Source: Enterobacter sp. JBIWA008
GTDB lineage: Bacteria; Pseudomonadota; Gammaproteobacteria; Enterobacterales; Enterobacteriaceae
Direction of reading: 5' to 3'
DNA length: 64,000 bases
Assembly: GCF_019968765.1 (NCBI RefSeq)
Contig: NZ_CP074149.1
Location: 1,674,001-1,738,000 of the forward strand
This document shows, in pieces, positions 1 to 64,000 of this stretch. A program made the translations under genes and the position numbers. Position 1 is the stretch's first letter. Every line of letters starts with the position of its first letter. The notes beneath the pieces were generated by a model. The model did not search any database. It was not told the DNA's origin and worked only from the letters and a program-made list of their open reading frames with translations.

Positions 1-825
1 GATCAAAAAAGTATTCAGGATGCGCTCTATACCGATCACGTTGACTTCCTGATGTTCTTTAAGGACTCGGTCCGTGGCCTTCAACCGGGAGCACCGGTCG
101 AATTCCGCGGCATTCGACTCGGGACTGTTGGACAGGTTCCGTTCTTCGTGCCGGGTCTTCAGCAGATGCTGGATGACGATTACCGTATTCCGGTGCTGAT
201 CCGCATTGAACCGGAGCGTTTGCTTAACCAGATTGGCGAGAATCAGGATATTGCAACCCATATCAGTCAACTGATGGAACGCGGTCTGCGTGGATCCTTG
301 AAGACGGGTAATCTGGTGACCGGTGCGCTGTATGTGGATATGGACTTCTACCCGAAAGCACCGCCGATTAGTGGTATTCGTGAATTCGGTGGCTATAAGA
401 TCATCCCAACGGTGAGCAGCGGTCTGGCTCAGATCCAGCAGCGTCTGATGGAAACGCTGGATAAGATCAACAATCTGCCACTCAACCCGATGATTGAAGC
501 GGCGACCGGGTCGTTACATCAGAGCCAGGCGACAATGCAGCGTCTGCAAACCACGCTGGATAATATCAACAAAATTACTGCGAGCCAGAGCATGCAGCAG
601 CTGCCTCAGGACATGCAGAAAACGCTGCGTGAGCTGAACCGCAGTATGCAGGGCTTCCAGCCGGGCTCAGCGGCCTATAACAAGATGGTGGCAGATATGC
701 AGCGTCTTGATCAGGTCCTGCGTGAACTGCAGCCTGTATTGAAAACGCTGAACGAGAAGAGCAATGCGCTGGTGTTCGAAGCGAAAGATAAAAAGGATCC
801 TGAGCCGAAGAGGGCAAAAGAATGA
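1..825 (+). CDS. pqiB: PqiB, MCE-domain intermembrane transport protein (5' end cut off by window)
   Basis: The open frame runs from base 1 without a start codon, so only the C-terminal 274 residues are present. PqiB is the large periplasmic MCE protein of the PqiABC envelope system: a stack of MCE rings and a helical needle anchored to the inner membrane, thought to move lipids between the membranes. The visible part has MCE-type strands (GLQPGAPVEFRGIRLGTVG near the left edge), then a long Gln- and Leu-rich helical stretch with repeated QxxLxxL spacing, as expected for the needle. It ends in a charged KDKKDPEPKRAKE tail. The stop overlaps the pqiC start by 4 nt, so the two are translationally coupled. 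Identification rests on order and family features and is very secure. Confidence 0.95.
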   Translation, partial: DQKSIQDALYTDHVDFLMFFKDSVRGLQPGAPVEFRGIRLGTVGQVPFFVPGLQQMLDDDYRIPVLIRIEPERLLNQIGENQDIATHISQLMERGLRGSLKTGNLVTGALYVDMDFYPKAPPISGIREFGGYKIIPTVSSGLAQIQQRLMETLDKINNLPLNPMIEAATGSLHQSQATMQRLQTTLDNINKITASQSMQQLPQDMQKTLRELNRSMQGFQPGSAAYNKMVADMQRLDQVLRELQPVLKTLNEKSNALVFEAKDKKDPEPKRAKE

Positions 826-1388
826 AAAAGTGGCTATTGATGATTGGCGCTCTGCTGTTAACGGCGTGCAGTTCAGGGGTAGATAATAAAAGCTATTACC
901 AGCTGCCTGTGGCGACCCACAGCGGTGGGCAAAGCACGGCCAGCCAGGGAAACCGTCAGCTGTGGGTTGAGCAGGTTGCCGTGCCTGATTATCTGGCAGG
1001 AAACGGTGTGGTCTATCAGACCAGCGACGTTAAATACGTTATTGCGACGAACAACCTGTGGGCCAGCCCGCTGGATCAGCAGCTGCGCAATACGCTGGTG
1101 GCCAATTTGGGCAGTCAGTTTCCGGGGTGGGTTGTCGCTTCGCAGCCGCTGGGTAATGACCAGGATACGCTTAACGTCACGGTCACAGGCTTCCACGGCC
1201 GCTATGACGGTGCGGTGGTGATCAGCGGGGAATGGTTGCTGAACCACCAGGGGCAGCTGATTAAGCGTCCTTTCCATCTGGAGCTGAAGCAGCAGAAAGA
1301 TGGCTATGATGAAATGGTGAAAGTTCTGGCTCAGGGTTGGGCACAGGAGTCTGCCAGCATCGCCAGGGAAATTTCCCGGCTGCCATAA
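822..1388 (+). CDS. pqiC: PqiC outer-membrane lipoprotein
   Basis: A 188-residue lipoprotein (formerly YmbA, ABC-type transport auxiliary family). The N-terminus is a lipoprotein signal with lipobox LTAC followed by SSG, so Cys16 would be lipidated and the protein held at the outer membrane. There it is known to contact the tip of the PqiB needle, completing the PqiABC trans-envelope channel. The ATG overlaps the pqiB stop (ATGA), fixing the start and the operon. A strong hairpin-terminator follows 16 nt after the stop, so pqiC is the last gene of the unit. Confidence 0.95.
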   Translation: MKKWLLMIGALLLTACSSGVDNKSYYQLPVATHSGGQSTASQGNRQLWVEQVAVPDYLAGNGVVYQTSDVKYVIATNNLWASPLDQQLRNTLVANLGSQFPGWVVASQPLGNDQDTLNVTVTGFHGRYDGAVVISGEWLLNHQGQLIKRPFHLELKQQKDGYDEMVKVLAQGWAQESASIAREISRLP

Positions 1389-1403
1389 GTAAAATTCATC
1401 ATC

Positions 1404-1444
1404 AAAAACCGCAGTTGGCCTTTCGCTGATTGCGGTTTTTTTTT
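1404..1444 (+). terminator. Rho-independent terminator of the pqi operon
   Basis: AAAAACCGCA at 1404-1413 pairs with TGCGGTTTTT at 1431-1440, followed by further T residues. It lies just after pqiC. Confidence 0.85.
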
Positions 1445-1644
1445 CGGTTTCACTTCAGGTTGTTACTTGTGCCACGTCACAATTTTTGTACAAATGAACT
1501 TCCAGCTAGCTCACAAATATGACACCCGTATGAATTTTGAACATTGACGATGCGACCAATTCGGGGTATTCGTTATCTGTGCCTGCGCATTGAGTGCAGA
1601 CACTGTTTTCTTTCCACCAGACAAAAGAATGAGGGAAACGAGGC

Positions 1645-1812
1645 ATGAAGAGACAGAAACGAGATCGCCTGGAACGGGCTCATCAACGTGGTTATCAGGC
1701 TGGCATCGCTGGACGTTCTAAAGAAATGTGTCCTTATCAGACGATAAATCAAAGGTCACAATGGCTTGGAGGCTGGCGAGAAGCCATCGGCGACAGGGCA
1801 CTCATAGCCTGA
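1645..1812 (+). CDS. rmf: Ribosome modulation factor Rmf
   Basis: A 55-residue basic protein, exactly the E. coli length, beginning MKRQKRDRLERAHQRGYQAG and ending DRALIA. Rmf binds the 30S subunit near the anti-Shine-Dalgarno region in stationary phase and turns 70S ribosomes into inactive 100S dimers. The ATG is preceded by a GAGGGAAACGAGG stretch that supplies the ribosome-binding site. The roughly 200-nt spacer from the pqi terminator should hold its growth-rate-controlled promoter; I could not pick its elements with confidence. It is transcribed towards fabA and separated from it by a shared terminator. Confidence 0.95.
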   Translation: MKRQKRDRLERAHQRGYQAGIAGRSKEMCPYQTINQRSQWLGGWREAIGDRALIA

Positions 1813-1830
1813 TAACGTCTCTTTCAAAAA

Positions 1831-1857
1831 AGAAACCTCCGCATTGCGGAGGTTTCG
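1831..1857. terminator. Bidirectional terminator between rmf and fabA
   Basis: A 10-11 bp stem AAACCTCCGC/GCGGAGGTTT with a short loop. On the minus strand it is followed by TTTTTT, a classic U-tract ending fabA transcripts. On the plus strand the T run is weaker (CGCCTTTCT), but the hairpin also ends rmf. Confidence 0.8.
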
Positions 1858-1883
1858 CCTTTCTGGAGGTGCTAAAAGCGCAA

Positions 1884-2402
1884 TCAGAACGCGGAAGTGT
1901 CCTGGAACAGGCCAACTTTCAGGTCGCTTGCGCTGTAGATCAGACGACCGTCGACCAGCACTTCGCCATCTGCCAGGCCCATAATCAGGCGGCGGTTAAC
2001 GATGCGCTTGAAGTGAATACGATAGGTCACTTTCTTCGCTGTAGGCAGAACCTGACCAGTGAATTTTACTTCGCCCACGCCCAATGCGCGGCCTTTACCT
2101 TCGCCGCCCAGCCAGCCCAGATAGAAGCCAACCAGCTGCCACATGGCATCCAGGCCCAGACAGCCAGGCATTACCGGATCGCCAATAAAGTGGCAACCGA
2201 AGAACCACAGGTCCGGGTTGATATCGAGTTCTGCTTCTACGTAACCCTTATCGAAGTTGCCGCCGGTTTCGGTCATTTTCACGACACGGTCCATCATCAG
2301 CATGTTCGGGGCCGGTAACTGTGGGCCTTTCGCGCCAAACAGTTCACCGCGACCAGAGGCAAGAAGATCTTCTTTTGTATAGGATTCGCGTTTATCTACC
2401 AT
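1884..2402 (-). CDS. fabA: FabA, 3-hydroxydecanoyl-ACP dehydratase/isomerase
   Basis: A 172-residue cytosolic enzyme that dehydrates 3-hydroxydecanoyl-ACP and isomerises the trans-2 product to cis-3-decenoyl-ACP, the branch point for unsaturated fatty acids. The active-site region [20 protein letters not shown] is intact, with catalytic His71 and the Asp of GLDAMW. Length and start ([19 protein letters not shown]) match the family. The promoter region carries FabR- and FadR-like sites (separate entries), so repression by FabR and activation by FadR are expected as in E. coli. Confidence 0.97.
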
Positions 2403-2440
2403 GTTCTCAGTAAGCCTTATTTTAGTGAAGGACGCAGGAT

Positions 2441-2458
2441 AGCTAACACGTGTACGCT
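2441..2458. promoter_or_regulatory. Candidate FabR operator upstream of fabA
   Basis: AGCTAACACGTGTACGCT is a near-palindrome centred on ACGTGT and matches the E. coli fabA FabR site as I recall it. It lies 39-56 nt upstream of the fabA start. Confidence 0.65.
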
Positions 2459-2459
2459 G

Positions 2460-2476
2460 AACAAGTCCGATCAGTT
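2460..2476. promoter_or_regulatory. Candidate FadR activator site upstream of fabA
   Basis: On the minus strand this reads AACTGATCGGACTTGTT, close to the FadR consensus AACTGGTCNGACNNGTT and to the known fabA site. It overlaps the stop codon of lonH, so the fabA control region begins inside the upstream gene. Confidence 0.7.
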
Positions 2477-4231
2477 CGAACTAAACCAGCCCAGCCAGCG
2501 TAACGGCCATGGATAACGATGACGAGCATCCTGCTGTGTCGCCTGAGCTATGCGCTCCTGGATAGTCTGCATCAGGGTGGTTTGCCCTTCGCCATCCCAA
2601 ACCAGATTTGTCAGTAAGGGTAGCGCATCCTCGATCCCTTCGATGGCCCAGATGGCGAATTGCTCTTGCTCAACCGCATCCAGGATATCCTGACTGAGGC
2701 TCAAATGGCGTGCGTTGGGGGCTGGAATAATCACACCCTGTTTGCCGTTTAAACCGCGCTGCTGACAGATGGAGAAGAAGCCTTCAATTTTTTCGTTGAG
2801 GCCACCCACAGGCTGGGCACGACCGAACTGATCCACCGAACCGGTGATCGCAATGTTCTGATTGATGGGCACTTCTGCCAGGGCGCTGATTAAGGCGCAT
2901 AGCTCGGCCATAGAGGCGCTATCGCCATCCACTTCGCTGTATGACTGCTCAAACGTCAGCGAAGCGGAGAAGGGGATCTGTTGCTCAAGCTGCAGCTCTG
3001 ACATCAAAAAAGCCTGCATGATCATCATGCCTTTGGCGTGAATGTTGCCGCCCAGCTCGGCTTTCCGTTCGATATCGGTAAATTCGCCATCGCCAATATG
3101 CACAACGCAGCTGATACGGGACGGTTCTCCGAACGCACGCGGGTGGCCAGGAAATTCAATTACCGACAGGGCGTTGATCTGCCCGACGCGTTCGCCTTCG
3201 GTTTCCACCAGAATTTGTTCCAGCAGAATTTCATCCTGCATACGGTCGGCAAGATAGCCTTCTCGCCACTCACGCTGAGCCAGCATCTGGGTAAGTTGTT
3301 GTCCGGTGAACGCACCGTTACTGCTAATCACGCCCACTTCACGCAGCTGCCTGCCGATCCAGAGCGGGCAGAGTGGCAGCGTTTCCTGGTCTCCGGTATA
3401 GCGCACCGCTTCGCGAATCAGGCCAGGCCACGCGTCAGCCGCAGGCGTTGGCAGCGCAAAACGTTCAGCAACGGCCATCACCCACTGGCACCACTGTGCC
3501 ATATCGTCGGCGTCAGCAATCTGAATGTTGTCTTCGTATTCGCTATACACCGCCTGCTCAGCCAGTTCAGGCTCCATTTCCTGGAAGTCCGCCAGCGATT
3601 CACGGTCGCCCGTCAGCACGACGGTCAGTGACAGCGGCATAGACGGAATAGAAACAGGCAGAGGACGAGACTCATCATAGCCGACCCAATCAAAACGCTG
3701 CTGGTGGACGATGGTTTTCAGACGCATCCACAATAGCGGCTGCGAGAGTAGGGTACGCAGTGAGATGATGAGAACACCGCCATTTGCGCGATGTACCAGC
3801 CCCGGCTGCAGCGAAAGTTCGCCGTTAAACTGGCGCAGACAACCAAAGAGTTGTTCAGCCTCGACCCAGTTCGCGGTAATCACCTCGCCATTAGCAGCAA
3901 AACGACCGTCAGCCTGCGATGCCGGTTCGAAAGTGACATCATGTCCCGCGATACGATACTGGCCGCCAAAAACGGCATTCGCTTCCGGCTTTAACTGACG
4001 CACAGCATCCCCGAACAACGTCAGGTATTCCGCTTCTTCCGGGGCTTTGAGCAGCATGAAAGGCGCAGTTGCCCATGGGGTTAATACCTGCTCCAGCGCG
4101 TAATGCAAACGGGGCTGCGTATCGCTAAGGATGAATTCGTGTTCTTTTGCGAGATCTGGCTGTGCAAACAGTTCCTGATAACTTTCGGTATCCGGAACAA
4201 GGTCACGCCATGCAAGTTTCGTAATGGTCAA
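2471..4231 (-). CDS. lonH: LonH (YcbZ), Lon-like ATP-dependent protease family protein
   Basis: A 586-residue protein. The C-terminal third is a Lon-type Ser-Lys protease domain: the serine sits in [14 protein letters not shown] and the lysine in [12 protein letters not shown]. The N-terminal half has the diverged AAA-like region of the YcbZ family, including a Lon-like [13 protein letters not shown] strand segment. It is upstream of fabA on the same strand, as in E. coli, but the fabA promoter sites at its 3' end suggest mostly separate transcription. The start [14 protein letters not shown] is followed by a conventional N-terminus. Substrates are not well defined. Confidence 0.93.
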
Positions 4232-4417
4232 AGTTGATGTTTTTTAGTCAGATGTAAAAGCGTGGAGTATACCGTAAGCGAGGGGCTGTACCCAAGCATG
4301 ATTGGGTATTTCGAGAGGACGATTGGCTGCATTCATTCACAGGATATGATTTCTTTTCAGCAGATTGCTAAAAAACTGATATTCTGAACAGAGTTACGTG
4401 GTAACACTGAGATCGCA

Positions 4418-4870
4418 ATGAAATATCAACAACTGGAAAATCTCGAAAGCGGCTGGAAATGGAAGTACCTGGTCAAAAAGCACCGTGAAGGGGAGCTGAT
4501 CACCTGCTATATCGAAGCCAGCGCTGCGCAAGAAGCCGTGGATATTTTGCTGACCCTCGAAAATGAACCGGTACAGGTTAACGGCTGGATTGAGAAACAC
4601 ATCAATTCTGCGTTGTTAAACCGGATGAAGCAAACTATCCGCGCGCGACGCAAACGGCATTTTAATGCTGAGCATCAGCACACTCGCAAAAAATCAATCG
4701 ATCTGGAATTTGTTGTCTGGCAGCGCCTGGCCGGGCTGGCACAACGACGGGGCAAAACGCTGTCGGAAACCATCGTGCAGCTGATTGAGGATGCCGAACA
4801 TAAAGAGAAATACGCCAACCAGATGTCGACACTGAAGAACGACCTTCAGGCGCTGTTGGGTAAAAAGTAG
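4418..4870 (+). CDS. matP: MatP macrodomain Ter protein
   Basis: A 150-residue DNA-binding protein that binds matS sites in the replication terminus region, condenses the Ter macrodomain and links it to the divisome. It has an N-terminal four-helix region, a ribbon-helix-helix segment around [20 protein letters not shown] (about residues 88-107) and a C-terminal coiled coil ([21 protein letters not shown]). Length and sequence match E. coli MatP. It is divergent from lonH and ends at a terminator shared with ompA. Confidence 0.95.
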
Positions 4871-4892
4871 GTTTTTACGTTTCTTCAGACAA

Positions 4893-4922
4893 TAAAAAAC
4901 CCCGCATGGCGGGGTTTTTTTA
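4893..4922. terminator. Bidirectional terminator between matP and ompA
   Basis: AAAAAACCCCGC-ATG-GCGGGGTTTTTT is a perfect stem with a T run on both strands. It serves the convergent matP and ompA genes. Confidence 0.9.
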
Positions 4923-4934
4923 TAAGACGATAAC

Positions 4935-5990
4935 TTATGCCGCTGGCTGAGTTACAACGTCTTTGATGCCTTTAACTTCGATCTCTACGCGACGATCTGG
5001 AGCCAGGCAGTCGATCAGTGCAGCGCGAGCTTTCACGTTGTCACAGGTGTTGCCAGTAACTGGGTTAGCTTCGCCCATACCACGTGGGGAGATCTTGTTA
5101 GCTGGGATACCTTTAGAGATCAGGTAATCAACAACAGACTGAGCACGTTTCTCAGACAGTTTCTGGTTGTAAGCGTCAGAACCGATACGGTCAGTGAAGC
5201 CCAGAACCACTACAGAACCGTCTTTAGGATCCAGGTTGCTCAGCTGGGTGTACAGCTGATCCAGTGCCTGCTGGCCTTCTGGTTTCAGAGTAGCTTTGTT
5301 GAAGTTAAACAGAACGTCAGACTTCAGAGTGAAGTGCTTAGTCTGTACTTCTGGAGCTGGAGCCGGCGCTGGAGCAACAACTGGTGCTGCGTCTTCCTGC
5401 TGGCCGAAGCGGTAGGAAACACCTACGCTCAGCATGCCGTTGTCTGGACGAACACCAACGGTGTTGCCGTCGCCGATGTTGTTAACCCACTGGTATTCCA
5501 GACGGGTAGCGATGTCACGGGTCATAGCCCACTCAACGCCACCAGCGAATACTGGGGAAACACCGGTGTCATGGTCGTCGCCAGCGATGCTGTTGCTGGA
5601 GTCAGCGCGCCATACCATGCCGCCCAGACGGGTGTACACGTCCAGATCGTCAGTTACTGGGTAACCCAGTTTAGCGGTCAGCTGAACGCCCTGTGCTTTG
5701 AAAGCGCCGTTTACGGTGTCGCCTTTGTATGGCATACGACCTAACCAGTCGTAACCCATTTCAAAACCAACATACGGGTTAACCTGATAGCCACCGAACG
5801 CACCTGCACCAAGCTGGCTCTCGTGAGTTGGGCCATCATTGTTCAGGCTGCTGTTGTACCAGCCAGTGTCGTGGAACTGAGACCAGCCCAGTTTACCACC
5901 TGCATACCAGGTATTATCTTTCGGAGCGGCCTGCGCTACGGTAGCGAAGCCAGCCAGTGCCACTGCAATCGCGATAGCTGTCTTTTTCAT
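4935..5990 (-). CDS. ompA: Outer membrane protein A
   Basis: A 351-residue outer-membrane protein. The signal peptide [21 protein letters not shown] is cleaved before [10 protein letters not shown]. An eight-stranded beta-barrel follows (to about residue 192), then a Pro/Ala hinge ([15 protein letters not shown]) and a periplasmic OmpA/MotB-like peptidoglycan-binding domain with the NxxLSxxRAxxVxxYL motif. The paired cysteines in [14 protein letters not shown] are present. An upstream in-frame extension exists, but the start at 5990 has the signal peptide and a GAGGCG ribosome-binding site. OmpA anchors the outer membrane to the wall and is a phage, colicin and immune target. Confidence 0.98.
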
Positions 5991-6344
5991 TTTTTGCGCC
6001 TCGTTATCATCCAAAATTCGCCATGAAAGTCTCAAGAGAGAATCACGGTTAAATCCTTCACCGGGGGGCGTGGTCAAATATAAATCTACCGATATCTTCG
6101 GCTTAGGCCGAGCACCCCTGGCGATGTAAAGTCTACAACGTAGCTGAAAACTTACAAGTGTGAAGTCCGTCAGGCATATGAAAAAAAAAGTTCCGTATAC
6201 CGATTATTTAACATTTTTCGAGCGAATTTTGTGCAATAAAATTAAGGAGAACCGCACCAGACAAGCCTTGCCGCAATTTTCAGGTCGGGAACTTTAATGC
6301 CATCTTGTGGTCAAAAAAAATTCCAGGAAAAATCTCAATTTCAC
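5991..6344 (-). promoter_or_regulatory. ompA leader and promoter region; no gene seen
   Basis: This 354-nt gap between the ompA start and the sulA stop is AT-rich on its distal side and has no credible gene. By analogy with E. coli it should contain the long (about 130 nt) stabilising ompA 5' leader with its small-RNA-binding ribosome site next to 5990, and the ompA promoter upstream. A poly-A run at 6180-6189 (GAAAAAAAAAGTT) lies in the upstream half. Exact promoter elements were not assigned. Confidence 0.55.
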
Positions 6345-6854
6345 TCAATGATACAAATTTGAGTGAATTTTTAGCCCAGAAAGTTGTCCTCTGCGGTAAG
6401 AATCCGATCGAACCGGACGCATAATGAACCCGATCGCATTCCCTTCTTCGGCAGCTTCGGTCAGACGGAAATGTTCCTCTTCCGTCAATTCTTCCGGTAA
6501 CCATCCAATCACCACGCTGTAATTCCCTGTGCGTAAAGCGCGGATCATCGACTCAACGGTATCGCAAGGCGAGAGTTGATTAATCTGCATGACCTTGGTC
6601 AGCGGAAGGCCAGCGGACTGAACCCACTCGCGGCTCAGTTTTTGCTGAGGTGTGAGCCAAAGCTGCCAGCGCGATTGCTGGCCAAGCTGTTGTAATAATG
6701 GCAACAGCAGAAGTTGTGTCAACAGGGGCTGGTCTTCACGATAAACCACTTCACTGATAAGCCCCGTGGAAACACGCTCGACGGAATTCTGCGCGACATT
6801 GCCTGCGGTAGAAGAGAGAGAGGTTGAGCGATTTGCATAGCCTGAAGTGTGCAT
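6345..6854 (-). CDS. sulA: SulA, SOS cell-division inhibitor
   Basis: A 169-residue protein that binds FtsZ and blocks division during the SOS response, and is removed by Lon. The C-terminal half is nearly invariant with E. coli (IHSNLYH at the end is the Lon-recognised tail). Two nearby ATGs (6860 and 6854) are possible; 6854 gives the E. coli-like start MHTSGYANR and length. A LexA box lies 21-40 nt upstream. The N-terminal 25 residues diverge from E. coli, as is common for this region. Confidence 0.95.
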
Positions 6855-6874
6855 ATTCATTCCAGCCCTGTAGT

Positions 6875-6894
6875 TACTGTATGGATATACAGTA
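6875..6894. promoter_or_regulatory. LexA operator (SOS box) of sulA
   Basis: On the minus strand this reads TACTGTATATCCATACAGTA, matching TACTGT-N8-ACAGTA exactly in both half sites. It is positioned to block the sulA promoter. Confidence 0.93.
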
Positions 6895-7071
6895 ACCCCT
6901 GTATGCATAAAGATCAACCTCATTTTCGGAAAGCGACTCGCAAAATTCATTCAATCTTGATGCCCCTCGAAAAATCATCTTGCTCAACGGCGATAAGTTG
7001 CCTATTTTCCTGCTAACGGATCCGCTAGTAAGAAATTTAGTTGTTACTTTATGATTTTGAAGGGAAATATC

Positions 7072-7698
7072 ATGAAAAAGATATCTTATGAACGGATTTA
7101 TAAATCTCAGGAATACCTTTCACCGCTGGGCGATATTCATCATCGCGCACTGTTTGGAGGCTACACCCTCGCGGTAGATGATGCGGTTTTTGCCATGGTT
7201 TCTGATGGTGAACTTTATCTCCGTGCCTGTGAGGAGAGTGCGAAATACTGTGCGAAAAATGCCTCTTCTTTTTTGACGTTGATGAAGCGAGGCCGTCCTG
7301 TGCTGCTCAACTATTATCGTGTGGATGACGGATTATGGCAGGACAGAGAGCGGTTGCTTCAGCTCTCCTCGTTTGCGCTCAGTGCGGCAAGAAAAGAGCG
7401 CTATCAGCGCCATCAGCGAAACCGCCTAAAGGATCTGCCAAACCTGACCTTTCAGCTTGAGGTCTTGCTCTTTGAAGCTGGCATCACCAATGAGGAAACG
7501 CTGCGGGAGCTTGGTGCCAGAGCGAGCTGGCTAAAGATGCGGGCAAAAAACAAAGCGCTCAGTATTAAAGTTCTCTTTGCGCTGGAAGGGGCTATCGTGG
7601 GGCTGCATGAGGCGGCACTCCCGGCAGACATTCGCCGGGAGCTGACGGAGTGGTTTAATGCGCTGCCTGAGCCACAGGAGAATCACTCCTCCAGGTAG
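7072..7698 (+). CDS. sxy: Sxy/TfoX competence and CRP-S co-regulator
   Basis: A 208-residue regulator that acts with CRP at CRP-S promoters to turn on DNA-uptake genes. The N-terminal TfoX_N domain (SLFGGYTLAVDDAVFAMV-like region) and C-terminal TfoX_C helix-hairpin domain (TNEETLRELGARASWLKMR) are both present. The start at 7072 gives MKKISYERIYKSQEYL, aligned with E. coli Sxy, and is preceded by GAAGGGA; an upstream in-frame ATG at 7051 is less likely. It is divergent from sulA. Its last 44 nt overlap the convergent yccS 3' end. The leader contains an inverted repeat (7013-7028). Confidence 0.92.
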   Translation: MKKISYERIYKSQEYLSPLGDIHHRALFGGYTLAVDDAVFAMVSDGELYLRACEESAKYCAKNASSFLTLMKRGRPVLLNYYRVDDGLWQDRERLLQLSSFALSAARKERYQRHQRNRLKDLPNLTFQLEVLLFEAGITNEETLRELGARASWLKMRAKNKALSIKVLFALEGAIVGLHEAALPADIRRELTEWFNALPEPQENHSSR

Positions 7699-9817
7699 CG
7701 ATTTGCTGTTGCAGCCGGCAAATTTCAGGCAGCAGAGCGATAAGCAGGCCTATCTGCTGAAGAACCAGCGGCGCTTTGCTGTCGTTTCCTGGGTCAAGAT
7801 GCGCAATGCGTTGAGCCAGTTCATCCAGCGCCTGTTGAACGCGGGGCTCATCGGCCGGTCGGTGATGAAGTGCGTCATCGACATAACAGACGGCGTCATC
7901 AAGCAGGTTGAGAATACCCGGGTTGGTGAGTTTCTCACGGTGGGCACCCAGCGTCGAAATATAGCTGGTGAACGTATGGTTCAGGCAAAGCAGGCGGAAC
8001 GCGGTTTCACGGATCTCTGCCGTGGCGCGAGGCTCCGTTGACATGTTAGAGACAACGGAGGCCAGTTCTGCATCACTGTTGTGCGCGTCTCGACGTGCTA
8101 TCCGGTAAGCCAGGCGGTTATCGCGCCCTTGATGGTACTGTTCAAGGATAGCGTCAAGGTATCGACAGTTGGCGTTCATCGCCCTGTCTACCACGCGCGG
8201 CAAATTGCGGAAACGCCAGTCCGGCCAGATGAAGCTGACCGCGGCCCAGGCAATCGCGCAGCCAATCAGGGTATCGATTACGCGGGGCAGGGCGACTTCA
8301 AACCCTTCACCCAGCAGGTTAAAGCAGAGCAGCACCAGCAGCGTGATGAACATGGTGGCGTGGGCATACTGCACGTTGCGAAATGCAAAGAACAACACAC
8401 CTGTGATCACGATCAGAATCAATTGACCTTCAACGGAGGGCACAAAATAGAGCACCGGAAGGCCGATTGCGACGCCAACCAGCGTGCCGATAATACGCAG
8501 CGCAAGACGGTGTCGGGTGGCGTTATAGTTCGGCTGGCAGACGAACAGGCTGGTCAGCAGGATCCAGTAGCCATGATGCAGCCCGGTTATCTGGATAAAG
8601 GCATAACCCACGCACAGCACCAGCGACATTCTCACCGCGTGGCGAAACAGCGCCGACTCCGGGGTAAAGTTGCGGCTCAGCCGTAGCCACATATCGCTAA
8701 CGCTGTGCACGCTGTCATCAGCAAGCTGATTTTCCACCTCACTGCCCGGCAGTGCCATCGCCTGTTCGGACTCAATTGTGGCCAGCTGCGCGTCAATCGC
8801 CCGCAGGTTGTTCAGCAGAAAGCCCAGCGCTTTGATGTTTTCCGGAGACGTTCCGCTAGCCTGAACGCGGTCGATCGCCGCATCAAGATGGCTGAATACG
8901 CGTTCAAAGCGGGGGTCATGCTGATAGGGCGTGCGCAGCAGAATGGAGCGCGAGAGCTGCTGGCACGCCTGAGACTGCATGGACAGCAGGCGCTGGAAGC
9001 GGAACATTACGTCGCTGTAGCGGAACTTCTCGCGCAGGGCAGCATACTGAACGTGCGAGGAGCTGGCGCGTTCATGAATATCCTGGGCGGCAAAATAGTA
9101 GTGTAAGGTCCTTCGGGTTCCGCGTTGACCGCGATCGCCGCGCAGACGGGTAAGCAGAGAGGCTTTTGTCTGGTTAAGGGTGGCGACCAGTTGGCCATTT
9201 GCCAGCGCCAGATCGTAGAGCGGAGCCTGGCTTTCTTCCTCGATATCCGGGTCAAACAGCCGGGATTTCAGTTCCAGATAGTGGGCTAACTGCTCAAAGC
9301 TGCGGGCCAGGTTATCCTGCAGAGGGCGAACCGGGAAGATCAGATGGCCGGTTAGCGTCAGCAGGTTATACCAGATGGCGCCCAGCGACAGCAAAACTGG
9401 CTGCTGATACCACTGGTCGTACAGGGAAACGCCCAGCATGGTGTAGATGGCGATCAGCAATGCACCAAAAGCGATGGTGGCATAGCGCTGTCCAAGGCCG
9501 CCCAGCAAAATAAACCCGCTGGTTGAGAGCGTAAGACCCAGGGTAAACAGCCAGGGCCACGGGAAAAGCAGCTCAACTGACGCTGACGCAATGAAAAAGC
9601 AGACAAGCGTAATGACCAGGTTACGTAAACGCCCGGCCAGACGATCGTCCAGGTCCGCCAGCGCCCCGGCCACCACCCCCAGCGTGAGCGGAATGGTGAG
9701 CTTGACATCATTCAACCACCAGGGCAGGGCAACCGTACCGCAAAGCGCGATAAATATCCTGACGTTGTAAAGCCAGGTGCTGTTCCAGGTATAACGGCGA
9801 AGCAGTGGGCTTAGCAT
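7655..9817 (-). CDS. yccS: YccS, FUSC-family inner membrane protein
   Basis: A 720-residue integral membrane protein of the fusaric-acid-resistance/YccS family. It has two clusters of membrane segments (roughly residues 15-160 and 390-520, e.g. MSLVLCVGYAFIQITGLHHG) separated by soluble helical regions and followed by a long C-terminal cytosolic helical domain. The family is regarded as transporter-like, with unknown substrate. It is 19 nt downstream of yccF on the same strand, forming a yccF-yccS unit as in E. coli. Its 3' end overlaps sxy. Confidence 0.92.
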   Translation of the reverse strand: MLSPLLRRYTWNSTWLYNVRIFIALCGTVALPWWLNDVKLTIPLTLGVVAGALADLDDRLAGRLRNLVITLVCFFIASASVELLFPWPWLFTLGLTLSTSGFILLGGLGQRYATIAFGALLIAIYTMLGVSLYDQWYQQPVLLSLGAIWYNLLTLTGHLIFPVRPLQDNLARSFEQLAHYLELKSRLFDPDIEEESQAPLYDLALANGQLVATLNQTKASLLTRLRGDRGQRGTRRTLHYYFAAQDIHERASSSHVQYAALREKFRYSDVMFRFQRLLSMQSQACQQLSRSILLRTPYQHDPRFERVFSHLDAAIDRVQASGTSPENIKALGFLLNNLRAIDAQLATIESEQAMALPGSEVENQLADDSVHSVSDMWLRLSRNFTPESALFRHAVRMSLVLCVGYAFIQITGLHHGYWILLTSLFVCQPNYNATRHRLALRIIGTLVGVAIGLPVLYFVPSVEGQLILIVITGVLFFAFRNVQYAHATMFITLLVLLCFNLLGEGFEVALPRVIDTLIGCAIAWAAVSFIWPDWRFRNLPRVVDRAMNANCRYLDAILEQYHQGRDNRLAYRIARRDAHNSDAELASVVSNMSTEPRATAEIRETAFRLLCLNHTFTSYISTLGAHREKLTNPGILNLLDDAVCYVDDALHHRPADEPRVQQALDELAQRIAHLDPGNDSKAPLVLQQIGLLIALLPEICRLQQQIATWRSDSPVAQAAH

Positions 9818-9836
9818 AAACGCGGCCGGTCCTTAT

Positions 9837-10283
9837 TTACTGAAAACGACGACGAGCGTTTGCTTCACGCGCCGCCTGGGCCACTTCTACCGGAACAACC
9901 CTGCGACCGACGGGCCAAAGGGCGATGGCGGCGATCTTAAAGTTCGCGATCCCCACCGGAATGCCAATAATCGTGATGCACTGTGCAATACCGGCAAAAA
10001 TATGCATGATGCACAGCCACCAGCCGAAGAAAATCAGCCACAGAATGTTCAGCAGGGTTCCGCCCGTATTCATCAGGGCGTTTTTGCTCTCCGGATTCAG
10101 CTCGTCAACGTGGATAGCTTCATTCCCGTAGGGAATTAAGGAGAGTTTTGTGATTTCCCAGCAGGAACGGGTCAGGGGAAGCGTGAAAATCAGGACGATG
10201 CTCACCAGCGTGGCAAAAAGCCAGGAAAGGGTGGTGGCAAAACCGCCCAGTACAAAATTCAACACATTCAGAACGGTACGCAT
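9837..10283 (-). CDS. yccF: YccF, DUF307-family inner membrane protein
   Basis: A 148-residue membrane protein with hydrophobic segments at about residues 10-38 (GGFATTLSWLFATLVSIVLIF) and 70-120 (ILWLIFFGWWLCIMHIFAGI), each followed by the YccF-type IPxGxxxF region (IPYGNEAI and IPVGIANF). Function is unknown. It is the first gene of the yccF-yccS unit and divergent from helD. Confidence 0.9.
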   Translation of the reverse strand: MRTVLNVLNFVLGGFATTLSWLFATLVSIVLIFTLPLTRSCWEITKLSLIPYGNEAIHVDELNPESKNALMNTGGTLLNILWLIFFGWWLCIMHIFAGIAQCITIIGIPVGIANFKIAAIALWPVGRRVVPVEVAQAAREANARRRFQ

Positions 10284-10406
10284 AAACCCTCACTTCCTTT
10301 CGATAAAATTAACGCCCAATGATTGTAACGTTTTTTTAGGCTGGAGCACCTTAAAACTGGCAGTTAAACTGTCAGGTAAATTATCTCTTCGTGGATTTGG
10401 CGGAAC

Positions 10407-12461
10407 ATGGAACTGAAAGCAACGTCGTTAGGCAAACGCCTGGCGCAACACCCTTACGACAGGGTTGTTCTCCTTAATGCCGGGGTGAAAGTCTCCGGGG
10501 AACGCCACGAATACCTTATTCCGTTTAATCAGCTTCTGGCTATCCACTGCAAACGCGGGCTGGTGTGGGGCGAACTGGAGTTCGTTCTGCCTGAGGATAA
10601 AGTCGTGCGTCTTCACGGCACCGAGTGGGCGGAAACTCAGCGTTTCCATCATCACCTGAACGCGCTCTGGCAGCAGTGGAGCCAGGATATGAGCGTGATT
10701 GCCGCCCAGGTGCTCCAGCAGGTGCTGGACGATATCGCGCAAAGCAACGCACAGCACGCGTGGCTGACCCGTCAGCAGACCGCCGGGCTGCAGCAAAAGA
10801 TCCGACAGGCACTTTCGGCGCTGCCGCTCTCCGTAACGCGTCTCGACGAGTTTGACAACTGTCGCGACGCCTGGCGCCAGTGTCAGGCCTGGCTGAATGA
10901 TAAGGATAAAAGCCGTCTTGCCCACAACCAGGCCTGGACGGACGCCATGCTCACCCAATACGCCGACTTTTTCAGTACGGTGGAATCTTCACCGCTCAAT
11001 CCGGCCCAGGCGCGCGCGGTGGTCAACGGCGAACAGTCGCTGCTGGTGCTGGCGGGGGCCGGTAGCGGTAAAACGTCGGTGCTGGTGGCGCGTGCCGGCT
11101 GGCTGCTGACGACCGGGGAAGCGGTTGCCGATCAAATTCTGCTTCTGGCCTTTGGCCGCAAGGCTGCCCAGGAGATGGACGAACGTATACAGGAGCGTCT
11201 GCAAACCCGGGATATCACGGCCAGAACCTTCCATGCCCTTGCCCTGCATATTATTCAGCAGGGCAGTAAAAAAGTGCCTTCCATCAGCAAGCTGGAAAAC
11301 GACGCGCAGGCGCGTCAGGCGCTGTTCATCAAAACGTGGCGCCAGCAGTGCAGTGAGAAAAAGGCGCAGGCGAAAGGGTGGCGTCAGTGGCTGGAGGAGG
11401 AGCTCGGCTGGGAGGTGCCAGAGGGTAGCTTCTGGCAGGATGACAAACTGGCGCGTCGGCTGGGCTCGCGGCTTGACCGCTGGGTCAGCCTGATGCGAAT
11501 GCACGGTGGATCGCAGGCAGAGATGATTGAAAGCGCGCCGGAGGCGATCCGCGATCTGTTTTCGAAACGGGTCAAGCTGATGGCTCCGCTGCTGAAAGCC
11601 TGGAAAACCGCGCTGAAAGAGGAAAATGCCGTCGATTTCTCCGGTTTGATCCATCAGGCCATCATCATTCTTGAGAAGGGACGTTTTGTCAGCCCGTGGA
11701 AACATATTCTGGTGGATGAGTTCCAGGATATCTCTCCGCAGCGTGCTGCACTGCTCTCGGCGCTACGGGCGCAAAATAAACATACGTCGCTGTTTGCGGT
11801 GGGTGACGACTGGCAGGCCATCTATCGCTTCAGCGGGGCACAGCTGTCCCTGACGACCGCGTTCCACCACTATTTTGGCGAAGGGGATCGCAGCGATCTG
11901 GACACAACCTACCGCTTCAATTCACGTATTGGTGAGATCGCCAACCGCTTTATCCAGCAAAACCCGCATCAGCTGGCCAAGCCGCTCAATAGCCTGCGCC
12001 CTGGGGATAAAAAAGCGGTCACCCTGCTGGCGGATGACCAGCTGGAGCCGCTGCTGGACAAGCTCAGCGGCTACGCGAAGCCCGATGAACGTATTCTGGT
12101 GCTGGCGCGCTACCATCACCTTAAACCTGCGGCGCTGGAAAAAGCCGCCACCCGCTGGCCGAAGCTGCAGCTTGAATTTATGACCATTCACGCCAGCAAA
12201 GGGCAGCAGGCTGACTATGTGATTGTGGTGGGGCTGAAAGAGGGGAGTGACGGCTTCCCGGCCCCGGCCCGCGAGTCGGTAATGGAGGAGGCCTTACTGC
12301 CGGTGCCGGAAGATTTCCCGGATGCCGAAGAGCGGCGTTTGCTGTATGTGGCTATCACCCGCGCGCGGCATCGCGTGTGGCTGCTGTTCAATAAAGAGGA
12401 GCCATCCGTGTTTGTCGATATCCTGAAGAGTATTGATGTGCCGGTAGCGCGTAAACCATAA
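10407..12461 (+). CDS. helD: DNA helicase IV
   Basis: A 684-residue UvrD/Rep-type SF1 helicase with 3'-5' unwinding activity in E. coli. Walker A is in LAGAGSGKTSVLVARAG (about residues 215-231), Walker B in ILVDEFQDISPQR, motif III in VGDDWQAIYRF. Motifs V and VI lie in MTIHASKGQQADYVI and LLYVAITRARHRVW. The N-terminal 190 residues are the extension typical of HelD. Length matches the family. Confidence 0.96.
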   Translation: MELKATSLGKRLAQHPYDRVVLLNAGVKVSGERHEYLIPFNQLLAIHCKRGLVWGELEFVLPEDKVVRLHGTEWAETQRFHHHLNALWQQWSQDMSVIAAQVLQQVLDDIAQSNAQHAWLTRQQTAGLQQKIRQALSALPLSVTRLDEFDNCRDAWRQCQAWLNDKDKSRLAHNQAWTDAMLTQYADFFSTVESSPLNPAQARAVVNGEQSLLVLAGAGSGKTSVLVARAGWLLTTGEAVADQILLLAFGRKAAQEMDERIQERLQTRDITARTFHALALHIIQQGSKKVPSISKLENDAQARQALFIKTWRQQCSEKKAQAKGWRQWLEEELGWEVPEGSFWQDDKLARRLGSRLDRWVSLMRMHGGSQAEMIESAPEAIRDLFSKRVKLMAPLLKAWKTALKEENAVDFSGLIHQAIIILEKGRFVSPWKHILVDEFQDISPQRAALLSALRAQNKHTSLFAVGDDWQAIYRFSGAQLSLTTAFHHYFGEGDRSDLDTTYRFNSRIGEIANRFIQQNPHQLAKPLNSLRPGDKKAVTLLADDQLEPLLDKLSGYAKPDERILVLARYHHLKPAALEKAATRWPKLQLEFMTIHASKGQQADYVIVVGLKEGSDGFPAPARESVMEEALLPVPEDFPDAEERRLLYVAITRARHRVWLLFNKEEPSVFVDILKSIDVPVARKP

Positions 12462-12484
12462 CGATGTCAGGCAAGATTTTCCAG

Positions 12485-12512
12485 GCCGGGTAAGGCGTAG
12501 CCGCCACCCGGC
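12485..12512. repeat. REP palindrome between helD and mgsA
   Basis: GCCGGGTAAGGCG-TAGC-CGCCACCCGGC has the sequence of an enterobacterial REP/BIME unit. It lies in the convergent helD-mgsA gap, the usual location. A related unit is at 43636-43663. Confidence 0.85.
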
Positions 12513-12519
12513 AAAAAAG

Positions 12520-12978
12520 CTACTTCAGTCTATCGGAAAGATAACGCTGATAGTCCGGAATAAGGATATCAACCGGCGAGTTAAACTGCGGCGATTCGAT
12601 GATGAAATCCGCCGTCGACAGGTTCGTCGCCACCGGAATATTCCACACCGTCGCCAGACGCAGCAGCGCTTTAACATCCGGATCGTGCGGAACCGCATTC
12701 AGCGGATCCCAGAAGAAGATCAGCACATCAATTTTCCCTTCGGAAATCTGCGCGCCGACCTGCTGATCGCCGCCCATCGGGCCGCTCAGCATGGCGTTCA
12801 CCTGCAGACCCGTTTCGCGCTGGATCAGGTTACCGGTTGTGCCGGTCGCCGACAGAGCGTGCTTCTCCAGCGAAGGCTGATGGCGGCGAACCCAGTTAAG
12901 CAGCATTTGTTTACAATGATCGTGCGCCACCAGAGCAATGTGTTTGCGCTCAGGTAGCGTGCGTGTTGTCAGTTCCAT
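12520..12978 (-). CDS. mgsA: Methylglyoxal synthase
   Basis: A 152-residue cytosolic enzyme converting dihydroxyacetone phosphate to methylglyoxal and phosphate, the glycolytic bypass under phosphate limitation. The signature [12 protein letters not shown] contains the catalytic Asp, and the phosphate-binding and His regions ([24 protein letters not shown]) are intact. The start [12 protein letters not shown] at 12978 gives the E. coli length; an in-frame ATG 12 nt upstream is possible. Confidence 0.96.
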
Positions 12979-13058
12979 AATCATATCCATCAGGTTAACT
13001 GACTACACGATGACGGGAACCGTCTGACGCTGCAAGAGAAAGGCGTAAAAAATGTGGC

Positions 13059-13721
13059 TTATGATGAAGGTTGTTGTTTTGCCCACTGTAAAAATCGGGC
13101 CCGCGTGTCGGGATCGGCCTGCTGGAACCAGAATTTAAGGCGCTGTTCCGTCAGGGTCTGGGACTGGGGAGGAATGACGTCCAGTTCAGAGACGCCGGAT
13201 AGCAGCGTACTGTCGTCCGCCATCATGGTGGCAAACTGCGGAAGCGATGCGCGTTTCCCCGCTTTGTTATAGGTCTGGGTCACGGCCTCGTAATCCGGGC
13301 CTTTCGGTGAGGTCGTTAACGCCAGAATATCCAGTTTCACCGGAATTGGCATCGCATTCCCGTCCAGCAGTTCAACGCGGGGTGAAGCGTCGAAGGCCGC
13401 AGATTCCTTCTCCGTTTCAAGGCGAGGCAGGGTGATGTTCACCTGACTGATTTGCCGGGTATTAAAGCTGACGATCAGCGGCGGGGAGATGTACATCCGT
13501 TGCTCGTGATTAGCCAGACCGATCGACTTTTCTACCCGGAAGACCAGCTGATGCGGTCCGTTATCTAACTCGATGCTGTCTGCGCCGCGCAATAACGAAC
13601 TGGAGACCTTTTTCCCGTCCAGTACAAGGAGATCAATGTCGGTAGAGAGCCGGAGCGTGGTAGCAAAAACGCAGACCGGCATCACTAACGCAATCAGGGC
13701 AGTGGCAATACCGGTTTTCAT
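13059..13721 (-). CDS. csgI: CsgI (YccT), periplasmic curli-assembly inhibitor family
   Basis: A 220-residue exported protein of the DUF2057 family. The signal peptide [20 protein letters not shown] is followed by [19 protein letters not shown]. The E. coli homologue acts in the periplasm to restrain curli subunit polymerisation; that role is known for the family, not shown here. The C-terminus KQQPSS matches E. coli. It sits 80 nt upstream of mgsA on the same strand. Confidence 0.88.
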
Positions 13722-13894
13722 AGAAGGCTCCCGTCAGAAATCCTGTCGCCGCATTAATGTATCTAAATTTTTCGATAATCACGTTTACTAACATATAGAC
13801 ATATTTCGCCGTTTTGCCCTCATGCATCTGTATGGGATGGATGGTTGAGATGTGCGGTTTGGCGTACACTTTTAAAAAAGCCAGGAGAAAAACC

Positions 13895-14308
13895 ATGAAA
13901 GAGAACGATATTGCCGAGATTCTGACATCCACGCGTACCATTGCGCTGGTGGGCGCGAGCGATAAACCCGATCGTCCAAGCTATCGGGTGATGAAATACC
14001 TTCTCGATCAGGGCTATCACGTTATCCCGGTCTCGCCAAAAGTGGCGGGGAAAACATTGCTGGGCCAGCAGGGTTACGCCACGCTCGCGGAGGTGCCGGA
14101 AAAAATTGATATGGTCGATGTCTTCCGTAATTCCGAGGCGGCGTGGGAAGTGGCGCAGGACGCTATCGCCGTAGGGGCGAAAACGCTGTGGATGCAGCTG
14201 GGCGTGATTAACGAGCAGGCCGCCGTGCTTGCGCGGGATGCGGGGTTGAAGGTCGTCATGGATCGCTGTCCGGCGATCGACATCCCCCGTCTGGGGCTGG
14301 CGAAGTAA
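13895..14308 (+). CDS. yccU: YccU, CoA-binding Rossmann-fold protein
   Basis: A 137-residue protein with a CoA-binding (succinyl-CoA synthetase-like) fold: TIALVGASDKPDRPSYRVM near the N-terminus is the nucleotide-binding loop and VVMDRCPAID near the C-terminus is the conserved tail. No enzymatic activity is established. The start at 13895 follows CCAGGAGAAAAACC, a good ribosome-binding site, rejecting a longer in-frame extension. A bidirectional terminator separates it from hspQ. Confidence 0.92.
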   Translation: MKENDIAEILTSTRTIALVGASDKPDRPSYRVMKYLLDQGYHVIPVSPKVAGKTLLGQQGYATLAEVPEKIDMVDVFRNSEAAWEVAQDAIAVGAKTLWMQLGVINEQAAVLARDAGLKVVMDRCPAIDIPRLGLAK

Positions 14309-14310
14309 TA

Positions 14311-14338
14311 AAAAAAAGCCCGTTGTCGGGCTTTTTTT
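14311..14338. terminator. Bidirectional terminator between yccU and hspQ
   Basis: AAAAAAAGCCCG-TTGT-CGGGCTTTTTTT has a T run on either strand and serves the convergent genes. Confidence 0.92.
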
Positions 14339-14344
14339 ACACGC

Positions 14345-14722
<378 letters not shown>

Positions 14723-15913
14723 TTACATGACGCGACAGGCAAACCCTTTCAGATACAGTCCTTCCGGGTAGGTAGCAATCACGGGGTGATCGGCTGCCTG
14801 ACGGAACTGCTCTATAAATTGTACATCACGGCCAGCATCTATTGCGGCATCGGCGATGATTTTCTGAAATAAATCTGTGGTCATCAGGCCGGAGCAGGAG
14901 AAGGTGAGCAGAACCCCGCCCGGGTTCAGCAGCTGGATAGCCAGCATGTTGATATCTTTATACCCACGACACGCGCCCATCAGCTGGCTTTTGTTTTCCA
15001 CAAACTTTGGTGGATCCATCACGATGACGTCGAACTTCTCGCCCTGGTCGCGATATTTACGCAGCAGCTTGAAGACGTCGTCGCGTACAAACTCCGCTTT
15101 GCTCAAGTCCAGCTTGTTTAGCTCGACGTTCTGTTTTGCCACATCCAGCGCTTCCTGCGAGGTGTCCACGCTCACCACCTGGGCACAGCCGCCCATCAGC
15201 GCTGAAACGGCAAAACCGCCGGTATAGGAGAAGCAGTTCAGCACGCGTTTGTCGGCAACGTACTGACGCGTAGCCAGACGGCTGTCGCGCTGGTCGAGGT
15301 AGTAACCCGTTTTGTGCCCACCCTGAATATCCACCAGCAGCTTCATGCCGTGCTCTTCAATCGGCAGCAGGGCCGGAGGCAGTTCGCCCGTTACGGGCCC
15401 CTGAGTCAGCTCCATACCTTCTTTTTTGCGCACCGCCACATCGCTGCGGTCATAAATGGCGCACTGTGGGAACAGCGTTTGCAGGGCGCTAATCAGCGCG
15501 GCACGCTGGTATTCCGCTCCGGCGCTCAGGAGCTGCAGCACCAGGAAGTTACCGAAGCGATCGATGGTCACGCCCGGAAGACCGTCTGACTCACCGGCAA
15601 TCAGGCGGTAGCTGTCCAGACCGTCGCGTTTTGCCAGCCAGTCGCGCCACTGCTGCGCCTGCTGTAGGCGGCGGACGAAGAAGTCGATATCGATGGTTTC
15701 ATCTTTATCAAACGTCCAGACGCGCGCGCGGATCTGGGACGCTGGTGAGTAAGCGCCTCGCGCTAACCATTTCCCCTGATGGTCAACGATATCAATGGTT
15801 TCACCGAGGTTGGCTTTGCCTTCCATACGGGCAACCGCGCCGGAAAAGACCCAGGGATGACGGCGCAGTAATGATTTCTCGCGCCCTTTGGCTAACACTA
15901 AACGTACACTCAT
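14723..15913 (-). CDS. rlmI: RlmI, 23S rRNA m5C1962 methyltransferase
   Basis: A 396-residue SAM-dependent methyltransferase that modifies C1962 of 23S rRNA. It has an N-terminal PUA domain (about residues 1-75, [14 protein letters not shown]), a central beta-hairpin region and a Rossmann domain with [16 protein letters not shown] (SAM loop). MDPPKF is motif IV, and FSCSG carries the catalytic Cys. The start at 15913 gives [20 protein letters not shown], the same as in E. coli. Confidence 0.96.
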
Positions 15914-16087
15914 AATTTGCTGTTCTGTCGATTTCAGGGAAATGGCGCGTAGAGTAGCACATTCAGCAAGGCGCAATCATCTGCGGATACCGTTGAGCGT
16001 TTCGGCACAAAATCAAATCGCTTAGGCACATTGGGGCATTGTTGCGTGCTTTATCTTAGGGCTTCCGGTTCAGCAAAGGAAATACCC

Positions 16088-16645
16088 ATGAAAAAGCACA
16101 GTGTAATCGCAATAGCCGCTCTGGCGGCAATGAGTTCTCAGGTTTTAGCGGCAACGCCTTTCGGCATCACCAGCCGGGATATTTCCGGCGAACGACGGTT
16201 AGCGCAACGGCAGGTGTTTGAGGGGTTCGGCTGCCACGGTGGAAATACCTCACCACAGCTGGCATGGAAGAATCCCCCCGCCGGTACGAAAAGTTTTGCC
16301 GTTACGGTATATGACCCGGATGCACCTACCGGCAGCGGCTGGTGGCACTGGACAGTAGCCAATATTCCGGCGAAGACAATGACGCTGCCCGCTGATGCCG
16401 GTAATCCAAACGGCGAGAAATTACCTGCCGGCACTGTGCAGGGGCGTAATGATTTCGGCTATTCTGGATTCGGCGGCGCATGTCCACCCGCCGGGGATAA
16501 GCCTCACCGCTATCAGATTACCGTCTGGGCGCTGGACGTGGATAAACTGCCCGTCGATAAAAATGCCAGCGGCGCGCTGGTCGGTTTTATGCTCAATAGT
16601 CACGTTCTGGCAAAGGCTCAGTTAACAGCAACCTACAGCAGATAA
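16088..16645 (+). CDS. Exported YbhB/YbcL-type PEBP-family protein
   Basis: A 185-residue protein of the phosphatidylethanolamine-binding (Raf-kinase-inhibitor-like) family. The signal peptide MKKHSVIAIAALAAMSSQVLA indicates periplasmic location. Family marks include YDPDAPTGSGWWHWTVANIP and GACPPAGDKPHRYQITVWALD, the ligand-pocket signatures. Bacterial members have no settled function. It is 10 nt upstream of an AraC-type regulator, suggesting co-transcription, and the pair is inserted between rlmI and acyP. Start at 16088 follows CAAAGGAAATACCC. Confidence 0.85.
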   Translation: MKKHSVIAIAALAAMSSQVLAATPFGITSRDISGERRLAQRQVFEGFGCHGGNTSPQLAWKNPPAGTKSFAVTVYDPDAPTGSGWWHWTVANIPAKTMTLPADAGNPNGEKLPAGTVQGRNDFGYSGFGGACPPAGDKPHRYQITVWALDVDKLPVDKNASGALVGFMLNSHVLAKAQLTATYSR

Positions 16646-16655
16646 GGATGGCAGG

Positions 16656-17444
16656 GTGCAGGAGTTTCATTTTCGACATAAACATCTTACAGCGGGTGAA
16701 GTGACTGCCAGCAAAATGCATCGCCTGCACCAGGTTAAACTTTTTTTTCCGGCTATTTGTCATATCACTCACGGCAGTAAGGTGATTGTTCAGGATGATA
16801 ACCGCCTGGAGGCGACACGGGATGAGCTCATTATTATCCCTGCCAATACGTCGATGGAAATTATCAATCAGCCTGTAAACGGGCTGTTTCACTCGGATTT
16901 GCTAATGCTATCGCCGGAAATTGTTGCCGAGTTTAAAGCGCATTACCTGAAATCCTGGCCGCGCACGACGCTGCATTCGCTCTGTGCTCCGCTGAGCGAG
17001 GGGCTGGCATTTATGTGGGACAACCTGCTGCACGCCGTGCGTCAGGAGTTACCGGAAGCGCTACAAAAGCATCAGGCCTTCGGTCTGTTGCTGGCCCTGC
17101 TGCATGACGGTGTGGCGGGTCCGCTGCTTGTTGAGCGAAACAGTAACCTGACCGAGCAGGTGCGGCAGTTCATTATGCTGTCGCCCGCCAGAGACTGGAG
17201 CGCGCAGGACGTTGCCAGCCGTCTCGCATTAAGCGTGCCGACGCTGCGCAGGCGGTTACGTGAAGAGTCGCAGAGTTTTCGCCAGATTGTGGAGGAGGTG
17301 AGGATGGCCGTGGCTTTGTCACAGCTACAGTCAACCAGATTACCGATCGGCGAAATCGCATTACAATGTGGGTATCTTTCCAGCTCTCGTTTCACTGCCC
17401 GTTTCCGGCAACACTACGGCTGCTTACCGAAAACGCTACGTTAA
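16656..17444 (+). CDS. AraC-family transcriptional regulator
   Basis: A 262-residue regulator starting with GTG, placed after AAGGATGGCAGG; the next ATG is about 60 nt on. The C-terminal third is a two-helix-turn-helix AraC domain ([20 protein letters not shown], then [20 protein letters not shown]). The N-terminal region is the cupin-like sensing part ([18 protein letters not shown]). The target is unknown; the tight spacing after the PEBP gene suggests a shared transcript and possibly local control. Confidence 0.83.
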
Positions 17445-17455
17445 GGAGAAGAAGA

Positions 17456-17737
17456 ATGTCTAAAGTCTGCACTATTGCCTGGGTTCACGGCGTTGTTCAG
17501 GGCGTCGGGTTCCGCTACAGCACCCAGCGCGAAGCGGTTGAGCTTGGGCTAACGGGATACGCGCGCAACATGGACGACGGAAGCGTCGAAGTGGTCGCCT
17601 GCGGCGAAGCGGAGCAGGTCGACAAGCTGGTGGCGTGGCTGAAAGCGGGTGGGCCGCGCAGCGCGCGGGTTGATAAGGTCTTAGCTGAACCCCATCAACC
17701 GGGGCGCGAATACGTAAATTTCGGTATTCGGTATTAA
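17456..17737 (+). CDS. acyP: Acylphosphatase
   Basis: A 93-residue enzyme hydrolysing acyl phosphates. The active-site loop [13 protein letters not shown] carries the catalytic Arg, and the Asn lies in [12 protein letters not shown]. The start at 17456 has TAAGGAGAAGAAG immediately upstream. Its stop overlaps the convergent tusE stop by 4 nt. Confidence 0.95.
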
Positions 17738-18063
17738 ATACACTTAACCGGCTTAGGCAGGCCAGCAATTTTGGTGGCCTGTTTTGCCGGGCCCTTCGGG
17801 AACAGACGATACAGATAGCGGCTGTTGCCTTTCTCTTCACCGAACGTATTGGCCATCGCCTTGACCAGCATGCGTATGGCCGGAGAGGTGTTGAATTCAA
17901 GATAGAACTCGCGAACAAAACGCACCACTTCCCAGTGTTCGGGGGAGAGGGTTATCCCTTCGTTTTCCGCAATTTTCTCCGCCAGCGGTTCGCTCCAGAT
18001 CGTCGTATCTTTCAGATAGCCTTCGCTATCGGTCTCAATTTCCTGGCCTGCAAAAATGAACAT
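17734..18063 (-). CDS. tusE: TusE, sulfur-relay protein
   Basis: A 109-residue DsrC-family protein that accepts persulfide sulfur from TusBCD and passes it to MnmA for 2-thiouridine synthesis in tRNA. The acceptor cysteine is the penultimate residue in GLPKPVKCI. The start at 18063 aligns with E. coli ([19 protein letters not shown]). In E. coli yccA comes next; here the fimbrial locus intervenes. Confidence 0.95.
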
Positions 18064-18132
18064 AATTTTCTGTCGTGTGTGAAAAAACCGGCGACAGTGT
18101 AGCAAAAAAGAGGCCGCAGGATAAACCGTGCC

Positions 18133-18684
18133 CTACAGGAGGAGCTGCAGCAGATTATTGGCATTAAGCTTTTTCAGCGCGTTGCATTTATGGGTCGAAA
18201 CCTGTTTCTCAGACATACGCGTCATGATGGCAATGTGGCGTACCGGCAACCCGGTAAGCATCAGATCGAGCACGTTGAATTCAAGGCCGGTAAGACAGCA
18301 GTCAAGACTTCGAACGCGACGGGGCTCTTTTGCCAGCAAATACGCCGCATCGGCAACGGCGATCCTGTCGTCGATGATATAAAGCGTTAGCGTACTGAAA
18401 CGCTTGCGTAAATGCGTCGCCAGCGCCCACCCTTTTTCATTGCAGACCAGATAAAGGCTGCCTTGCCAGCGGGCGGCTTCCAGTCTGAGTAAAATGCTAA
18501 TCAGTGCCTGATGCGTACCCGCAACGGAAAAACGACAGCGTACGACAACCACGCGGCGGGTAAGCAGAGTTGGCTGCCATTGTACGGTATCGCTTATGAC
18601 CTCTGGCTGGACGCCCCGACGCAGCAGCGCATAGCGCAACCCTTCGGCGTAAAATCGATTGTTGTCGAGAATGGCGTAACTCAC
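18133..18684 (-). CDS. LuxR-type helix-turn-helix protein behind the fimbrial operon
   Basis: A 183-residue protein with a C-terminal LuxR-type helix-turn-helix (LTGLEFNVLDLMLTGLPVRH, then ARMSEKQVSTHK-like recognition segment). The N-terminal domain resembles a receiver but lacks an obvious phospho-accepting Asp pocket. The GTG start at 18684 is preferred because GAGGTCACC precedes it and it lies 10 nt after the adhesin gene stop; the longer in-frame ATG would overlap that gene. It shares its transcript orientation with the fimbria. A role in fimbrial or motility control is inferred from position. Confidence 0.75.
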   Translation of the reverse strand: MSYAILDNNRFYAEGLRYALLRRGVQPEVISDTVQWQPTLLTRRVVVVRCRFSVAGTHQALISILLRLEAARWQGSLYLVCNEKGWALATHLRKRFSTLTLYIIDDRIAVADAAYLLAKEPRRVRSLDCCLTGLEFNVLDLMLTGLPVRHIAIMTRMSEKQVSTHKCNALKKLNANNLLQLLL

Positions 18685-18694
18685 GGTGACCTCG

Positions 18695-19852
18695 TTATAA
18701 CGTGCTGGGCGTATAGATAACGCGCAGCGTGCCGGTGTAGTCGCCCGCGTTTTTGCTGCTGGCAGCAAACGCGGGGGTTTTCAGGATAATCGGTGCAGGA
18801 ATGCACAGTACGCTCTCGCGTCCGCCGGGCAGCACGACCTGACGCAGATACTGCGGATCGTTTGTGCCTTGCCAGACAAGGGTTTTACCGTTCGAGACGG
18901 TTTCGGTTGCGCCTGTTATTGGATTGGTGACGGAGACCCGATAATCGAGACGATCCCGCGCATCGGTCTGGCTACCGCCACGTCGCCTGATAGAAAACGC
19001 GCCATCTGCACGGCCCGCTGACGTAAGTCCGTCGTCCTCAAACCGAAGGTAGGCGCGGGTGCTGGTATTGTTATTGCCGTCGTACAGGCACATATCCAGC
19101 GAGTTCTCACCCTGGATCTCACTGCCTCCCGGTCGCCCCGGGAAGTTGGTCAGGTTGAGGTTAACGATGGGCGTTGAGTGCGGAAAGGCTGGCAGATATA
19201 TCTGCTGGTTTCCCGGGTCGACCACCTCAATGCGAATATTTGCCTGCCATTTGGCGATGGTGAGATAGCCAGGACAACCGACATTTACGTCATTGAAGTT
19301 GCCGCCGCAGTCGGCGCTTCCCCACTGACGCAGGTTCTGCTTCAGCGTGGCGGTCCAGATCCCCGGCAGGGCGAGCTTATCCAGTTCGCTTTTCACGATA
19401 TAGAAATCGAAATAAGGCTCTCTGTTCCAGTCAGCGATGGTGGCCGTTCCCCCTGTCACGAAGCTGGCAAAGGTAAACACTTTGTTGTTGATAAACATGT
19501 AGTGATCGCCATACACCTTGATATCCGCCGTCTTGCCGGTGAGGGTATGCGTGAAACGTAAATTGATGGCATAGGGCGCGGCCGGGTTTGCCGAGAACCA
19601 GACCGGTGAGTTCATGCAGGCGCCGTTCGTGGTATCGGTACGGGACTGACAGGTCAGGGTATTGCGTCCCCACTTTTGCGGATCTGCGGCGTCAAAGCCG
19701 CCCGATTCATGAAACCAGATGTCAAAACGCGCGGGCGGCGCGGTGCGATCGAAGCTGATCCCTACGCTGGTGTTTCGTCCCGCGGGAGAGCCTGCCAGCG
19801 TCTGGCTGGCCCACAGGCTTAAGAACAGTAAAATAAAGAGGCACTTAATCAC
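18695..19852 (-). CDS. CfaE/CblD-like minor pilin, probable tip adhesin
   Basis: A 385-residue exported protein; signal peptide MIKCLFILLFLSLWASQTLA. Position last in a chaperone-pilin-usher-adhesin operon, the length and the two-part layout fit the CfaE/CblD family of class 5 fimbriae. These have an N-terminal receptor-binding domain and a C-terminal pilin domain awaiting a donor strand. Paired cysteines (LTCQSRTDTTNGAC; SADCGGNFNDVNVGC; DMCLYDG with VLCIP) suggest disulfides. Only 1 nt separates it from the usher stop. The receptor is unknown. Confidence 0.78.
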   Translation of the reverse strand: MIKCLFILLFLSLWASQTLAGSPAGRNTSVGISFDRTAPPARFDIWFHESGGFDAADPQKWGRNTLTCQSRTDTTNGACMNSPVWFSANPAAPYAINLRFTHTLTGKTADIKVYGDHYMFINNKVFTFASFVTGGTATIADWNREPYFDFYIVKSELDKLALPGIWTATLKQNLRQWGSADCGGNFNDVNVGCPGYLTIAKWQANIRIEVVDPGNQQIYLPAFPHSTPIVNLNLTNFPGRPGGSEIQGENSLDMCLYDGNNNTSTRAYLRFEDDGLTSAGRADGAFSIRRRGGSQTDARDRLDYRVSVTNPITGATETVSNGKTLVWQGTNDPQYLRQVVLPGGRESVLCIPAPIILKTPAFAASSKNAGDYTGTLRVIYTPSTL

Positions 19853-19853
19853 A

Positions 19854-22571
19854 TCATTTCCCTTTAGTGAGGCTATCGGTGTTCATGGCAGTCGGGCCAG
19901 CAGGAACCGACCGTCCGGCCAGCATCAGCTGTGCCTGCTGCTGGACGGCATCCGGCAGGGCGGAGAAGGTTAACTCCTTACAGGGGATCGACCCGACGTA
20001 ACGCACCACGTCGCGCATACTCTTCACGTTCAGCGCACACTGATAAAACTGCTGCTGACGCACCAGGTAGAGGTTATGCAGCAGGGCGTCGCTTTGGGCG
20101 CTAAACCCGCCGTTGCCAAGGTCGCTCCAGCCGTTCACGTTCAGCGGCACGCCGCCGATAAACGGCGAATGACGCTCGTCGGTTAACTGGCCGAGCCAGG
20201 TGTAGCTTGCGGTGGTTTGCACGTCCCGGCGCAGCAGTTTGCCAGGCACCATAAACAGCGTTCTGCTGCCCGATCCTTGCGTGATTTCACTGCTGGCTCC
20301 TCGTGAGACATCCAGCGATTCGTTAACCGTCAACGTTGTCTGCTGATAGCCCGGCACCGCGAAGAGGGCGCGGCTATTGCCCGGAATATCTGCGCTGCCG
20401 CCGTTATCCAGCGACACGGCCACGCGCGGATCCTGAGCATCTTCCGGCGTGGTCACGTTCACCGCGACGGCGGAAGCAGGGCGACCGTCGCTCCAGCGGC
20501 CCAGCCACAGGCCAGAACGCGACAGCGCAAGGGTCGAGCTGTAGTTGCCGCTGCTGCTCAGCGTATGGCGCCGATCCTGACGATCCCAGGCGTCGCTGAC
20601 GGTAAGACTGCCGTTGCCATATCGCCCGCCCTGGCGCGTATAGGCTGAGGTATTCAGCGAGTCGCTGTTAATGCCCGACGCGCTAAGGCCGTACTCATTT
20701 TCGCCGCGGGCATCGGCATACCAGTTATGCGCCACGCTGTAGCTCAGCTGGTTTTTTTCACGTTGCTGATGCTGCCATGTCGCGCCCAGAGAGGTGTAGC
20801 TTGACGCATCGCCCTGGCGGTTATGCGCCATGGACAGGCTCACGCTCAGGTAGCCGCCTTTATCCCTGCCTTCGCGGGCGTCATCGTTACGCATAAACAG
20901 GTTAATGCTGCTGTTAATGTTCAGGCCATGGGTGCTGAAGGCATTGCTCAGGCCAGCCTGCCAGGCCCGCGTGCGCGAGCGGGTCATATAGACCGATTCC
21001 CACGGCAAACCCGCATCGTGGCGATCGTCACTGTCCGGCAGCTCCCGGCGTGAAACGTACCGGCCTTCGTTGCGGTTATCCGAATACCCCAGGCTCGCAT
21101 ACCAGGCGCCGACCGGGACGGAGAACATCACCGAGAGGGTGCGATAACAGCCGTTCACGGCGTCAAATCCCGCGTTTTGGGTGTTGCAGTTTTCAGCGGA
21201 TAACGCGTTGCGATAGACGCTCAAAGAAAAACCGTCGTTGTAGCTGATTTGCTGAATATTGCCGCGCTGGCCTTCGCTGCCGTAGAGGTAGCTAAACCGG
21301 GTACTCAGCACGCCATCGATCGGGCCCGCGTTGAAGCCCCGGCTCCAGTCGAGCGCGTTCTCCAGGAAACGCTGGTTTTTCTTGAACGTTGCCCCGCTGG
21401 TCAGCGCCAGCGTCGGGGTGACGGGCAGACGAACGCCCGCCTGCGCAACCGCGCGGCGTTCTTCGTTCTGATCGCTATTATCGGTTTCGCCCGCCTGCAG
21501 GAACCACTCGACGCGGTCGAATGGCGTAATGCCGGTTCGGGTAAACGGCACCTGCTCGGTGCGCGTCAGCCGGTTATTTTCATAGATGGAGAGCGTCACG
21601 GTGTAGCTCCCGTCCGGGAATGAGCGCGTGTCCAGGGTTTGCGCCCCGGCATTCAGATAGAAGCTCGCCAGCAGCTGATTGCCCCGGCGGGCGTCGATAC
21701 GCGCGTCATGGGAAAGCAGTACGGTAACAGGGGTTCCCTTCGACTGCTGAACCGGGTTCATCCACGCCCGTGTTGAACCCGTGCGCAGGCCGCGAATTTT
21801 GCCCAGCGGCAGCTGGCTGAGGGTGATATTTCCGCCAGCGTTACTGAACAGATCGCGGGTATCCATCTCGCCTGCCTGGACGTAGTACTGACGCAGGATA
21901 TCCTGGCGGACCCAGGCGTTGTTGACGGTGACCTCCTGCTGCTGCTGGTGCCGTGAACGCTGCCCCAGCCAGGTCCAGTCGAGATTCACATAGCCGTCCT
22001 GGGTGAGCGCCAGCGCGCCGTTGCCCTGCACGGTAGCCGACTGATAATCCCTGTCGGCAACGAAGTTAATGTTTTGTTGATGGATCAGCGCATTTTCGGT
22101 GCCGTGCGTGGGCTGATACCATGCGTTCTCTGCCGTCTGCTTAGGCAGAAATTTCTTGTCCAGGAACAGGTTAATGCGGGCGTTATTCTCGTCATAAATA
22201 ATGGCCGCGCGATCGGTATCGATGTAATCGCAGCCCGCTGCGGAGCCGTTGCTGCTGCAGGCCAGGTTGCCGTTACGGGCAAGCGGAACGGCCAGCGCGG
22301 CAGAGACGGTGGCAACGAGGGATGGGGCGTCATTAAACCGGCGTTTGATGGCCGCTACCACGGTCTCAGGTGTGACAAAGCTCACCGTTTCAAGCGTGAT
22401 ATCCGTTTCAAAAAGGCCCAGCGATTCGCCGTAGAGGTTCACCTCTGTCCACAGGCGCTGCGTCTTTGCCAGATCTTCAAAACCTGGTGGGACGGCCAGC
22501 CCGGCGCAGGCGAGTTGGATGGAAGCGGGTAACAAAGCAACAAAGAGGAGAGTATTTCTGTGAAACGCCAT
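19854..22571 (-). CDS. CfaC-like outer-membrane usher
   Basis: A 905-residue usher of the alternate chaperone-usher class. The signal peptide MAFHRNTLLFVALLPASIQLACA is followed by an N-terminal region binding chaperone-subunit complexes. A long beta-barrel follows with many alternating aromatic strands (e.g. WTWLGQRSRHQQQQEVTVNN, GAWYASLGYSDNRNEGRYVS). It contains cysteine pairs at CSSNGSAAGC and CNTQNAGFDAVNGC. FimD-type signatures are not obvious, whereas order and partner genes match CfaC/CooC/TcfC. It forms the pore through which the pilus is assembled. Confidence 0.82.
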   Translation of the reverse strand: MAFHRNTLLFVALLPASIQLACAGLAVPPGFEDLAKTQRLWTEVNLYGESLGLFETDITLETVSFVTPETVVAAIKRRFNDAPSLVATVSAALAVPLARNGNLACSSNGSAAGCDYIDTDRAAIIYDENNARINLFLDKKFLPKQTAENAWYQPTHGTENALIHQQNINFVADRDYQSATVQGNGALALTQDGYVNLDWTWLGQRSRHQQQQEVTVNNAWVRQDILRQYYVQAGEMDTRDLFSNAGGNITLSQLPLGKIRGLRTGSTRAWMNPVQQSKGTPVTVLLSHDARIDARRGNQLLASFYLNAGAQTLDTRSFPDGSYTVTLSIYENNRLTRTEQVPFTRTGITPFDRVEWFLQAGETDNSDQNEERRAVAQAGVRLPVTPTLALTSGATFKKNQRFLENALDWSRGFNAGPIDGVLSTRFSYLYGSEGQRGNIQQISYNDGFSLSVYRNALSAENCNTQNAGFDAVNGCYRTLSVMFSVPVGAWYASLGYSDNRNEGRYVSRRELPDSDDRHDAGLPWESVYMTRSRTRAWQAGLSNAFSTHGLNINSSINLFMRNDDAREGRDKGGYLSVSLSMAHNRQGDASSYTSLGATWQHQQREKNQLSYSVAHNWYADARGENEYGLSASGINSDSLNTSAYTRQGGRYGNGSLTVSDAWDRQDRRHTLSSSGNYSSTLALSRSGLWLGRWSDGRPASAVAVNVTTPEDAQDPRVAVSLDNGGSADIPGNSRALFAVPGYQQTTLTVNESLDVSRGASSEITQGSGSRTLFMVPGKLLRRDVQTTASYTWLGQLTDERHSPFIGGVPLNVNGWSDLGNGGFSAQSDALLHNLYLVRQQQFYQCALNVKSMRDVVRYVGSIPCKELTFSALPDAVQQQAQLMLAGRSVPAGPTAMNTDSLTKGK

Positions 22572-22594
22572 GAACGAGCCTCGACATCATCCTG

Positions 22595-22622
22595 ACGTCA
22601 GAGGGTGGGCACCCTCTGACGT
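22595..22622. other. Perfect stem-loop between pilin and usher genes
   Basis: ACGTCAGAGGGTG at 22595-22607 pairs with CACCCTCTGACGT at 22610-22622, a 13-bp perfect stem with a two-base loop. No long U tract follows on the minus strand. Its place directly after the major pilin gene suggests mRNA stabilisation and partial transcription stop, giving much more pilin than usher. Confidence 0.75.
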
Positions 22623-22643
22623 TATTCCTTAGGTGCTGTGGTG

Positions 22644-23150
22644 TTACGCACCGCCTTCCGTGGTCGTCGCCTGCGTCAGCATCAGGCTGACAACGCCGCT
22701 GTACTGACCGGTTTTCAGAATGCCTTTGGTGGTCTGGGAAATGGTCAGCGGCAGTACCGCAGAACCGTTTTCAATGCTCCCCGGGAACAGTTCGGTACCG
22801 GTGTATTCAACATCTGCGGTAGAGAGGGTTTTATCGCCCAGCTTCACCGTCATAGGGATGGTTTCAGCACCGTCGGCATTCGCCAGCTTCGCGGCGCTCA
22901 CCAGACGGACTTTCACATTGCTGGTGGCGGAGTTAGACCACACCTTGGTATTCAGACGGTAGCTTTCCAGACCGCGGCCAGGCAGGTACTGCATATCGAT
23001 GCTTGCCGGCAGCGGCGTGTTATCGGCCTGAGTCATATCCAGCTGTGAATCAACGCTGGCGTTGACGGTAATATCTTTTTGAATCGCCAGCGCGCTAACG
23101 GACGTGGTCATCGCGGCAACAATCATCAGAGGTTTAAAGTACTTACGCAT
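22644..23150 (-). CDS. CfaB-like major fimbrial subunit
   Basis: A 168-residue pilin: signal peptide MRKYFKPLMIVAAMTTSVSALA, mature protein starting IQKDITVNASVDSQLDMTQAD. This closely follows the CFA/I CfaB pattern (VEKNITVTASVDPVIDLLQAD), with LESYRLNTKVWSN and GQYSGVVSLMLTQ matching the CfaB ESYRVMTQV and GNYSGVVSLVMT segments. No cysteines are present in the mature part, as in class 5 pilins. The start follows GGAGATATCA; a longer in-frame ATG is rejected. It polymerises by donor-strand exchange. Confidence 0.87.
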   Translation of the reverse strand: MRKYFKPLMIVAAMTTSVSALAIQKDITVNASVDSQLDMTQADNTPLPASIDMQYLPGRGLESYRLNTKVWSNSATSNVKVRLVSAAKLANADGAETIPMTVKLGDKTLSTADVEYTGTELFPGSIENGSAVLPLTISQTTKGILKTGQYSGVVSLMLTQATTTEGGA

Positions 23151-23225
23151 TGATATCTCCATATTTACAAATGAGCACCCTGGCTCTTTAATCAAACCCT
23201 GTGGGGTTTTTACGGTGACGTCGTG

Positions 23226-23969
23226 TTATTGCACGACGGGTAAATCAGCTTCTTCAGCGCTTTTATTCAGCCAGTTGAAGTAGCGGAATTTATATTTCTG
23301 GCCTTGTACCTTCGTGAGCGTTTTTAATTTCCGTTCGGTGTCCGGATAAATCGTCGCGTCTTCTTTAATCCATCTACACGATGAATCCGCATCACAAACA
23401 CCGATCTCCCTGAGCGGCACGCGCAACGTGCCGTTGTTTTTTAACGTTCCCCTGAGAGGGTCAATCGTCAGTGAAACCACGCTTTTTTCCGGTGCGAGAT
23501 GGATCAGGGCGCCCCAGATCACATTGACGCCCAGTCTTGCCGTCGCCGCAGGGCTTTCTGCCTTGCCCGGAATAATGCTGTCAGGCTGCTTTACGCCTTC
23601 AAAATAGACGCGCCAGGTCGTCTCTTTTTCCGGTGGTGCAAGCGATACCAGGCGAACCACGCGCATTGCGCCTGCCGCAAGGGCGAATTTTTCCGGTGTG
23701 ACAACAACGCCACCTTCTTTCCACGAGGCCACATCAATCTCTTTTTCCAGGGGCGTGCCGGGATTAAGAATTTTCTTTTGCTTCACCCGAATGAACTGAA
23801 TATCATCGCTCTTCGACGCCACGCTAATTTGCGCTGTTCCGGAGCTATCTACATTAAGTTCCATCGGATACACGCTCATATTGGCCAATGATATTTCTGA
23901 GAAAAATGTCATTGACAGTACGGCTGCGTAAAACGCATATGGACCTTTTTTTACTTTTTTTATTTTCAA
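23226..23969 (-). CDS. CfaA-like periplasmic pilus chaperone
   Basis: A 247-residue exported chaperone of the alternate chaperone-usher class. The basic N-terminus MKIKKVKKGPYAFYAAVLSM is followed by a signal core. NMSVYPMELNVDSSG resembles the first strand of PapD-like chaperones, and AAGAMRVVRLVSLAPPEKETTWRVYFE is the conserved G1/subunit-binding region. It heads the operon; the pilin gene starts 75 nt downstream. It stabilises pilin and adhesin subunits in the periplasm before the usher. Confidence 0.83.
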   Translation of the reverse strand: MKIKKVKKGPYAFYAAVLSMTFFSEISLANMSVYPMELNVDSSGTAQISVASKSDDIQFIRVKQKKILNPGTPLEKEIDVASWKEGGVVVTPEKFALAAGAMRVVRLVSLAPPEKETTWRVYFEGVKQPDSIIPGKAESPAATARLGVNVIWGALIHLAPEKSVVSLTIDPLRGTLKNNGTLRVPLREIGVCDADSSCRWIKEDATIYPDTERKLKTLTKVQGQKYKFRYFNWLNKSAEEADLPVVQ

Positions 23970-24275
23970 CGTCTGCCTGCTCTGGTTACTTAACTAAGGG
24001 TTATTACCAGTGGCCATGAGCATATGAATCGCTTCAGGGCAGGGAAACTTTAACCAGAACAGCGTCTTGTGAAAATTTGTATTAATTAACTCGATGTAAA
24101 CAGTTTTTTGTCCTGTTTTTCTGGTCTAAAGCATGTATAGTTAATATGAAATGCCACTTTAGTGAACATAGAAAAAAAACACACCTGCTCAAAATATGAA
24201 CAAATCAGGGCTGTTTTTGTGTCTGTCGTACTTTCGGGTCGAACAAAGACAGGTGGCATAACCTGAGAACTGAAG
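23970..24275. promoter_or_regulatory. Divergent control region of the fimbrial operon and the MarT-like regulator
   Basis: A 306-nt AT-rich gap with no credible gene. It must hold the promoter of the fimbrial operon (leftward) and that of the membrane regulator (rightward). A T-rich stretch (TGTAAACAGTTTTTTGTCCTG near 24095) and an A8 run (24173-24180) fit the curved, H-NS-prone DNA often found at fimbrial promoters. I could not assign -10/-35 elements securely. Confidence 0.5.
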
Positions 24276-25037
24276 ATGTTATTTATATTCAACAATTCGT
24301 TATTATTTAATCATGAAGCGCATACCATCGGACTGGTAGGCCAGTCGGAGTCAGCATTAACCCTCTCAGCTCCCGCCGTCCGTCTGTTACAGGAATTTGT
24401 ACGAAATAACGGATGCGATCTCAGCCGCGAGGAGTTAATCACTCGCGTCTGGGAAGCATATGGTTTTACGCCGTCAGGCAATAACCTTAATAAAGCGGTG
24501 AGTGAGCTTCGTAAGAGTTTTCACGCTTTGGGTGAGCGTCAGGATATGATTGTCACCTTGCCGCGCGTGGGTTTTCGTTTCGATGCAGATGTCATTAGCT
24601 ACCCGAAGCAGCTCTCCAGCACGCCAGAGCCTTCCCCCATTCCTGTAAATATCAACGCGTCACTAAAAAGGAATTATGTGCATCTTGCTGGATGGGCGGG
24701 TCTCTTTGTGCTCACTGCGGCTGCAATCGCGATGGGAGTGTCATTGTGTCGCTTTCAGGGCATCACAGCCCCCGTTGAATTAAAAGCCATTAACGAAAAA
24801 ATCGGGGGGTGTAAATTCTGGTTTATCAACGAACAGGATCGGCCATTAAAGATGTCAAAAATAGCCAGATTGCTCGATGCGAATAATGTCATGTGCCAGC
24901 AGGATGAGTACGATATTTATTATTTTAGTGAACGACTTACACTTTCTGCTGCAGATGAAATTTTTATCGGTGCCTGTCCGGTAAACGATAGCCGCCCATG
25001 TAAAAGTATTCGTTATAAAAGTGGGCCAGAAGAATGA
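24276..25037 (+). CDS. ToxR/CadC/MarT-like membrane-bound transcriptional regulator
   Basis: A 253-residue protein: an N-terminal OmpR/PhoB-type winged helix (about residues 20-105, with REELITRVWEAYGF, NLNKAVSELRKSF and VTLPRVGFRFDA), a linker, one membrane segment at about 135-158 (VHLAGWAGLFVLTAAAIAMG), and a short periplasmic domain with cysteines. This is the ToxR/CadC architecture, with DNA binding in the cytosol and sensing in the periplasm. It is divergent from the fimbrial operon and overlaps the next gene by 4 nt. Control of the fimbria is inferred from position. Confidence 0.85.
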   Translation: MLFIFNNSLLFNHEAHTIGLVGQSESALTLSAPAVRLLQEFVRNNGCDLSREELITRVWEAYGFTPSGNNLNKAVSELRKSFHALGERQDMIVTLPRVGFRFDADVISYPKQLSSTPEPSPIPVNINASLKRNYVHLAGWAGLFVLTAAAIAMGVSLCRFQGITAPVELKAINEKIGGCKFWFINEQDRPLKMSKIARLLDANNVMCQQDEYDIYYFSERLTLSAADEIFIGACPVNDSRPCKSIRYKSGPEE

Positions 25038-25510
25038 AAATAAAACTTCTGTTCGGTCTCGGTGGGGTTGTTGTGGGAAGCATTATGGCAGTGGCTTTCT
25101 CCCCTTCCGGCAGTGATACGCAAGATGTGCTGGTCTGCACCACCGAATTTAATTTTACCCGTAATGAGGGAAAGCCAAGCGAAGTGAAAGTAAATGCTAT
25201 TGCTCAGTTCTACGTCCATGTAGACGGTACTGGCGTAACGACCTATAAAGGCGCGTCAATGGCGAAAGGAGCAGAGATGATTGTTGATCGCGACGTGAAT
25301 TTTACGTGGGAGCGGCGGATGAACGACCATGTCATTATGTTGACCTATAAGAATACTTTGCGTCGGCATAATGACAATACGCCCGATGCGCTGTGGGGAA
25401 GTTTTGCGCGGCCGGGCGCGCGTTACTATATCACGCTGTCCAAACTTTCCTCTTCCGTGTGGATGATTCAGGATCGGCTCTATCCCACCTACATTTGCCG
25501 TGAAGATTAA
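25034..25510 (+). CDS. FidL-like membrane protein, probable partner of the ToxR-like regulator
   Basis: A 158-residue protein with an N-terminal membrane segment (LLFGLGGVVVGSIMAVAF) and a periplasmic domain with conserved-looking aromatic pairs and cysteines (VLVCTTEFNF, PTYICRED). It overlaps the regulator gene by ATGA, indicating coupling. In Salmonella the marT-fidL pair has this layout, and ToxR-ToxS is the functional parallel, so a role stabilising or tuning the regulator is likely. Direct evidence for the function is absent. Confidence 0.72.
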   Translation: MKIKLLFGLGGVVVGSIMAVAFSPSGSDTQDVLVCTTEFNFTRNEGKPSEVKVNAIAQFYVHVDGTGVTTYKGASMAKGAEMIVDRDVNFTWERRMNDHVIMLTYKNTLRRHNDNTPDALWGSFARPGARYYITLSKLSSSVWMIQDRLYPTYICRED

Positions 25511-25514
25511 GGCA

Positions 25515-25552
25515 CAAAAAAAGGAGAATGCCGGGGGCGTTCTCCTTTTTGT
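25515..25552. terminator. Bidirectional terminator between the FidL-like gene and yccA
   Basis: AAAAAAAGGAGAA pairs with TTCTCCTTTTT across a GC-rich loop (TGCCGGGGGCG). T and A runs flank both sides. Confidence 0.88.
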
Positions 25553-25566
25553 TTCAGCAGGTCAGC

Positions 25567-26226
25567 TTAATCGCGGCTGGCGAAGCCCAGGATGCTCAAC
25601 AGGCTGACGAAGATGTTGTACAGCGACACGTACAGGCTCACGGTGGCGCGAATATAGTTCGTCTCACCGCCGCGAATAATGTTGCTGGTTTCAAACAGGA
25701 TCGCGCCGGAAGAAATCAGAATAAACACGGCGCTGATCGCCAGGTGCAGGGCAGGCAGCTGCAGGAAGATGTTTGCCACCATGCCCACCAGCACCACCAC
25801 GACACCCGCCATCAGCATGCCGCCGAGGAAGGACATGTCCTTACGGGTGGTCAGCACATAGGCCGAACAGCAGAAGAACACCAGTGCGGTACCGCCCAGC
25901 GCCATACCGATAAGATCGCCCATGCCGGCAGACAAATACGCATTCAGCATCGGTCCCAGGATGTAGCCCAGGAAGCCGGTGAAGGCAAACGCCGACAGGA
26001 TACCGACCGGTTTGTCAGCGGTTTTGTAGGTCAGGAACATCAGACCATACATACCCACCAGCGTCAGGATCAGCCCCGGAGAGGGCAGCATCAGCACGGT
26101 GCTGGCGGTGGCAGTGATCGCCGAGAATGCCAGCGTCAGGCTGAGCATGAAATAGGTATTGCGCAGCACCTTGTGGGTGCTGAGTAGCGATGTGCGGTCG
26201 CGTGAAGAAGTAATTATACGATCCAT
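25567..26226 (-). CDS. yccA: YccA, BAX-inhibitor-1 family membrane protein
   Basis: A 219-residue protein with seven predicted membrane segments beginning near [17 protein letters not shown]. In E. coli it binds FtsH-HflKC and slows degradation of jammed SecY. The start [25 protein letters not shown] matches E. coli YccA. A CpxR-type box lies 70 nt upstream, consistent with envelope-stress control. Confidence 0.95.
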
Positions 26227-26295
26227 GAGTCACTCTCTTATGACAGATGTAATTAGTGGAAAGAATAGGAAACGACACGCTAGTCTCAAAGTGGT

Positions 26296-26310
26296 TTTAC
26301 CCATCTTTAC
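26296..26310 (-). promoter_or_regulatory. Candidate CpxR box upstream of yccA
   Basis: On the minus strand: GTAAA-GATGG-GTAAA, an exact match to the GTAAA-N5-GTAAA consensus, 70 nt before the yccA start. yccA is a known Cpx target in E. coli. Confidence 0.75.
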
Positions 26311-26495
26311 TCAGCACGTTATCGCAGGAGGTGGTTGTTTCTCCTGCAGAAGTCCGTTTCACCAGTATGAACAGCGGTTTGCGACAATTTACCAGATCAA
26401 GCTCTTATAGGTTACTGAAAAATATTGCGTTATTACCGTTCGGGCGCTAAGAGTTATTTCCGGATCGTCATAAAACAGACTATAAGGCGAAGGAA

Positions 26496-28124
26496 ATGAA
26501 ACCACAAACACGCACTCACTTTACGCTCTCTTTGTTAACCGCAGGGATCCTGTGCGCAGGCACGGCAGCCTGGGCGGCTAACGTGCCGGCAGGAACCGCG
26601 CTGGCAGACAAACAGGAACTGGTCAGAAACAACGGCAGTGAACCGGCTTCGCTCGACCCGCATAAAGTCGAAAGCGATGTCGAATTCAATATTATCAGTG
26701 ATTTATTCGAAGGCCTGGTAAGCGTCTCCCCGACAGGAGAAGTCCAACCCCGACTGGCGGAAAAATGGGAGAACAAGGACAACACCGTCTGGACGTTCCA
26801 TTTGCGTCCGGGCATCACCTGGAGCGACGGCACGGCGATTACCGCTGAGGATGTGGTCTGGAGCTGGCAGCGCCTGCTCGACCCGAAAACGGCTTCGCCA
26901 TATGCGAGCTATCCGGGCAACATGCATATCGTCAACGCGGCCGATATTGCTCAGGGGAAAAAAGCGCCCGATACGCTGGGCGTAAAAGCGATTAACGACA
27001 CCACGCTGGAAGTGACGCTCACGCAGCCAAACGCGGCCTTCCTCGCGATGCTGGCACACCCGTCGCTGGTGCCGGTGGATAAAGTGCTGATTGGCCGCTT
27101 CGGCGATAAGTGGACCAAGCCGGAGCATTTCGTCAGCAGCGGGGCGTATAAGCTGTCGCAGTGGGTGGTCAACGAACGCATCGTGGCGGAGCGTAACCCG
27201 CGCTACTGGGATAACGCGCATACCGTGATTAACAAAGTCACCTACCTGCCCATCACGTCCGAGGCCTCGGATGTGAACCGCTATAAGGCGGGCGAAATTG
27301 ATATTGTGTACACGGTGCCGATTAACCAGTTTGCCCAGCTCAAGAAAACCCTGGGCAGCGAGCTGGATGTCTCTCCGCAGCTGGCGACCTATTACTACGA
27401 ATTCAATACCACCCGGCCGCCGTTCAACGACGCCCGCGTGCGTAAGGCGCTGAACATGGCGCTGGATAAAGACATCATTGCCGGAAAAGTATTAGGGCAG
27501 GGGCAGCGCCCGGCGTGGCTCATCAGCCAGCCGGATATTGGCGGCGTGAAGCTACAGAACCCGGATTACGCCAGCTGGCCGCTGGACAAGCGCATCGCGG
27601 AGGCGAAAAAGCTGCTGAACGAGGCCGGATATAACGCCAGCCATCCTCTGAGCTTCAACCTGCTCTACAACACCTCTGAATCGCACCAGCGCATCGCGAT
27701 TGCCGCCAGCTCCATGTGGAAGAAAAACCTCGGGGTGGACGCGAAGCTGCAAAATCAGGAGTGGAAAACCATGCTGGATACTATGCATACCCATAACTTT
27801 GACGCGGTGCGGTACGCGTGGATTGCCGATTACGACGACGCGGCGACCTTCCTGAACAACTTCCGCACGGGCGACAGCGAAAACACCAGCCAGTACAGCA
27901 ATCCGGACTACGATGGGGCGCTGGTGAATGCCGCAAAAGCCAAAACAGCGGAAGAGCGGGGTAAGTTCTACCAGCAGGCGGAAGATCTGCTGGGTCGTGA
28001 TGTACCGGCCATTCCGGTTTATCACTACGTCCGCACGCACCTGGTGAAACCGTGGGTCGGGGGATTTACGCCGGATAAGTTGGGGTACTATTACACGAAA
28101 GACATGTACATCAAAAAACACTAA
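26496..28124 (+). CDS. OppA/MppA-family periplasmic oligopeptide-binding protein
   Basis: A 542-residue extracytoplasmic solute-binding protein of family 5. Signal peptide ends near GTAAWAA; the mature part has LVRNNGSEPASLDPHK, TWSDGTAITAEDVVWSWQRL and the conserved end VKPWVGGFTPDKLGYYYTKD with YIKKH, all typical of OppA. It binds short peptides for an ABC importer. No permease or ATPase genes are near, so it is an orphan that probably delivers to the chromosomal Opp or Dpp membrane components. It is inserted between yccA and serT relative to E. coli. Confidence 0.88.
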   Translation: MKPQTRTHFTLSLLTAGILCAGTAAWAANVPAGTALADKQELVRNNGSEPASLDPHKVESDVEFNIISDLFEGLVSVSPTGEVQPRLAEKWENKDNTVWTFHLRPGITWSDGTAITAEDVVWSWQRLLDPKTASPYASYPGNMHIVNAADIAQGKKAPDTLGVKAINDTTLEVTLTQPNAAFLAMLAHPSLVPVDKVLIGRFGDKWTKPEHFVSSGAYKLSQWVVNERIVAERNPRYWDNAHTVINKVTYLPITSEASDVNRYKAGEIDIVYTVPINQFAQLKKTLGSELDVSPQLATYYYEFNTTRPPFNDARVRKALNMALDKDIIAGKVLGQGQRPAWLISQPDIGGVKLQNPDYASWPLDKRIAEAKKLLNEAGYNASHPLSFNLLYNTSESHQRIAIAASSMWKKNLGVDAKLQNQEWKTMLDTMHTHNFDAVRYAWIADYDDAATFLNNFRTGDSENTSQYSNPDYDGALVNAAKAKTAEERGKFYQQAEDLLGRDVPAIPVYHYVRTHLVKPWVGGFTPDKLGYYYTKDMYIKKH

Positions 28125-28213
28125 GCCTGTGCTGATAAAATCGTCGATGTGTTGTCAGTTCAACCGATTAAACACGTTTTGACTATTTTTACAGCGAACG
28201 ATTGCCGGCACAC

Positions 28214-28242
28214 TTTACAGCACGCGGTGAGGTGTTTATAGT
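28214..28242 (+). promoter_or_regulatory. Promoter of the first tRNA-Ser(UGA) gene
   Basis: -35 TTTACA at 28214-28219, 17-nt spacer, -10 TATAGT at 28237-28242, followed by a GC-containing discriminator (TCGCCTCACT) as in stringently controlled stable-RNA promoters. Confidence 0.82.
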
Positions 28243-28254
28243 TCGCCTCACTCA

Positions 28255-28342
28255 GGAAGTGTGGCCGAGCGGTTGAAGGCACCGGTCTTGAAAACCGGCG
28301 ACCCGAAAGGGTTCCAGAGTTCGAATCTCTGCGCTTCCGCCA
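28255..28342 (+). tRNA. serT: tRNA-Ser (anticodon UGA)
   Basis: An 88-nt class II tRNA with encoded CCA. Acceptor GGAAGTG/CGCTTCC (one U-G pair at position 6), anticodon TGA at 28289-28291, long variable arm GACCCGAAAGGGTTC and T arm around TTCGAAT. It sits at the serT position downstream of yccA. It differs from the copy at 33828-33915 at only three positions. Confidence 0.97.
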
Positions 28343-28346
28343 GATA

Positions 28347-28386
28347 TAAACCCCAGCTTACTCGTTAAGCTGGGGTTTTTCTTTTT
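28347..28386 (+). terminator. Terminator of the first tRNA-Ser gene
   Basis: AACCCCAGCTTA-CTCG-TTAAGCTGGGGTT followed by TTTCTTTTT. It also lies at the 3' end of the convergent hydrolase gene. Confidence 0.9.
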
Positions 28387-28409
28387 GCGCTTATCTGTAA
28401 ACCTGACGT

Positions 28410-29246
28410 TTATGAACGGATAAACGCCAGAATGTCCGCATTAATGGTATCCGCATGGGTGGTGTGCATCCCGTGTGGGAAGCCCGGATAAATTTTCAGG
28501 ACGCTATTCGCCAGCAGCTTATCCTGCAGAAGGGCTGCATTCTTATAAGGCACGACCTGATCGTCGTCGCCCTGCAACACCAGAACGGGAACCGTGATGG
28601 TTTTCAAATCTTCCGTCTGGTCGGTCTCTGAAAACGCCTTAATCCCCTCATAGTGGGCCTTAGCGCTCCCGATCATCCCCTGACGCCACCAGTTCTGGAT
28701 CGTACCCTGCGAAACCTCGGCACCATCGCGATTAAATCCGTAGAAAGGACCGCTGGCAACGTCGAGATAAAACTGGGCGCGGTTAGCGGCCAGCGCTTTG
28801 CGGAAGCCGTCGAAAACCTCGATGGGCGTTCCGCCAGGATTATTGTCCGTTTTGACCATCAGCGGCGGCACGGCGCTGACGAGCACCGCTTTGGCAACGC
28901 GCCCCTGCGGTTGGCCGTACCGCGCAACATAGCGGGCGACCTGGCCGCCGCCGGTGGAGTGACCGACGTGCACGGCATTGTGCAGATCCAGGCTTTCAAC
29001 CACGGCCGACGCATCGGCCGCATAATGATCCATATCGTGGCCTTCACTCACCTGATCCGAACGCCCGTGACCGCGACGATCGATAGCGATAACGCGATAG
29101 CCTTCTGCGAGGAAGAAGAGCATCTGGTTATCCCAGTCATCGGCACTCAACGGCCAGCCGTGGTGGAAAACAATGGGTTGAGCCTCTTTTGGGCCCCAGT
29201 CTTTGTAGTAAATATTGACGCCGTCTTTCGTTGTTACGAATGCCAT
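28410..29246 (-). CDS. Alpha/beta hydrolase, non-heme chloroperoxidase-like
   Basis: A 278-residue cytosolic alpha/beta hydrolase. Nucleophile elbow GHSTGGG (Ser near residue 100), oxyanion [11 protein letters not shown], Asp in [11 protein letters not shown] and His in [10 protein letters not shown] complete the triad. The early part ([20 protein letters not shown]) is typical of cofactor-free haloperoxidase/esterase-type enzymes; the natural substrate is unknown. Start at 29246 follows AACAGAGGAGTCTGCAGT. It lies between the two tRNA-Ser genes, downstream of and parallel to the dlt-like operon, 254 nt from it. Confidence 0.85.
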
Positions 29247-29445
29247 ACTGCAGACTCCTCTGTTAAAGGCAACACGATCGCAGGCTAAGCGCACAGCAAA
29301 TCAGTAATGCCTTAATTAAGTTGGCTTTTTTCTGTTTCCCGTACCGACAGTACTCCTAAAGTGTAGGAGAAATAGTAAAAGCAGTCGGCTTCATTCCCGT
29401 GAAAGGGAGCAAGACAGCGCTCGGGCGGCTGGGGGAGAACGAATC

Positions 29446-29474
29446 AAGGCTTTGGAGAGATCCTCCAGAGCCTT
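29446..29474. other. Hairpin downstream of the dlt-like operon
   Basis: AAGGCTTTGGAG at 29446-29457 pairs with CTCCAGAGCCTT (one G-U type mismatch) across a short AGAT-type loop. There is no U run on the minus strand, so it may protect the 3' end rather than terminate. It separates the acyl-carrier gene from the hydrolase. Confidence 0.5.
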
Positions 29475-29500
29475 CAGGGCAGGATTAACAGCAGGGGCGT

Positions 29501-29719
29501 TTAGCGGTTTTCTTCAATATAGCGTGCCAGGTCCGCCGGGGTTTTCAGCACCGTCGCCACGTCAGTCGGCGGGATCATACAGCCGTAAACGTCCTGCACT
29601 TCCAGCACCATATCGACTGCCAGGATGGAGTCGAGAATGTCGGATTCAATCAGTTCATCGTGAAAGCCCACCTTACGGGATAACACTTTTTCGAACAGGG
29701 CGAGAATTTCTTGTTCCAT
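29501..29719 (-). CDS. DltC-like acyl carrier protein
   Basis: A 72-residue acidic carrier protein. The 4'-phosphopantetheine site is Ser31 in ESDILDSILAVDMVLEV, the DSxxxVD form seen in DltC. It would carry an activated acyl or aminoacyl group from the DltA-like ligase to the DltB-like transferase. Start at 29719 is chosen because CAGGAAAAATT precedes it; an alternative ATG at 29737 overlaps the DltA-like stop (TAATG). It is the last gene of the operon. Confidence 0.85.
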   Translation of the reverse strand: MEQEILALFEKVLSRKVGFHDELIESDILDSILAVDMVLEVQDVYGCMIPPTDVATVLKTPADLARYIEENR

Positions 29720-29736
29720 AATTTTTCCTGGAGTCA

Positions 29737-31170
29737 TTAATTTGTGCGGGCGTAAGCGTCCAGCAGCTTGCGGTCAATTTTGCCGTTAGGATTCAGCGGC
29801 AAAGCGTCTTTTACGATAATTTGTGAAGGCACCATATAGTGCGGCACCACCTTCGACAGCGATGTTTTGATGGTATCCGGCGCCATATCGGTCACGCAGA
29901 ACGCGGCAATGCGCAGCACGCTGCCGCAGGATTTCATCAGCGGCAGAACCACCGCTTCGTTGATGCCGGACATGGCCAGCAGACGGTTTTCAATCTCATT
30001 GATTTCAATGCGATAGCCGTTCAGCTTGACCTGGCTATCGTTGCGGCCCTGGCAATAGATAAGCCCCGCTTCATAGCCCAGATCGCCGGTCCGGTAGCCG
30101 CGAAACGCTTCATTTTCCCGACGGAGTAATTTTTCCGCGTTCTCATGCGGCAGGCCGAGGTAGCCGCGCATGACGTTTTTACCCCAGATAATCAGCTCGC
30201 CCTCGGCGGAAATTTCCATTTTGCTCTCAGGCATCATGACCCCCACCGGCAGCACGGCGCTGTCGCTGTTCAGGATCTCATCGGTGATTTCAACCACGGT
30301 CGTCGCGATGGTCGCTTCCGTTGGGCCATAGGAGTTGATGATTTTGGCCTGCGGGAAACGGCGGCGAAGCTGTTTAACCAGCGCCTTATTTAACACTTCA
30401 CCAATGAAGATAAAGACGTTGAGCGCAGGCAAATACTCGCTGTTGAACTGCGGGGAAAGCAGCTGCTGGTACGCAAAAGAGGGGGTTGAAACCCAGGCGG
30501 AGACCGCGTTGCTTTTCAGTCGCTCCAGCCAGTTCTCTTTCTGAATATCCTCTTTGGCGTTCAGCACGATATGCCCGCCCATCGCCAGATTCGCCAGCAA
30601 AGGGATCAGGGAGAGGTCAAAACTGAATACCGCGTGGTTCATCAGGACCGGTTTTTCCGGCAGTGAAAAGTCCCGGCTGACCCATTTCATGAAGTGCCAT
30701 ACGCTTTCACGCCCAATCTGCACGCCTTTAGGTTTACCGGTGCTGCCTGAGGTAAACATGATGTAGGCCAGATCCTGCTCCTCCAGCACCTTGCCCGCTT
30801 CGCCGGTGGCGATGAACTGCCGGGTTGCGACGTCGTAATAGTAAGGGGCACTGGCCAGATGGCAGATCTCCCGGAGGCGCTCCTGCGGGTAGATGCAGTC
30901 CACCGGTATGTACGGAATGTTGTGCAGCAGGCAGCTATAAATCGCCACGGCGAACTCGGCCTGCTGGTGTCCGTACAAGACGAGCGGCGTACCGGCAACA
31001 GGCTGGCAGCGCTGGTAGCGCTGTGCCCAGTCCGTCACGGCAGCAGAAAGCTGTAGCCAGCTTAAGGCTTCGTCGCTGCCGCTGATGGCCGGCTGCTGCG
31101 GGGAGGCGGGATCGCATAATGCCGCACGTAGGAAATCGTGCATTTCCTGAAGATCGGAGTGATTTTTCAT
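29737..31170 (-). CDS. DltA-like adenylating ligase
   Basis: A 477-residue adenylate-forming enzyme. Motif A3 YIMFTSGSTGKPKGV lies at about 136-150, NSYGPTEATIATT at about 279-291 and YRTGDLGYE at about 359-367. VKLNGYRIEINEIE lies at 381-394, and the catalytic lysine is in PNGKIDRK near the C-terminus. It would adenylate an amino acid or small acid and load the adjacent carrier protein. D-alanine is the substrate of Gram-positive DltA; the substrate here cannot be read from sequence. It overlaps the DltB-like gene by 4 nt. Confidence 0.85.
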   Translation of the reverse strand: MKNHSDLQEMHDFLRAALCDPASPQQPAISGSDEALSWLQLSAAVTDWAQRYQRCQPVAGTPLVLYGHQQAEFAVAIYSCLLHNIPYIPVDCIYPQERLREICHLASAPYYYDVATRQFIATGEAGKVLEEQDLAYIMFTSGSTGKPKGVQIGRESVWHFMKWVSRDFSLPEKPVLMNHAVFSFDLSLIPLLANLAMGGHIVLNAKEDIQKENWLERLKSNAVSAWVSTPSFAYQQLLSPQFNSEYLPALNVFIFIGEVLNKALVKQLRRRFPQAKIINSYGPTEATIATTVVEITDEILNSDSAVLPVGVMMPESKMEISAEGELIIWGKNVMRGYLGLPHENAEKLLRRENEAFRGYRTGDLGYEAGLIYCQGRNDSQVKLNGYRIEINEIENRLLAMSGINEAVVLPLMKSCGSVLRIAAFCVTDMAPDTIKTSLSKVVPHYMVPSQIIVKDALPLNPNGKIDRKLLDAYARTN

Positions 31171-32288
31171 AGAGGTGACATTCCACTAAAGATGTAAAGG
31201 GATCCCGCGGCGCTTCCCAGCGTCAGAATGCGTCCCAAAAACGCAACGGCCGGATACTGCAGGCCGCGGTGCAATGCCGGGCTGCGTTTGGCTGACCACA
31301 GCAGCATGTTGTGGGCGACGGAAATCGCGCCAAACAGCGCGCCGCTGATGACGTAATGGCGTTCCAGGCCATTCCATGCCCCCATGCAGAATAAGGTGCA
31401 AAAAATCCCGATATTTTGCGCCAGCGTTTTGTTCTGACGGAAAAAGTTGAATTTCATCAGGTTCATATAAACGGGCATAAAGACCACATCGCGCAGCCAT
31501 TCAGACAGGCTGATGTGGAAGCGGCGCCAGAAATCCTGCGGGTTCTTTGCCAGAAGCGGCATGTTGAAGTTTGCCGGAATGTTGAGCCCAAACAGGCGGC
31601 CCGCGCCGATGGCCATATTGCTGTAGCCCGCAAAATCAAAGTACAGGTAGGTGCTGTAGGCAATCGACATCACCACGCCCATGGTCAGCGTAAACGGCTT
31701 ATGGCTCCAGGGCTGCACGACAAGCGAATCAATCAGCATGGCAAACAGGAACTTCTGGACAATGCCGGTAATGATTTGCTCTAACGCGACTAAAAACTGT
31801 TCACGGTTAAGGGCAAATACGGGCTTGCTTACGTCACTCATCCATGTCCGCCAGCGGTACATTGGGCCGGCCAGGATAATAAAGGGCATAAAAAGATAGC
31901 AGAAATAGTGCAGGAAATTCTGCCCTTCTTTTTTACTGCGATAGAGCAGCACGTCCACCGCGCGAAACGTCATAAAAGAGAGGCCGATCATGCCCCAGTG
32001 GTTATTTAAATGCAGTTTCACTAAAAATAAGGGCAGCAACGTTAAAATGATTGCCTGCCAGGTTTTTAACCATCCCTTCTCTTTTAGCGTGGCGAAAACA
32101 TAAAAACTGAAAAAAACGGCTGCGGGAACAAGGTAATCACCCTGAAAAATATAGCCCCAGCCCAATGCGGCCAGGACGGATAGCGCCGATAAATAAGTCA
32201 GACGATGGCGTAATACGCGATTGACCAGCGCAAACGCCAGGGCGGATGAAAACAAATAAACAAAAAACATTCCTGAGCTGTACATCAT
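31167..32288 (-). CDS. DltB-like MBOAT transferase
   Basis: A 373-residue polytopic membrane protein of the membrane-bound O-acyltransferase family, with about ten hydrophobic segments. The MBOAT signature is at about 252-271 (DFWRRFHISLSEWLRDVVF), and the catalytic His is in GAWNGLERHYVISG (His311). It would receive the acyl group from the carrier on the cytosolic side and pass it across the membrane, in Gram-positives via DltX to DltD. It lies 6 nt after the microprotein gene and overlaps the ligase gene. Confidence 0.87.
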   Translation of the reverse strand: MMYSSGMFFVYLFSSALAFALVNRVLRHRLTYLSALSVLAALGWGYIFQGDYLVPAAVFFSFYVFATLKEKGWLKTWQAIILTLLPLFLVKLHLNNHWGMIGLSFMTFRAVDVLLYRSKKEGQNFLHYFCYLFMPFIILAGPMYRWRTWMSDVSKPVFALNREQFLVALEQIITGIVQKFLFAMLIDSLVVQPWSHKPFTLTMGVVMSIAYSTYLYFDFAGYSNMAIGAGRLFGLNIPANFNMPLLAKNPQDFWRRFHISLSEWLRDVVFMPVYMNLMKFNFFRQNKTLAQNIGIFCTLFCMGAWNGLERHYVISGALFGAISVAHNMLLWSAKRSPALHRGLQYPAVAFLGRILTLGSAAGSLYIFSGMSPL

Positions 32289-32294
32289 TCGGCC

Positions 32295-32414
32295 TCAGAA
32301 TTTTTGATATTCAAAATGCAGCTGCATACTCATGCTGTCATCGACAGAGGTCCACGCGACGATGGTGATCGCCAGCAGGAGATAAAGGAAAAAAAGACGG
32401 ATCGCGATTTTCAT
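32295..32414 (-). CDS. 39-residue DltX-like membrane microprotein
   Basis: Start overlaps the DltD-like stop (TAATG); stop is 6 nt before the DltB-like start. The product has a basic N-terminus, one membrane helix (IRLFFLYLLLAITIVAW, about residues 5-21), a short exposed segment and ends exactly in LHFEYQKF. The final hexapeptide FEYQKF fits the FxYxxF C-terminal motif I recall for Gram-positive DltX, whose tyrosine is proposed to carry the D-alanyl group between DltB and DltD. The product is small enough for gene callers to miss. Assignment rests on size, topology, position and this motif. Confidence 0.8.
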   Translation of the reverse strand: MKIAIRLFFLYLLLAITIVAWTSVDDSMSMQLHFEYQKF

Positions 32415-33553
32415 TATTTAAAGCTCTGTGCAATAAAGCGGATCATAGGAACCCAGGCCAGTTCGGAAGGGTGCAAACGATCCCAGTTCCAGCCATTTTG
32501 ATAAGGCATGGCGTACATATCTAAATAAGGGATCTGGTTCTTTTCCAGAATGGTTTTAATTTGCTTATCAACCGGGCGGAAGGTATCGGTATTGTAAAGC
32601 GCCCAGGGGTTAACCGGGTCGACGATAGCAATCACCTGCACGTGACGTTCTTTCAGCAGCTGGACGGTTTTACTGAACGCGGCGATTTGCGCAGGTACGA
32701 CCGGCGTGTCATCCCACTGTTGCCGCGTACCGTCCTCTTCGTAAATCGTTTTGTCCATCCACAGGGTGGCCGCGCTCTGCTGGCGTTTTTTATTTAACTC
32801 GCGAGCATTCGCCAGCTCTTTATCCCAGTCAGAGGTAATATGCGTGGCTGGCTGCTGCGGCCAGGGTTGGACCGTCTGGGGCGTAAGGTGAAGCAGCGCC
32901 AGCCAGTCGTTTTTTATCTGGGTGCAGACGTTGGCAAACTGGAAGCTCACCTCGTCCCATATCAGGTCGGGGTGCCAGCCAAAGACGCGCATTTGGCCAA
33001 AGGTTAAATGGCTTATTTCTTTACTATCAATATGCTTTAAATAATTAACCAGCAGAGGGCGCGCCTGCGGATCCTTCATCAGCGGATTAAAAATAGAGCC
33101 GGGGAAATTATCGGCATAGATAGCCGGTGGCAGCCCTTTTGAGTAAAAGCTGTCAGGTGCCAGAAGCAAAACAACTTTACTGTTTGCGTTAAGGCTATTT
33201 TTAAAACGTGAGAACAGTAAAAATTGCGTTTCATCATCGACGAACGCATCGCCATACGCCACGACGGGTTCGTGCAATTGCTTATTAAAGTAATTATATA
33301 CAGCGTAATGTTCATCTTCTGAGGTGGCCACCTCAGAGGCGCCAATGAAGAAAATAGCATTCCCTTCTAAGGCATGGGAAATAGTCGCAATTTTTTCCGC
33401 TTGTTCTTTAGGCGTGCCCGACATTGATTTAATCAGCGGCTGGAAGGTGAGGGGCGGATTGAAGCTCGTCACCAGCGGGTGAACGCAGAGGAACAAAATG
33501 GCCAGTGTCGCCATCAGAATATGTAAGCAAAGCGTATTTTTGATTTTCATCAT
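32414..33553 (-). CDS. DltD-like membrane-anchored SGNH/GDSL-type protein
   Basis: A 379-residue protein with one N-terminal membrane anchor (LCLHILMATLAILFLCVHPL) and a large extracytoplasmic domain. The catalytic-type serine is in IFFIGASEV (Ser near 73), and the Asp-His pair is in WDRLHPSELAW near the C-terminus, as in DltD (GxSE ... DxxHP). It would transfer the acyl group to the final envelope acceptor. Start uncertain: 33553, 33550 or 33571 are possible. It is the first gene of the D-X-B-A-C operon. Confidence 0.82.
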   Translation of the reverse strand: MMKIKNTLCLHILMATLAILFLCVHPLVTSFNPPLTFQPLIKSMSGTPKEQAEKIATISHALEGNAIFFIGASEVATSEDEHYAVYNYFNKQLHEPVVAYGDAFVDDETQFLLFSRFKNSLNANSKVVLLLAPDSFYSKGLPPAIYADNFPGSIFNPLMKDPQARPLLVNYLKHIDSKEISHLTFGQMRVFGWHPDLIWDEVSFQFANVCTQIKNDWLALLHLTPQTVQPWPQQPATHITSDWDKELANARELNKKRQQSAATLWMDKTIYEEDGTRQQWDDTPVVPAQIAAFSKTVQLLKERHVQVIAIVDPVNPWALYNTDTFRPVDKQIKTILEKNQIPYLDMYAMPYQNGWNWDRLHPSELAWVPMIRFIAQSFK

Positions 33554-33786
33554 CAACCAGTAACACTGCATGGCAGTAATTTCTAAAATCTGTGGGTACT
33601 CAGATTTATAACAATTACACAACAAATGACCGTTTATTTTTGTGGCATTCTATACCAGAGCGATTTAAAAGGATGAGCGTTGCTATGTTACGGTATGTAC
33701 AAGTCAGCCGAGACCGATGCGCGGTAAGTACCTGAGTGATTTTTGCGCAGTCAAACGCCAGTGGGTAAAAATAGAAAAATTCCTGC

Positions 33787-33815
33787 TTTACAAGGCGCTA
33801 ATAGATGTTTATAGT
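33787..33815 (+). promoter_or_regulatory. Promoter of the second tRNA-Ser(UGA) gene
   Basis: -35 TTTACA at 33787-33792, 17-nt spacer, -10 TATAGT at 33810-33815, then GCGCCTCACT. Hexamers, spacer length and discriminator copy those of the first tRNA-Ser gene. Confidence 0.82.
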
Positions 33816-33827
33816 GCGCCTCACTTT

Positions 33828-33915
33828 GGAAGCGTGGCCGAGCGGTTGAAGGCACCGGTCTTGAAAACCGGCGACCCGAAAGGGTTCTAGAGTTCGAATC
33901 TCTACGCTTCCGCCA
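33828..33915 (+). tRNA. Second tRNA-Ser (anticodon UGA), near-duplicate of serT
   Basis: 88 nt with encoded CCA, anticodon TGA. Compared with 28255-28342 it has C instead of T at position 6, turning a U-G acceptor pair into C-G, and a paired C-G to U-A swap at the base of the T stem. All three changes keep the fold, so the copy looks functional. Confidence 0.96.
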
Positions 33916-33922
33916 AATTCGT

Positions 33923-33954
33923 AAACCCTGCGATAGCAATATCGCAGGGTTTTT
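33923..33954. terminator. Terminator shared by tRNA-Ser and hpxE
   Basis: AAACCCTGCGAT-AGCAAT-ATCGCAGGGTTT followed by TT. It is positioned between the tRNA and the convergent hpxE stop at 33959. Confidence 0.88.
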
Positions 33955-33958
33955 ACTT

Positions 33959-34894
33959 TTACAGCGCAATCACCAGCTCCCCGGAGTGGCTCCGCGAACA
34001 GCACAGCGCCACCTGCTGGTCCGTCGCGCCTTTTTCCGCCTCCGACTGCACGCTATCCCGGTGATCCACCACGCCGTCAATCACCGGCGTCAGGCAGGCG
34101 CCGCAGATCCCCATCTCGCAGGAGAGGGGAACGTCCACGCCATTTTCCTGCAGCACCTGAGCGATGGTTTTATCAGCAGGCACCGGCCAGCGCTCCCCGG
34201 TGGAGGCCAGTTTGACCGTGAAAATCTCCCCGGTTTCACCGCCCGCGGCGGGTGCAACGGGCTGAAACGCCTCGCTATGCAGATGGGTATCATCCCATCC
34301 CCTTGCCGCTGCCACCTCACGCACTTTTTCCATAAAACCTGCCGGACCACAGACCCAGGCGTGAAGGCCCAATTCGGCCGTCGGAAGATGTTCTGCCAGC
34401 GCCGTGCGCGGGCTGGTGGTATGAATGATGCACCCATCGCACCGGGAGAGTTCGCGCGCAAACGCCGCGCTTTCGCGGTTTCTGACGTAATAGTGCAGGG
34501 TAAACGCCGTTCCGGCCGCCTTCAGCTGCAGGGCCATCGCATATAGCGGCGTAATGCCAATCCCCGCCGCCAGCAGCAACACCCGCTCAGCCTGATGCAG
34601 CGGAAACAGATTGCGCGGGGTGGAGATCGCTAATTTCTGCCCGGGGCGCAGCGTTTCGTGAACGTAGCGCGATCCGCCGCGCGAGGCGGATTCCCGGCCC
34701 ACGCAGATAAGATAGCTCTCGTCCTCACATGCCCCGGTCAGGGAATACTGGCGCACCACGCCGCAGGGCAGGTGCACATCAACGTGCGCGCCGGGCTGCC
34801 ACGCCGGCAGCGCTTCGCCGTTTTCAGCCACCAGCCTGACGGCGAGGCTTTTGTCGCCCTCGCGCCACAGCCCGTCAACAATTACGCTCAGCAT
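33959..34894 (-). CDS. hpxE: HpxE, ferredoxin-type reductase of the HpxDE oxygenase
   Basis: A 311-residue reductase of the phthalate/vanillate class. It has a flavin domain (RQYSLTGACEDES), an NAD domain (LLLAAGIGITPLYAM) and a C-terminal plant-type 2Fe-2S domain (CEMGICGACLTPVIDG plus distal Cys). It passes electrons from NADH to the Rieske oxygenase HpxD for oxidation of hypoxanthine towards urate. The start at 34894 is preferred over 34909 because ACGGAGGCCGAT lies directly before it. It is the last gene of hpxO-D-E. Confidence 0.9.
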   Translation of the reverse strand: MLSVIVDGLWREGDKSLAVRLVAENGEALPAWQPGAHVDVHLPCGVVRQYSLTGACEDESYLICVGRESASRGGSRYVHETLRPGQKLAISTPRNLFPLHQAERVLLLAAGIGITPLYAMALQLKAAGTAFTLHYYVRNRESAAFARELSRCDGCIIHTTSPRTALAEHLPTAELGLHAWVCGPAGFMEKVREVAAARGWDDTHLHSEAFQPVAPAAGGETGEIFTVKLASTGERWPVPADKTIAQVLQENGVDVPLSCEMGICGACLTPVIDGVVDHRDSVQSEAEKGATDQQVALCCSRSHSGELVIAL

Positions 34895-34905
34895 ATCGGC
34901 CTCCG

Positions 34906-35940
34906 TCATACGAGGAAAAATTCGCCAAAGCCCATCTTCTTCAGTCCCCGACGGTAGGCTATTGAGCTCTTATCGGCGGGAATATGGGCTTCCAGCGTCA
35001 GATCCAGCGGCAGACTTTCCGGGCGCTGGGTTTCGACCATCAGGCGATCCTCTTCAAAAATGCGCAGATTGAAGGCATGCACATCCTCCACCGGAATATG
35101 CAGGTCAAAGTTACGCGCTATAGGGGCGAACATGCGGGTGACGCGCGATGAAACGGGCGACGCGGCGTTCATGATCGCCAGTCTCGACTCTCCCGGAAAA
35201 TGAATCGTCAGGGTGGCGGTAAACGGCAGATGCATTTCAAAATGGCGCAACCACTGGAACCCTTCTGGCGCCTGCACGTCCGAACTGGCGGGATAGTTGC
35301 TTACAGAGCTCCAGTAATCCGCCACGAAGCCGAACGTCGTCTCCTGCGGCTGATAGGCGGGCACAAGCTGATTATTGGGATCGGCAAAGGTATCGGTGTG
35401 GATCCACGCAAAGTGCGCCACGTCCAGAAACCCTTCTACCTGACGTCCGGCGAAGCCGTTCACCTCAAAGGCCGGGCAGTTGATCTGCTGAAATCCGTCG
35501 TCATCCCAGTGCGGCATGGTGGGCAGCGGCGCAGGGTTATCCGGATCAAACGCCAGACAGGTCCAGATCAGGCCGAAGCGCTCCTCCACGGCGTAGTTAA
35601 TAAGGTTTAGCTTCGCCGGAACGGGCTGGTCGGGGCTGGAGGGAATACGGTTACAGCGCCCGTCCTCCCCAAAGCGTAGGCCGTGGTAGGGGCAGATGAT
35701 CCCGTGCTCGTCGTGAAAGCCGAGCGTCAGCGGCACGCCGCGGTGCGGACAGACGTCGCGAGCGACCACGACCTGGTCGTTAATGCGGTAAATCACCAGC
35801 TGTTCATCCAGCAGGGTCGCCTTGACCGGCGCCGGGCCGACGTCGCAGGCGCGCGCGACCGGATGCCAGCATTTCGCCAGGCGCAGCCAGTCCTCTGGCT
35901 CAAACGTGCAGTGGGCGGGTGGAGTCGGTTCTCTTTTCAT
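34906..35940 (-). CDS. hpxD: HpxD, Rieske-type hypoxanthine oxygenase component
   Basis: A 344-residue oxygenase. N-terminal Rieske centre: CPHRGVPLTLGF and CPYHGLRFGED supply the two Cys-His pairs. The catalytic non-heme iron region is FLDVAHFAWIHTDTFAD. In Klebsiella HpxDE replaces xanthine dehydrogenase in hypoxanthine assimilation. Start at 35940 follows AGAGGGACAACG; a longer in-frame extension into the intergenic gap is rejected. It is 17 nt downstream of hpxO. Confidence 0.9.
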   Translation of the reverse strand: MKREPTPPAHCTFEPEDWLRLAKCWHPVARACDVGPAPVKATLLDEQLVIYRINDQVVVARDVCPHRGVPLTLGFHDEHGIICPYHGLRFGEDGRCNRIPSSPDQPVPAKLNLINYAVEERFGLIWTCLAFDPDNPAPLPTMPHWDDDGFQQINCPAFEVNGFAGRQVEGFLDVAHFAWIHTDTFADPNNQLVPAYQPQETTFGFVADYWSSVSNYPASSDVQAPEGFQWLRHFEMHLPFTATLTIHFPGESRLAIMNAASPVSSRVTRMFAPIARNFDLHIPVEDVHAFNLRIFEEDRLMVETQRPESLPLDLTLEAHIPADKSSIAYRRGLKKMGFGEFFLV

Positions 35941-35957
35941 CGTTGTCCCTCTTGCGT

Positions 35958-37112
35958 TCAGCCTAACGGGCCGCCCTGAATGGTCTCGCACAGACCGTTG
36001 ATAATGCGTTCCCCGGTCTCTTCTCTAAGCTCCTGATACCAGGCCTGCGTCAACGCCATGTCTTTCCCGTGGGTGACGTCGCAGCGTTTACGCGCCTTCA
36101 GCACCAGGTCGCGCACCCGGTCGCAGCGCAGCGCTTCGTACTGCCGCAGCGCCAGCGTAATGCTGTGGTTTTCACGCAGGCATTCCCCCAGCACCACGGC
36201 ATCCTCCATCGCCGCACAGCCGCCCTGGCCGATATCCGGCGTGGTGCTGTGAGCGGCATCGCCGAGCAGCGCGACGTTGCCGCGCACCAGGCTGTCGAAC
36301 GGCTCAATGTCGTGGATTTCAATGCGGTTGGTCGTTTCAGGATCCAGCGCCGCGATAAGCTTCTGCACCGGCGGCGCCCAGCCGCGGAAGTAGCCCGTGA
36401 GGTCGGCGCGCAGGGTGGTGCGATCCTCCGCCAGGCCCGGGGGCAGCGGCACGTCAAAAAAGAAGTAGAAGCGTCCGCCGGAGACGGGCATCAGCGACAC
36501 GCGTTTTCCTTCGCCAACGAAGGTGGTCCACTGGTGCGCCGGAGCGATCTCTTCGTCAATCTTCACCAGCCCGTTCCAGTTTACGTAACCGGCGTAGCGG
36601 CGCTCGGGGGTATATCCCAGCACGTAAGGACGAACCGCCGAGTGGCTGCCGTCGGCGGCAATCAGGAAATCACCGGCTGCCGTGGTGCCGTCGGTGAAGG
36701 TCACGCTTACGCCCGCGTCGTCTTCACGAACGTGTTCGACGCGCTTGCCGAACTGCACCCTGTCGCGTCCCCAGAAGTCCAGCATTTCGCGCTGGAGTTC
36801 AGCGCGCGAGACGGGGCAGGGACGCCCTCCGGTACGCTCAACCAGTGGGGCAAGGCTAAAGCGGGTCAGGGTATCGCCGCGCCGGTAATCCTTATAGGCC
36901 ATAAAACGCATCGGACCGCCGTAGGTTTCAATGATGTCGCCCATGCCGAGGTGCTGCATGCACTTCACGCCGTTAGGCCAGATGGAGATGGCCGCCCCGA
37001 CGGGCCTGATCTCCTTTACGGCTTCAAATACGGTACAGTCGATGCCCGCTTTCTTCAGCGCGACGGCGGCGCTCAGGCCGCCAATACCCGCGCCAATGAC
37101 GATTGCTCTCAT
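35958..37112 (-). CDS. hpxO: HpxO, FAD-dependent urate hydroxylase
   Basis: A 384-residue flavoprotein monooxygenase oxidising urate to 5-hydroxyisourate with NADH. It has GAGIGGLSAAVALKKAG (FAD/ADP motif, residues about 7-23), AADGSHSAVRPYV (DG motif) and LLGDAAHSTTPDIGQGG (FAD ribityl motif). Length matches Klebsiella HpxO. Ribosome-binding site AAAGGAGAGAAGC. It heads the hpxODE unit; a sigma-54-type promoter lies 34-49 nt upstream. Confidence 0.93.
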   Translation of the reverse strand: MRAIVIGAGIGGLSAAVALKKAGIDCTVFEAVKEIRPVGAAISIWPNGVKCMQHLGMGDIIETYGGPMRFMAYKDYRRGDTLTRFSLAPLVERTGGRPCPVSRAELQREMLDFWGRDRVQFGKRVEHVREDDAGVSVTFTDGTTAAGDFLIAADGSHSAVRPYVLGYTPERRYAGYVNWNGLVKIDEEIAPAHQWTTFVGEGKRVSLMPVSGGRFYFFFDVPLPPGLAEDRTTLRADLTGYFRGWAPPVQKLIAALDPETTNRIEIHDIEPFDSLVRGNVALLGDAAHSTTPDIGQGGCAAMEDAVVLGECLRENHSITLALRQYEALRCDRVRDLVLKARKRCDVTHGKDMALTQAWYQELREETGERIINGLCETIQGGPLG

Positions 37113-37145
37113 GCTTCTCTCCTTTTGCAGGGTGTAAAGGCATTC

Positions 37146-37161
37146 AGCAATTTGCGTACCA
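37146..37161 (-). promoter_or_regulatory. Candidate sigma-54 promoter for hpxODE
   Basis: On the minus strand TGGTAC-GCAAA-TTGCT: the -24 GG and -12 GC are 10 nt apart and the match to TGGYACR-N4-TTGCW is complete. Confidence 0.8.
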
Positions 37162-37201
37162 GGCTGCAGAGTGGCGAAAACGGCGTTGTGAGGCAGGCGT
37201 T

Positions 37202-37218
37202 TGCACTGCTAAGGTGCG
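37202..37218. promoter_or_regulatory. Candidate NtrC site between hpxO and hpxQ
   Basis: TGCACTGCTAAGGTGCG fits the TGCAC-N6-GGTGC form of NtrC sites. It lies 86 nt before the sigma-54 -24 element of hpxQ (37304) and also upstream of the divergent hpxO element, so it could serve both. Confidence 0.65.
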
Positions 37219-37303
37219 CAAACGCGGTGAGCGTGCCTTTTTTTGAATCAAAAATTTCCAGTTGAGCTATACGGAATCGACTGTTTCACCACGGCGCTCA
37301 GAG

Positions 37304-37319
37304 TGGCGCGGTTTGTGCA
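37304..37319 (+). promoter_or_regulatory. Candidate sigma-54 promoter for hpxQT
   Basis: TGGCGC-GGTTT-GTGCA: GG and GC are correctly spaced (10 nt), but the -12 side is GTGCA rather than TTGCA. It lies 33 nt before the hpxQ start. Confidence 0.65.
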
Positions 37320-37351
37320 ATAGCATGGATAAGGACAATAAAGGAGACATT

Positions 37352-37852
37352 ATGATCGCACTGCACGAGTTCAATCATCTTCCCCACGAAAAGGCGTTAG
37401 CGCTGATTCACCCCTGCGTGGCGCTCCCCGGCTGGGCCGATGCGCTGGCTCTGGGGCGGCCATACGCCAGCCGGGACGAATTGTTCAGTACGGCAAAAGC
37501 GCTGACGCAAGCCTGGGACGAAGCGGCCCTAGCGCAAGCCCTGAGCGCCCATCCGCGCATCGGGGAAAAGCCCGCGGGTTCAGCGGCGGAGGCAGCGCTG
37601 TCGCGCCAGGAGCAGGGTGCGGTGAACGAAGGCGATGCTGCCCTTGCCCAGGCGCTGCGCGAGGGGAATGCCCGCTACGAGGCCCGCTTCGGACGCGTGT
37701 TTTTGATCCGCGCGAAGGGCCGCAGCGGCGAGGATATTTTACGGGCGCTGCACGCGCGGCTGGAGAACAGCGACGCGCAGGAAGTGCTGGCCGCGCTGGA
37801 ACAGCTGCGGGAAATTACGCTGCTTCGGCTGGAAGGAGTCATTAGCGAATGA
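37352..37852 (+). CDS. hpxQ: HpxQ, OHCU decarboxylase
   Basis: A 166-residue enzyme decarboxylating 2-oxo-4-hydroxy-4-carboxy-5-ureidoimidazoline to S-allantoin, the last step of urate breakdown to allantoin. It contains the conserved SAHPRIGEK active-site segment with the catalytic His, and FLIRAKGRSGEDIL. Start at 37352 follows AAAGGAGACATT. It overlaps hpxT by 4 nt. Confidence 0.93.
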   Translation: MIALHEFNHLPHEKALALIHPCVALPGWADALALGRPYASRDELFSTAKALTQAWDEAALAQALSAHPRIGEKPAGSAAEAALSRQEQGAVNEGDAALAQALREGNARYEARFGRVFLIRAKGRSGEDILRALHARLENSDAQEVLAALEQLREITLLRLEGVISE

Positions 37853-38172
37853 GCACGCTCAGCACCCATATTCTCGATATCTCGACGGGCAAACCCGCTG
37901 CGGGCGTAACGGTTCATCTGCAACAGAACGGGAGCACGCTGGCTACGGGCGTCACTGACGCCCAGGGGCGCATCGCCGCGTTCGTTCCCTCTCTGCCCGC
38001 AGGCCGCTATCGGCTGGTGGCCGAGATCGGCGCGTGGTTCAGCGAAACCGGTCGCGACACGCTCTACCCCTGCGCGCAAATTGATTTTGTGACGGGAGAA
38101 ACGGCAGACGAACACTTCCATCTGCCGTTTGTGATTGCGCCCGGCGGATGGTCAACCTACCGGGGAAGTTGA
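37849..38172 (+). CDS. hpxT: HpxT, 5-hydroxyisourate hydrolase
   Basis: A 107-residue transthyretin-like enzyme hydrolysing 5-hydroxyisourate to OHCU. It begins LSTHILDISTGKPAAGVTVHL (catalytic His region) and ends PFVIAPGGWSTYRGS, carrying the family C-terminal YRGS tetrapeptide. No signal peptide, so cytosolic. Its last 21 nt overlap the convergent guaD gene. Confidence 0.95.
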   Translation: MSTLSTHILDISTGKPAAGVTVHLQQNGSTLATGVTDAQGRIAAFVPSLPAGRYRLVAEIGAWFSETGRDTLYPCAQIDFVTGETADEHFHLPFVIAPGGWSTYRGS

Positions 38173-39471
38173 CCACACCCGCTCGCCGTTGACCCAGGTT
38201 TCGCTGATGTTGCGCTCGTCGCCGAGGGTCATCAGCACAAAAAGCTGCTCGTAGATATCCTGACAGCGGCGATTGCGCAGGCGCTGCAGCGGCGTTACGT
38301 CAGGGTCGATAACCACGAAATCCGCCTCTTTGCCGGGCGTGAAGTTGCCAATCTTATCGTCCAGCCGGAGGGCGTGCGCGCCGCCCAGCGTGGCGTGATA
38401 AAACGCCTCGCTGGCGCGCAGGCGGTAGCTCTGAAGCTGGCCGGCCTTATAGGCTTCCCCCAGCGTGCGCAGCATACTGAAGGTGGTGCCCGCGCCAACG
38501 TCTGTGCCGATGCCCATCCGCACCTTGTGCTGCCAGCAGGCGGGCAGGCGAAACAGCCCGCTGCCGAGAAACAGGTTAGAGGTGGGGCAAAACGCCACCG
38601 CAGAACCGGTGTCATGCAGGCACTGCCACTCGCTGTGGTGAAGATGAATCGCGTGGGCAAACACGCTGCGCTCGCCGGTCAGGCCGTAGTGGTGATACAC
38701 GTCCAGATAGCGCTCATGCTCCGGCCAGAGGTCGCTTACCCAGGCCACTTCGTTGGGGTTTTCGCTCAGGTGGGTCTGCATCCAGGTATCCGGGAACTCT
38801 TCTCTGAGCAGGCTGACCGCGGCAAGCAGCTCGGGTGATGAGGTCGGCGCAAAGCGCGGCGTAATGGCGTAGCCCAGGCGTCCGCGATGGTGCCAGCGCT
38901 GGATCAGCGCCCGCGTCTGCCGGTAGCTCTGCTTCGCGTCTTCGCTCAGGTAGTCCGGCGTGTGTCTGTCCATCATCACCTTTCCGGCGATAAGGCGCAT
39001 GTTGAGGCGCAGGGCCTCGGTAAATAGCGCCTCGACCGATTCCGGATGCAGCGTGCAAAACACCAGCGCGGTGGTGGTGCCGTTGCTTATCAACTGGTTA
39101 ATAAAGAATTGAGCAATCTCTGTCGCGTAGGCTTCATTGGAAAACTGGCTCTCCACCGGAAAGGTGTAGGTGGTCAGCCACTCCAGCAGCTGCTCGCCAA
39201 AGGCGCCGATCATCTCCGTTTGCGGATAATGGACGTGGGTGTCGACAAAACCGGGCAGCAGCAGCCTGCCGCGCAGGTCGGTGTAGCCCTTGTGGGGATC
39301 AAGATACTGCTCGCCCTCCTGCCACGGCATGTGCGCCAGAATTTTCCCGCCCTGTATAAACAGCAGCCCGTCCTCAAGGTAGCGCGCGTGTTGGGCAATC
39401 GCGTCTGCGCTTTCGCAGACCCGGGCAACATCAAAAAATGCACCGCGGATCGCTGTCTGGTAATCCATCAT
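38152..39471 (-). CDS. guaD: Guanine deaminase
   Basis: A 439-residue amidohydrolase converting guanine to xanthine and ammonia. Metal site motifs: FVDTHVHYPQTE (HxH), MQTHLSENPNEV, FAHAIHLHHSEW and GIGTDVGAGTTFSM (Asp). Length and motifs fit GuaD. A sigma-54-type promoter lies 42 nt upstream, matching the NtrC-dependent guaD expression reported in Klebsiella. Confidence 0.93.
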   Translation of the reverse strand: MMDYQTAIRGAFFDVARVCESADAIAQHARYLEDGLLFIQGGKILAHMPWQEGEQYLDPHKGYTDLRGRLLLPGFVDTHVHYPQTEMIGAFGEQLLEWLTTYTFPVESQFSNEAYATEIAQFFINQLISNGTTTALVFCTLHPESVEALFTEALRLNMRLIAGKVMMDRHTPDYLSEDAKQSYRQTRALIQRWHHRGRLGYAITPRFAPTSSPELLAAVSLLREEFPDTWMQTHLSENPNEVAWVSDLWPEHERYLDVYHHYGLTGERSVFAHAIHLHHSEWQCLHDTGSAVAFCPTSNLFLGSGLFRLPACWQHKVRMGIGTDVGAGTTFSMLRTLGEAYKAGQLQSYRLRASEAFYHATLGGAHALRLDDKIGNFTPGKEADFVVIDPDVTPLQRLRNRRCQDIYEQLFVLMTLGDERNISETWVNGERVWSTSPVG

Positions 39472-39512
39472 GGTTCCTGCCTTAGTGTTTGCATAGCGGG
39501 GTGATAAGGCGC

Positions 39513-39528
39513 AGCAAGAACGATGCCA
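39513..39528 (-). promoter_or_regulatory. Candidate sigma-54 promoter of guaD
   Basis: On the minus strand TGGCAT-CGTTC-TTGCT, GG to GC spacing 10 nt, 42 nt upstream of the guaD start. Confidence 0.75.
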
Positions 39529-39537
39529 GAATGAACG

Positions 39538-39558
39538 GGCCGCAGATAAGCTGCGGCC
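39538..39558. other. Stem-loop between hpxC and guaD
   Basis: GGCCGCAG-ATAAG-CTGCGGCC, an 8-bp perfect stem directly after hpxC on the minus strand. There is no U tract; it probably marks the 3' end of the hpxC transcript, consistent with guaD having its own promoter. Confidence 0.6.
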
Positions 39559-39570
39559 GGAAGGAGGAAG

Positions 39571-41067
39571 TTACTCTTTTTGCGTCGCCACGCGGGAGCT
39601 GAACGACGCCGCGCCTGTCGTCTCGCGATCTTCCCGCGCCAGCCAGCGGTAGGTGACGCCGCCGAGGAAGACGCCGATAAACCAGCTGAAGTTCGCCACC
39701 TCATGCAGGGCCGGAATAAAGCTGATCACCAGGCCCACGGCAACGGACGGGATCAGCGCGCCAATGGCTTTCGGGTTAAAGCCGTTGCGGTACCAGTATT
39801 TGCCCTTTGGCGTGTCGTCGAACAGATCGTCAACCGACACTTTGCCGCGTTTAATCAGGTAGAAATCGGCAATCAGAATGCCGAACAGCGGGCCGATGAA
39901 CGCCCCGAGCACGTCCAGGGTGTAGTGGATAAGCTCCGGCGAGTTGAACAGGTTCCACGGGGTGAGCAGGATCGAGCCGACGGCGGCAATCATCCCCCCG
40001 GTACGGAAGCTGATTTTCTGCGGCGAGCAGTTAGAGAAATCAAACGCCGGCGAGACGAAGTTCGCGACGATGTTGATCCCGATGGTGGCGGTGATCATCG
40101 TCAGCAGGCCAATCGCCACGGCCAGATCGTTGCCTACGCGGCTGACGGTTTCGATCGGGTCGGTGATCATGCGGCCAAACAGCGACTGGGTACCGGAGAC
40201 AATGACCACGGTGACGATGGAGAACAGCAGGAAGTTAAACGGCAGGCCCCAGCGGTTGCCGCGGCGGATCTCGCCCATGCTCTTGCCGTAGCGGGAGAAG
40301 TCGCCAAAGTTGAGCAGCGGGCCGGAGAAGTAGGAGACCACCAGCGCCGTGGCGGTGATCATCTGCCATGTCTGCTCGCCCGCGCTCAGGGATTTGCTGG
40401 CGAGGGTAAAGGAGATCCCGTCAAAACCGGTCTTGTATACAATCCAGCCGGCGAGGGCCAGCATCACCACGTAGACCGCCGGACCGGCGATATCAATAAA
40501 GCGCTTGATGGCGCTCATGCCGTGCCAGAAGACCATCGCCTGCAGTACCCACATGATGGCAAAGCAGATCCAGCCCAGATGCGACAGGCCAAGGAACGCG
40601 CCGGTAGTAAGCGAAGAGAGCGACGGCCAGAACTTCAGCGCCACCAGCATCAGGGCGTTGGCGGCCAGATAGGTCTGAATGCCGTACCACGCGAAGGCTA
40701 TCAGCCCGCGGATCACCGCCGGAATATTGGCTCCGAAGACGCCAAACGCCTGACGGCTGATCACCGCGTAGGGCACGCCCGCCATCTGGCTCGGTTTGGC
40801 CACCAGGTTGGCGCACAATTGCACGATGCAAATCCCCACCAGCAGGCAAAGCAGCACCTGCCAGCTTGCCAGCCCGAGCGTAAAGAAGCTCGCGGCGACA
40901 ACATAGCCCCCCATGCTGTGGACGTCCGACATCCAGAACGAAAAGATGTTGTACCAGCTCCAGTTCTGGTCACGCGTCGGTGCCAGATCCTCATTGCAAA
41001 GACGTGGGCTGTAAACCGCACCGGAATCAGCGGCCGTACCCTGCTGCGCGTTTTGACTGTTTGGCAT
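39571..41067 (-). CDS. hpxC: HpxC, NCS1-family permease, probably allantoin or purine
   Basis: A 498-residue transporter with about 12 membrane helices, of the NCS1 (Mhp1/PucI/AllP) family. NWSWYNIFSFWMSDVHSMGGY and QMAGVPYAVISRQAFGVFGA are family signatures. Position next to guaD and divergent from hpxSAB matches Klebsiella hpxC. Allantoin or a purine is the likely cargo; the sequence alone does not decide. The 3' end encodes a short hydrophilic tail. Confidence 0.85.
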   Translation of the reverse strand: MPNSQNAQQGTAADSGAVYSPRLCNEDLAPTRDQNWSWYNIFSFWMSDVHSMGGYVVAASFFTLGLASWQVLLCLLVGICIVQLCANLVAKPSQMAGVPYAVISRQAFGVFGANIPAVIRGLIAFAWYGIQTYLAANALMLVALKFWPSLSSLTTGAFLGLSHLGWICFAIMWVLQAMVFWHGMSAIKRFIDIAGPAVYVVMLALAGWIVYKTGFDGISFTLASKSLSAGEQTWQMITATALVVSYFSGPLLNFGDFSRYGKSMGEIRRGNRWGLPFNFLLFSIVTVVIVSGTQSLFGRMITDPIETVSRVGNDLAVAIGLLTMITATIGINIVANFVSPAFDFSNCSPQKISFRTGGMIAAVGSILLTPWNLFNSPELIHYTLDVLGAFIGPLFGILIADFYLIKRGKVSVDDLFDDTPKGKYWYRNGFNPKAIGALIPSVAVGLVISFIPALHEVANFSWFIGVFLGGVTYRWLAREDRETTGAASFSSRVATQKE

Positions 41068-41118
41068 GAAACCTGCTCCTGTGAATGAAACCCCGTTGAG
41101 TGGGAGTGCAGACGGTGT

Positions 41119-41134
41119 TGCAGGATCCAGGCCA
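41119..41134 (-). promoter_or_regulatory. Weak candidate sigma-54 promoter of hpxC
   Basis: On the minus strand TGGCCT-GGATC-CTGCA; GG and GC have the required 10-nt spacing but flanking positions are imperfect. Confidence 0.45.
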
Positions 41135-41145
41135 AAATAATAAAT

Positions 41146-41180
41146 CTTGTATGCAATATTTTATTTTTATGTATACGATT
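41146..41180. promoter_or_regulatory. Candidate HpxS tandem sites with an internal NAC site
   Basis: Two similar GTAT-centred motifs, CTTGTATGCAAT (41146-41157) and ATGTATACGAT (41169-41179), are about 23 nt apart. Between them ATA-TTTTAT-TTT-TAT (41156-41170) matches the NAC consensus ATA-N6-TNN-TAT exactly. In Klebsiella HpxS binds tandem sites flanking a NAC site in the hpxSAB promoter; this layout matches. Confidence 0.65.
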
Positions 41181-41211
41181 CGATAACGAAGAGTAAAAGA
41201 CGGAGTGGTGA

Positions 41212-41928
41212 ATGAACAACATAAACGCCCTGCAGACCGCGCCAGACCTGCATGACAAAGACGAATCGATCTTTCAGGCGCTGATGACCGCGATTGTCGA
41301 ACATCAGCTGCTGCCGGGGAGCAAATTGCCTGAAGAGGCGCTGGCCGAGGTCTTTGGCGTGAGCCGCACGGGCATCCGCAAGGTGCTGCAGCGACTCGCG
41401 GCTGTGCAAATGGTCACCTTAACGCCCAAGCGTGGTGCACACGTCGCCAGCCCGACGGTGGAAGAGGCGCGACACATCTTTCGCACCCGCGCGCTGCTGG
41501 AGGTCGCCAACCTGCCGGACGTGCTGGCCCGCTGCCAGCCGCCGCACCTTGCCGCGCTGGAGGCCATTATTCGCCAGGAGCAGCAGGCGCACGAGGCTTA
41601 CGACGGCCCGGCGGCGATCCGCCACTCCGCCAATTTCCACATTCAGCTGCAGTCCATCTCCGGCAACCAGGTGCTCACCGAGATGGTGACCGGCCTGAGC
41701 CAGCGATCCTCGCTGGTGATTGCCACCTGGGGCGCGCCGTGGCGTCAGGGCTGCCGCTGCAACGATCACGAACAGCTGGTGGATCTGCTGCGCCAGAAGG
41801 CTCTCCAGCCGCTAAGCGATGCCTTAATGCACCATTTTGAACATATCGTTGCCAGCCTCTGCTTCGAGCGGGCGGGCGAGTGCCTGCCTGATTTTGCCCG
41901 GCTGTTTGCCGGCCACAAGGAGTCGTAA
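41212..41928 (+). CDS. hpxS: HpxS, GntR-family regulator of allantoin genes
   Basis: A 238-residue FadR-subfamily GntR regulator. N-terminal winged helix: LPGSKLPEEALAEVFGVSRTG and RVLQRLAAVQMVTLTPKRGA-like recognition region; C-terminal all-helical FCD ligand domain with HSANFHIQLQSISGN. In Klebsiella it responds to allantoin, repressing without it and activating with it. It overlaps hpxA by one nucleotide (TAATG). Confidence 0.9.
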   Translation: MNNINALQTAPDLHDKDESIFQALMTAIVEHQLLPGSKLPEEALAEVFGVSRTGIRKVLQRLAAVQMVTLTPKRGAHVASPTVEEARHIFRTRALLEVANLPDVLARCQPPHLAALEAIIRQEQQAHEAYDGPAAIRHSANFHIQLQSISGNQVLTEMVTGLSQRSSLVIATWGAPWRQGCRCNDHEQLVDLLRQKALQPLSDALMHHFEHIVASLCFERAGECLPDFARLFAGHKES

Positions 41929-42671
41929 TGTCCTCTGTCTGTATACAAGTGATTAACCCCAACACCAGCCTCGCCATGACGGAAACCATCGGCGCGGCGG
42001 CCCGCGCGGTGGCGGCGCCGGGTACGGAAATCCTCGCGGTCTGCCCGAGCGCGGGCGTGCCGTCTATAGAAGGCCACTTTGATGAGGCCATCGCCGCCGT
42101 CGGTGTCCTGGAACAGATCAAAAAAGGCAGGGAGCAGGGCGTGGACGGTCACGTCATCGCCTGCTTTGGCGATCCGGGACTGCTGGCGGCGCGCGAGCTG
42201 GCGCAGGGGCCGGTGGTGGGTATTGCTGAAGCCGCCATGCATATGGCGACGCTGGTCGCGACGCGCTTTTCGGTGGTGACCACGCTGCCGCGCACGCTGA
42301 TTATTGCCCGTCATCTGCTGCACCAGTATGGCTTTCACGATCGCTGCGCGGCGCTGCACGCTATCGATCTCCCGGTGCTGGCGCTGGAAGACGGCAGCGG
42401 TCTGGCGCAGGAAAAAGTTCGCGCGCGCTGTATACAGGCGCTGAAAGAGGACGGCTGCGGTGCAATCGTGCTGGGCTGCGGCGGCATGGCGACGCTGGCG
42501 CAGGAGCTGACCCGCGAGCTGCGCGTGCCGGTCATCGACGGCGTCAGCGCGGCGGTGAAGATGGTGGAATCGCTGGTGGCGCTGGGGCTGTCGACCAGCA
42601 AGCACGGGGATCTGGCGTTCCCGGAGAAAAAAGCGTTAAGCGGACAGTTTCAGGCATTGAATCCATTTTGA
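41928..42671 (+). CDS. hpxA: HpxA, allantoin racemase
   Basis: A 247-residue Asp/Glu/hydantoin racemase-family enzyme interconverting S- and R-allantoin. The paired catalytic cysteines are in ACFGDPGLLAARELA and VLGCGGMATLA; INPNTSLAMTETI is the N-terminal family motif. It lies between hpxS and hpxB, with overlap upstream and a 17-nt gap downstream. Confidence 0.9.
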   Translation: MSSVCIQVINPNTSLAMTETIGAAARAVAAPGTEILAVCPSAGVPSIEGHFDEAIAAVGVLEQIKKGREQGVDGHVIACFGDPGLLAARELAQGPVVGIAEAAMHMATLVATRFSVVTTLPRTLIIARHLLHQYGFHDRCAALHAIDLPVLALEDGSGLAQEKVRARCIQALKEDGCGAIVLGCGGMATLAQELTRELRVPVIDGVSAAVKMVESLVALGLSTSKHGDLAFPEKKALSGQFQALNPF

Positions 42672-42688
42672 AGGTGAGGGGAGACGTA

Positions 42689-43621
42689 ATGGCGCTTTTT
42701 GAACAGAATTACCCGCGGGATCTGCGCGGCTACGCGGGCAACCCGCCGCACGCGCGGTGGCCGAATCAGGCGCGCATCGCCGTGCAGTTTGTACTCAATT
42801 ATGAGGAAGGGGCGGAAAACCACGTTCTGCACGGCGATGCCGGATCCGAGCAGTTCCTGTCGGACATTATCGGCGCGGCCAGCTACCCGGATAAGCACAT
42901 GTCGATGGACTCCCTCTACGAATACGGCAGCCGCGCCGGATTCTGGCGGATCCACAATGAATTTCAAAAGCGCGGCCTGCCGCTGACGGTCTTTGGCGTG
43001 GCGATGGCGCTGGCGCGTCACCCGGAGATTGTTGAGGCGATCAAATCCGCGGATTACGACGTGGTCAGCCACGGCTGGCGCTGGATCCACTATCAGAATA
43101 TGGATATCCAACAGGAGCGCGAACATCTGCAGAAAGCGGTGCAGGTTCTGACCGACCTGTTCGGCAAGCCGCCAACGGGCTGGTACACCGGACGAGACAG
43201 CCCGAACACGCGCCAGCTGGTGGTGGAGCACGGCGGCTTCGACTACGACAGCGACTACTACGGCGACGACCTGCCCTTCTGGACGGAAGTGGTCTGCAGC
43301 GACGGTACACAAAAACCGCACCTGATTGTGCCCTATACGCTGGATGCGAACGACATGCGCTTTGCGACCGCGCAGGGGTTTAATACCGCCGAGCAGTTTT
43401 ATACGTATCTGAAGGATAGCTTTGACGTGCTGTACGAAGAGGGAGAAAGCGCGCCGAAGATGATGTCCATCGGCATGCACTGCCGTCTGCTGGGAAGACC
43501 GGGGCGTTTTCGCGCGCTGCAGCGGTTCCTGGATTACGTGCAGCAGCATGAACGGGTGTGGGTCTGTACCCGCCAGCAGATTGCTGACCACTGGCGGGAA
43601 GTGCATCCGTTTCAGAATTAA
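42689..43621 (+). CDS. hpxB: HpxB, PuuE-type allantoinase
   Basis: A 310-residue enzyme of the polysaccharide-deacetylase-like PuuE family that hydrolyses allantoin to allantoate. It contains RDLRGYAGNPPHARWPNQAR, WRIHNEFQKRGLPLTVFGVA, SHGWRWIHYQ and GWYTGRDSPNTRQLV, all family marks. It is unrelated to the amidohydrolase-type allantoinase AllB. Start at 42689 follows GAGGGGAGACGTA. In this cluster layout it should face hpxZ, but an island now separates them. Confidence 0.92.
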   Translation: MALFEQNYPRDLRGYAGNPPHARWPNQARIAVQFVLNYEEGAENHVLHGDAGSEQFLSDIIGAASYPDKHMSMDSLYEYGSRAGFWRIHNEFQKRGLPLTVFGVAMALARHPEIVEAIKSADYDVVSHGWRWIHYQNMDIQQEREHLQKAVQVLTDLFGKPPTGWYTGRDSPNTRQLVVEHGGFDYDSDYYGDDLPFWTEVVCSDGTQKPHLIVPYTLDANDMRFATAQGFNTAEQFYTYLKDSFDVLYEEGESAPKMMSIGMHCRLLGRPGRFRALQRFLDYVQQHERVWVCTRQQIADHWREVHPFQN

Positions 43622-43635
43622 TTGAGCCGTATTTA

Positions 43636-43663
43636 GCCGGGTGGCGGCTGCGCCTTACCCGGC
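43636..43663. repeat. REP palindrome after hpxB
   Basis: GCCGGGTGGCGGC-TG-CGCCTTACCCGGC, a REP/BIME-like unit related to 12485-12512. It sits between hpxB and the hpxZ remnant. Confidence 0.82.
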
Positions 43664-43760
43664 CTACGCCATCAAACTCACCTGTGCCGCAACAATGCGC
43701 CACCCGTAGGCAAACCGCACCCACGTCTGCTGCTGGCGGCCAGGCCGCTGTGTGCCCTCG
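43664..43760 (-). pseudogene. Remnant of the hpxZ 3' end
   Basis: On the minus strand this encodes [18 protein letters not shown] and then [12 protein letters not shown] before TAG, aligned with the last 30 codons of the intact hpxZ at 47597. About 95 bp correspond, with roughly ten or eleven mismatches by eye. No start or upstream part is present. The fragment marks where hpxZ originally ended beside hpxB and forms the left edge of the effector island. Confidence 0.85.
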
Positions 43761-43874
43761 CCGTTTTCTAGTGTACCCACCACGAGGCATCAGGCTTTCT
43801 TTATCGGAATGATTGATTTTTCGTCATTCCAGTCGGAAAATCCCTGCACTTTAAATGGGAAAGGCATAAACAGG

Positions 43875-44093
43875 ATGTTCACGCTCTTTATGAAATGGCA
43901 AGCCCAGCGAACACTGGCACCGGATGATATTCAGTTTATCCTCACGCCACGTGAAGCACTGGAGATGGCGAGCATTTTTTGCGAACTGAATTACCTGGAA
44001 TACGGCTACCAGCGTAACCCCCTTTGCTGTAAAAAAGTATACGAAGAATTGTCCGCTTTGTGTGGATTGAACCCCCTAAGGAGAAGCATGTGA
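43875..44093 (+). CDS. Small hypothetical protein (72 aa)
   Basis: A 72-residue protein starting MFTLFMKWQAQRTLAPDD, with CAGG 2-5 nt before the start. It is Glu/Leu-rich, with cysteines in NPLCCKKVYEELSALCG, and has no signal peptide. I do not recognise the family. Its stop overlaps the next gene's GTG start by 4 nt (GTGA), implying coupling with the putative immunity gene. It could be a real partner or a remnant. Confidence 0.5.
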   Translation: MFTLFMKWQAQRTLAPDDIQFILTPREALEMASIFCELNYLEYGYQRNPLCCKKVYEELSALCGLNPLRRSM

Positions 44094-44554
44094 AAACGAC
44101 TTTTATCGTTCTTTTAGTCGGATTATTTTTTTCTGTATTCAACGCAAATGCAGATACAGAATTGGTTTTTCAGTGTATGACCAAGAGTAAGAAGACAGTA
44201 AAAATAGAACGTTCAGATGAAATTTTGAAGTATACATACGGCAACAATAAGAAAAATGACCTCGCTTTGGAGACTCCGCTTTATAGTGCGAAAATTCCAG
44301 GTATTTTTTCATCAGATGTTCAACTTGGAAATAAGTCCGGACCTTATATTTATAATACTGTTACGTTCCATAACGCCAATTATGAATACTCAGTTTCAGC
44401 TTTAAGTGACATCAATGCTCCATCAGACAAAACCTTTACGGGTGTTCGTGTCAGTGGCGATAACATAAAAACCACTGAAATGAAATGCATAGATAATACG
44501 GTGCAAGATAACTTTGAATCTCTTTTTTCTTATGACAGCTCACGAAGAAAATAA
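44090..44554 (+). CDS. Exported hypothetical protein, candidate periplasmic immunity protein
   Basis: A 154-residue protein beginning with GTG after AAGGAGAAGCAT. The signal peptide MKTTFIVLLVGLFFSVFNANA precedes a small Lys/Asn-rich domain with two cysteines (VFQCMTKSKK, EMKCIDN) that may pair. The gene is much more AT-rich than its neighbours. It lies tail-to-tail with the GH19-domain gene, and a periplasmic protein there would suit protection against a wall hydrolase. Homology was not recognised; the immunity role is inference. Confidence 0.6.
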   Translation: MKTTFIVLLVGLFFSVFNANADTELVFQCMTKSKKTVKIERSDEILKYTYGNNKKNDLALETPLYSAKIPGIFSSDVQLGNKSGPYIYNTVTFHNANYEYSVSALSDINAPSDKTFTGVRVSGDNIKTTEMKCIDNTVQDNFESLFSYDSSRRK

Positions 44555-44560
44555 GAAGAA

Positions 44561-44582
44561 GGGCTTGCCATAAGGCGAGCCC
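44561..44582. other. Hairpin between the convergent immunity candidate and effector genes
   Basis: GGGCTTGCC-ATAA-GGCGAGCCC, a 9-bp stem with one G-T pair. U runs are short on both sides, so termination is possible but not certain. Confidence 0.6.
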
Positions 44583-44597
44583 TAACCCTATCAATCA

Positions 44598-46964
44598 CTA
44601 AATGCCGTTAAATATCTTTTTGTTATAAAATTTAATTAAATTTCTATATCGAGCATCTTTTGTATTGGTGCCAGAGTTTACAATATTTGTTACCCCATGT
44701 GATGCATCTTCCGTGATACCATTATCAGCTTTTTTATAAGCCTCATAAAAATCCCAAAAGAACAATGCTGACCTCACAACTTGCTTTATTGATGCAGTAA
44801 TCAAATCTGGATGTTCTTCATAATCCGCTGGGTCGCACCAAACCTTATTGGCATACTGAGTAAAGACTCTATAATTATATCTTCCCGTAAGCTGTTTCAT
44901 TCCTCTGCCCTTATAGCGCCATCCATCGCCGGGCTCTGTATTGCCATTGCGACCACCATAAGCTTTATTGGCGATTGCTTCCTGATTTGCACTGTGTGCA
45001 GCTGTTCGCCCATCAATTTCCTGTTCATCAGGATGTCTTCGGTAATAGCTGAAGAGACCAGGGAGCGCTGTTGCCGCATAATTTAAACTCTCGTCTATTA
45101 TGAATGTAGCCCCCGTTTCCTGATAAACCTGAGCCATAAAGTGATACAGCCGAAGCTCTGTATTAAGGTGGCAACGTTCCAGATTATCATTTAGCTCATC
45201 CGCCACCTGCTGGAGAACCTCGTCGCTGACTTTGCGACTATCGGTCCATATCTTTCGCAACATTGGCAGCGTGATTTTGCCGCCTCCGGACTTAAGCATC
45301 TCCATAAACTCAAGCGGATGAAAATGCCATACTGACCGCTCACTCGCGAACGGCGGCACCTTATCCATCCAGCGCGTCGCATCCAGAAATCCCCCGTTGG
45401 CCATCTTCACAACAGGACTTTTATCCCTGACCTTAAATACCGACGACCAGCGTGTATCATCCTGGGTACTGTGCCAGCCGCTGTCGTGTTTCACTATCAG
45501 CCGCCGCGCATATTCCGGGATGTTCATCTGGTTGGTATGCAGTGCCCCGAACAAATACTGGTCCTGAGATTTATCGGGATACGGGTTCGGCGGTCTTCTG
45601 TTTTCAGCATTGTGCATCAGGCTGTTATAAAACATTTTGGCCTGTGAGAACTGTGGTCCTTTTTCACCGTCAAAGTGAGAGCTGATGCTTCTCAGGGCAT
45701 CAATCAGCCAGCGTTCATCCAGCGTGCGCGTAAAATCGGTTGTGTGTTCAGCTTCAATACAGTGGAAGTTGAGTCCCGCTAAATCATGCTGACTGAGCTG
45801 ATCCACGTCGTCCTGGTGCATCCACGTATGCGGGCGGATTTGAAAGTAAGTGACCCCGGTTTTATCCGTAAACGGGGACGTGGCATCACGCGGAATAATT
45901 TTCCCTGCATCGGCACGGGTAATGGCGCTGATCTGCTCAAAGGTACTTTCCTCGCCTTCCCCGTTTCGCAGGTACAGCGGCCGTTTCAGCTTCAGCTTAA
46001 TGAACTGTTTGCCCGTTTTGATGCCCTTCACGTTTGCCACCACATCAGGCACATGCTCGTCGAGACTCAGCAGCTCGATATGAGCTTTATAGTCCGTGGT
46101 GATAGTCTGCGGATGGTTATCTTCGTCAGCCAGATCCTGAGCGCTGAGGAACCCGACCGCATCCCCTGCTTTCACCGTCACTTTCAGCGGCGCGGGCGGC
46201 ACCACCACATCATCAAACACGCCGTGATTCAGTGCGCTGTGCATCCAGTCAGGCAGGCACACGTAACATTCGCCGCCAGGCTCCAGAAATTCCGGGCGCA
46301 TCGAGACCCAGAACAGCGCCCCGGCGGGTTTACCGTCCTGAAGACGCTGCACCAGAGCAAACGGCTCCTGCTGTTGTTCCAGTAAAAACGATTTCTGTTG
46401 CAGCACGGCAAGCGTGTCACCCTGCATCAGCGTTCTGGCGTGACCGTGTTTGTTTGCCAGCACGTCCGGCGCGATTTCGCGGCTGTCATCATGGCGGGAA
46501 TGTTTACGCATCCGCACGCCTTGGCCTTTCTGCGTGACCCGGTAAAGCGGGCGTTTCGGAAATTCTGACAATGGCGCGATGTGCATGTAAAGCTGGTACA
46601 GCGTCAGCCAGGACGATTCATCCTGTTCGTCGGGCTTGTACACTGATTTGACCAGCACAAAGGTGCCGGACTGGCGCAGGGGGCGTTCCTGGTAACACTC
46701 GATAGCCGCGTAGTCCCGATTAACCCGCCATGCCACCACCTCGCCGTCCATCATGAACTGTAGCGGCACCGATTTTTCCGGCGTTTCCTGATCCAGCACC
46801 GAGGCCGGAGATGATGACATCCCAACATGGATCCCCCCGTGCCAGTAACGGTTTACTCCAAGTAACCACCACCCGTGGGCGTTTTTGCGGATGTCGGTCA
46901 GCAGCTCGTCATAGTTCTTATAGCCCCGTCCGTCGGCTTTCCGTACCGGATAACATATGTTCAT
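44598..46964 (-). CDS. Two-domain peptidoglycan hydrolase, probable type VI secretion effector
   Basis: 788 residues. The N-terminal part has a degenerate M23-like segment: WHGGIHVGMSS (about 41-51), MDGEVVAWR and LYQLYMHIAPLSEFP. It has an HxxxH spacing where M23 enzymes have HxxxD. The C-terminal 184 residues are GH19-like: AQVYQETGATF (catalytic-type Glu near 616) and YKGRGMKQLTGRYNY, the family signature. There is no signal peptide. Layout resembles dual amidase-lysozyme effectors such as Aeromonas TseP. No vgrG, hcp or PAAR gene is in the window, so delivery would rely on a system elsewhere. The last ~500 bp are distinctly AT-rich. The ATG at 46964 follows AAGGAAGGGTG. Confidence 0.8.
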   Translation of the reverse strand: MNICYPVRKADGRGYKNYDELLTDIRKNAHGWWLLGVNRYWHGGIHVGMSSSPASVLDQETPEKSVPLQFMMDGEVVAWRVNRDYAAIECYQERPLRQSGTFVLVKSVYKPDEQDESSWLTLYQLYMHIAPLSEFPKRPLYRVTQKGQGVRMRKHSRHDDSREIAPDVLANKHGHARTLMQGDTLAVLQQKSFLLEQQQEPFALVQRLQDGKPAGALFWVSMRPEFLEPGGECYVCLPDWMHSALNHGVFDDVVVPPAPLKVTVKAGDAVGFLSAQDLADEDNHPQTITTDYKAHIELLSLDEHVPDVVANVKGIKTGKQFIKLKLKRPLYLRNGEGEESTFEQISAITRADAGKIIPRDATSPFTDKTGVTYFQIRPHTWMHQDDVDQLSQHDLAGLNFHCIEAEHTTDFTRTLDERWLIDALRSISSHFDGEKGPQFSQAKMFYNSLMHNAENRRPPNPYPDKSQDQYLFGALHTNQMNIPEYARRLIVKHDSGWHSTQDDTRWSSVFKVRDKSPVVKMANGGFLDATRWMDKVPPFASERSVWHFHPLEFMEMLKSGGGKITLPMLRKIWTDSRKVSDEVLQQVADELNDNLERCHLNTELRLYHFMAQVYQETGATFIIDESLNYAATALPGLFSYYRRHPDEQEIDGRTAAHSANQEAIANKAYGGRNGNTEPGDGWRYKGRGMKQLTGRYNYRVFTQYANKVWCDPADYEEHPDLITASIKQVVRSALFFWDFYEAYKKADNGITEDASHGVTNIVNSGTNTKDARYRNLIKFYNKKIFNGI

Positions 46965-47596
46965 CACCCTTCCTTAAGTGAAATCCCTAAAAACCTTAAT
47001 CATCGCAGGGAGTTAAAAAAAGGGAAGCAGAAATTAACGCAACTGTATTGCTACATATCACGGAAAAGATGGCTTAGCAGGGGGGGCGAAGCGCGGGGAA
47101 CTGTGCTTTATGGTATCTCACCCTGGTATCGGCGGATTGACGACGGGCGAATGATGCCGCCTTCCATGCCTTGTGGCATCAACACATCACCGGTGCTCTC
47201 TTCCATGCTGCTGACACTGGAGGCATCACACTAAGCCTGCCTCCTCGCACAGCTGTGGGGGAATCCTTGGTGTGACACCTTCCTGGCCTGAAGAATGACG
47301 ACAATATCCGTTTTGTATTTTTGCGTACCATTACGTGCACTGCTAAAAAGCGCTCAGGGCGATTTCCCGCTCTGAGCCGCAAAGAAAGTATGCATTCCCC
47401 CGTAAAAAACCCGAAAAACGCGTCTGGTGAATTCTGAGATCATGAATGACTATTCACCCGGATGCATGTCTTCTGTTTGTAAAATAACCACGATGATTTT
47501 TCCCATAACAAGCAGAGGGACTTATACAATCCTATACTCAACCGTGAGTAAATATCTCAGCGGTGGCCTATGGATTTAACTGTAAGCATCTTTTCA
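46965..47596. other. Island spacer between the effector and hpxZ; no secure gene
   Basis: About 630 nt without a convincing complete gene. On the minus strand a 33-codon frame at about 47108-47206 (start MEESTGDVLMPQGMEGGIIR, ending GEIP) looks codon-like. It could be the tail of a lost gene that preceded the effector. The stretch nearest hpxZ (47400-47590) is AT-rich and has no further feature I can support. It should contain the effector promoter. Confidence 0.4.
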
Positions 47597-47983
47597 TTAC
47601 ACCATCAAACTCACCTGCGCTGCCACGATGCGCCACCCGTAGGCAAACCGCACCCACGTCTGCTGCTGGCGGCCAATGCGTTCTGTGCCCTCGCGGGTAA
47701 ACTCGGTGCTGCACACGGCGTAATCCTCCCCGAAGGTGGTGATCAGGGTGTGGCGCAAAGTCCGCTGTAACCCGGCGGACGGGCGCGCCGCCCGGAAGGC
47801 GCGGATTTCATCAATGCCATACAGGTTTTCACCCGCCCCCAGACGCACGGTGTTTTTATCTTGCCAGAACAGCTCGTCCAGCACCGCAACGTTGTTGCTC
47901 ACCAGCGCGTCCTCATAGCGGTAAAACGCGGCCGTCACCTCGGCAACCACCCACGGGAGGTTAATGTCATCGTGATTCATCAT
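47597..47983 (-). CDS. hpxZ: HpxZ, SnoaL-like accessory protein of oxamate amidohydrolase genes
   Basis: A 128-residue protein of the DUF3225/AtzH-like NTF2 fold, start MMNHDDINLPWVVAEVTAAF. It is the last gene of hpxWXYZ; its exact role is unsettled. It overlaps hpxY (ATGATG at the junction). The 3' 95 bp are duplicated with divergence at 43664-43760, on the far side of the effector island. Confidence 0.87.
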   Translation of the reverse strand: MMNHDDINLPWVVAEVTAAFYRYEDALVSNNVAVLDELFWQDKNTVRLGAGENLYGIDEIRAFRAARPSAGLQRTLRHTLITTFGEDYAVCSTEFTREGTERIGRQQQTWVRFAYGWRIVAAQVSLMV

Positions 47984-49377
47984 GCGGCCACCTCCGCCGG
48001 ACGGGCATCGGTTATTCCTCTCTCTTCCAGCACGCGCGCGACGCGCAGGCAGGCCTGCTCGTTAAACGGCGCGGCAATCAGCTGCAGGCCAATCGGCGCA
48101 CCCTGCGCGGTACGCAGCGGAACGGTGGTCACGGGCAGGCCTAAAAACGAAATCGGCTGGGTCAGCATCCCCATGCTGGCGCGAATGGGAAGCGGCTGAC
48201 CGTTAATTTCCATGGTTTGCTCACCCGCGAGCGTGGCGCTGCGCGGCGTGGCCGGGGCGATCAGCACATCGGCCTGAGCGAACAGGGTTTTAAACACCTG
48301 CCGGGCGTGCGCGCGAAACCGCTGGGCCTGAATATACCAGGCGGAGGGGATCATCGCGCCTGCCAGCAGCCGTTCGCGGGAGTGCGGTTCAAAACGCTCG
48401 GGCTCGCGGCGAAGCGCGGGCAGGTACTGATTTCCCCCTTCGGCGGCGCTGATGATAAACGCCGCGGAGCGCGCCAGTTCGGCGTCCGGGAAATGCAGCT
48501 CATCCTGCACGTCGAGCGCTTTTGCAACCCGCGCTACGGCGTCGCGGGCGTCCGCGTCGCACCAGGTGGTGAAATAGCCGCCGAGCACCGCGCAGCGCAG
48601 GCCGTCAAGCCCGCGATCGAGCAGGGGGCGCGTCTGCTCGCGCGAGCTCTCTGCCTGAAAACCGTCGCTGCCGTCCCGCCCCTGCAGCGCGTCGTATACG
48701 GACGCCAGGTCGCACACGCGGCGGGCAAAGGGGCCGATATGATCCAGGCTCGCGACAAACGGATGGCTGCCGGATCGCGACAGGCGGCCAAAGGTGGGCT
48801 TCAGGCCGTAGATGCCGCACAGGGAGGCCGGAACGCGAATCGAGCCGTTGGTGTCGGTGCCGAGCGAAAAGTGCACCAGCCCGGCGGCCACGGCGGCGGC
48901 CGAGCCGCCGGACGACCCGCCCGCAATGCGCGCCAGATCGTGCGGGTTACGCGTCGTGCCGTAGTGGCTGTTTTCGGTTGTGAAGCCGTAGGCGTAGGCG
49001 TCCATATTCACCATCCCGGTCAGCAGCCCGCCCGCGCTGCGCAGCTGGCGCACCGCGAAGCTGTCAGCGGCCGCGGCAGGGCGCTGGCTGAACAGCTCTG
49101 CCCCGGCAAGGGTGGTGTGACCGGCCACGTCGAACAGGTTTTTCACCGCGTAGGGCACGCCCGCCAGCGGCGGCAGGGGACGCTTCTCGCGACGCAGGGT
49201 GTCGATGCTCTCGGCCTCGGCGAGCATACGTGCTTCCGTCACGGCGGTCCAGGCGTTAATCAGCGGGTTGACGCGCGCAATCGCCTCCAGCGTCTGGCGG
49301 GCAATCTCGCGAGCGCTCAGCTCGCCCGCGCTCAGCGCCTGCTGGATCGCGCTGATACTCATCTCGTGTAGCCTCAT
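47980..49377 (-). CDS. hpxY: HpxY, amidase-signature family protein
   Basis: A 465-residue amidase. The catalytic triad is present: Lys in GVPYAVKNLFDVAG (about residues 74-87) and the Ser pair in AGGSSGGSAAAVAAG with the cis-Ser region. It belongs to hpxWXYZ, linked in Klebsiella to the oxamate end of purine breakdown, and is GatA-like, with HpxX as a GatC-like small partner. It overlaps both neighbours by 4 nt. A second in-frame ATG 15 nt in is possible. Confidence 0.88.
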   Translation of the reverse strand: MRLHEMSISAIQQALSAGELSAREIARQTLEAIARVNPLINAWTAVTEARMLAEAESIDTLRREKRPLPPLAGVPYAVKNLFDVAGHTTLAGAELFSQRPAAAADSFAVRQLRSAGGLLTGMVNMDAYAYGFTTENSHYGTTRNPHDLARIAGGSSGGSAAAVAAGLVHFSLGTDTNGSIRVPASLCGIYGLKPTFGRLSRSGSHPFVASLDHIGPFARRVCDLASVYDALQGRDGSDGFQAESSREQTRPLLDRGLDGLRCAVLGGYFTTWCDADARDAVARVAKALDVQDELHFPDAELARSAAFIISAAEGGNQYLPALRREPERFEPHSRERLLAGAMIPSAWYIQAQRFRAHARQVFKTLFAQADVLIAPATPRSATLAGEQTMEINGQPLPIRASMGMLTQPISFLGLPVTTVPLRTAQGAPIGLQLIAAPFNEQACLRVARVLEERGITDARPAEVAA

Positions 49378-49562
49378 GCTTTGTACACTCCTGCGATCTC
49401 CAGGCGGTCGTCGAGCGGCAGCGCCATCAGCGGGGCAGCCAGGGTAGCAATGCGGCTGAACTGCAGCTGCAGCTCGGCGCGGCGGTCATCGTCCAGCGTC
49501 ACGCCTAGCACGGACTCCATTTGCGCAAGATACGCCTGCCAGTCGGTTTGTTGTGTCGTCAT
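49374..49562 (-). CDS. hpxX: HpxX, small GatC-like partner
   Basis: A 62-residue protein starting MTTQQTDWQAYLAQMESVLG. Helical with ALPLDDRLEIAGVYKA at the end, resembling the AtzG/GatC-type subunits that pair with amidases. A much longer upstream frame is rejected because it would run back into hpxW; the chosen start has GAGGAAAACA before it. It overlaps hpxY. Confidence 0.83.
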   Translation of the reverse strand: MTTQQTDWQAYLAQMESVLGVTLDDDRRAELQLQFSRIATLAAPLMALPLDDRLEIAGVYKA

Positions 49563-49572
49563 TGTTTTCTCC

Positions 49573-51156
49573 TCAGAATCCGGCGGCCGCGCCGTTGCTG
49601 CGCGGGTCAAATGCCCCTTCGAACAGCCCGTTGGGGTGGCGGACAATCGCACCCGCGTGGCCCATCGCTTCGCTGAAGTCAGGGAAAAGCTCCACCTCGT
49701 GACCGAGTGCCTGCAGGCGTGCGACCGTCTCGGGTGAAAAACGCCCTTCAAGTTTTAAGGTGTCCGAGGTTTGTCCCCAGGTGCGCCCCAGCAGCCAGCG
49801 TGGGCGGGAGATGCTCTCCTGCAGGGGCACGCCCTGGATCGCGTAGCGGGTAAAGATCGTGGCCTGGGTTTGCGGCTGCCCGTCGCCGCCCATTGAGCCG
49901 TAGACCATCACGCGCCCGTCACGAAGACGTGCCGCCGCCGGGTTCAGGGTGTGGAAAGGCTGTTTGCCCGGCGCGAGAGCTAAAAGATGATTGGGGTTGA
50001 GACTGAAAGACGCCCCGCGGTTCTGCCAGACGATGCCGGTGTCGGGCAGCACCACGCCGCTGCCGAACTCGTGATAGATACTCTGGATAAACGACACGGC
50101 AAGCCCGCTGTTATCCATCACCCCCATCCACACCGTATCGCCGGGGCCTTTTCCGGTGCCCCACGGCGCGGCGCGGCCGTCGTCAACCCTTTCGGCAAGC
50201 GCCTGCAGGGCGGCGGGATCCAGCAGACCCTGAATATCGGTTTTCAGCTCGCGCGGATCGGTGATGTGGGCATCGCGCAGGCCAAAGGCCAGCTTGGTGG
50301 CTTCAACGATACGGTGAATGGTGTCGGCGTCGTCGGCCTCCGCCATATTCAGGCGGTCGGTGATGCCGAGTATCGCCAGCGAGACCAGCCCCTGCGTCGG
50401 CGGGGCGTGGTTAAAGATCTCCCCCTGCTGATGCTGCAGCTTCAGCGGCGCGGTGCGTCTGGCAGCGTGCGCGCGTAAATCGGCCAGCGTCACGGGCAGG
50501 CCCAGCGTTTCCATGCCGTGCGCCAGCACGTTCGCCAGCGGGCCGCGGTAAAAGCTGTCCAGACCGTCCTCCACCAGGCGCGTCAGCGTCGTGGCCATGG
50601 CGGGCTGGTAAAAACGGCTCCCTGCCTGCGGCGGCTTGCCGTCCACCAGCCAGGTTTCCGCGAAGCCTGGCACGTCCTTCAGCTCGTCGAACTTGCTGGC
50701 CGTAGCATGGGCCTGTGAGGCCGTGACCGGCGTGCCGTTTTGCGCGTAGTCGATGGCGTCGGCCAGCAGGCGGGAGAGCGGCAGCGCCTTACCGGTCATC
50801 TCGCGAGAGACCTTCAGCGCCTCGTCCCAGCCGCTCACGGTTCCGGCGACGGTCAGCGCCGCCCGCGGTCCGCGATGGGGGATCTGCGTTAGCCCGTCGT
50901 AGGCGGCAAGCGTTGCGCGCGATCCCGCCGCGCCGCTGGCATCGATGGCGACGGGTTCGCCTTCCGGCGGCACGATAAGCCAGAAGCCATCGCCGCCCAG
51001 CCCGTTCATGTGGGGGTAAACCACGGCAATGGTGGCCGCCGCGGCGACCATTGCTTCTATCGCGCTGCCCCCTTCGCGCAGCACCGCCAGCGCGCTCTGG
51101 CTGGCAAGATGGTGGGGCGCAACGGCCATGCCGTGCGTGGAGACATTACTTTGCAT
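49573..51156 (-). CDS. hpxW: HpxW, oxamate amidohydrolase (gamma-glutamyltransferase fold)
   Basis: A 527-residue Ntn-hydrolase. The self-cleavage and catalytic Thr is in GDTVWMGVMDNSGLAVS (Thr341). The oxyanion region is YGSMGGDGQPQTQA, and MNGLGGDGFWL lies in the N-terminal subunit. The Klebsiella enzyme hydrolyses oxamate to oxalate and ammonia. No signal peptide is evident, unlike periplasmic Ggt, so it is cytosolic. It leads the hpxWXYZ operon. Confidence 0.9.
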   Translation of the reverse strand: MQSNVSTHGMAVAPHHLASQSALAVLREGGSAIEAMVAAAATIAVVYPHMNGLGGDGFWLIVPPEGEPVAIDASGAAGSRATLAAYDGLTQIPHRGPRAALTVAGTVSGWDEALKVSREMTGKALPLSRLLADAIDYAQNGTPVTASQAHATASKFDELKDVPGFAETWLVDGKPPQAGSRFYQPAMATTLTRLVEDGLDSFYRGPLANVLAHGMETLGLPVTLADLRAHAARRTAPLKLQHQQGEIFNHAPPTQGLVSLAILGITDRLNMAEADDADTIHRIVEATKLAFGLRDAHITDPRELKTDIQGLLDPAALQALAERVDDGRAAPWGTGKGPGDTVWMGVMDNSGLAVSFIQSIYHEFGSGVVLPDTGIVWQNRGASFSLNPNHLLALAPGKQPFHTLNPAAARLRDGRVMVYGSMGGDGQPQTQATIFTRYAIQGVPLQESISRPRWLLGRTWGQTSDTLKLEGRFSPETVARLQALGHEVELFPDFSEAMGHAGAIVRHPNGLFEGAFDPRSNGAAAGF

Positions 51157-51191
51157 GAAGAGTCCTCATAACCCTGAAAGTCACAAGGTGC

Positions 51192-51207
51192 TGCAAAAGC
51201 TGTTCCA
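51192..51207 (-). promoter_or_regulatory. Candidate sigma-54 promoter of hpxWXYZ
   Basis: On the minus strand TGGAAC-AGCTT-TTGCA, GG to GC spacing 10 nt, 36 nt upstream of the hpxW start. Confidence 0.75.
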
Positions 51208-51210
51208 GTT

Positions 51211-51228
51211 CTGAAAGAAAAGTTTCAG
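51211..51228. promoter_or_regulatory. Candidate HpxU operator in the hpxW-hpxU gap
   Basis: CTGAAA-GAAAAG-TTTCAG is an inverted repeat with perfect 6-nt arms, next to the hpxW sigma-54 element. TGAAA-type half sites recur in the gap (51168-51172, 51245-51249, 51256-51260), which fits an RpiR-type regulator acting there. TATAAT at 51241-51246 may be the -10 of hpxU. Confidence 0.5.
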
Positions 51229-51298
51229 TAAACTGGCACGTATAATGAAAGGTAGAATGAAAGGCAAAATGTGATGAAACAAAAGTTACAGAGGCGCT

Positions 51299-52138
51299 AT
51301 GGAACAACTGGATGAACGTCTGAAAGCACAGTACCCGTCGCTGTCGCCGCAGGAGCAGCGGGTGGCGGACTTTATTTTTGACCATTTTGATGACCTGATT
51401 AGCTACAACAGCGCCGAGCTGGCGCAGCTGAGCGGGGTGTCGAAAGCCACGGTGAGCCGCCTGTTTAAGCGTCTGGGCTATGAGAAATATAAGGACATGC
51501 GCGACGAGCTGCGCACCCTGCGCCAGAGCGGGATGCCGCTTACCGATAACCGCGACGCGGTGCAGGGCAATACCCTGCTGGCGCGCCACTATAAGCAGGA
51601 GATGGCAAACCTGACCCAGTGGGTCAATGCCCTCGACGCGCAGCAGTTTGCCGACGCGTTGGCCTGCATGGTGAAGGCGCGGCGCGTCGTCATTATCGGC
51701 ATGCGTAATGCCTATCCGGCGGCACTGCACCTGCGCCAGCAGCTGCTGCAGGCGCGCGGTCAGGTGCTGGTCCTACCGCAGCCCGGGCAGAGCCTGAGCG
51801 AGGAGCTGGTGGATTTAACGCCGGACGATATGGTGGTCATGATGGCCTTTCGCCGCCGCCCGCGCATCATACGCCCGCTGATGCAGCAGCTTCAGAGCAG
51901 CGGAATTCCGGTGCTGCTGATGTGCGAGCCGCAGGCGCACAGCCTGTTTCCGCTGGCGAGCTGGCAGCTCTGCGCCCCGCTGGACAGCGTCTCGGCCTAT
52001 GACAGCTATTCCTCGGTCAACAGCCTGATTAACCTGCTGGCAAATGCCTTCCTGCATGACATTCTCGATAAAGGCCGTCCGCGCATTCACGAGATTGCCT
52101 CCCTCTACCAGCAGCTGGACGAACTCGAACAACGATAA
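51299..52138 (+). CDS. hpxU: HpxU, RpiR-family regulator
   Basis: A 279-residue regulator. N-terminal HTH_6 domain (SPQEQRVADFIFDHFDDLIS, AQLSGVSKATVSRLFKRLG) and C-terminal SIS sugar-phosphate-type domain (RRVVIIGMRNAYPAALHLRQ, DMVVMMAFRRRPR). It lies between hpxWXYZ and hpxFGHIJK, divergent from the former, and probably senses a pathway intermediate. The symbol follows Klebsiella usage as I recall it. Confidence 0.82.
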   Translation: MEQLDERLKAQYPSLSPQEQRVADFIFDHFDDLISYNSAELAQLSGVSKATVSRLFKRLGYEKYKDMRDELRTLRQSGMPLTDNRDAVQGNTLLARHYKQEMANLTQWVNALDAQQFADALACMVKARRVVIIGMRNAYPAALHLRQQLLQARGQVLVLPQPGQSLSEELVDLTPDDMVVMMAFRRRPRIIRPLMQQLQSSGIPVLLMCEPQAHSLFPLASWQLCAPLDSVSAYDSYSSVNSLINLLANAFLHDILDKGRPRIHEIASLYQQLDELEQR

Positions 52139-52159
52139 TGGGGCATCAGGCTGGTGCTT

Positions 52160-52176
52160 TGCATTAAAATGGTGCA
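52160..52176. promoter_or_regulatory. Candidate NtrC site upstream of hpxF
   Basis: TGCATTAAAATGGTGCA matches the NtrC consensus form TGCACYN5TGGTGCA at nearly all conserved positions. Its end is 86 nt from the -24 element at 52262, the same distance as at hpxQ. Confidence 0.75.
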
Positions 52177-52261
52177 ACTGGCGGGTCGGGAAAACGCACG
52201 GTTTTTCGACCCGCCCGCGTTCAATCAGGCTTCAAAAGAATATTTCCCGCTTCGCCTTATC

Positions 52262-52277
52262 TGGCACATTAGTTGCA
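52262..52277 (+). promoter_or_regulatory. Sigma-54 promoter of hpxFGHIJK
   Basis: TGGCAC-ATTAG-TTGCA is an essentially perfect -24/-12 element, 53 nt upstream of the hpxF start. Confidence 0.88.
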
Positions 52278-52329
52278 AAATCACATTCAAAGAATCTTTT
52301 GTTTCATGTTAACGTTACGGGGAAGCACC

Positions 52330-53112
52330 ATGAAAAAATTGTTGATTGCACTGGCCGGGGCCGCATGCCTCTTCACACAGCTGCCGGCAAAGGCTGACCA
52401 GCTTCAGGATATCGAGAAGCGCGGCACCATCCGCATTGCCGTTCCGCAGGACTTCCCGCCGTTTGGCTCGGTCGGGACCGATCTGCAGCCGCAGGGCTAT
52501 GACATCGACATGGCGCGCTATCTGGCCAAACAGATGAAGCTCAAGCTGCAGCTGGTGCCGGTAACCAGCGCCAACCGCGTGCCGTACCTGCAAACCGATA
52601 AGGTGGATCTGGTCATTTCAAGCCTCGGTAAAAACCCGGAACGCGAGAAGGTGATCGACTTTAGCCGCGCCTACGCGCCGTTCTTCCTCGGCGTGTTTGG
52701 TCCGAAAGGGGCCGAGCTGAAAGACGCTGCCGCGCTGAGCGGAAAAACCATCGGCGTGACGCGCGGGGCGGTGGAGGACATGGTGCTTACTAGCCTGGCG
52801 CCGAAAGACGCGGACGTGAAGCGCTACGAAGATAATAACACCACGCTCTCCGCCTATCTCTCCGGACAGGTGCAGTACGTGGCGACCGGCAACCTCGTGG
52901 TGGCGGCCATTTCGCGCCAGAACGCGGATAAAGCCCCGGTGCCGAGCTTTATGCTGAAAGACTCGCCGTGCTTTATTGGCCTGAAGAAGAACGAACCGGC
53001 CCTGAAGGCAAAAGTGGACGCGCTGATTGAGCAGGGCATCAAGGACGGCACGCTCAACGGCCTGTCCGAGCAATGGCTGAAGGCCCCGCTGCCGGCAAAC
53101 CTTGGCGCCTGA
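52330..53112 (+). CDS. hpxF: HpxF, ABC transporter substrate-binding protein
   Basis: A 260-residue periplasmic binding protein of family 3 (polar amino acid type). Signal peptide MKKLLIALAGAACLFTQLPAKA; mature part GTIRIAVPQDFPPFGSVG and VDLVISSLGKNPEREKVIDF are family marks. It starts the ABC importer encoded with hpxJ and hpxK, so the cargo is probably a ureide intermediate such as allantoate. Start at 52330 follows GGGGAAGCACC. Confidence 0.87.
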   Translation: MKKLLIALAGAACLFTQLPAKADQLQDIEKRGTIRIAVPQDFPPFGSVGTDLQPQGYDIDMARYLAKQMKLKLQLVPVTSANRVPYLQTDKVDLVISSLGKNPEREKVIDFSRAYAPFFLGVFGPKGAELKDAAALSGKTIGVTRGAVEDMVLTSLAPKDADVKRYEDNNTTLSAYLSGQVQYVATGNLVVAAISRQNADKAPVPSFMLKDSPCFIGLKKNEPALKAKVDALIEQGIKDGTLNGLSEQWLKAPLPANLGA

Positions 53113-53116
53113 GCCG

Positions 53117-53782
53117 ATGACTGAGCAACTTGATTTCTCCGCGCTCTGGCCGCACTGGCCGGAGCTGCTGGCGGGGCTGTGGGTCACCGTTCAGCTGACG
53201 GTCATGGCGACCGTCGGCGGGCTGGCGACAGGAATTTTCGGGGCGGCTATCCGCAGCGGACGCACCACCTGGTTCAGCCGGATCTGGGGCGCGTACGTGG
53301 AAATTATCCGCAACACGCCGTTTGTGGTGCAGCTGTTTTTCATTGTCTTCGGCCTGCCGAATCTCGGGCTGAAGATGACGGCGGGGGAAGCGGCGCTGCT
53401 GGCCATGGTGGTGAACCTGGGCGCCTACAGCACCGAAATTATCCGCGCGGGCATTCAGGTCACGCCGAAAGGGCAGTGGGAAGCCGGACGCGTGCTGGGG
53501 CTGACCCGCCTGCAGACCTTTATTCGCGTGGTGCTGCCGCCCGCGCTGCAGCGCATTTACCCGGCGCTGGTGAGCCAGTGCATTATCGTGATGCTCGGCT
53601 CGTCGGTGGTGTCTCAGGTCTCGTATGAAGAGCTGACCTTCGCCGCCAACCTGATCCAGTCCAGAACGTTTTTAAGCTTTGAGGTTTATCTGGTGACAAC
53701 CGGCATTTACTTAGCGCTGTCGATTACCCTGCGCCAGCTGATGATGGCGGCGGGACGCAAATGGCTGGGGGTGCAGGCATGA
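53117..53782 (+). CDS. hpxG: HpxG, ABC transporter permease
   Basis: A 221-residue membrane permease of the HisM/GlnP family: five helices, N-terminal LLAGLWVTVQLTVMATVGGL, and the EAA loop QWEAGRVLGLTRLQTFIRVV. The start at 53117 is chosen over an upstream TTG because it gives MTEQLDFSALWPHWP. It overlaps hpxH by ATGA. Confidence 0.88.
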   Translation: MTEQLDFSALWPHWPELLAGLWVTVQLTVMATVGGLATGIFGAAIRSGRTTWFSRIWGAYVEIIRNTPFVVQLFFIVFGLPNLGLKMTAGEAALLAMVVNLGAYSTEIIRAGIQVTPKGQWEAGRVLGLTRLQTFIRVVLPPALQRIYPALVSQCIIVMLGSSVVSQVSYEELTFAANLIQSRTFLSFEVYLVTTGIYLALSITLRQLMMAAGRKWLGVQA

Positions 53783-54438
53783 TGACCACCTTTACCGACT
53801 GGGACATTATTCGCAACCTGCTGCTGGCCGGACGCTGGACGGTGCTGCTGTCGCTGGTGGCGTTTGTCGGCGGGGCGGTGGTGACGCTGCCGCTCCTGCT
53901 GCTGCGCCTCACGGGCGGGCGCGCGGTGAAGCGCATCATCCGCGGCTATATTGAGCTGTTCCAGGGCACGCCGCTGCTGATGCAGCTGTTCCTGGCCTTC
54001 TTCGGCGTGGCGCTGTTCGGCATCGACGTCTCGCCGTGGACCGCCGCCTCGCTGGCGCTCACGTTCTACACCAGCGCGTTTCTGCTCGATATCTGGTTTG
54101 GCAGCATTCGCGCGCTGCCGAAAGGGCAGTGGGAAGCCTCGCGCTGTCTGGGGCTGACCTTTGGCCAGACCCTGTTTCGCGTCGTCGCCCCGCAGGCGCT
54201 GCGCATCGGCATCGCCCCGACGGTCGGCTTTGCCGTGCAGGTGATTAAAGGCACCGCGCTGGCGTCGATTATCGGCTTTATCGAGCTGACCAAGGCCGGG
54301 ACCATGCTGACCAACGTGACGTATCAGCCGTTTAAGGTCTTTGCGCTGGTGGCGCTCGGCTACTTTATTCTGTGTTATCCGCTGTCGCGCTACAGCCGCT
54401 ATCTGGAGACGAAATTCAATGCCTCTCATCACCATTAA
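53779..54438 (+). CDS. hpxH: HpxH, ABC transporter permease
   Basis: A 219-residue HisQ/GlnP-type permease, the pair of HpxG. N-terminal helix NLLLAGRWTVLLSLVAFVGG; EAA loop QWEASRCLGLTFGQTLFRVV. The heterodimer forms the translocation path. Its 3' end overlaps hpxI by 20 nt. Confidence 0.88.
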   Translation: MMTTFTDWDIIRNLLLAGRWTVLLSLVAFVGGAVVTLPLLLLRLTGGRAVKRIIRGYIELFQGTPLLMQLFLAFFGVALFGIDVSPWTAASLALTFYTSAFLLDIWFGSIRALPKGQWEASRCLGLTFGQTLFRVVAPQALRIGIAPTVGFAVQVIKGTALASIIGFIELTKAGTMLTNVTYQPFKVFALVALGYFILCYPLSRYSRYLETKFNASHHH

Positions 54439-55156
54439 TCAGGTGCAGAAGTACTACGGCGATAACCACGTGCTCAAGGGCGTCGATCTGGATATCGACA
54501 TGGGCCAGGTGATCTCCATCATCGGGCGCAGCGGGTCGGGCAAAAGCACGCTGCTGCGCTGCATCAACGGGCTGGAAGGCTATCAGGACGGCAGCATCAA
54601 GCTGGGCGGCATGACCATTACCGACCGGGATTCTCAGGCGCGCGAAATCAGCCGCTCGGTCGGGATGGTGTTCCAGAGCTTCAACCTGTTTCCGCACATG
54701 ACGGCGCTGGAAAACGTGATGCTCGCCCCGCGTCGGGTGCTGAAGAAAAGCGCCGCCGAATGCCGCGAGCTGGCGAAGCAGATGCTGGAGAAAGTGGGCT
54801 TAGGCGATCGTCTGGATTACTACCCGTCGAGCCTCTCCGGCGGCCAGCAGCAGCGCGTGGCGATTGCCCGCGCGCTGGCGATGTCACCTAAAGTTTTACT
54901 CTGCGACGAGATCACCTCCGCGCTCGACCCGGAGCTGGTGGGCGAAGTGCTCAGGGTGCTCGAGCAGCTGGCGGCCGAGGGGATGACGCTCATACTGGTT
55001 ACCCATGAAATGAATTTTGCCCGCGAAGTGGGCGACCGCGTGGTGTTTATGCACCAGGGGAAAGTCTGGGAGCAGGGCGACAGCAAAACGCTGTTTGCCA
55101 ACCCGCAGACCACGGAACTGAAGCAGTTCATCTCCTCCGTGCGCGGCCTCAACTGA
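54419..55156 (+). CDS. hpxI: HpxI, ABC transporter ATPase
   Basis: A 245-residue ATPase of the polar amino acid class. Walker A GRSGSGKST (about residues 38-46), Q-loop SVGMVFQSFNLFPH, signature LSGGQQQRVAIARA, Walker B VLLCDEITSALDPELV, and switch His in LVTHEMNFA. Start at 54419 gives MPLITINQVQKYYGDN. Confidence 0.9.
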   Translation: MPLITINQVQKYYGDNHVLKGVDLDIDMGQVISIIGRSGSGKSTLLRCINGLEGYQDGSIKLGGMTITDRDSQAREISRSVGMVFQSFNLFPHMTALENVMLAPRRVLKKSAAECRELAKQMLEKVGLGDRLDYYPSSLSGGQQQRVAIARALAMSPKVLLCDEITSALDPELVGEVLRVLEQLAAEGMTLILVTHEMNFAREVGDRVVFMHQGKVWEQGDSKTLFANPQTTELKQFISSVRGLN

Positions 55157-55169
55157 TAAGGACTGACAA

Positions 55170-56411
55170 ATGGATATCGCACGCTTTCCGCAAATCAACC
55201 CGCCGCAGCGCCTGCTGATGGGGCCGGGCCCGATCAACGCCGACCCGCGCGTGCTGCGCGCCATGTCGAGCCAGCTGATCGGCCAGTACGATCCGGCCAT
55301 GACCCACTACATGAACGAGGTGATGGCGCTCTATCGCGGGGTGTTCCGCACCGAAAACCGCTGGACGATGCTGGTGGACGGCACCTCCCGCGCGGGGATT
55401 GAAGCCATTCTGGTTTCCGCCATCCGCCCCGGAGATAAGGTGCTGGTGCCGGTCTTTGGCCGCTTTGGTCACCTGCTGTGCGAAATTGCCCGCCGCTGCC
55501 GCGCGGAGGTGCATACCATCGAGGTGCCGTGGGGTGAGGTGTTTACCCCGGACCAGGTGGAGGATGCGATTAAGCGTATTCGTCCGCGCCTGCTGCTGAC
55601 CGTGCAGGGCGACACCTCCACCACCATGCTGCAGCCGCTCGCCGAGCTCGGCGCCATCTGCCGCCGCTACGACGTGCTGTTCTACACCGACGCCACCGCG
55701 TCGCTCGGCGGCAACGCGCTGGAGACCGACGCCTGGGGGCTGGATGCCGTCTCGGCCGGGATGCAGAAGTGCCTCGGCGGCCCGTCGGGCACCTCGCCGA
55801 TCACCCTGAGCGCGCGCATGGAGGAGGCGATCCGTCGCCGCAAATGCGTTGAGGAGGGCATTCGTACCGACGCCCACCGCGACGGCGACGAGGAGATGAT
55901 CTACTCCAACTATTTCGATCTCGGCATGGTGATGGACTACTGGGGGCCGGAGCGGCTTAACCACCATACCGAAGCCACCACCGCGCTGTTTGGTGCCCGC
56001 GAGTGCGCGCGTCTGATCCTGCAGGAAGGGCTGGATAACGGCATTGCGCGCCACAGGCTGCACGGCGATGCGCTGCTGAAAGGCATTCAGGCGATGGGGC
56101 TTGAGACCTTCGGCGACCTGAAGCACAAGATGAACAACGTGCTGGGCGTGGCGATCCCGCAGGGCGTTAACGGCGACCAGGTGCGTAAGCTGATGCTGGA
56201 AGATTTCGGGATTGAAATCGGCACCTCGTTTGGCCCGCTGCACGGCAAGGTGTGGCGCATTGGCACCATGGGCTACAACGCGCGCAAGGACTGCGTGATG
56301 ACCACCCTGAGCGCGCTGGAGTCGGTGCTGAACTACCTGAAATTCACGACCACGCAGGGGGCCGCCATGCAGGCCGCGTGGGACCACTATCGCCGCGAGA
56401 CGCCGCAATGA
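55170..56411 (+). CDS. hpxJ: HpxJ, ureidoglycine-glyoxylate aminotransferase
   Basis: A 413-residue class V PLP aminotransferase. It begins INPPQRLLMGPGPINADPRV, the alanine-glyoxylate aminotransferase-type start, and the PLP lysine is in AGMQKCLGGPSGTSP. It transfers the amino group of ureidoglycine (from allantoate) to glyoxylate, giving oxalurate-type product and glycine. It lies 13 nt after hpxI and overlaps hpxK by ATGA. Confidence 0.9.
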   Translation: MDIARFPQINPPQRLLMGPGPINADPRVLRAMSSQLIGQYDPAMTHYMNEVMALYRGVFRTENRWTMLVDGTSRAGIEAILVSAIRPGDKVLVPVFGRFGHLLCEIARRCRAEVHTIEVPWGEVFTPDQVEDAIKRIRPRLLLTVQGDTSTTMLQPLAELGAICRRYDVLFYTDATASLGGNALETDAWGLDAVSAGMQKCLGGPSGTSPITLSARMEEAIRRRKCVEEGIRTDAHRDGDEEMIYSNYFDLGMVMDYWGPERLNHHTEATTALFGARECARLILQEGLDNGIARHRLHGDALLKGIQAMGLETFGDLKHKMNNVLGVAIPQGVNGDQVRKLMLEDFGIEIGTSFGPLHGKVWRIGTMGYNARKDCVMTTLSALESVLNYLKFTTTQGAAMQAAWDHYRRETPQ

Positions 56412-57646
56412 GCCCGGCGGCAGAACGGGTGATGGCGCGCGCCGACGCGCTGGCCGCCATCAGCGAAACCCCGGATGCGCTGACGAGAGTCTATCTCTCC
56501 ACGCAGCATCTGCAGGCCAACCAGCTGGTCGGAGAGTGGATGCGCCAGGCGGGCATGACCGTCTGGCAGGACAGCGTGGGCAATATCTGTGGACGCTACG
56601 AAGGCGCGCAGGAGGGAGCCCAGGCTGTGCTGCTCGGCTCGCATCTGGACACCGTGCGCAATGCCGGACGCTACGACGGCATGCTCGGGGTGCTCACCGC
56701 CATTGAGGTGGTGGACGGCCTGCACCAGCAGGGGCTACATCTGGCCCAGGCGATTGAGATTGTTGGTTTTGGCGACGAAGAGGGGACCCGTTTTGGCATC
56801 ACCCTGCTAGGCAGCCGGGGCGTTACGGGCACCTGGCCGCAGGGCTGGCTGGAGGCGTGTGATGCAAGCGGCATCAGCGTGGCGCAGGCGATGGTGCAGG
56901 CCGGGCTCGACCCCGCTCGCGTGGCGCTGGCGGCACGGCATCAGGACGATTTCAGCGCCTGTCTGGAACTGCACATCGAACAGGGGCCGTGTCTGGAGCA
57001 GGAAGGTCTGGCGCTGGGCGTGGTGGAGGCCATTAACGGCGCGCGCCGCCTAAGCTGCCGCTTCACCGGCGAGGCCGGACACGCGGGCACCGTGCCGATG
57101 AATCACCGTAAAGATGCCCTGGCCGCCGCAGCCGAATGGATGGTGCTGATTGAAAACGCCACACGGAAACGCGGCGGCAATCTGGTCGCGACGGTCGGGG
57201 AACTGCGCTGCCTGCCCGGTGCGGTCAACGTGATCCCCGGCGAGGTTGCGCTCTCGCTGGATATTCGCGGCCCGCAGGATGCCCCGCTTGACGCGCTGCT
57301 TACTGAACTGCTGGCGCATGCGCAGGCCATTGCCACTCGTCGCGGGCTGAGCTTCGGCTCCGAGGAGTTTTACCGGATCGCCGCCACGCCGTGCGATGCG
57401 CGCCTGCGGCATCTGCTGGGGGACGCCGTTACGTCGGTGCAGGGACATTCATTATCGCTGCCCAGCGGCGCCGGGCATGACACCATCGCGCTGGCAGAAC
57501 GCTGGCCGGTCGGCATGCTGTTTGTGCGCTGCAGGGGGGGCGTCAGCCACCATCCGGCGGAATCGGTGATGGCTGAGGATGTTGCCCTGGCGATTGAGGC
57601 GTTTGGGCGGGCGGTGAGAGCGCTTGCTGACGGTGGCGCGCGTTAA
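56408..57646 (+). CDS. hpxK: HpxK, M20-family allantoate amidohydrolase
   Basis: A 412-residue di-metal hydrolase. Metal and catalytic motifs: LLGSHLDTVRNAGRYDGMLG (His and bridging Asp), GFGDEEGTRFG (Glu pair), ELHIEQGPCLEQEG, and the C-terminal GVSHHPAESV His. It opens allantoate to ureidoglycine and ammonia. A longer in-frame start inside hpxJ is rejected in favour of the overlapping ATGA. The gene ends 4 nt into the convergent ATPase gene. Confidence 0.9.
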   Translation: MSPAAERVMARADALAAISETPDALTRVYLSTQHLQANQLVGEWMRQAGMTVWQDSVGNICGRYEGAQEGAQAVLLGSHLDTVRNAGRYDGMLGVLTAIEVVDGLHQQGLHLAQAIEIVGFGDEEGTRFGITLLGSRGVTGTWPQGWLEACDASGISVAQAMVQAGLDPARVALAARHQDDFSACLELHIEQGPCLEQEGLALGVVEAINGARRLSCRFTGEAGHAGTVPMNHRKDALAAAAEWMVLIENATRKRGGNLVATVGELRCLPGAVNVIPGEVALSLDIRGPQDAPLDALLTELLAHAQAIATRRGLSFGSEEFYRIAATPCDARLRHLLGDAVTSVQGHSLSLPSGAGHDTIALAERWPVGMLFVRCRGGVSHHPAESVMAEDVALAIEAFGRAVRALADGGAR

Positions 57647-58758
57647 GCCACCGAACGCACCGCATCTTCGATATCAGCGCTCACCCGTACATCCTGGTCG
57701 TCAAAAACCATGCAGTGACGGTCGTCAAACGCCACGTCTATCTTCTGCCAGGGGGCGAACTTCACGTCGCCCGGCAGCAAGATCTTCACGTTGTCATGGC
57801 CATAGCATTGCCCAAACAGGTAAGTATTGTTTCCCAGTCGCTCCACCACTTCACAGTTAAATTCCAGCCGCGTGCCGCGGTGAAGGTCGGTGGTTAAATG
57901 TTCCGGACGGATGCCCAGCGTGACCTGACTGCCCGGCTGCAGCGGTGTGGTGGTCATCGCGAGCGTGAGCGACTTCTGCTGCGACAATCTGACGGTGAGC
58001 TTGCCCGGCTGCCAGGCTTCAACGGTCGCCGGCAGAAAGTTCATCTTCGGAGAACCTATAAACCCGGCGACAAACTTATTCACCGGTTTGTAATAGAGAT
58101 CCATCGGCGCACCCATCTGTTCAACCTTGCCGTAGTTCATGACCACAATTTTGTCGGCCAGGGTCATCGCTTCGATCTGGTCGTGCGTGACATACACCAT
58201 GGTGGTTTTCAGCTCCTGGTGAAGTCGGGCAAGGTGAAGACGCATCTCGACGCGCAGTTCGGCGTCCAGGTTAGAGAGCGGTTCATCGAACATAAAGACG
58301 CGCGGATTGCGCACGATGGCGCGGCCTATTGCCACGCGCTGGCGCTGCCCGCCCGAGAGCTGTTTAGGTTTGCGGTCCAGCAGGTGGGAGAGCTGCAGCG
58401 TTTTTGCCACCATCTCCACCTGATGACGGATTCGATCTTTCGGGACCTTATTCACCTTCAGCCCGTAGCCCATGTTCTCGGCGACCGTCATGTGCGGATA
58501 GAGCGCGTAGGACTGAAACACCATCGCCACGCCGCGGTGGGAAGGCGCAACGTCATTCATCACCTCATTACCGATTAAGACTTCACCTTCGCTAATCTCC
58601 TCCAGACCGGCAATCATGCGCAGCATGGTCGATTTACCGCAGCCGGAAGGGCCAACAAAGACGGCGAATTCACCGTCTTCAATTTCAAGATTCACGTTGT
58701 GCAAGGTGACGGTGTCGCCAAAGCGCTTGGTGACGTTCCTCAACTGTATGTTTGACAT
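57643..58758 (-). CDS. MalK/UgpC-type sugar ABC transporter ATPase
   Basis: A 371-residue ATPase. Walker A VGPSGCGKST (about 37-46), signature LSGGQRQRVAIGRA, Walker B VFMFDEPLSNLDAELR, switch YVTHDQIEAMTLAD, then a C-terminal OB/TOBE regulatory domain (VTLGIRPEHLTTD). Sugar importer ATPases with this domain usually serve one or several CUT1 systems. It is divergent from the galactan operon and most likely energises GanPQ, whose operon has no ATPase of its own. Start at 58758. Confidence 0.87.
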   Translation of the reverse strand: MSNIQLRNVTKRFGDTVTLHNVNLEIEDGEFAVFVGPSGCGKSTMLRMIAGLEEISEGEVLIGNEVMNDVAPSHRGVAMVFQSYALYPHMTVAENMGYGLKVNKVPKDRIRHQVEMVAKTLQLSHLLDRKPKQLSGGQRQRVAIGRAIVRNPRVFMFDEPLSNLDAELRVEMRLHLARLHQELKTTMVYVTHDQIEAMTLADKIVVMNYGKVEQMGAPMDLYYKPVNKFVAGFIGSPKMNFLPATVEAWQPGKLTVRLSQQKSLTLAMTTTPLQPGSQVTLGIRPEHLTTDLHRGTRLEFNCEVVERLGNNTYLFGQCYGHDNVKILLPGDVKFAPWQKIDVAFDDRHCMVFDDQDVRVSADIEDAVRSVA

Positions 58759-59079
58759 CAGTGTTCCCCGAGTAAACCGCTGTCTATGTTTTACGTATAA
58801 CAATATGTGTCAACATAGCTGGACGGTGCAATTTGTCTGCATTGACTATAACTTCCAGTATTCATGCGCCCTATACAGATTTTCCATTAATGTTATGACG
58901 ATCACACAACTTACAGTTTTTTGTAGAGTTATCATGATGTGAAGGGTAGCGTATACCAAACCAAAGATATTTGATGTCATACGTGCAGCATCTGAGTTTG
59001 CGGAGTTTTAGATGAGGCAGAAAAGGCGTTAAATGTCATAGCAACCATAAAATTGTTATACGTTCACATTAGGTTTGTA
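58759..59079. promoter_or_regulatory. Divergent control region of the galactan locus
   Basis: A 321-nt non-coding gap. It contains a CRP-like site TGTTA-TGACGA-TCACA at 58891-58906 (one mismatch in the left half). The 12-mer ACGTATAACAAT occurs at 58793-58804, with its exact reverse complement ATTGTTATACGT at 59052-59063, one copy just upstream of each divergent gene. These look like operator copies for a shared regulator, and GTATAC recurs near 58953. Confidence 0.65.
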
Positions 59080-60294
59080 ATGAAAAAGAACCTACTTGCC
59101 GCTCTGATCCTCTCTACGCTCGCGGTGCAGGTACATGCCACCACGCAGCTTAACGTCTGGGAAGACATCAAGAAGTCGTCCGGTATCAAGGATGCGGTGG
59201 CCGACTTTGAAAAACAGTACGACGTTAAGGTCAACGTCCAGGAAACCCCTTACGCCCAGCAGCTGGAAAAACTGCGCCTGGACGGCCCGGCGGGCATTGG
59301 CCCGGACGTGCTGGTGATCCCTAACGATCAGCTGGGCGGCGCCGTGGTGCAAGGGCTGCTGACTCCTCTGAATCTGGAGGCTAAGCAGACCGAACAGTAC
59401 ACCCCGGCCTCGATCAATGCCTTCAAAATGGATAATGCCCTTTACGGCGTGCCGAAAGCGGTCGAGACGCTGGTGCTGATCTACAACAAAGACCTCATCG
59501 ACAAGCCGCTCAACTCGCTGCAGGACTGGTATGACTTTTCGAAACAGCAGCGCGCGAAAAACCAGTACGGCCTTCTCGCCAAGTTCGACCAGATTTACTA
59601 CAGCTGGGGGGCAATTTCCCCGATGGGCGGCTACATCTTCGGTCAAAACGACAAGGGCGGCTATAACGCCAGCGACGTTGGCCTCAACAAGCCGGGTGCG
59701 GTAGAGGCCGTGACGTACCTGAAAAAATTCTACGCCGACGGGATCTTCCCGGCCGGGATAGTTGGTGACAACGGCCTGAACGCCATTGACTCCCTGTTCA
59801 CCGAGAAGAAAGCGGCAGCCGTGATCAACGGGCCGTGGGCATTCCAGCCGTATGAAGCGGCAGGCATCAACTACGGCGTGGCGCCGCTGCCAATGCTGCC
59901 GGACGGCAAGCCGATGAGATCTTTTCTCGGCGTGAAAGGCTACGTTGTCTCCACGTGGAGCAAAGACAAAGCCCTGGCGCAGAAATTTATCGAATTCATC
60001 AACCAGCCGCAGTATGTGAAAACGCGCTACATCGCCACGCGTGAGATCCCGCCGCTGACGGCAATGATTGACGATCCGGTTATCAAAAACGACGAAAAAG
60101 CGAGTGCCGTCGCGGTACAGGCGGCGCGCGCAACCGCCATGCCGGGCATCCCTGAGATGGGCGAAGTCTGGGGGCCAGCCAACGCCGCGCTGGAGCTGAG
60201 CCTGACCGGCAAACAGGATCCTAAAGCCGCGCTGGATAGCGCAGAAAAACAGGTCCAGATGCAAATCGAAGCCATGCAGGCCAGCAACCAGTAA
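59080..60294 (+). CDS. ganS: Galacto-oligosaccharide ABC substrate-binding protein
   Basis: A 404-residue MalE-like (CUT1) periplasmic binding protein; signal peptide MKKNLLAALILSTLAVQVHA, then TTQLNVWEDIKKSSGIKDAV. GAINPxx-type hinge and aromatic-rich binding surface (NGPWAFQPYEAAGINYG). In the setting of GH53 and GH42 genes it should bind beta-1,4-galacto-oligosaccharides. The start at 59080 begins the signal peptide. A hairpin follows the gene. Confidence 0.87.
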   Translation: MKKNLLAALILSTLAVQVHATTQLNVWEDIKKSSGIKDAVADFEKQYDVKVNVQETPYAQQLEKLRLDGPAGIGPDVLVIPNDQLGGAVVQGLLTPLNLEAKQTEQYTPASINAFKMDNALYGVPKAVETLVLIYNKDLIDKPLNSLQDWYDFSKQQRAKNQYGLLAKFDQIYYSWGAISPMGGYIFGQNDKGGYNASDVGLNKPGAVEAVTYLKKFYADGIFPAGIVGDNGLNAIDSLFTEKKAAAVINGPWAFQPYEAAGINYGVAPLPMLPDGKPMRSFLGVKGYVVSTWSKDKALAQKFIEFINQPQYVKTRYIATREIPPLTAMIDDPVIKNDEKASAVAVQAARATAMPGIPEMGEVWGPANAALELSLTGKQDPKAALDSAEKQVQMQIEAMQASNQ

Positions 60295-60308
60295 TTTTCT
60301 GCCGTCGC

Positions 60309-60334
60309 AAAACGGGAGGGCTCTCTCCCGTTTT
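60309..60334 (+). other. Hairpin between ganS and ganP
   Basis: AAAACGGGAG (60309-60318) pairs with CTCCCGTTTT (60325-60334) around GGCTCT. Hairpins in this position often raise binding-protein mRNA above that of the permeases, and the T4 run permits partial termination. Confidence 0.75.
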
Positions 60335-60351
60335 ATTGAAAGGAGTTGTCT

Positions 60352-61656
60352 GTGAGTATCATCCCGGAAAATTTTGCCAGAACGCACGGGGCCGGGCGCC
60401 ATGCCTGGACCGGCCTGCTGCTGGCGGTCATCCCCGGCTTCGGCCAGTTCTACCATCGTCAGTGGCTGAAAGGGATTATCTTCCTGGTGCTGCTGGCCAG
60501 TTTTATCGGCGTATTCGCCGATTTTCTGCGCGAAGGGCTGTGGGGGCTGGTGACGCTGGGGGAGGAGGTGCCGCGGGATAACTCCATCTTCCTGCTGGCT
60601 GAGGGGATCATCAGCGTGCTGATCGCCGCGTTTGGCGTGATGGTCTGGTACCTGTCGATGCGTGATGCGTGGGTGAATGGCAGAAAACGCGATGAGGGAC
60701 TCGCACTTAACAGCGTGCGCAAGCAGTACCAGATGCTGCTGAGTGACGGCTTCCCGTATCTTATGATCACGCCCGGCTTTATCCTGCTGGTGTTTGTGGT
60801 GGTGTTCCCGATCCTGTTCGGCTTTGCCATCGCCTTTACCAACTACAACCTGTACCACACGCCGCCGGCAAAGCTGGTGGACTGGGTCGGCTTTAAGAAC
60901 TTCATCAATATCTTCACGCTTTCCATCTGGCGTTCGACCTTCTTCGACGTGCTGCAGTGGACGGTGGTCTGGACGCTGCTCGCCACCACGCTGCAGTGTA
61001 CCGTGGGCGTGCTGCTGGCCATTCTGGTCAACCAGAAGGATCTGCGCTTTAAGCCGCTGATCCGCACCATCTTCATTCTGCCGTGGGCGGTACCGGGTTT
61101 TGTCACCATTCTGGTGTTTGCCGGGATGTTCAACGACTCCTTTGGGGTGATCAACAACGCCATACTGGCCTTCTTCGGCATCGCGCCAAAAGCGTGGATG
61201 ACCGATCCGTTCTGGACCAAAACGGCGCTGATTATGATGCAGACCTGGCTCGGCTTCCCGTTTGTTTTCGCCATGACCACCGGCGTGCTGCAGGCCATTC
61301 CGGACGATCTGTACGAAGCGGCGACCATGGACGGCGCCAGCAGCGCGACCAGGCTACGCACCATCACGCTGCCGCTGGTGCTGTACTCGATTGCGCCGAT
61401 TCTGATCACCCAATACACCTTCAACTTCAATAACTTCAACATCATCTACCTGTTCAATAACGGCGGTCCGGCGGTGGTGGGGTCAAATGCGGGTGGGACG
61501 GATATCCTGGTGTCGTGGATCTACAAACTGACGATGTCCTCTTCGCAATACGCGATTGCGGCGACCATCACTATCCTGCTGTCGATCTTTGTCGTCGGGC
61601 TGGCGCTGTGGCAGTTCCGCGCCACGAAATCGTTCAAAAATGACGACATGGCGTAA
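60352..61656 (+). CDS. ganP: MalF-type sugar permease
   Basis: A 434-residue membrane permease of the CUT1 class with a long N-terminal extension of about two helices (LLLAVIPGFGQFYHRQWLKG) before the permease core. EAA loop EAATMDGASSATRLRTITLP. The GTG at 60352 with AAGGAGTTGTCT upstream is preferred to the TTG at 60346. It pairs with the next gene. Confidence 0.86.
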   Translation: MSIIPENFARTHGAGRHAWTGLLLAVIPGFGQFYHRQWLKGIIFLVLLASFIGVFADFLREGLWGLVTLGEEVPRDNSIFLLAEGIISVLIAAFGVMVWYLSMRDAWVNGRKRDEGLALNSVRKQYQMLLSDGFPYLMITPGFILLVFVVVFPILFGFAIAFTNYNLYHTPPAKLVDWVGFKNFINIFTLSIWRSTFFDVLQWTVVWTLLATTLQCTVGVLLAILVNQKDLRFKPLIRTIFILPWAVPGFVTILVFAGMFNDSFGVINNAILAFFGIAPKAWMTDPFWTKTALIMMQTWLGFPFVFAMTTGVLQAIPDDLYEAATMDGASSATRLRTITLPLVLYSIAPILITQYTFNFNNFNIIYLFNNGGPAVVGSNAGGTDILVSWIYKLTMSSSQYAIAATITILLSIFVVGLALWQFRATKSFKNDDMA

Positions 61657-61667
61657 GGAACGCAACA

Positions 61668-62519
61668 ATGGCTCAATCACAAAGTATTAAACGTGAGAAG
61701 TGGGTACGCCTCTCGCTCTCCTGGCTGGTTATCGTGCTGGTCTCGACAATCATCATTTACCCGCTGGTGTGGACGGTCGGCGCGTCGTTTAACGCGGGTA
61801 ATAGCCTGCTGAGCTCGTCGATTATTCCCGAGAACTTCTCGATGCAGCATTACGCCGACCTGTTCAACGGCCAGGTGAACTACATGACCTGGTACTGGAA
61901 CTCGATGAAAATCAGCTTTCTGACCATGGTGCTGACCCTAATCAGCGTCAGCTTTACCGCCTACGCGTTTTCGCGCTTTCGCTTTAAGGGGCGTCAGAAC
62001 GGGCTGATGCTGTTCCTGCTGCTGCAGATGATCCCGCAGTTCTCGGCGCTGATTGCCATCTTCGTGCTGTCCCAGCTTTTGGGTCTTATCAATAGCCATC
62101 TGGCGCTGGTGCTGATCTACGTGGGCGGCATGATCCCGATGAACACTTACCTGATGAAAGGCTACCTCGATGCCATTCCGAAAGATCTGGATGAATCCGC
62201 GCGCATGGACGGGGCCAGCAACTTCCGGATTTTCATCGAAATTATCATGCCGCTTTCGAAGCCGATTGTGGCGGTAGTGGCGCTGTTCTCCTTCACCGGG
62301 CCGCTGGGGGATTTCATTCTCTCCAGCACCATTTTGCGCACCCCGGACAAATACACCTTACCCATCGGGCTTTATAACCTGGTGGCGCAAAAAATGGGTG
62401 CCAGCTACACCACCTACGCGGCAGGCGCGGTCCTGATTGCGGTGCCGGTGGCGATCCTCTACCTCGCCTTACAAAAATATTTCGTCTCCGGACTGACCTC
62501 CGGGAGCACAAAGGGATAA
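61668..62519 (+). CDS. ganQ: MalG-type sugar permease
   Basis: A 283-residue permease with six helices, N-terminal LSLSWLVIVLVSTIIIYPLV, and EAA loop ESARMDGASNFRIFIEIIMP. It forms the translocation path with the MalF-type partner. Its stop is 2 nt before the endogalactanase start. Confidence 0.87.
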   Translation: MAQSQSIKREKWVRLSLSWLVIVLVSTIIIYPLVWTVGASFNAGNSLLSSSIIPENFSMQHYADLFNGQVNYMTWYWNSMKISFLTMVLTLISVSFTAYAFSRFRFKGRQNGLMLFLLLQMIPQFSALIAIFVLSQLLGLINSHLALVLIYVGGMIPMNTYLMKGYLDAIPKDLDESARMDGASNFRIFIEIIMPLSKPIVAVVALFSFTGPLGDFILSSTILRTPDKYTLPIGLYNLVAQKMGASYTTYAAGAVLIAVPVAILYLALQKYFVSGLTSGSTKG

Positions 62520-62521
62520 TC

Positions 62522-63724
62522 ATGAAAAGACTCAAACCCGCTTTGCTCGCTGTTTGCCTCTCCTGCGGTCTTGCCGCCAGCGCTTTTGCTGCTGAGGCGG
62601 TGAAAACGCGTCCATTTAACGCCATGCCGGCGGATTTTATTAAGGGGGCGGATATTTCAACCCTGCTGGAAGCAGAACAACACGGCGCGAAATTCTATAA
62701 CCAGAACGGCCAGCAGCAGGACGCGATTGCTATCCTCAAAGCTAACGGCGTGAACACCGTGCGCCTGCGCCTGTGGGTAGATCCGCAGGATGCGAGCGGC
62801 AATACCTACGGCGGCGGCAGTAACAGCCTGGAAAACACGATTGCGCTGGCGAAGCGCGTGAAGGCGCAGGGCCTGAAGCTGCTGCTCGACTTCCACTACA
62901 GCGATTTCTGGACAGATCCGGGCAAACAGTTCAAGCCAAAAGCCTGGGAGAAGATGGACTACCCGCAGCTCAAAACGGCGATCCATGACTACACCCGCGA
63001 TACCATTGCCCGCTTTAAGAAAGAGGGCGTCCTGCCCGACATGGTGCAGATCGGTAACGAAATCAACGGCGGCATGCTGTGGCCGGAAGGCAAAAGCTGG
63101 GGGCAGGGCGGCGGCGAATTTGACCGCCTGGCCGGGCTGCTCAACGCCGCGATTGGCGGGCTAAAAGAGAATCTGACCGGCGGCGAGCAGGTGAAAATCA
63201 TGCTGCACCTGGCGGAAGGGACCAAAAATGACACCTTCCGCTGGTGGTTTGACGAGATCGCGAAGCGCGACGTGCCGTTCGATATTATCGGCCTGTCGAT
63301 GTACACCTACTGGAACGGGCCGATTAGCGCGCTGAAGGCCAATATGGATGATATCAGCAAGCGCTATAACAAAGACGTGATTGTGGTGGAAGCGGCATAC
63401 GGCTACACGCTGGACAACTGCGATAACGCCGAGAACAGCTTCCAGGCGAAAGAAGAAAAAGACGGCGGCTATCCGGGCACCGTTCAGGGCCAGTACGATT
63501 ATATTCACGATTTAATGCAGTCCGTTATTGATGTTCCGGACCATCGCGGCAAGGGCATCTTTTACTGGGAGCCGACCTGGATTGCCGTCCCGGGCACCAC
63601 GTGGGCGACCAAAGCCGGCATGAAATATATCCATGACGAATGGAAAGAGGGGAATGCCCGCGAGAATCAGGCGTTATTTGATTGTCAGGGAAAAGTGCTG
63701 CCATCAATAACGGTATTTAAATAA
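62522..63724 (+). CDS. ganB: GH53 endo-beta-1,4-galactanase
   Basis: A 400-residue exported glycoside hydrolase of family 53. Signal peptide MKRLKPALLAVCLSCGLAASAFA; GADISTLLEAEQHGAKFYN is the family start; acid/base Glu in VQIGNEINGGMLWPEG (about residue 181); nucleophile Glu in VIVVEAAYGYT (about residue 286). It cuts beta-1,4-galactan side chains of pectin into oligosaccharides. The signal peptide predicts periplasm or export further out. Confidence 0.92.
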   Translation: MKRLKPALLAVCLSCGLAASAFAAEAVKTRPFNAMPADFIKGADISTLLEAEQHGAKFYNQNGQQQDAIAILKANGVNTVRLRLWVDPQDASGNTYGGGSNSLENTIALAKRVKAQGLKLLLDFHYSDFWTDPGKQFKPKAWEKMDYPQLKTAIHDYTRDTIARFKKEGVLPDMVQIGNEINGGMLWPEGKSWGQGGGEFDRLAGLLNAAIGGLKENLTGGEQVKIMLHLAEGTKNDTFRWWFDEIAKRDVPFDIIGLSMYTYWNGPISALKANMDDISKRYNKDVIVVEAAYGYTLDNCDNAENSFQAKEEKDGGYPGTVQGQYDYIHDLMQSVIDVPDHRGKGIFYWEPTWIAVPGTTWATKAGMKYIHDEWKEGNARENQALFDCQGKVLPSITVFK

Positions 63725-63753
63725 TTTTTATCTTCATTCAGGACGTTTTTAAT

Positions 63754-64000
63754 ATGAATAAATTTGCGCCTTTAAGCCCAAAGGTCGCGGCGTTATTGCA
63801 TGGCGCCGACTATAACCCGGAGCAGTGGGAGAATTACCCCGGTATTATTGAAAAAGATATTGCCATGATGCAGCAGGCCAAATGCAATGTAATGTCGGTG
63901 GGGATATTTAGCTGGGCAAAGCTGGAACCGCGTGAAGGGGAATATGATTTTGCGTGGCTGGATAATATTATTGAAAAACTGTATGCGGCAGGTATTCATA
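63754..64000 (+). CDS. ganA: GH42 beta-galactosidase (5' part; runs off the window)
   Basis: The first 82 residues are seen: MNKFAPLSPKVAALLHGADY then NPEQWEN and VGIFSWAKLEPREGEYDFAW, typical of family 42 beta-galactosidases. There is no signal peptide, so it would act on imported galacto-oligosaccharides in the cytosol. It starts 29 nt after ganB on the same transcript; the catalytic residues lie beyond the window. Confidence 0.9.
   Translation, partial: MNKFAPLSPKVAALLHGADYNPEQWENYPGIIEKDIAMMQQAKCNVMSVGIFSWAKLEPREGEYDFAWLDNIIEKLYAAGIH

Follow-up and report, generated by a model that had tools for sequence, protein, structure and literature searches.

Does an operon of dlt genes in a Gram-negative bacterium carry its own small acyl shuttle, comparable to the DltX protein of Bacillota? 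This question is raised by a short frame lying between a dltD-like and a dltB-like gene in the window, i.e., the whole 64,000-nucleotide stretch of Enterobacter sp. JBIWA008 DNA analysed here (contig NZ_CP074149.1). An earlier note on this DNA had described the frame as a hidden DltX-like microprotein and had suggested that the tyrosine relay is conserved beyond Gram-positives. Our comparisons of sequences and loci point to a stand-alone, DltX-like acyl-tyrosine shuttle that would serve DltA, DltC, DltB and DltD, a reading to which we assign a probability of about 0.86. The features on which the analysis centres are collected in Table 1.

Table 1. Features of the dlt segment and its flanks, in window coordinates.
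Feature	Coordinates	Strand	Evidence
DltX-like microprotein, 39 aa	32295..32414	-	frame and translation, conservation, dN/dS
DltD-like SGNH transferase	32414..33571	-	PF04914 E=7.5e-22; Ser/Asp/His columns conserved
DltB-like MBOAT, 373 aa	31167..32288	-	PF03062 E=1.1e-11; aligned to 6bug/8jem
DltA-like adenylation enzyme, 477 aa	29737..31170	-	TIGR01734 E=2.4e-111, below cut-off
DltC-like carrier protein	29501..29719	-	PF00550 E=5.9e-9
tRNA-Ser(TGA), left flank of dlt segment	28255..28342	+	ARAGORN
tRNA-Ser(TGA), right flank of dlt segment	33828..33915	+	ARAGORN; 85/88 bases identical to left copy

The 39-codon frame was found on the minus strand between dltD and dltB, at the coordinates given in the earlier note (32414-32295), and its translation is MKIAIRLFFLYLLLAITIVAWTSVDDSMSMQLHFEYQKF followed by a stop codon. 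Both of the tight junctions previously described are present in the sequence: the ATG of the microprotein has one base in common with the dltD stop codon (TAATG), and its TGA, ending at 32295, is separated by 6 nt from the dltB ATG at 32288. The prediction of one membrane helix agrees with the hydropathy profile (mean of 2.36 over the best 19-residue stretch), and the distribution of charges suggests an N-in orientation. The C-terminal hexapeptide FEYQKF fits F-x-Y-x-x-F, with its tyrosine four from the end, and we propose this residue, Tyr36, as the putative acyl carrier. The single tyrosine of the earlier note is that of the hexapeptide; the protein has a second one, Tyr11 in the helix, which is itself nearly invariant among 33 aligned frames. 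The frame is the sole one ending in [FY]xYxxF among the 753 window ORFs of at least 25 aa. It matched no NCBIfam model and gave one unrelated, below-threshold match in Pfam. It is not fully hidden: two RefSeq plasmid copies annotate a homologue as 'hypothetical protein' (WP_255423173.1). Promoter-like sites numbered 2 vs 4.3 in shuffles, and terminator-like sites 13 vs 5.8.

The neighbouring proteins match the DltD, MBOAT, AMP-binding and PP-binding families of Pfam, and thus the microprotein is encoded together with DltA, DltB, DltC and DltD. The DltB-like protein passes PF03062 with 45 bits against a cut-off of 27, i.e., it is an MBOAT by sequence, and the DltA-like protein aligns with PDB 3e7w (E=1.7e-78). 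The NCBIfam equivalog models of DltA, B, C and D all match the window proteins, each below its cut-off (for DltB, TIGR04091 gives 193.5 bits of the 375 needed), which indicates that this set has diverged from that of Bacillota. As for gene starts, the dltD ORF opens at TTG 33625, and one of the in-frame ATGs at 33571, 33553 or 33550 is the likelier start; dltC, whose product has a predicted phosphopantetheine Ser31, has a further in-frame ATG at 29737.

A rival reading takes the frame for a chance or decaying ORF within a transferred operon. In its favour, the frame is short and matches no family model, and the operon is patchy, with a close full-length DltB match in the own genome and in 8/23 other same-genus genomes. 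No match to the dlt DNA was obtained in E. coli genomes. We sampled 94 loci, partly near-copies, drawing on DltB matches in 12/40 relative genomes, on a scan of a genome collection (at least 591 pattern matches, 512 confirmed, the best 80 of the 512 kept as loci) and on two plasmid copies, taken from three plasmid records at 80-90% identity. A frame ending in [FY]xYxxF (hereafter X) was detected upstream of dltB in 86/94 loci. Such a frame, on whose conservation the earlier note had staked its proposal, stands upstream of dltB in 84 of the 86 loci with a DltB of the window's type (N-type, carrying Asn306), the other two (L065 and L085) being cut by contig edges. Besides these two, an upstream frame was missing from L010 and L012, in which the motif is fused to a long MBOAT; from L011, which is only a partial frame, lying where a contig ends; from L089, a Clostridium locus with a DltX-like shuttle frame downstream; from L087, a Clostridia MAG with A-B-C-D present, where no shuttle frame was found; and from L091 (Verrucomicrobia), where neither a shuttle frame nor DltA, DltC or DltD was found.

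Since the motif was the detection rule for X, the invariance of the tyrosine among the X frames follows from selection of the frames. What is independent of this rule is that a frame of this kind was present in each N-type locus whose upstream sequence is available. Moreover, the 94 loci hold 9,252 ORFs of 25 aa or more (X frames counted; not independent trials, because some loci are near-copies), and only three of these besides X end in the motif, namely the two fused MBOAT C-termini (L010, L012) and the Clostridium frame (L089), all of which resemble genuine shuttle motifs. Comparison with 18 relatives, restricted to the final 37 codons, gave dN/dS of 0.04-0.27 in 15 cases; in two of the remaining three no amino acid was changed, and in the third dS was saturated. 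By these sequence measures the microprotein gene is conserved and under purifying selection. The frame occurs in Enterobacteriaceae, Pectobacteriaceae, Photorhabdus and Alcaligenaceae as well as in Campylobacterota, Bacteroidota and Chlorobiota, in the last three phyla often in MAGs. This breadth largely refutes a chance ORF, and with the ORF control and the low dN/dS we reject that explanation as very improbable. One record, L026, bears the label Chryseobacterium, although its dlt locus is Enterobacteriaceae-like and groups with Enterobacteriaceae; it is probably a contamination and was kept in the counts.

The 84 frames comprise 61 distinct sequences over their last 36 residues and end mostly in FEYQKF (25), FQYQQF (23) or FVYQQF (14), with nine rarer forms. 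In all 84 loci X stands between D and B, accompanied in L071 by dltC. The prevailing gene orders are C-D-X-B-A (43 loci), D-X-B-A-C (21) and D-X-B-A (13, in which C was not found or lies past the locus end); the rarer ones are C-D-X-B (1), D-C-X-B-A (1, L071) and an order printed as CDBXA (5). The last is an effect of reading dltB from stop to stop, which places the opening of its frame upstream of X; in these five loci the first start past X yields a DltB of 375 residues.

The dlt segment lies between two tRNA-Ser(TGA) genes. Both copies are present in 13 chosen genomes (our own and 12 of the same genus), about 0.2 kb apart in four of them (G004, G009, G010, G014), with dlt between them in three (G000, G013, G019) and with other spacers of about 1.3-7 kb in six; the twin tRNA genes thus bound a cargo hotspot. 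The same flanks were seen in L013 (E. asburiae) and in 0/15 other scanned loci. The segment between the tRNAs (28343-33827) has a G+C of 0.518 vs 0.564 for the window, in line with horizontal gain. A dlt set with X is also found between IS elements on plasmids of Klebsiella electrica (L094, NZ_CP041250.1) and Enterobacter cloacae (L095, NZ_CP071862.1), typed as non-mobilizable and conjugative, respectively. An alpha/beta-hydrolase gene (28410-29294) shares the inter-tRNA segment; a link to dlt was rejected, as the gene recurs in only one other searched locus (L013), the same-genus loci other than L013 not being counted because L001-L009 span only about 4.1 kb apiece, not enough to reveal it.

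Any kinship of the microprotein with DltX of Bacillota would be remote. It gave no match to the Pfam DltX family PF12459 even at E<=10 (gathering cut-off 25 bits) and is not assigned to it; across its own genome no frame exceeded the cut-off, and a single 11.7-bit match was located elsewhere. Among the 33 members of the microprotein set, four match PF12459 at E<=10, and of ten members tested singly only one from Verrucomicrobiota (L088) exceeded the cut-off, with 28.8 bits. A profile of the Gram-negative frames, whose score includes a contribution from the hexapeptide, was run on 2,095 frames from Bacillota and Verrucomicrobiota loci. Of the 25 best matches, the first was a DltX-type frame from Niallia that carries no annotation (E=7.8e-5) and the second the annotated DltX of Enterococcus casseliflavus (E=4.8e-4); two further Bacillota DltX ranked 7th and 10th, behind noise (E=0.63 and 0.94), and the shuttle frames of L088, L089, L092 and L099 were absent. 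A profile of the microprotein set matched no DltX chain in PDB, which may contain none. We read the Gram-negative frames as putative remote homologues of Bacillota DltX, with less confidence for the set as a whole. On a Limosilactobacillus oris plasmid (L097, 1777-1926) an unlabelled frame ending in FIYNEF precedes dltA, in a record without dltX annotation.

The partner of the microprotein is unusual in its own right. Aligned with S. thermophilus DltB (6bug/8jem), the window DltB has His258 in the place of His289, Asn306 in that of His336 and Ser315 in the column of Tyr345, a residue that forms a hydrogen bond with the inhibitor m-AMSA. All 101 aligned DltB-like sequences have His at column 258; at column 306, 86 have Asn and 15 have His. 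Asn306 and Ser315 occur together in 86/86 sequences of the window's type and in 0/12 from Bacillota or Verrucomicrobiota, all 12 of which carry His and Tyr at these columns (three fused or partial sequences are omitted from this comparison). The pocket residues Trp254, Trp305, Tyr222 and Asp218 are identical in both groups, as is Phe219 in all but one sequence. In a tree of 49 rows drawn from the 101, the Asn group falls on one side of a branch with support of 97/96. A protein search returned Asn in 106/107 readable rows and Asp in one (P0077); one of the Asn proteins, P0121, is sourced to a 'Bacillota bacterium' MAG, hence the Asn type is not strictly Gram-negative. As a control, we collected MBOAT matches at E<=1e-8, found in 58/150 genomes of the phylum; 30 loci were fetched, and all 28 readable MBOATs have the His and end in a fused tail of the form F-[IL]-Y-x-x-F. 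A shuttle fused to the window DltB was ruled out by its C-terminus (...FSGMSPL). A second MBOAT supplying the function was rejected too, since the genome gives a single match to PF03062 at E<=1e-8.

His336 of S. thermophilus DltB has been termed invariant (PMC11035591), and the equivalent His is described as universal in MBOATs and as required in PatA and DltB (PMC12148441). The window DltB is thus, as far as its sequence tells, an MBOAT without the textbook active-site histidine, and hence we are not dealing simply with the Gram-positive relay transplanted. For eukaryotic MBOATs, PMC11035591 describes a His on TM7 and, at the position of His289, either Asn or Asp. We propose, by analogy, that the window enzyme may be a mirror image of this arrangement, in which His258 would act as the base and Asn306 as a polar helper that orients or polarises. 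More broadly, we consider it somewhat better than an even bet that a mostly Gram-negative clade of Dlt MBOATs transfers acyl groups without the 'universal' His: His258 would stay on the horizontal helix, Asn306 would lie on TM7, Ser315 would replace Tyr, a different base would be used and the acceptor tyrosine would reside on a separate microprotein, the cargo of the Enterobacter branch perhaps being other than D-alanine. The Asn-type enzymes are probably not dead, because a dltB mutant of D. dadantii is reported to suffer 99% mortality under polymyxin (PMC3544676) and other Dickeya DltBs, i.e., all those sampled (L024, P0008, P0010; D. dadantii itself is outside the sample), are N-type.

In the remaining Dlt proteins the functional residues tested are kept. 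Counted over filled rows, which include the window and the Bacillota references, DltA has its Asp in 92/92 (Asp185 in the window) and DltD its Ser in 90/90, His in 92/92 and Asp in 91/92, and the DltC Ser is present in 80/80 aligned rows; hence the steps of activation, loading of the carrier and final transfer seem unimpaired. The column of DltA Cys269, which we take to set the D-Ala preference in Bacillota, is more variable: among 93 filled rows it holds Cys in 45, Ile in 35, Met in nine and Ala in four. Ile, which the window protein has as Ile256, is found in 32/32 rows of Enterobacteriaceae/Pectobacteriaceae type and in three of Bacteroidota, and the nine Met rows are Bacteroidota. Possibly, then, the same relay carries something other than D-alanine in the Enterobacter/Pectobacterium group, a suggestion compatible with the shuttle that we hold only tentatively and consider the less probable case: it is opposed by the overall similarity of the window protein to DltA, by the fully kept Asp column and by Photorhabdus and Alcaligenaceae DltA, which keep Cys.

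How would such a shuttle work? DltA would activate the amino acid, presumably D-alanine, and load it onto DltC; DltB, acting through the membrane, would transfer the acyl group to Tyr36 on the periplasmic tail of the microprotein; the tail would then swing to DltD, whose serine would accept the group and deliver it to an acceptor in the envelope, with the effect that negative charge is masked. The topology, the acyl-tyrosine and the identities of acyl group and acceptor are what we infer for this relay. Conservation of the frame, its place upstream of dltB and behind dltD, the constant spacing of the tail and the intact DltA, DltC and DltD residues all fit it. Counting against it are the missing PF12459 match, the low rank of the further Bacillota DltX in the profile search and the lack in the window DltB of the His that PatA and DltB are reported to need (PMC12148441).

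The loss of that histidine also speaks for a different role, in which the microprotein would do no more than hold DltB and DltD together as a tether, the acyl group being passed directly from the one to the other and the tyrosine serving in packing. A single helix with a short tail would suffice for this purpose, and a regulatory role of DltD and DltX helices has been discussed (PMC11035591). Nevertheless, we regard a mere tether as improbable, as the tail segment preceding the hexapeptide varies and the hexapeptide recurs (in frames selected by the motif), the readable fused MBOATs retain the same hexapeptide without exception, and the tyrosine of PatA is described as acetylated (PMC12148441). 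The proposal that the tyrosine relay extends beyond Gram-positives is supported, with two qualifications. In favour of it stand the conserved frame, its fixed place, the intact partner residues and a profile that reaches two Bacillota DltX; on the other side, the chemistry is not new, having been described for PatA (PMC12148441), and the DltB lacks the MBOAT His. If the stand-alone acyl-tyrosine shuttle is true, it supplies a missing relay part to Gram-negative dlt operons.

Both an acyl-tyrosine relay in Gram-negatives, in its fused form, and dlt in Gram-negatives are already known; the stand-alone shuttle in Gram-negative dlt operons and a clade of MBOATs in which Asn takes the place of the universal His were not found in print among the papers surveyed, which did not include the founding paper on the DltX mechanism (Schultz et al. 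2023). A Gram-negative stand-alone shuttle would widen the view given in PMC12148441, where stand-alone DltX is known from teichoic-acid D-alanylation and the tail is fused elsewhere, and the His-less DltB contradicts the statement printed there that a single His is found in all MBOATs. In Dickeya, dltB mutation lowers polymyxin tolerance (PMC3544676); the same paper states that Gram-negatives are devoid of teichoic acids and that the dlt substrate had yet to be identified. One acceptor put forward is LPS (PMC5541007 citing Pandin 2016; PMC10931765), and in Bordetella the dra locus reportedly places D-alanine on the outer membrane (PMC4448142, PMC9858536). A natural His-less MBOAT with its acceptor tyrosine on a separate 39-residue chain would offer a compact test case for transmembrane acyl passage.

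Among the known systems that resemble the window set, the loci named dlt or dra in Dickeya, Pectobacterium, Photorhabdus and Bordetella belong to the same operon family, and we found the X frame in loci of all four genera. Polymyxin and AMP phenotypes are reported for these loci (PMC3544676; PMC4448142 citing Taneja 2013), and the main text of PMC3544676 names dltD and dltBAC without 'dltX', whereas the frame is present in our Dickeya loci. PatA/PatB and the AlgI-type MBOAT-SGNH systems share with the window the hexapeptide and an SGNH partner, but their motif forms the C-terminus of a longer MBOAT (459-827 aa in frame length, 28/28 readable), which keeps the His where the window DltB has Asn, and the donor described for PatA is acetyl-CoA rather than a carrier protein (PMC12148441). 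DltX of Bacillota (PF12459; S. aureus, B. thuringiensis) is, like the window microprotein with its one predicted helix, a tiny single-helix protein with a C-terminal [FY]-x-Y-x-x-F, encoded with dlt genes and paired with a DltB without a fused tail. It differs in its place, as it precedes dltA in the three records with annotation, whereas the Gram-negative X lies directly before dltB and behind dltD, and in its partner, since the window DltB has Asn and Ser in place of His336 and Tyr345 (S. thermophilus numbering).
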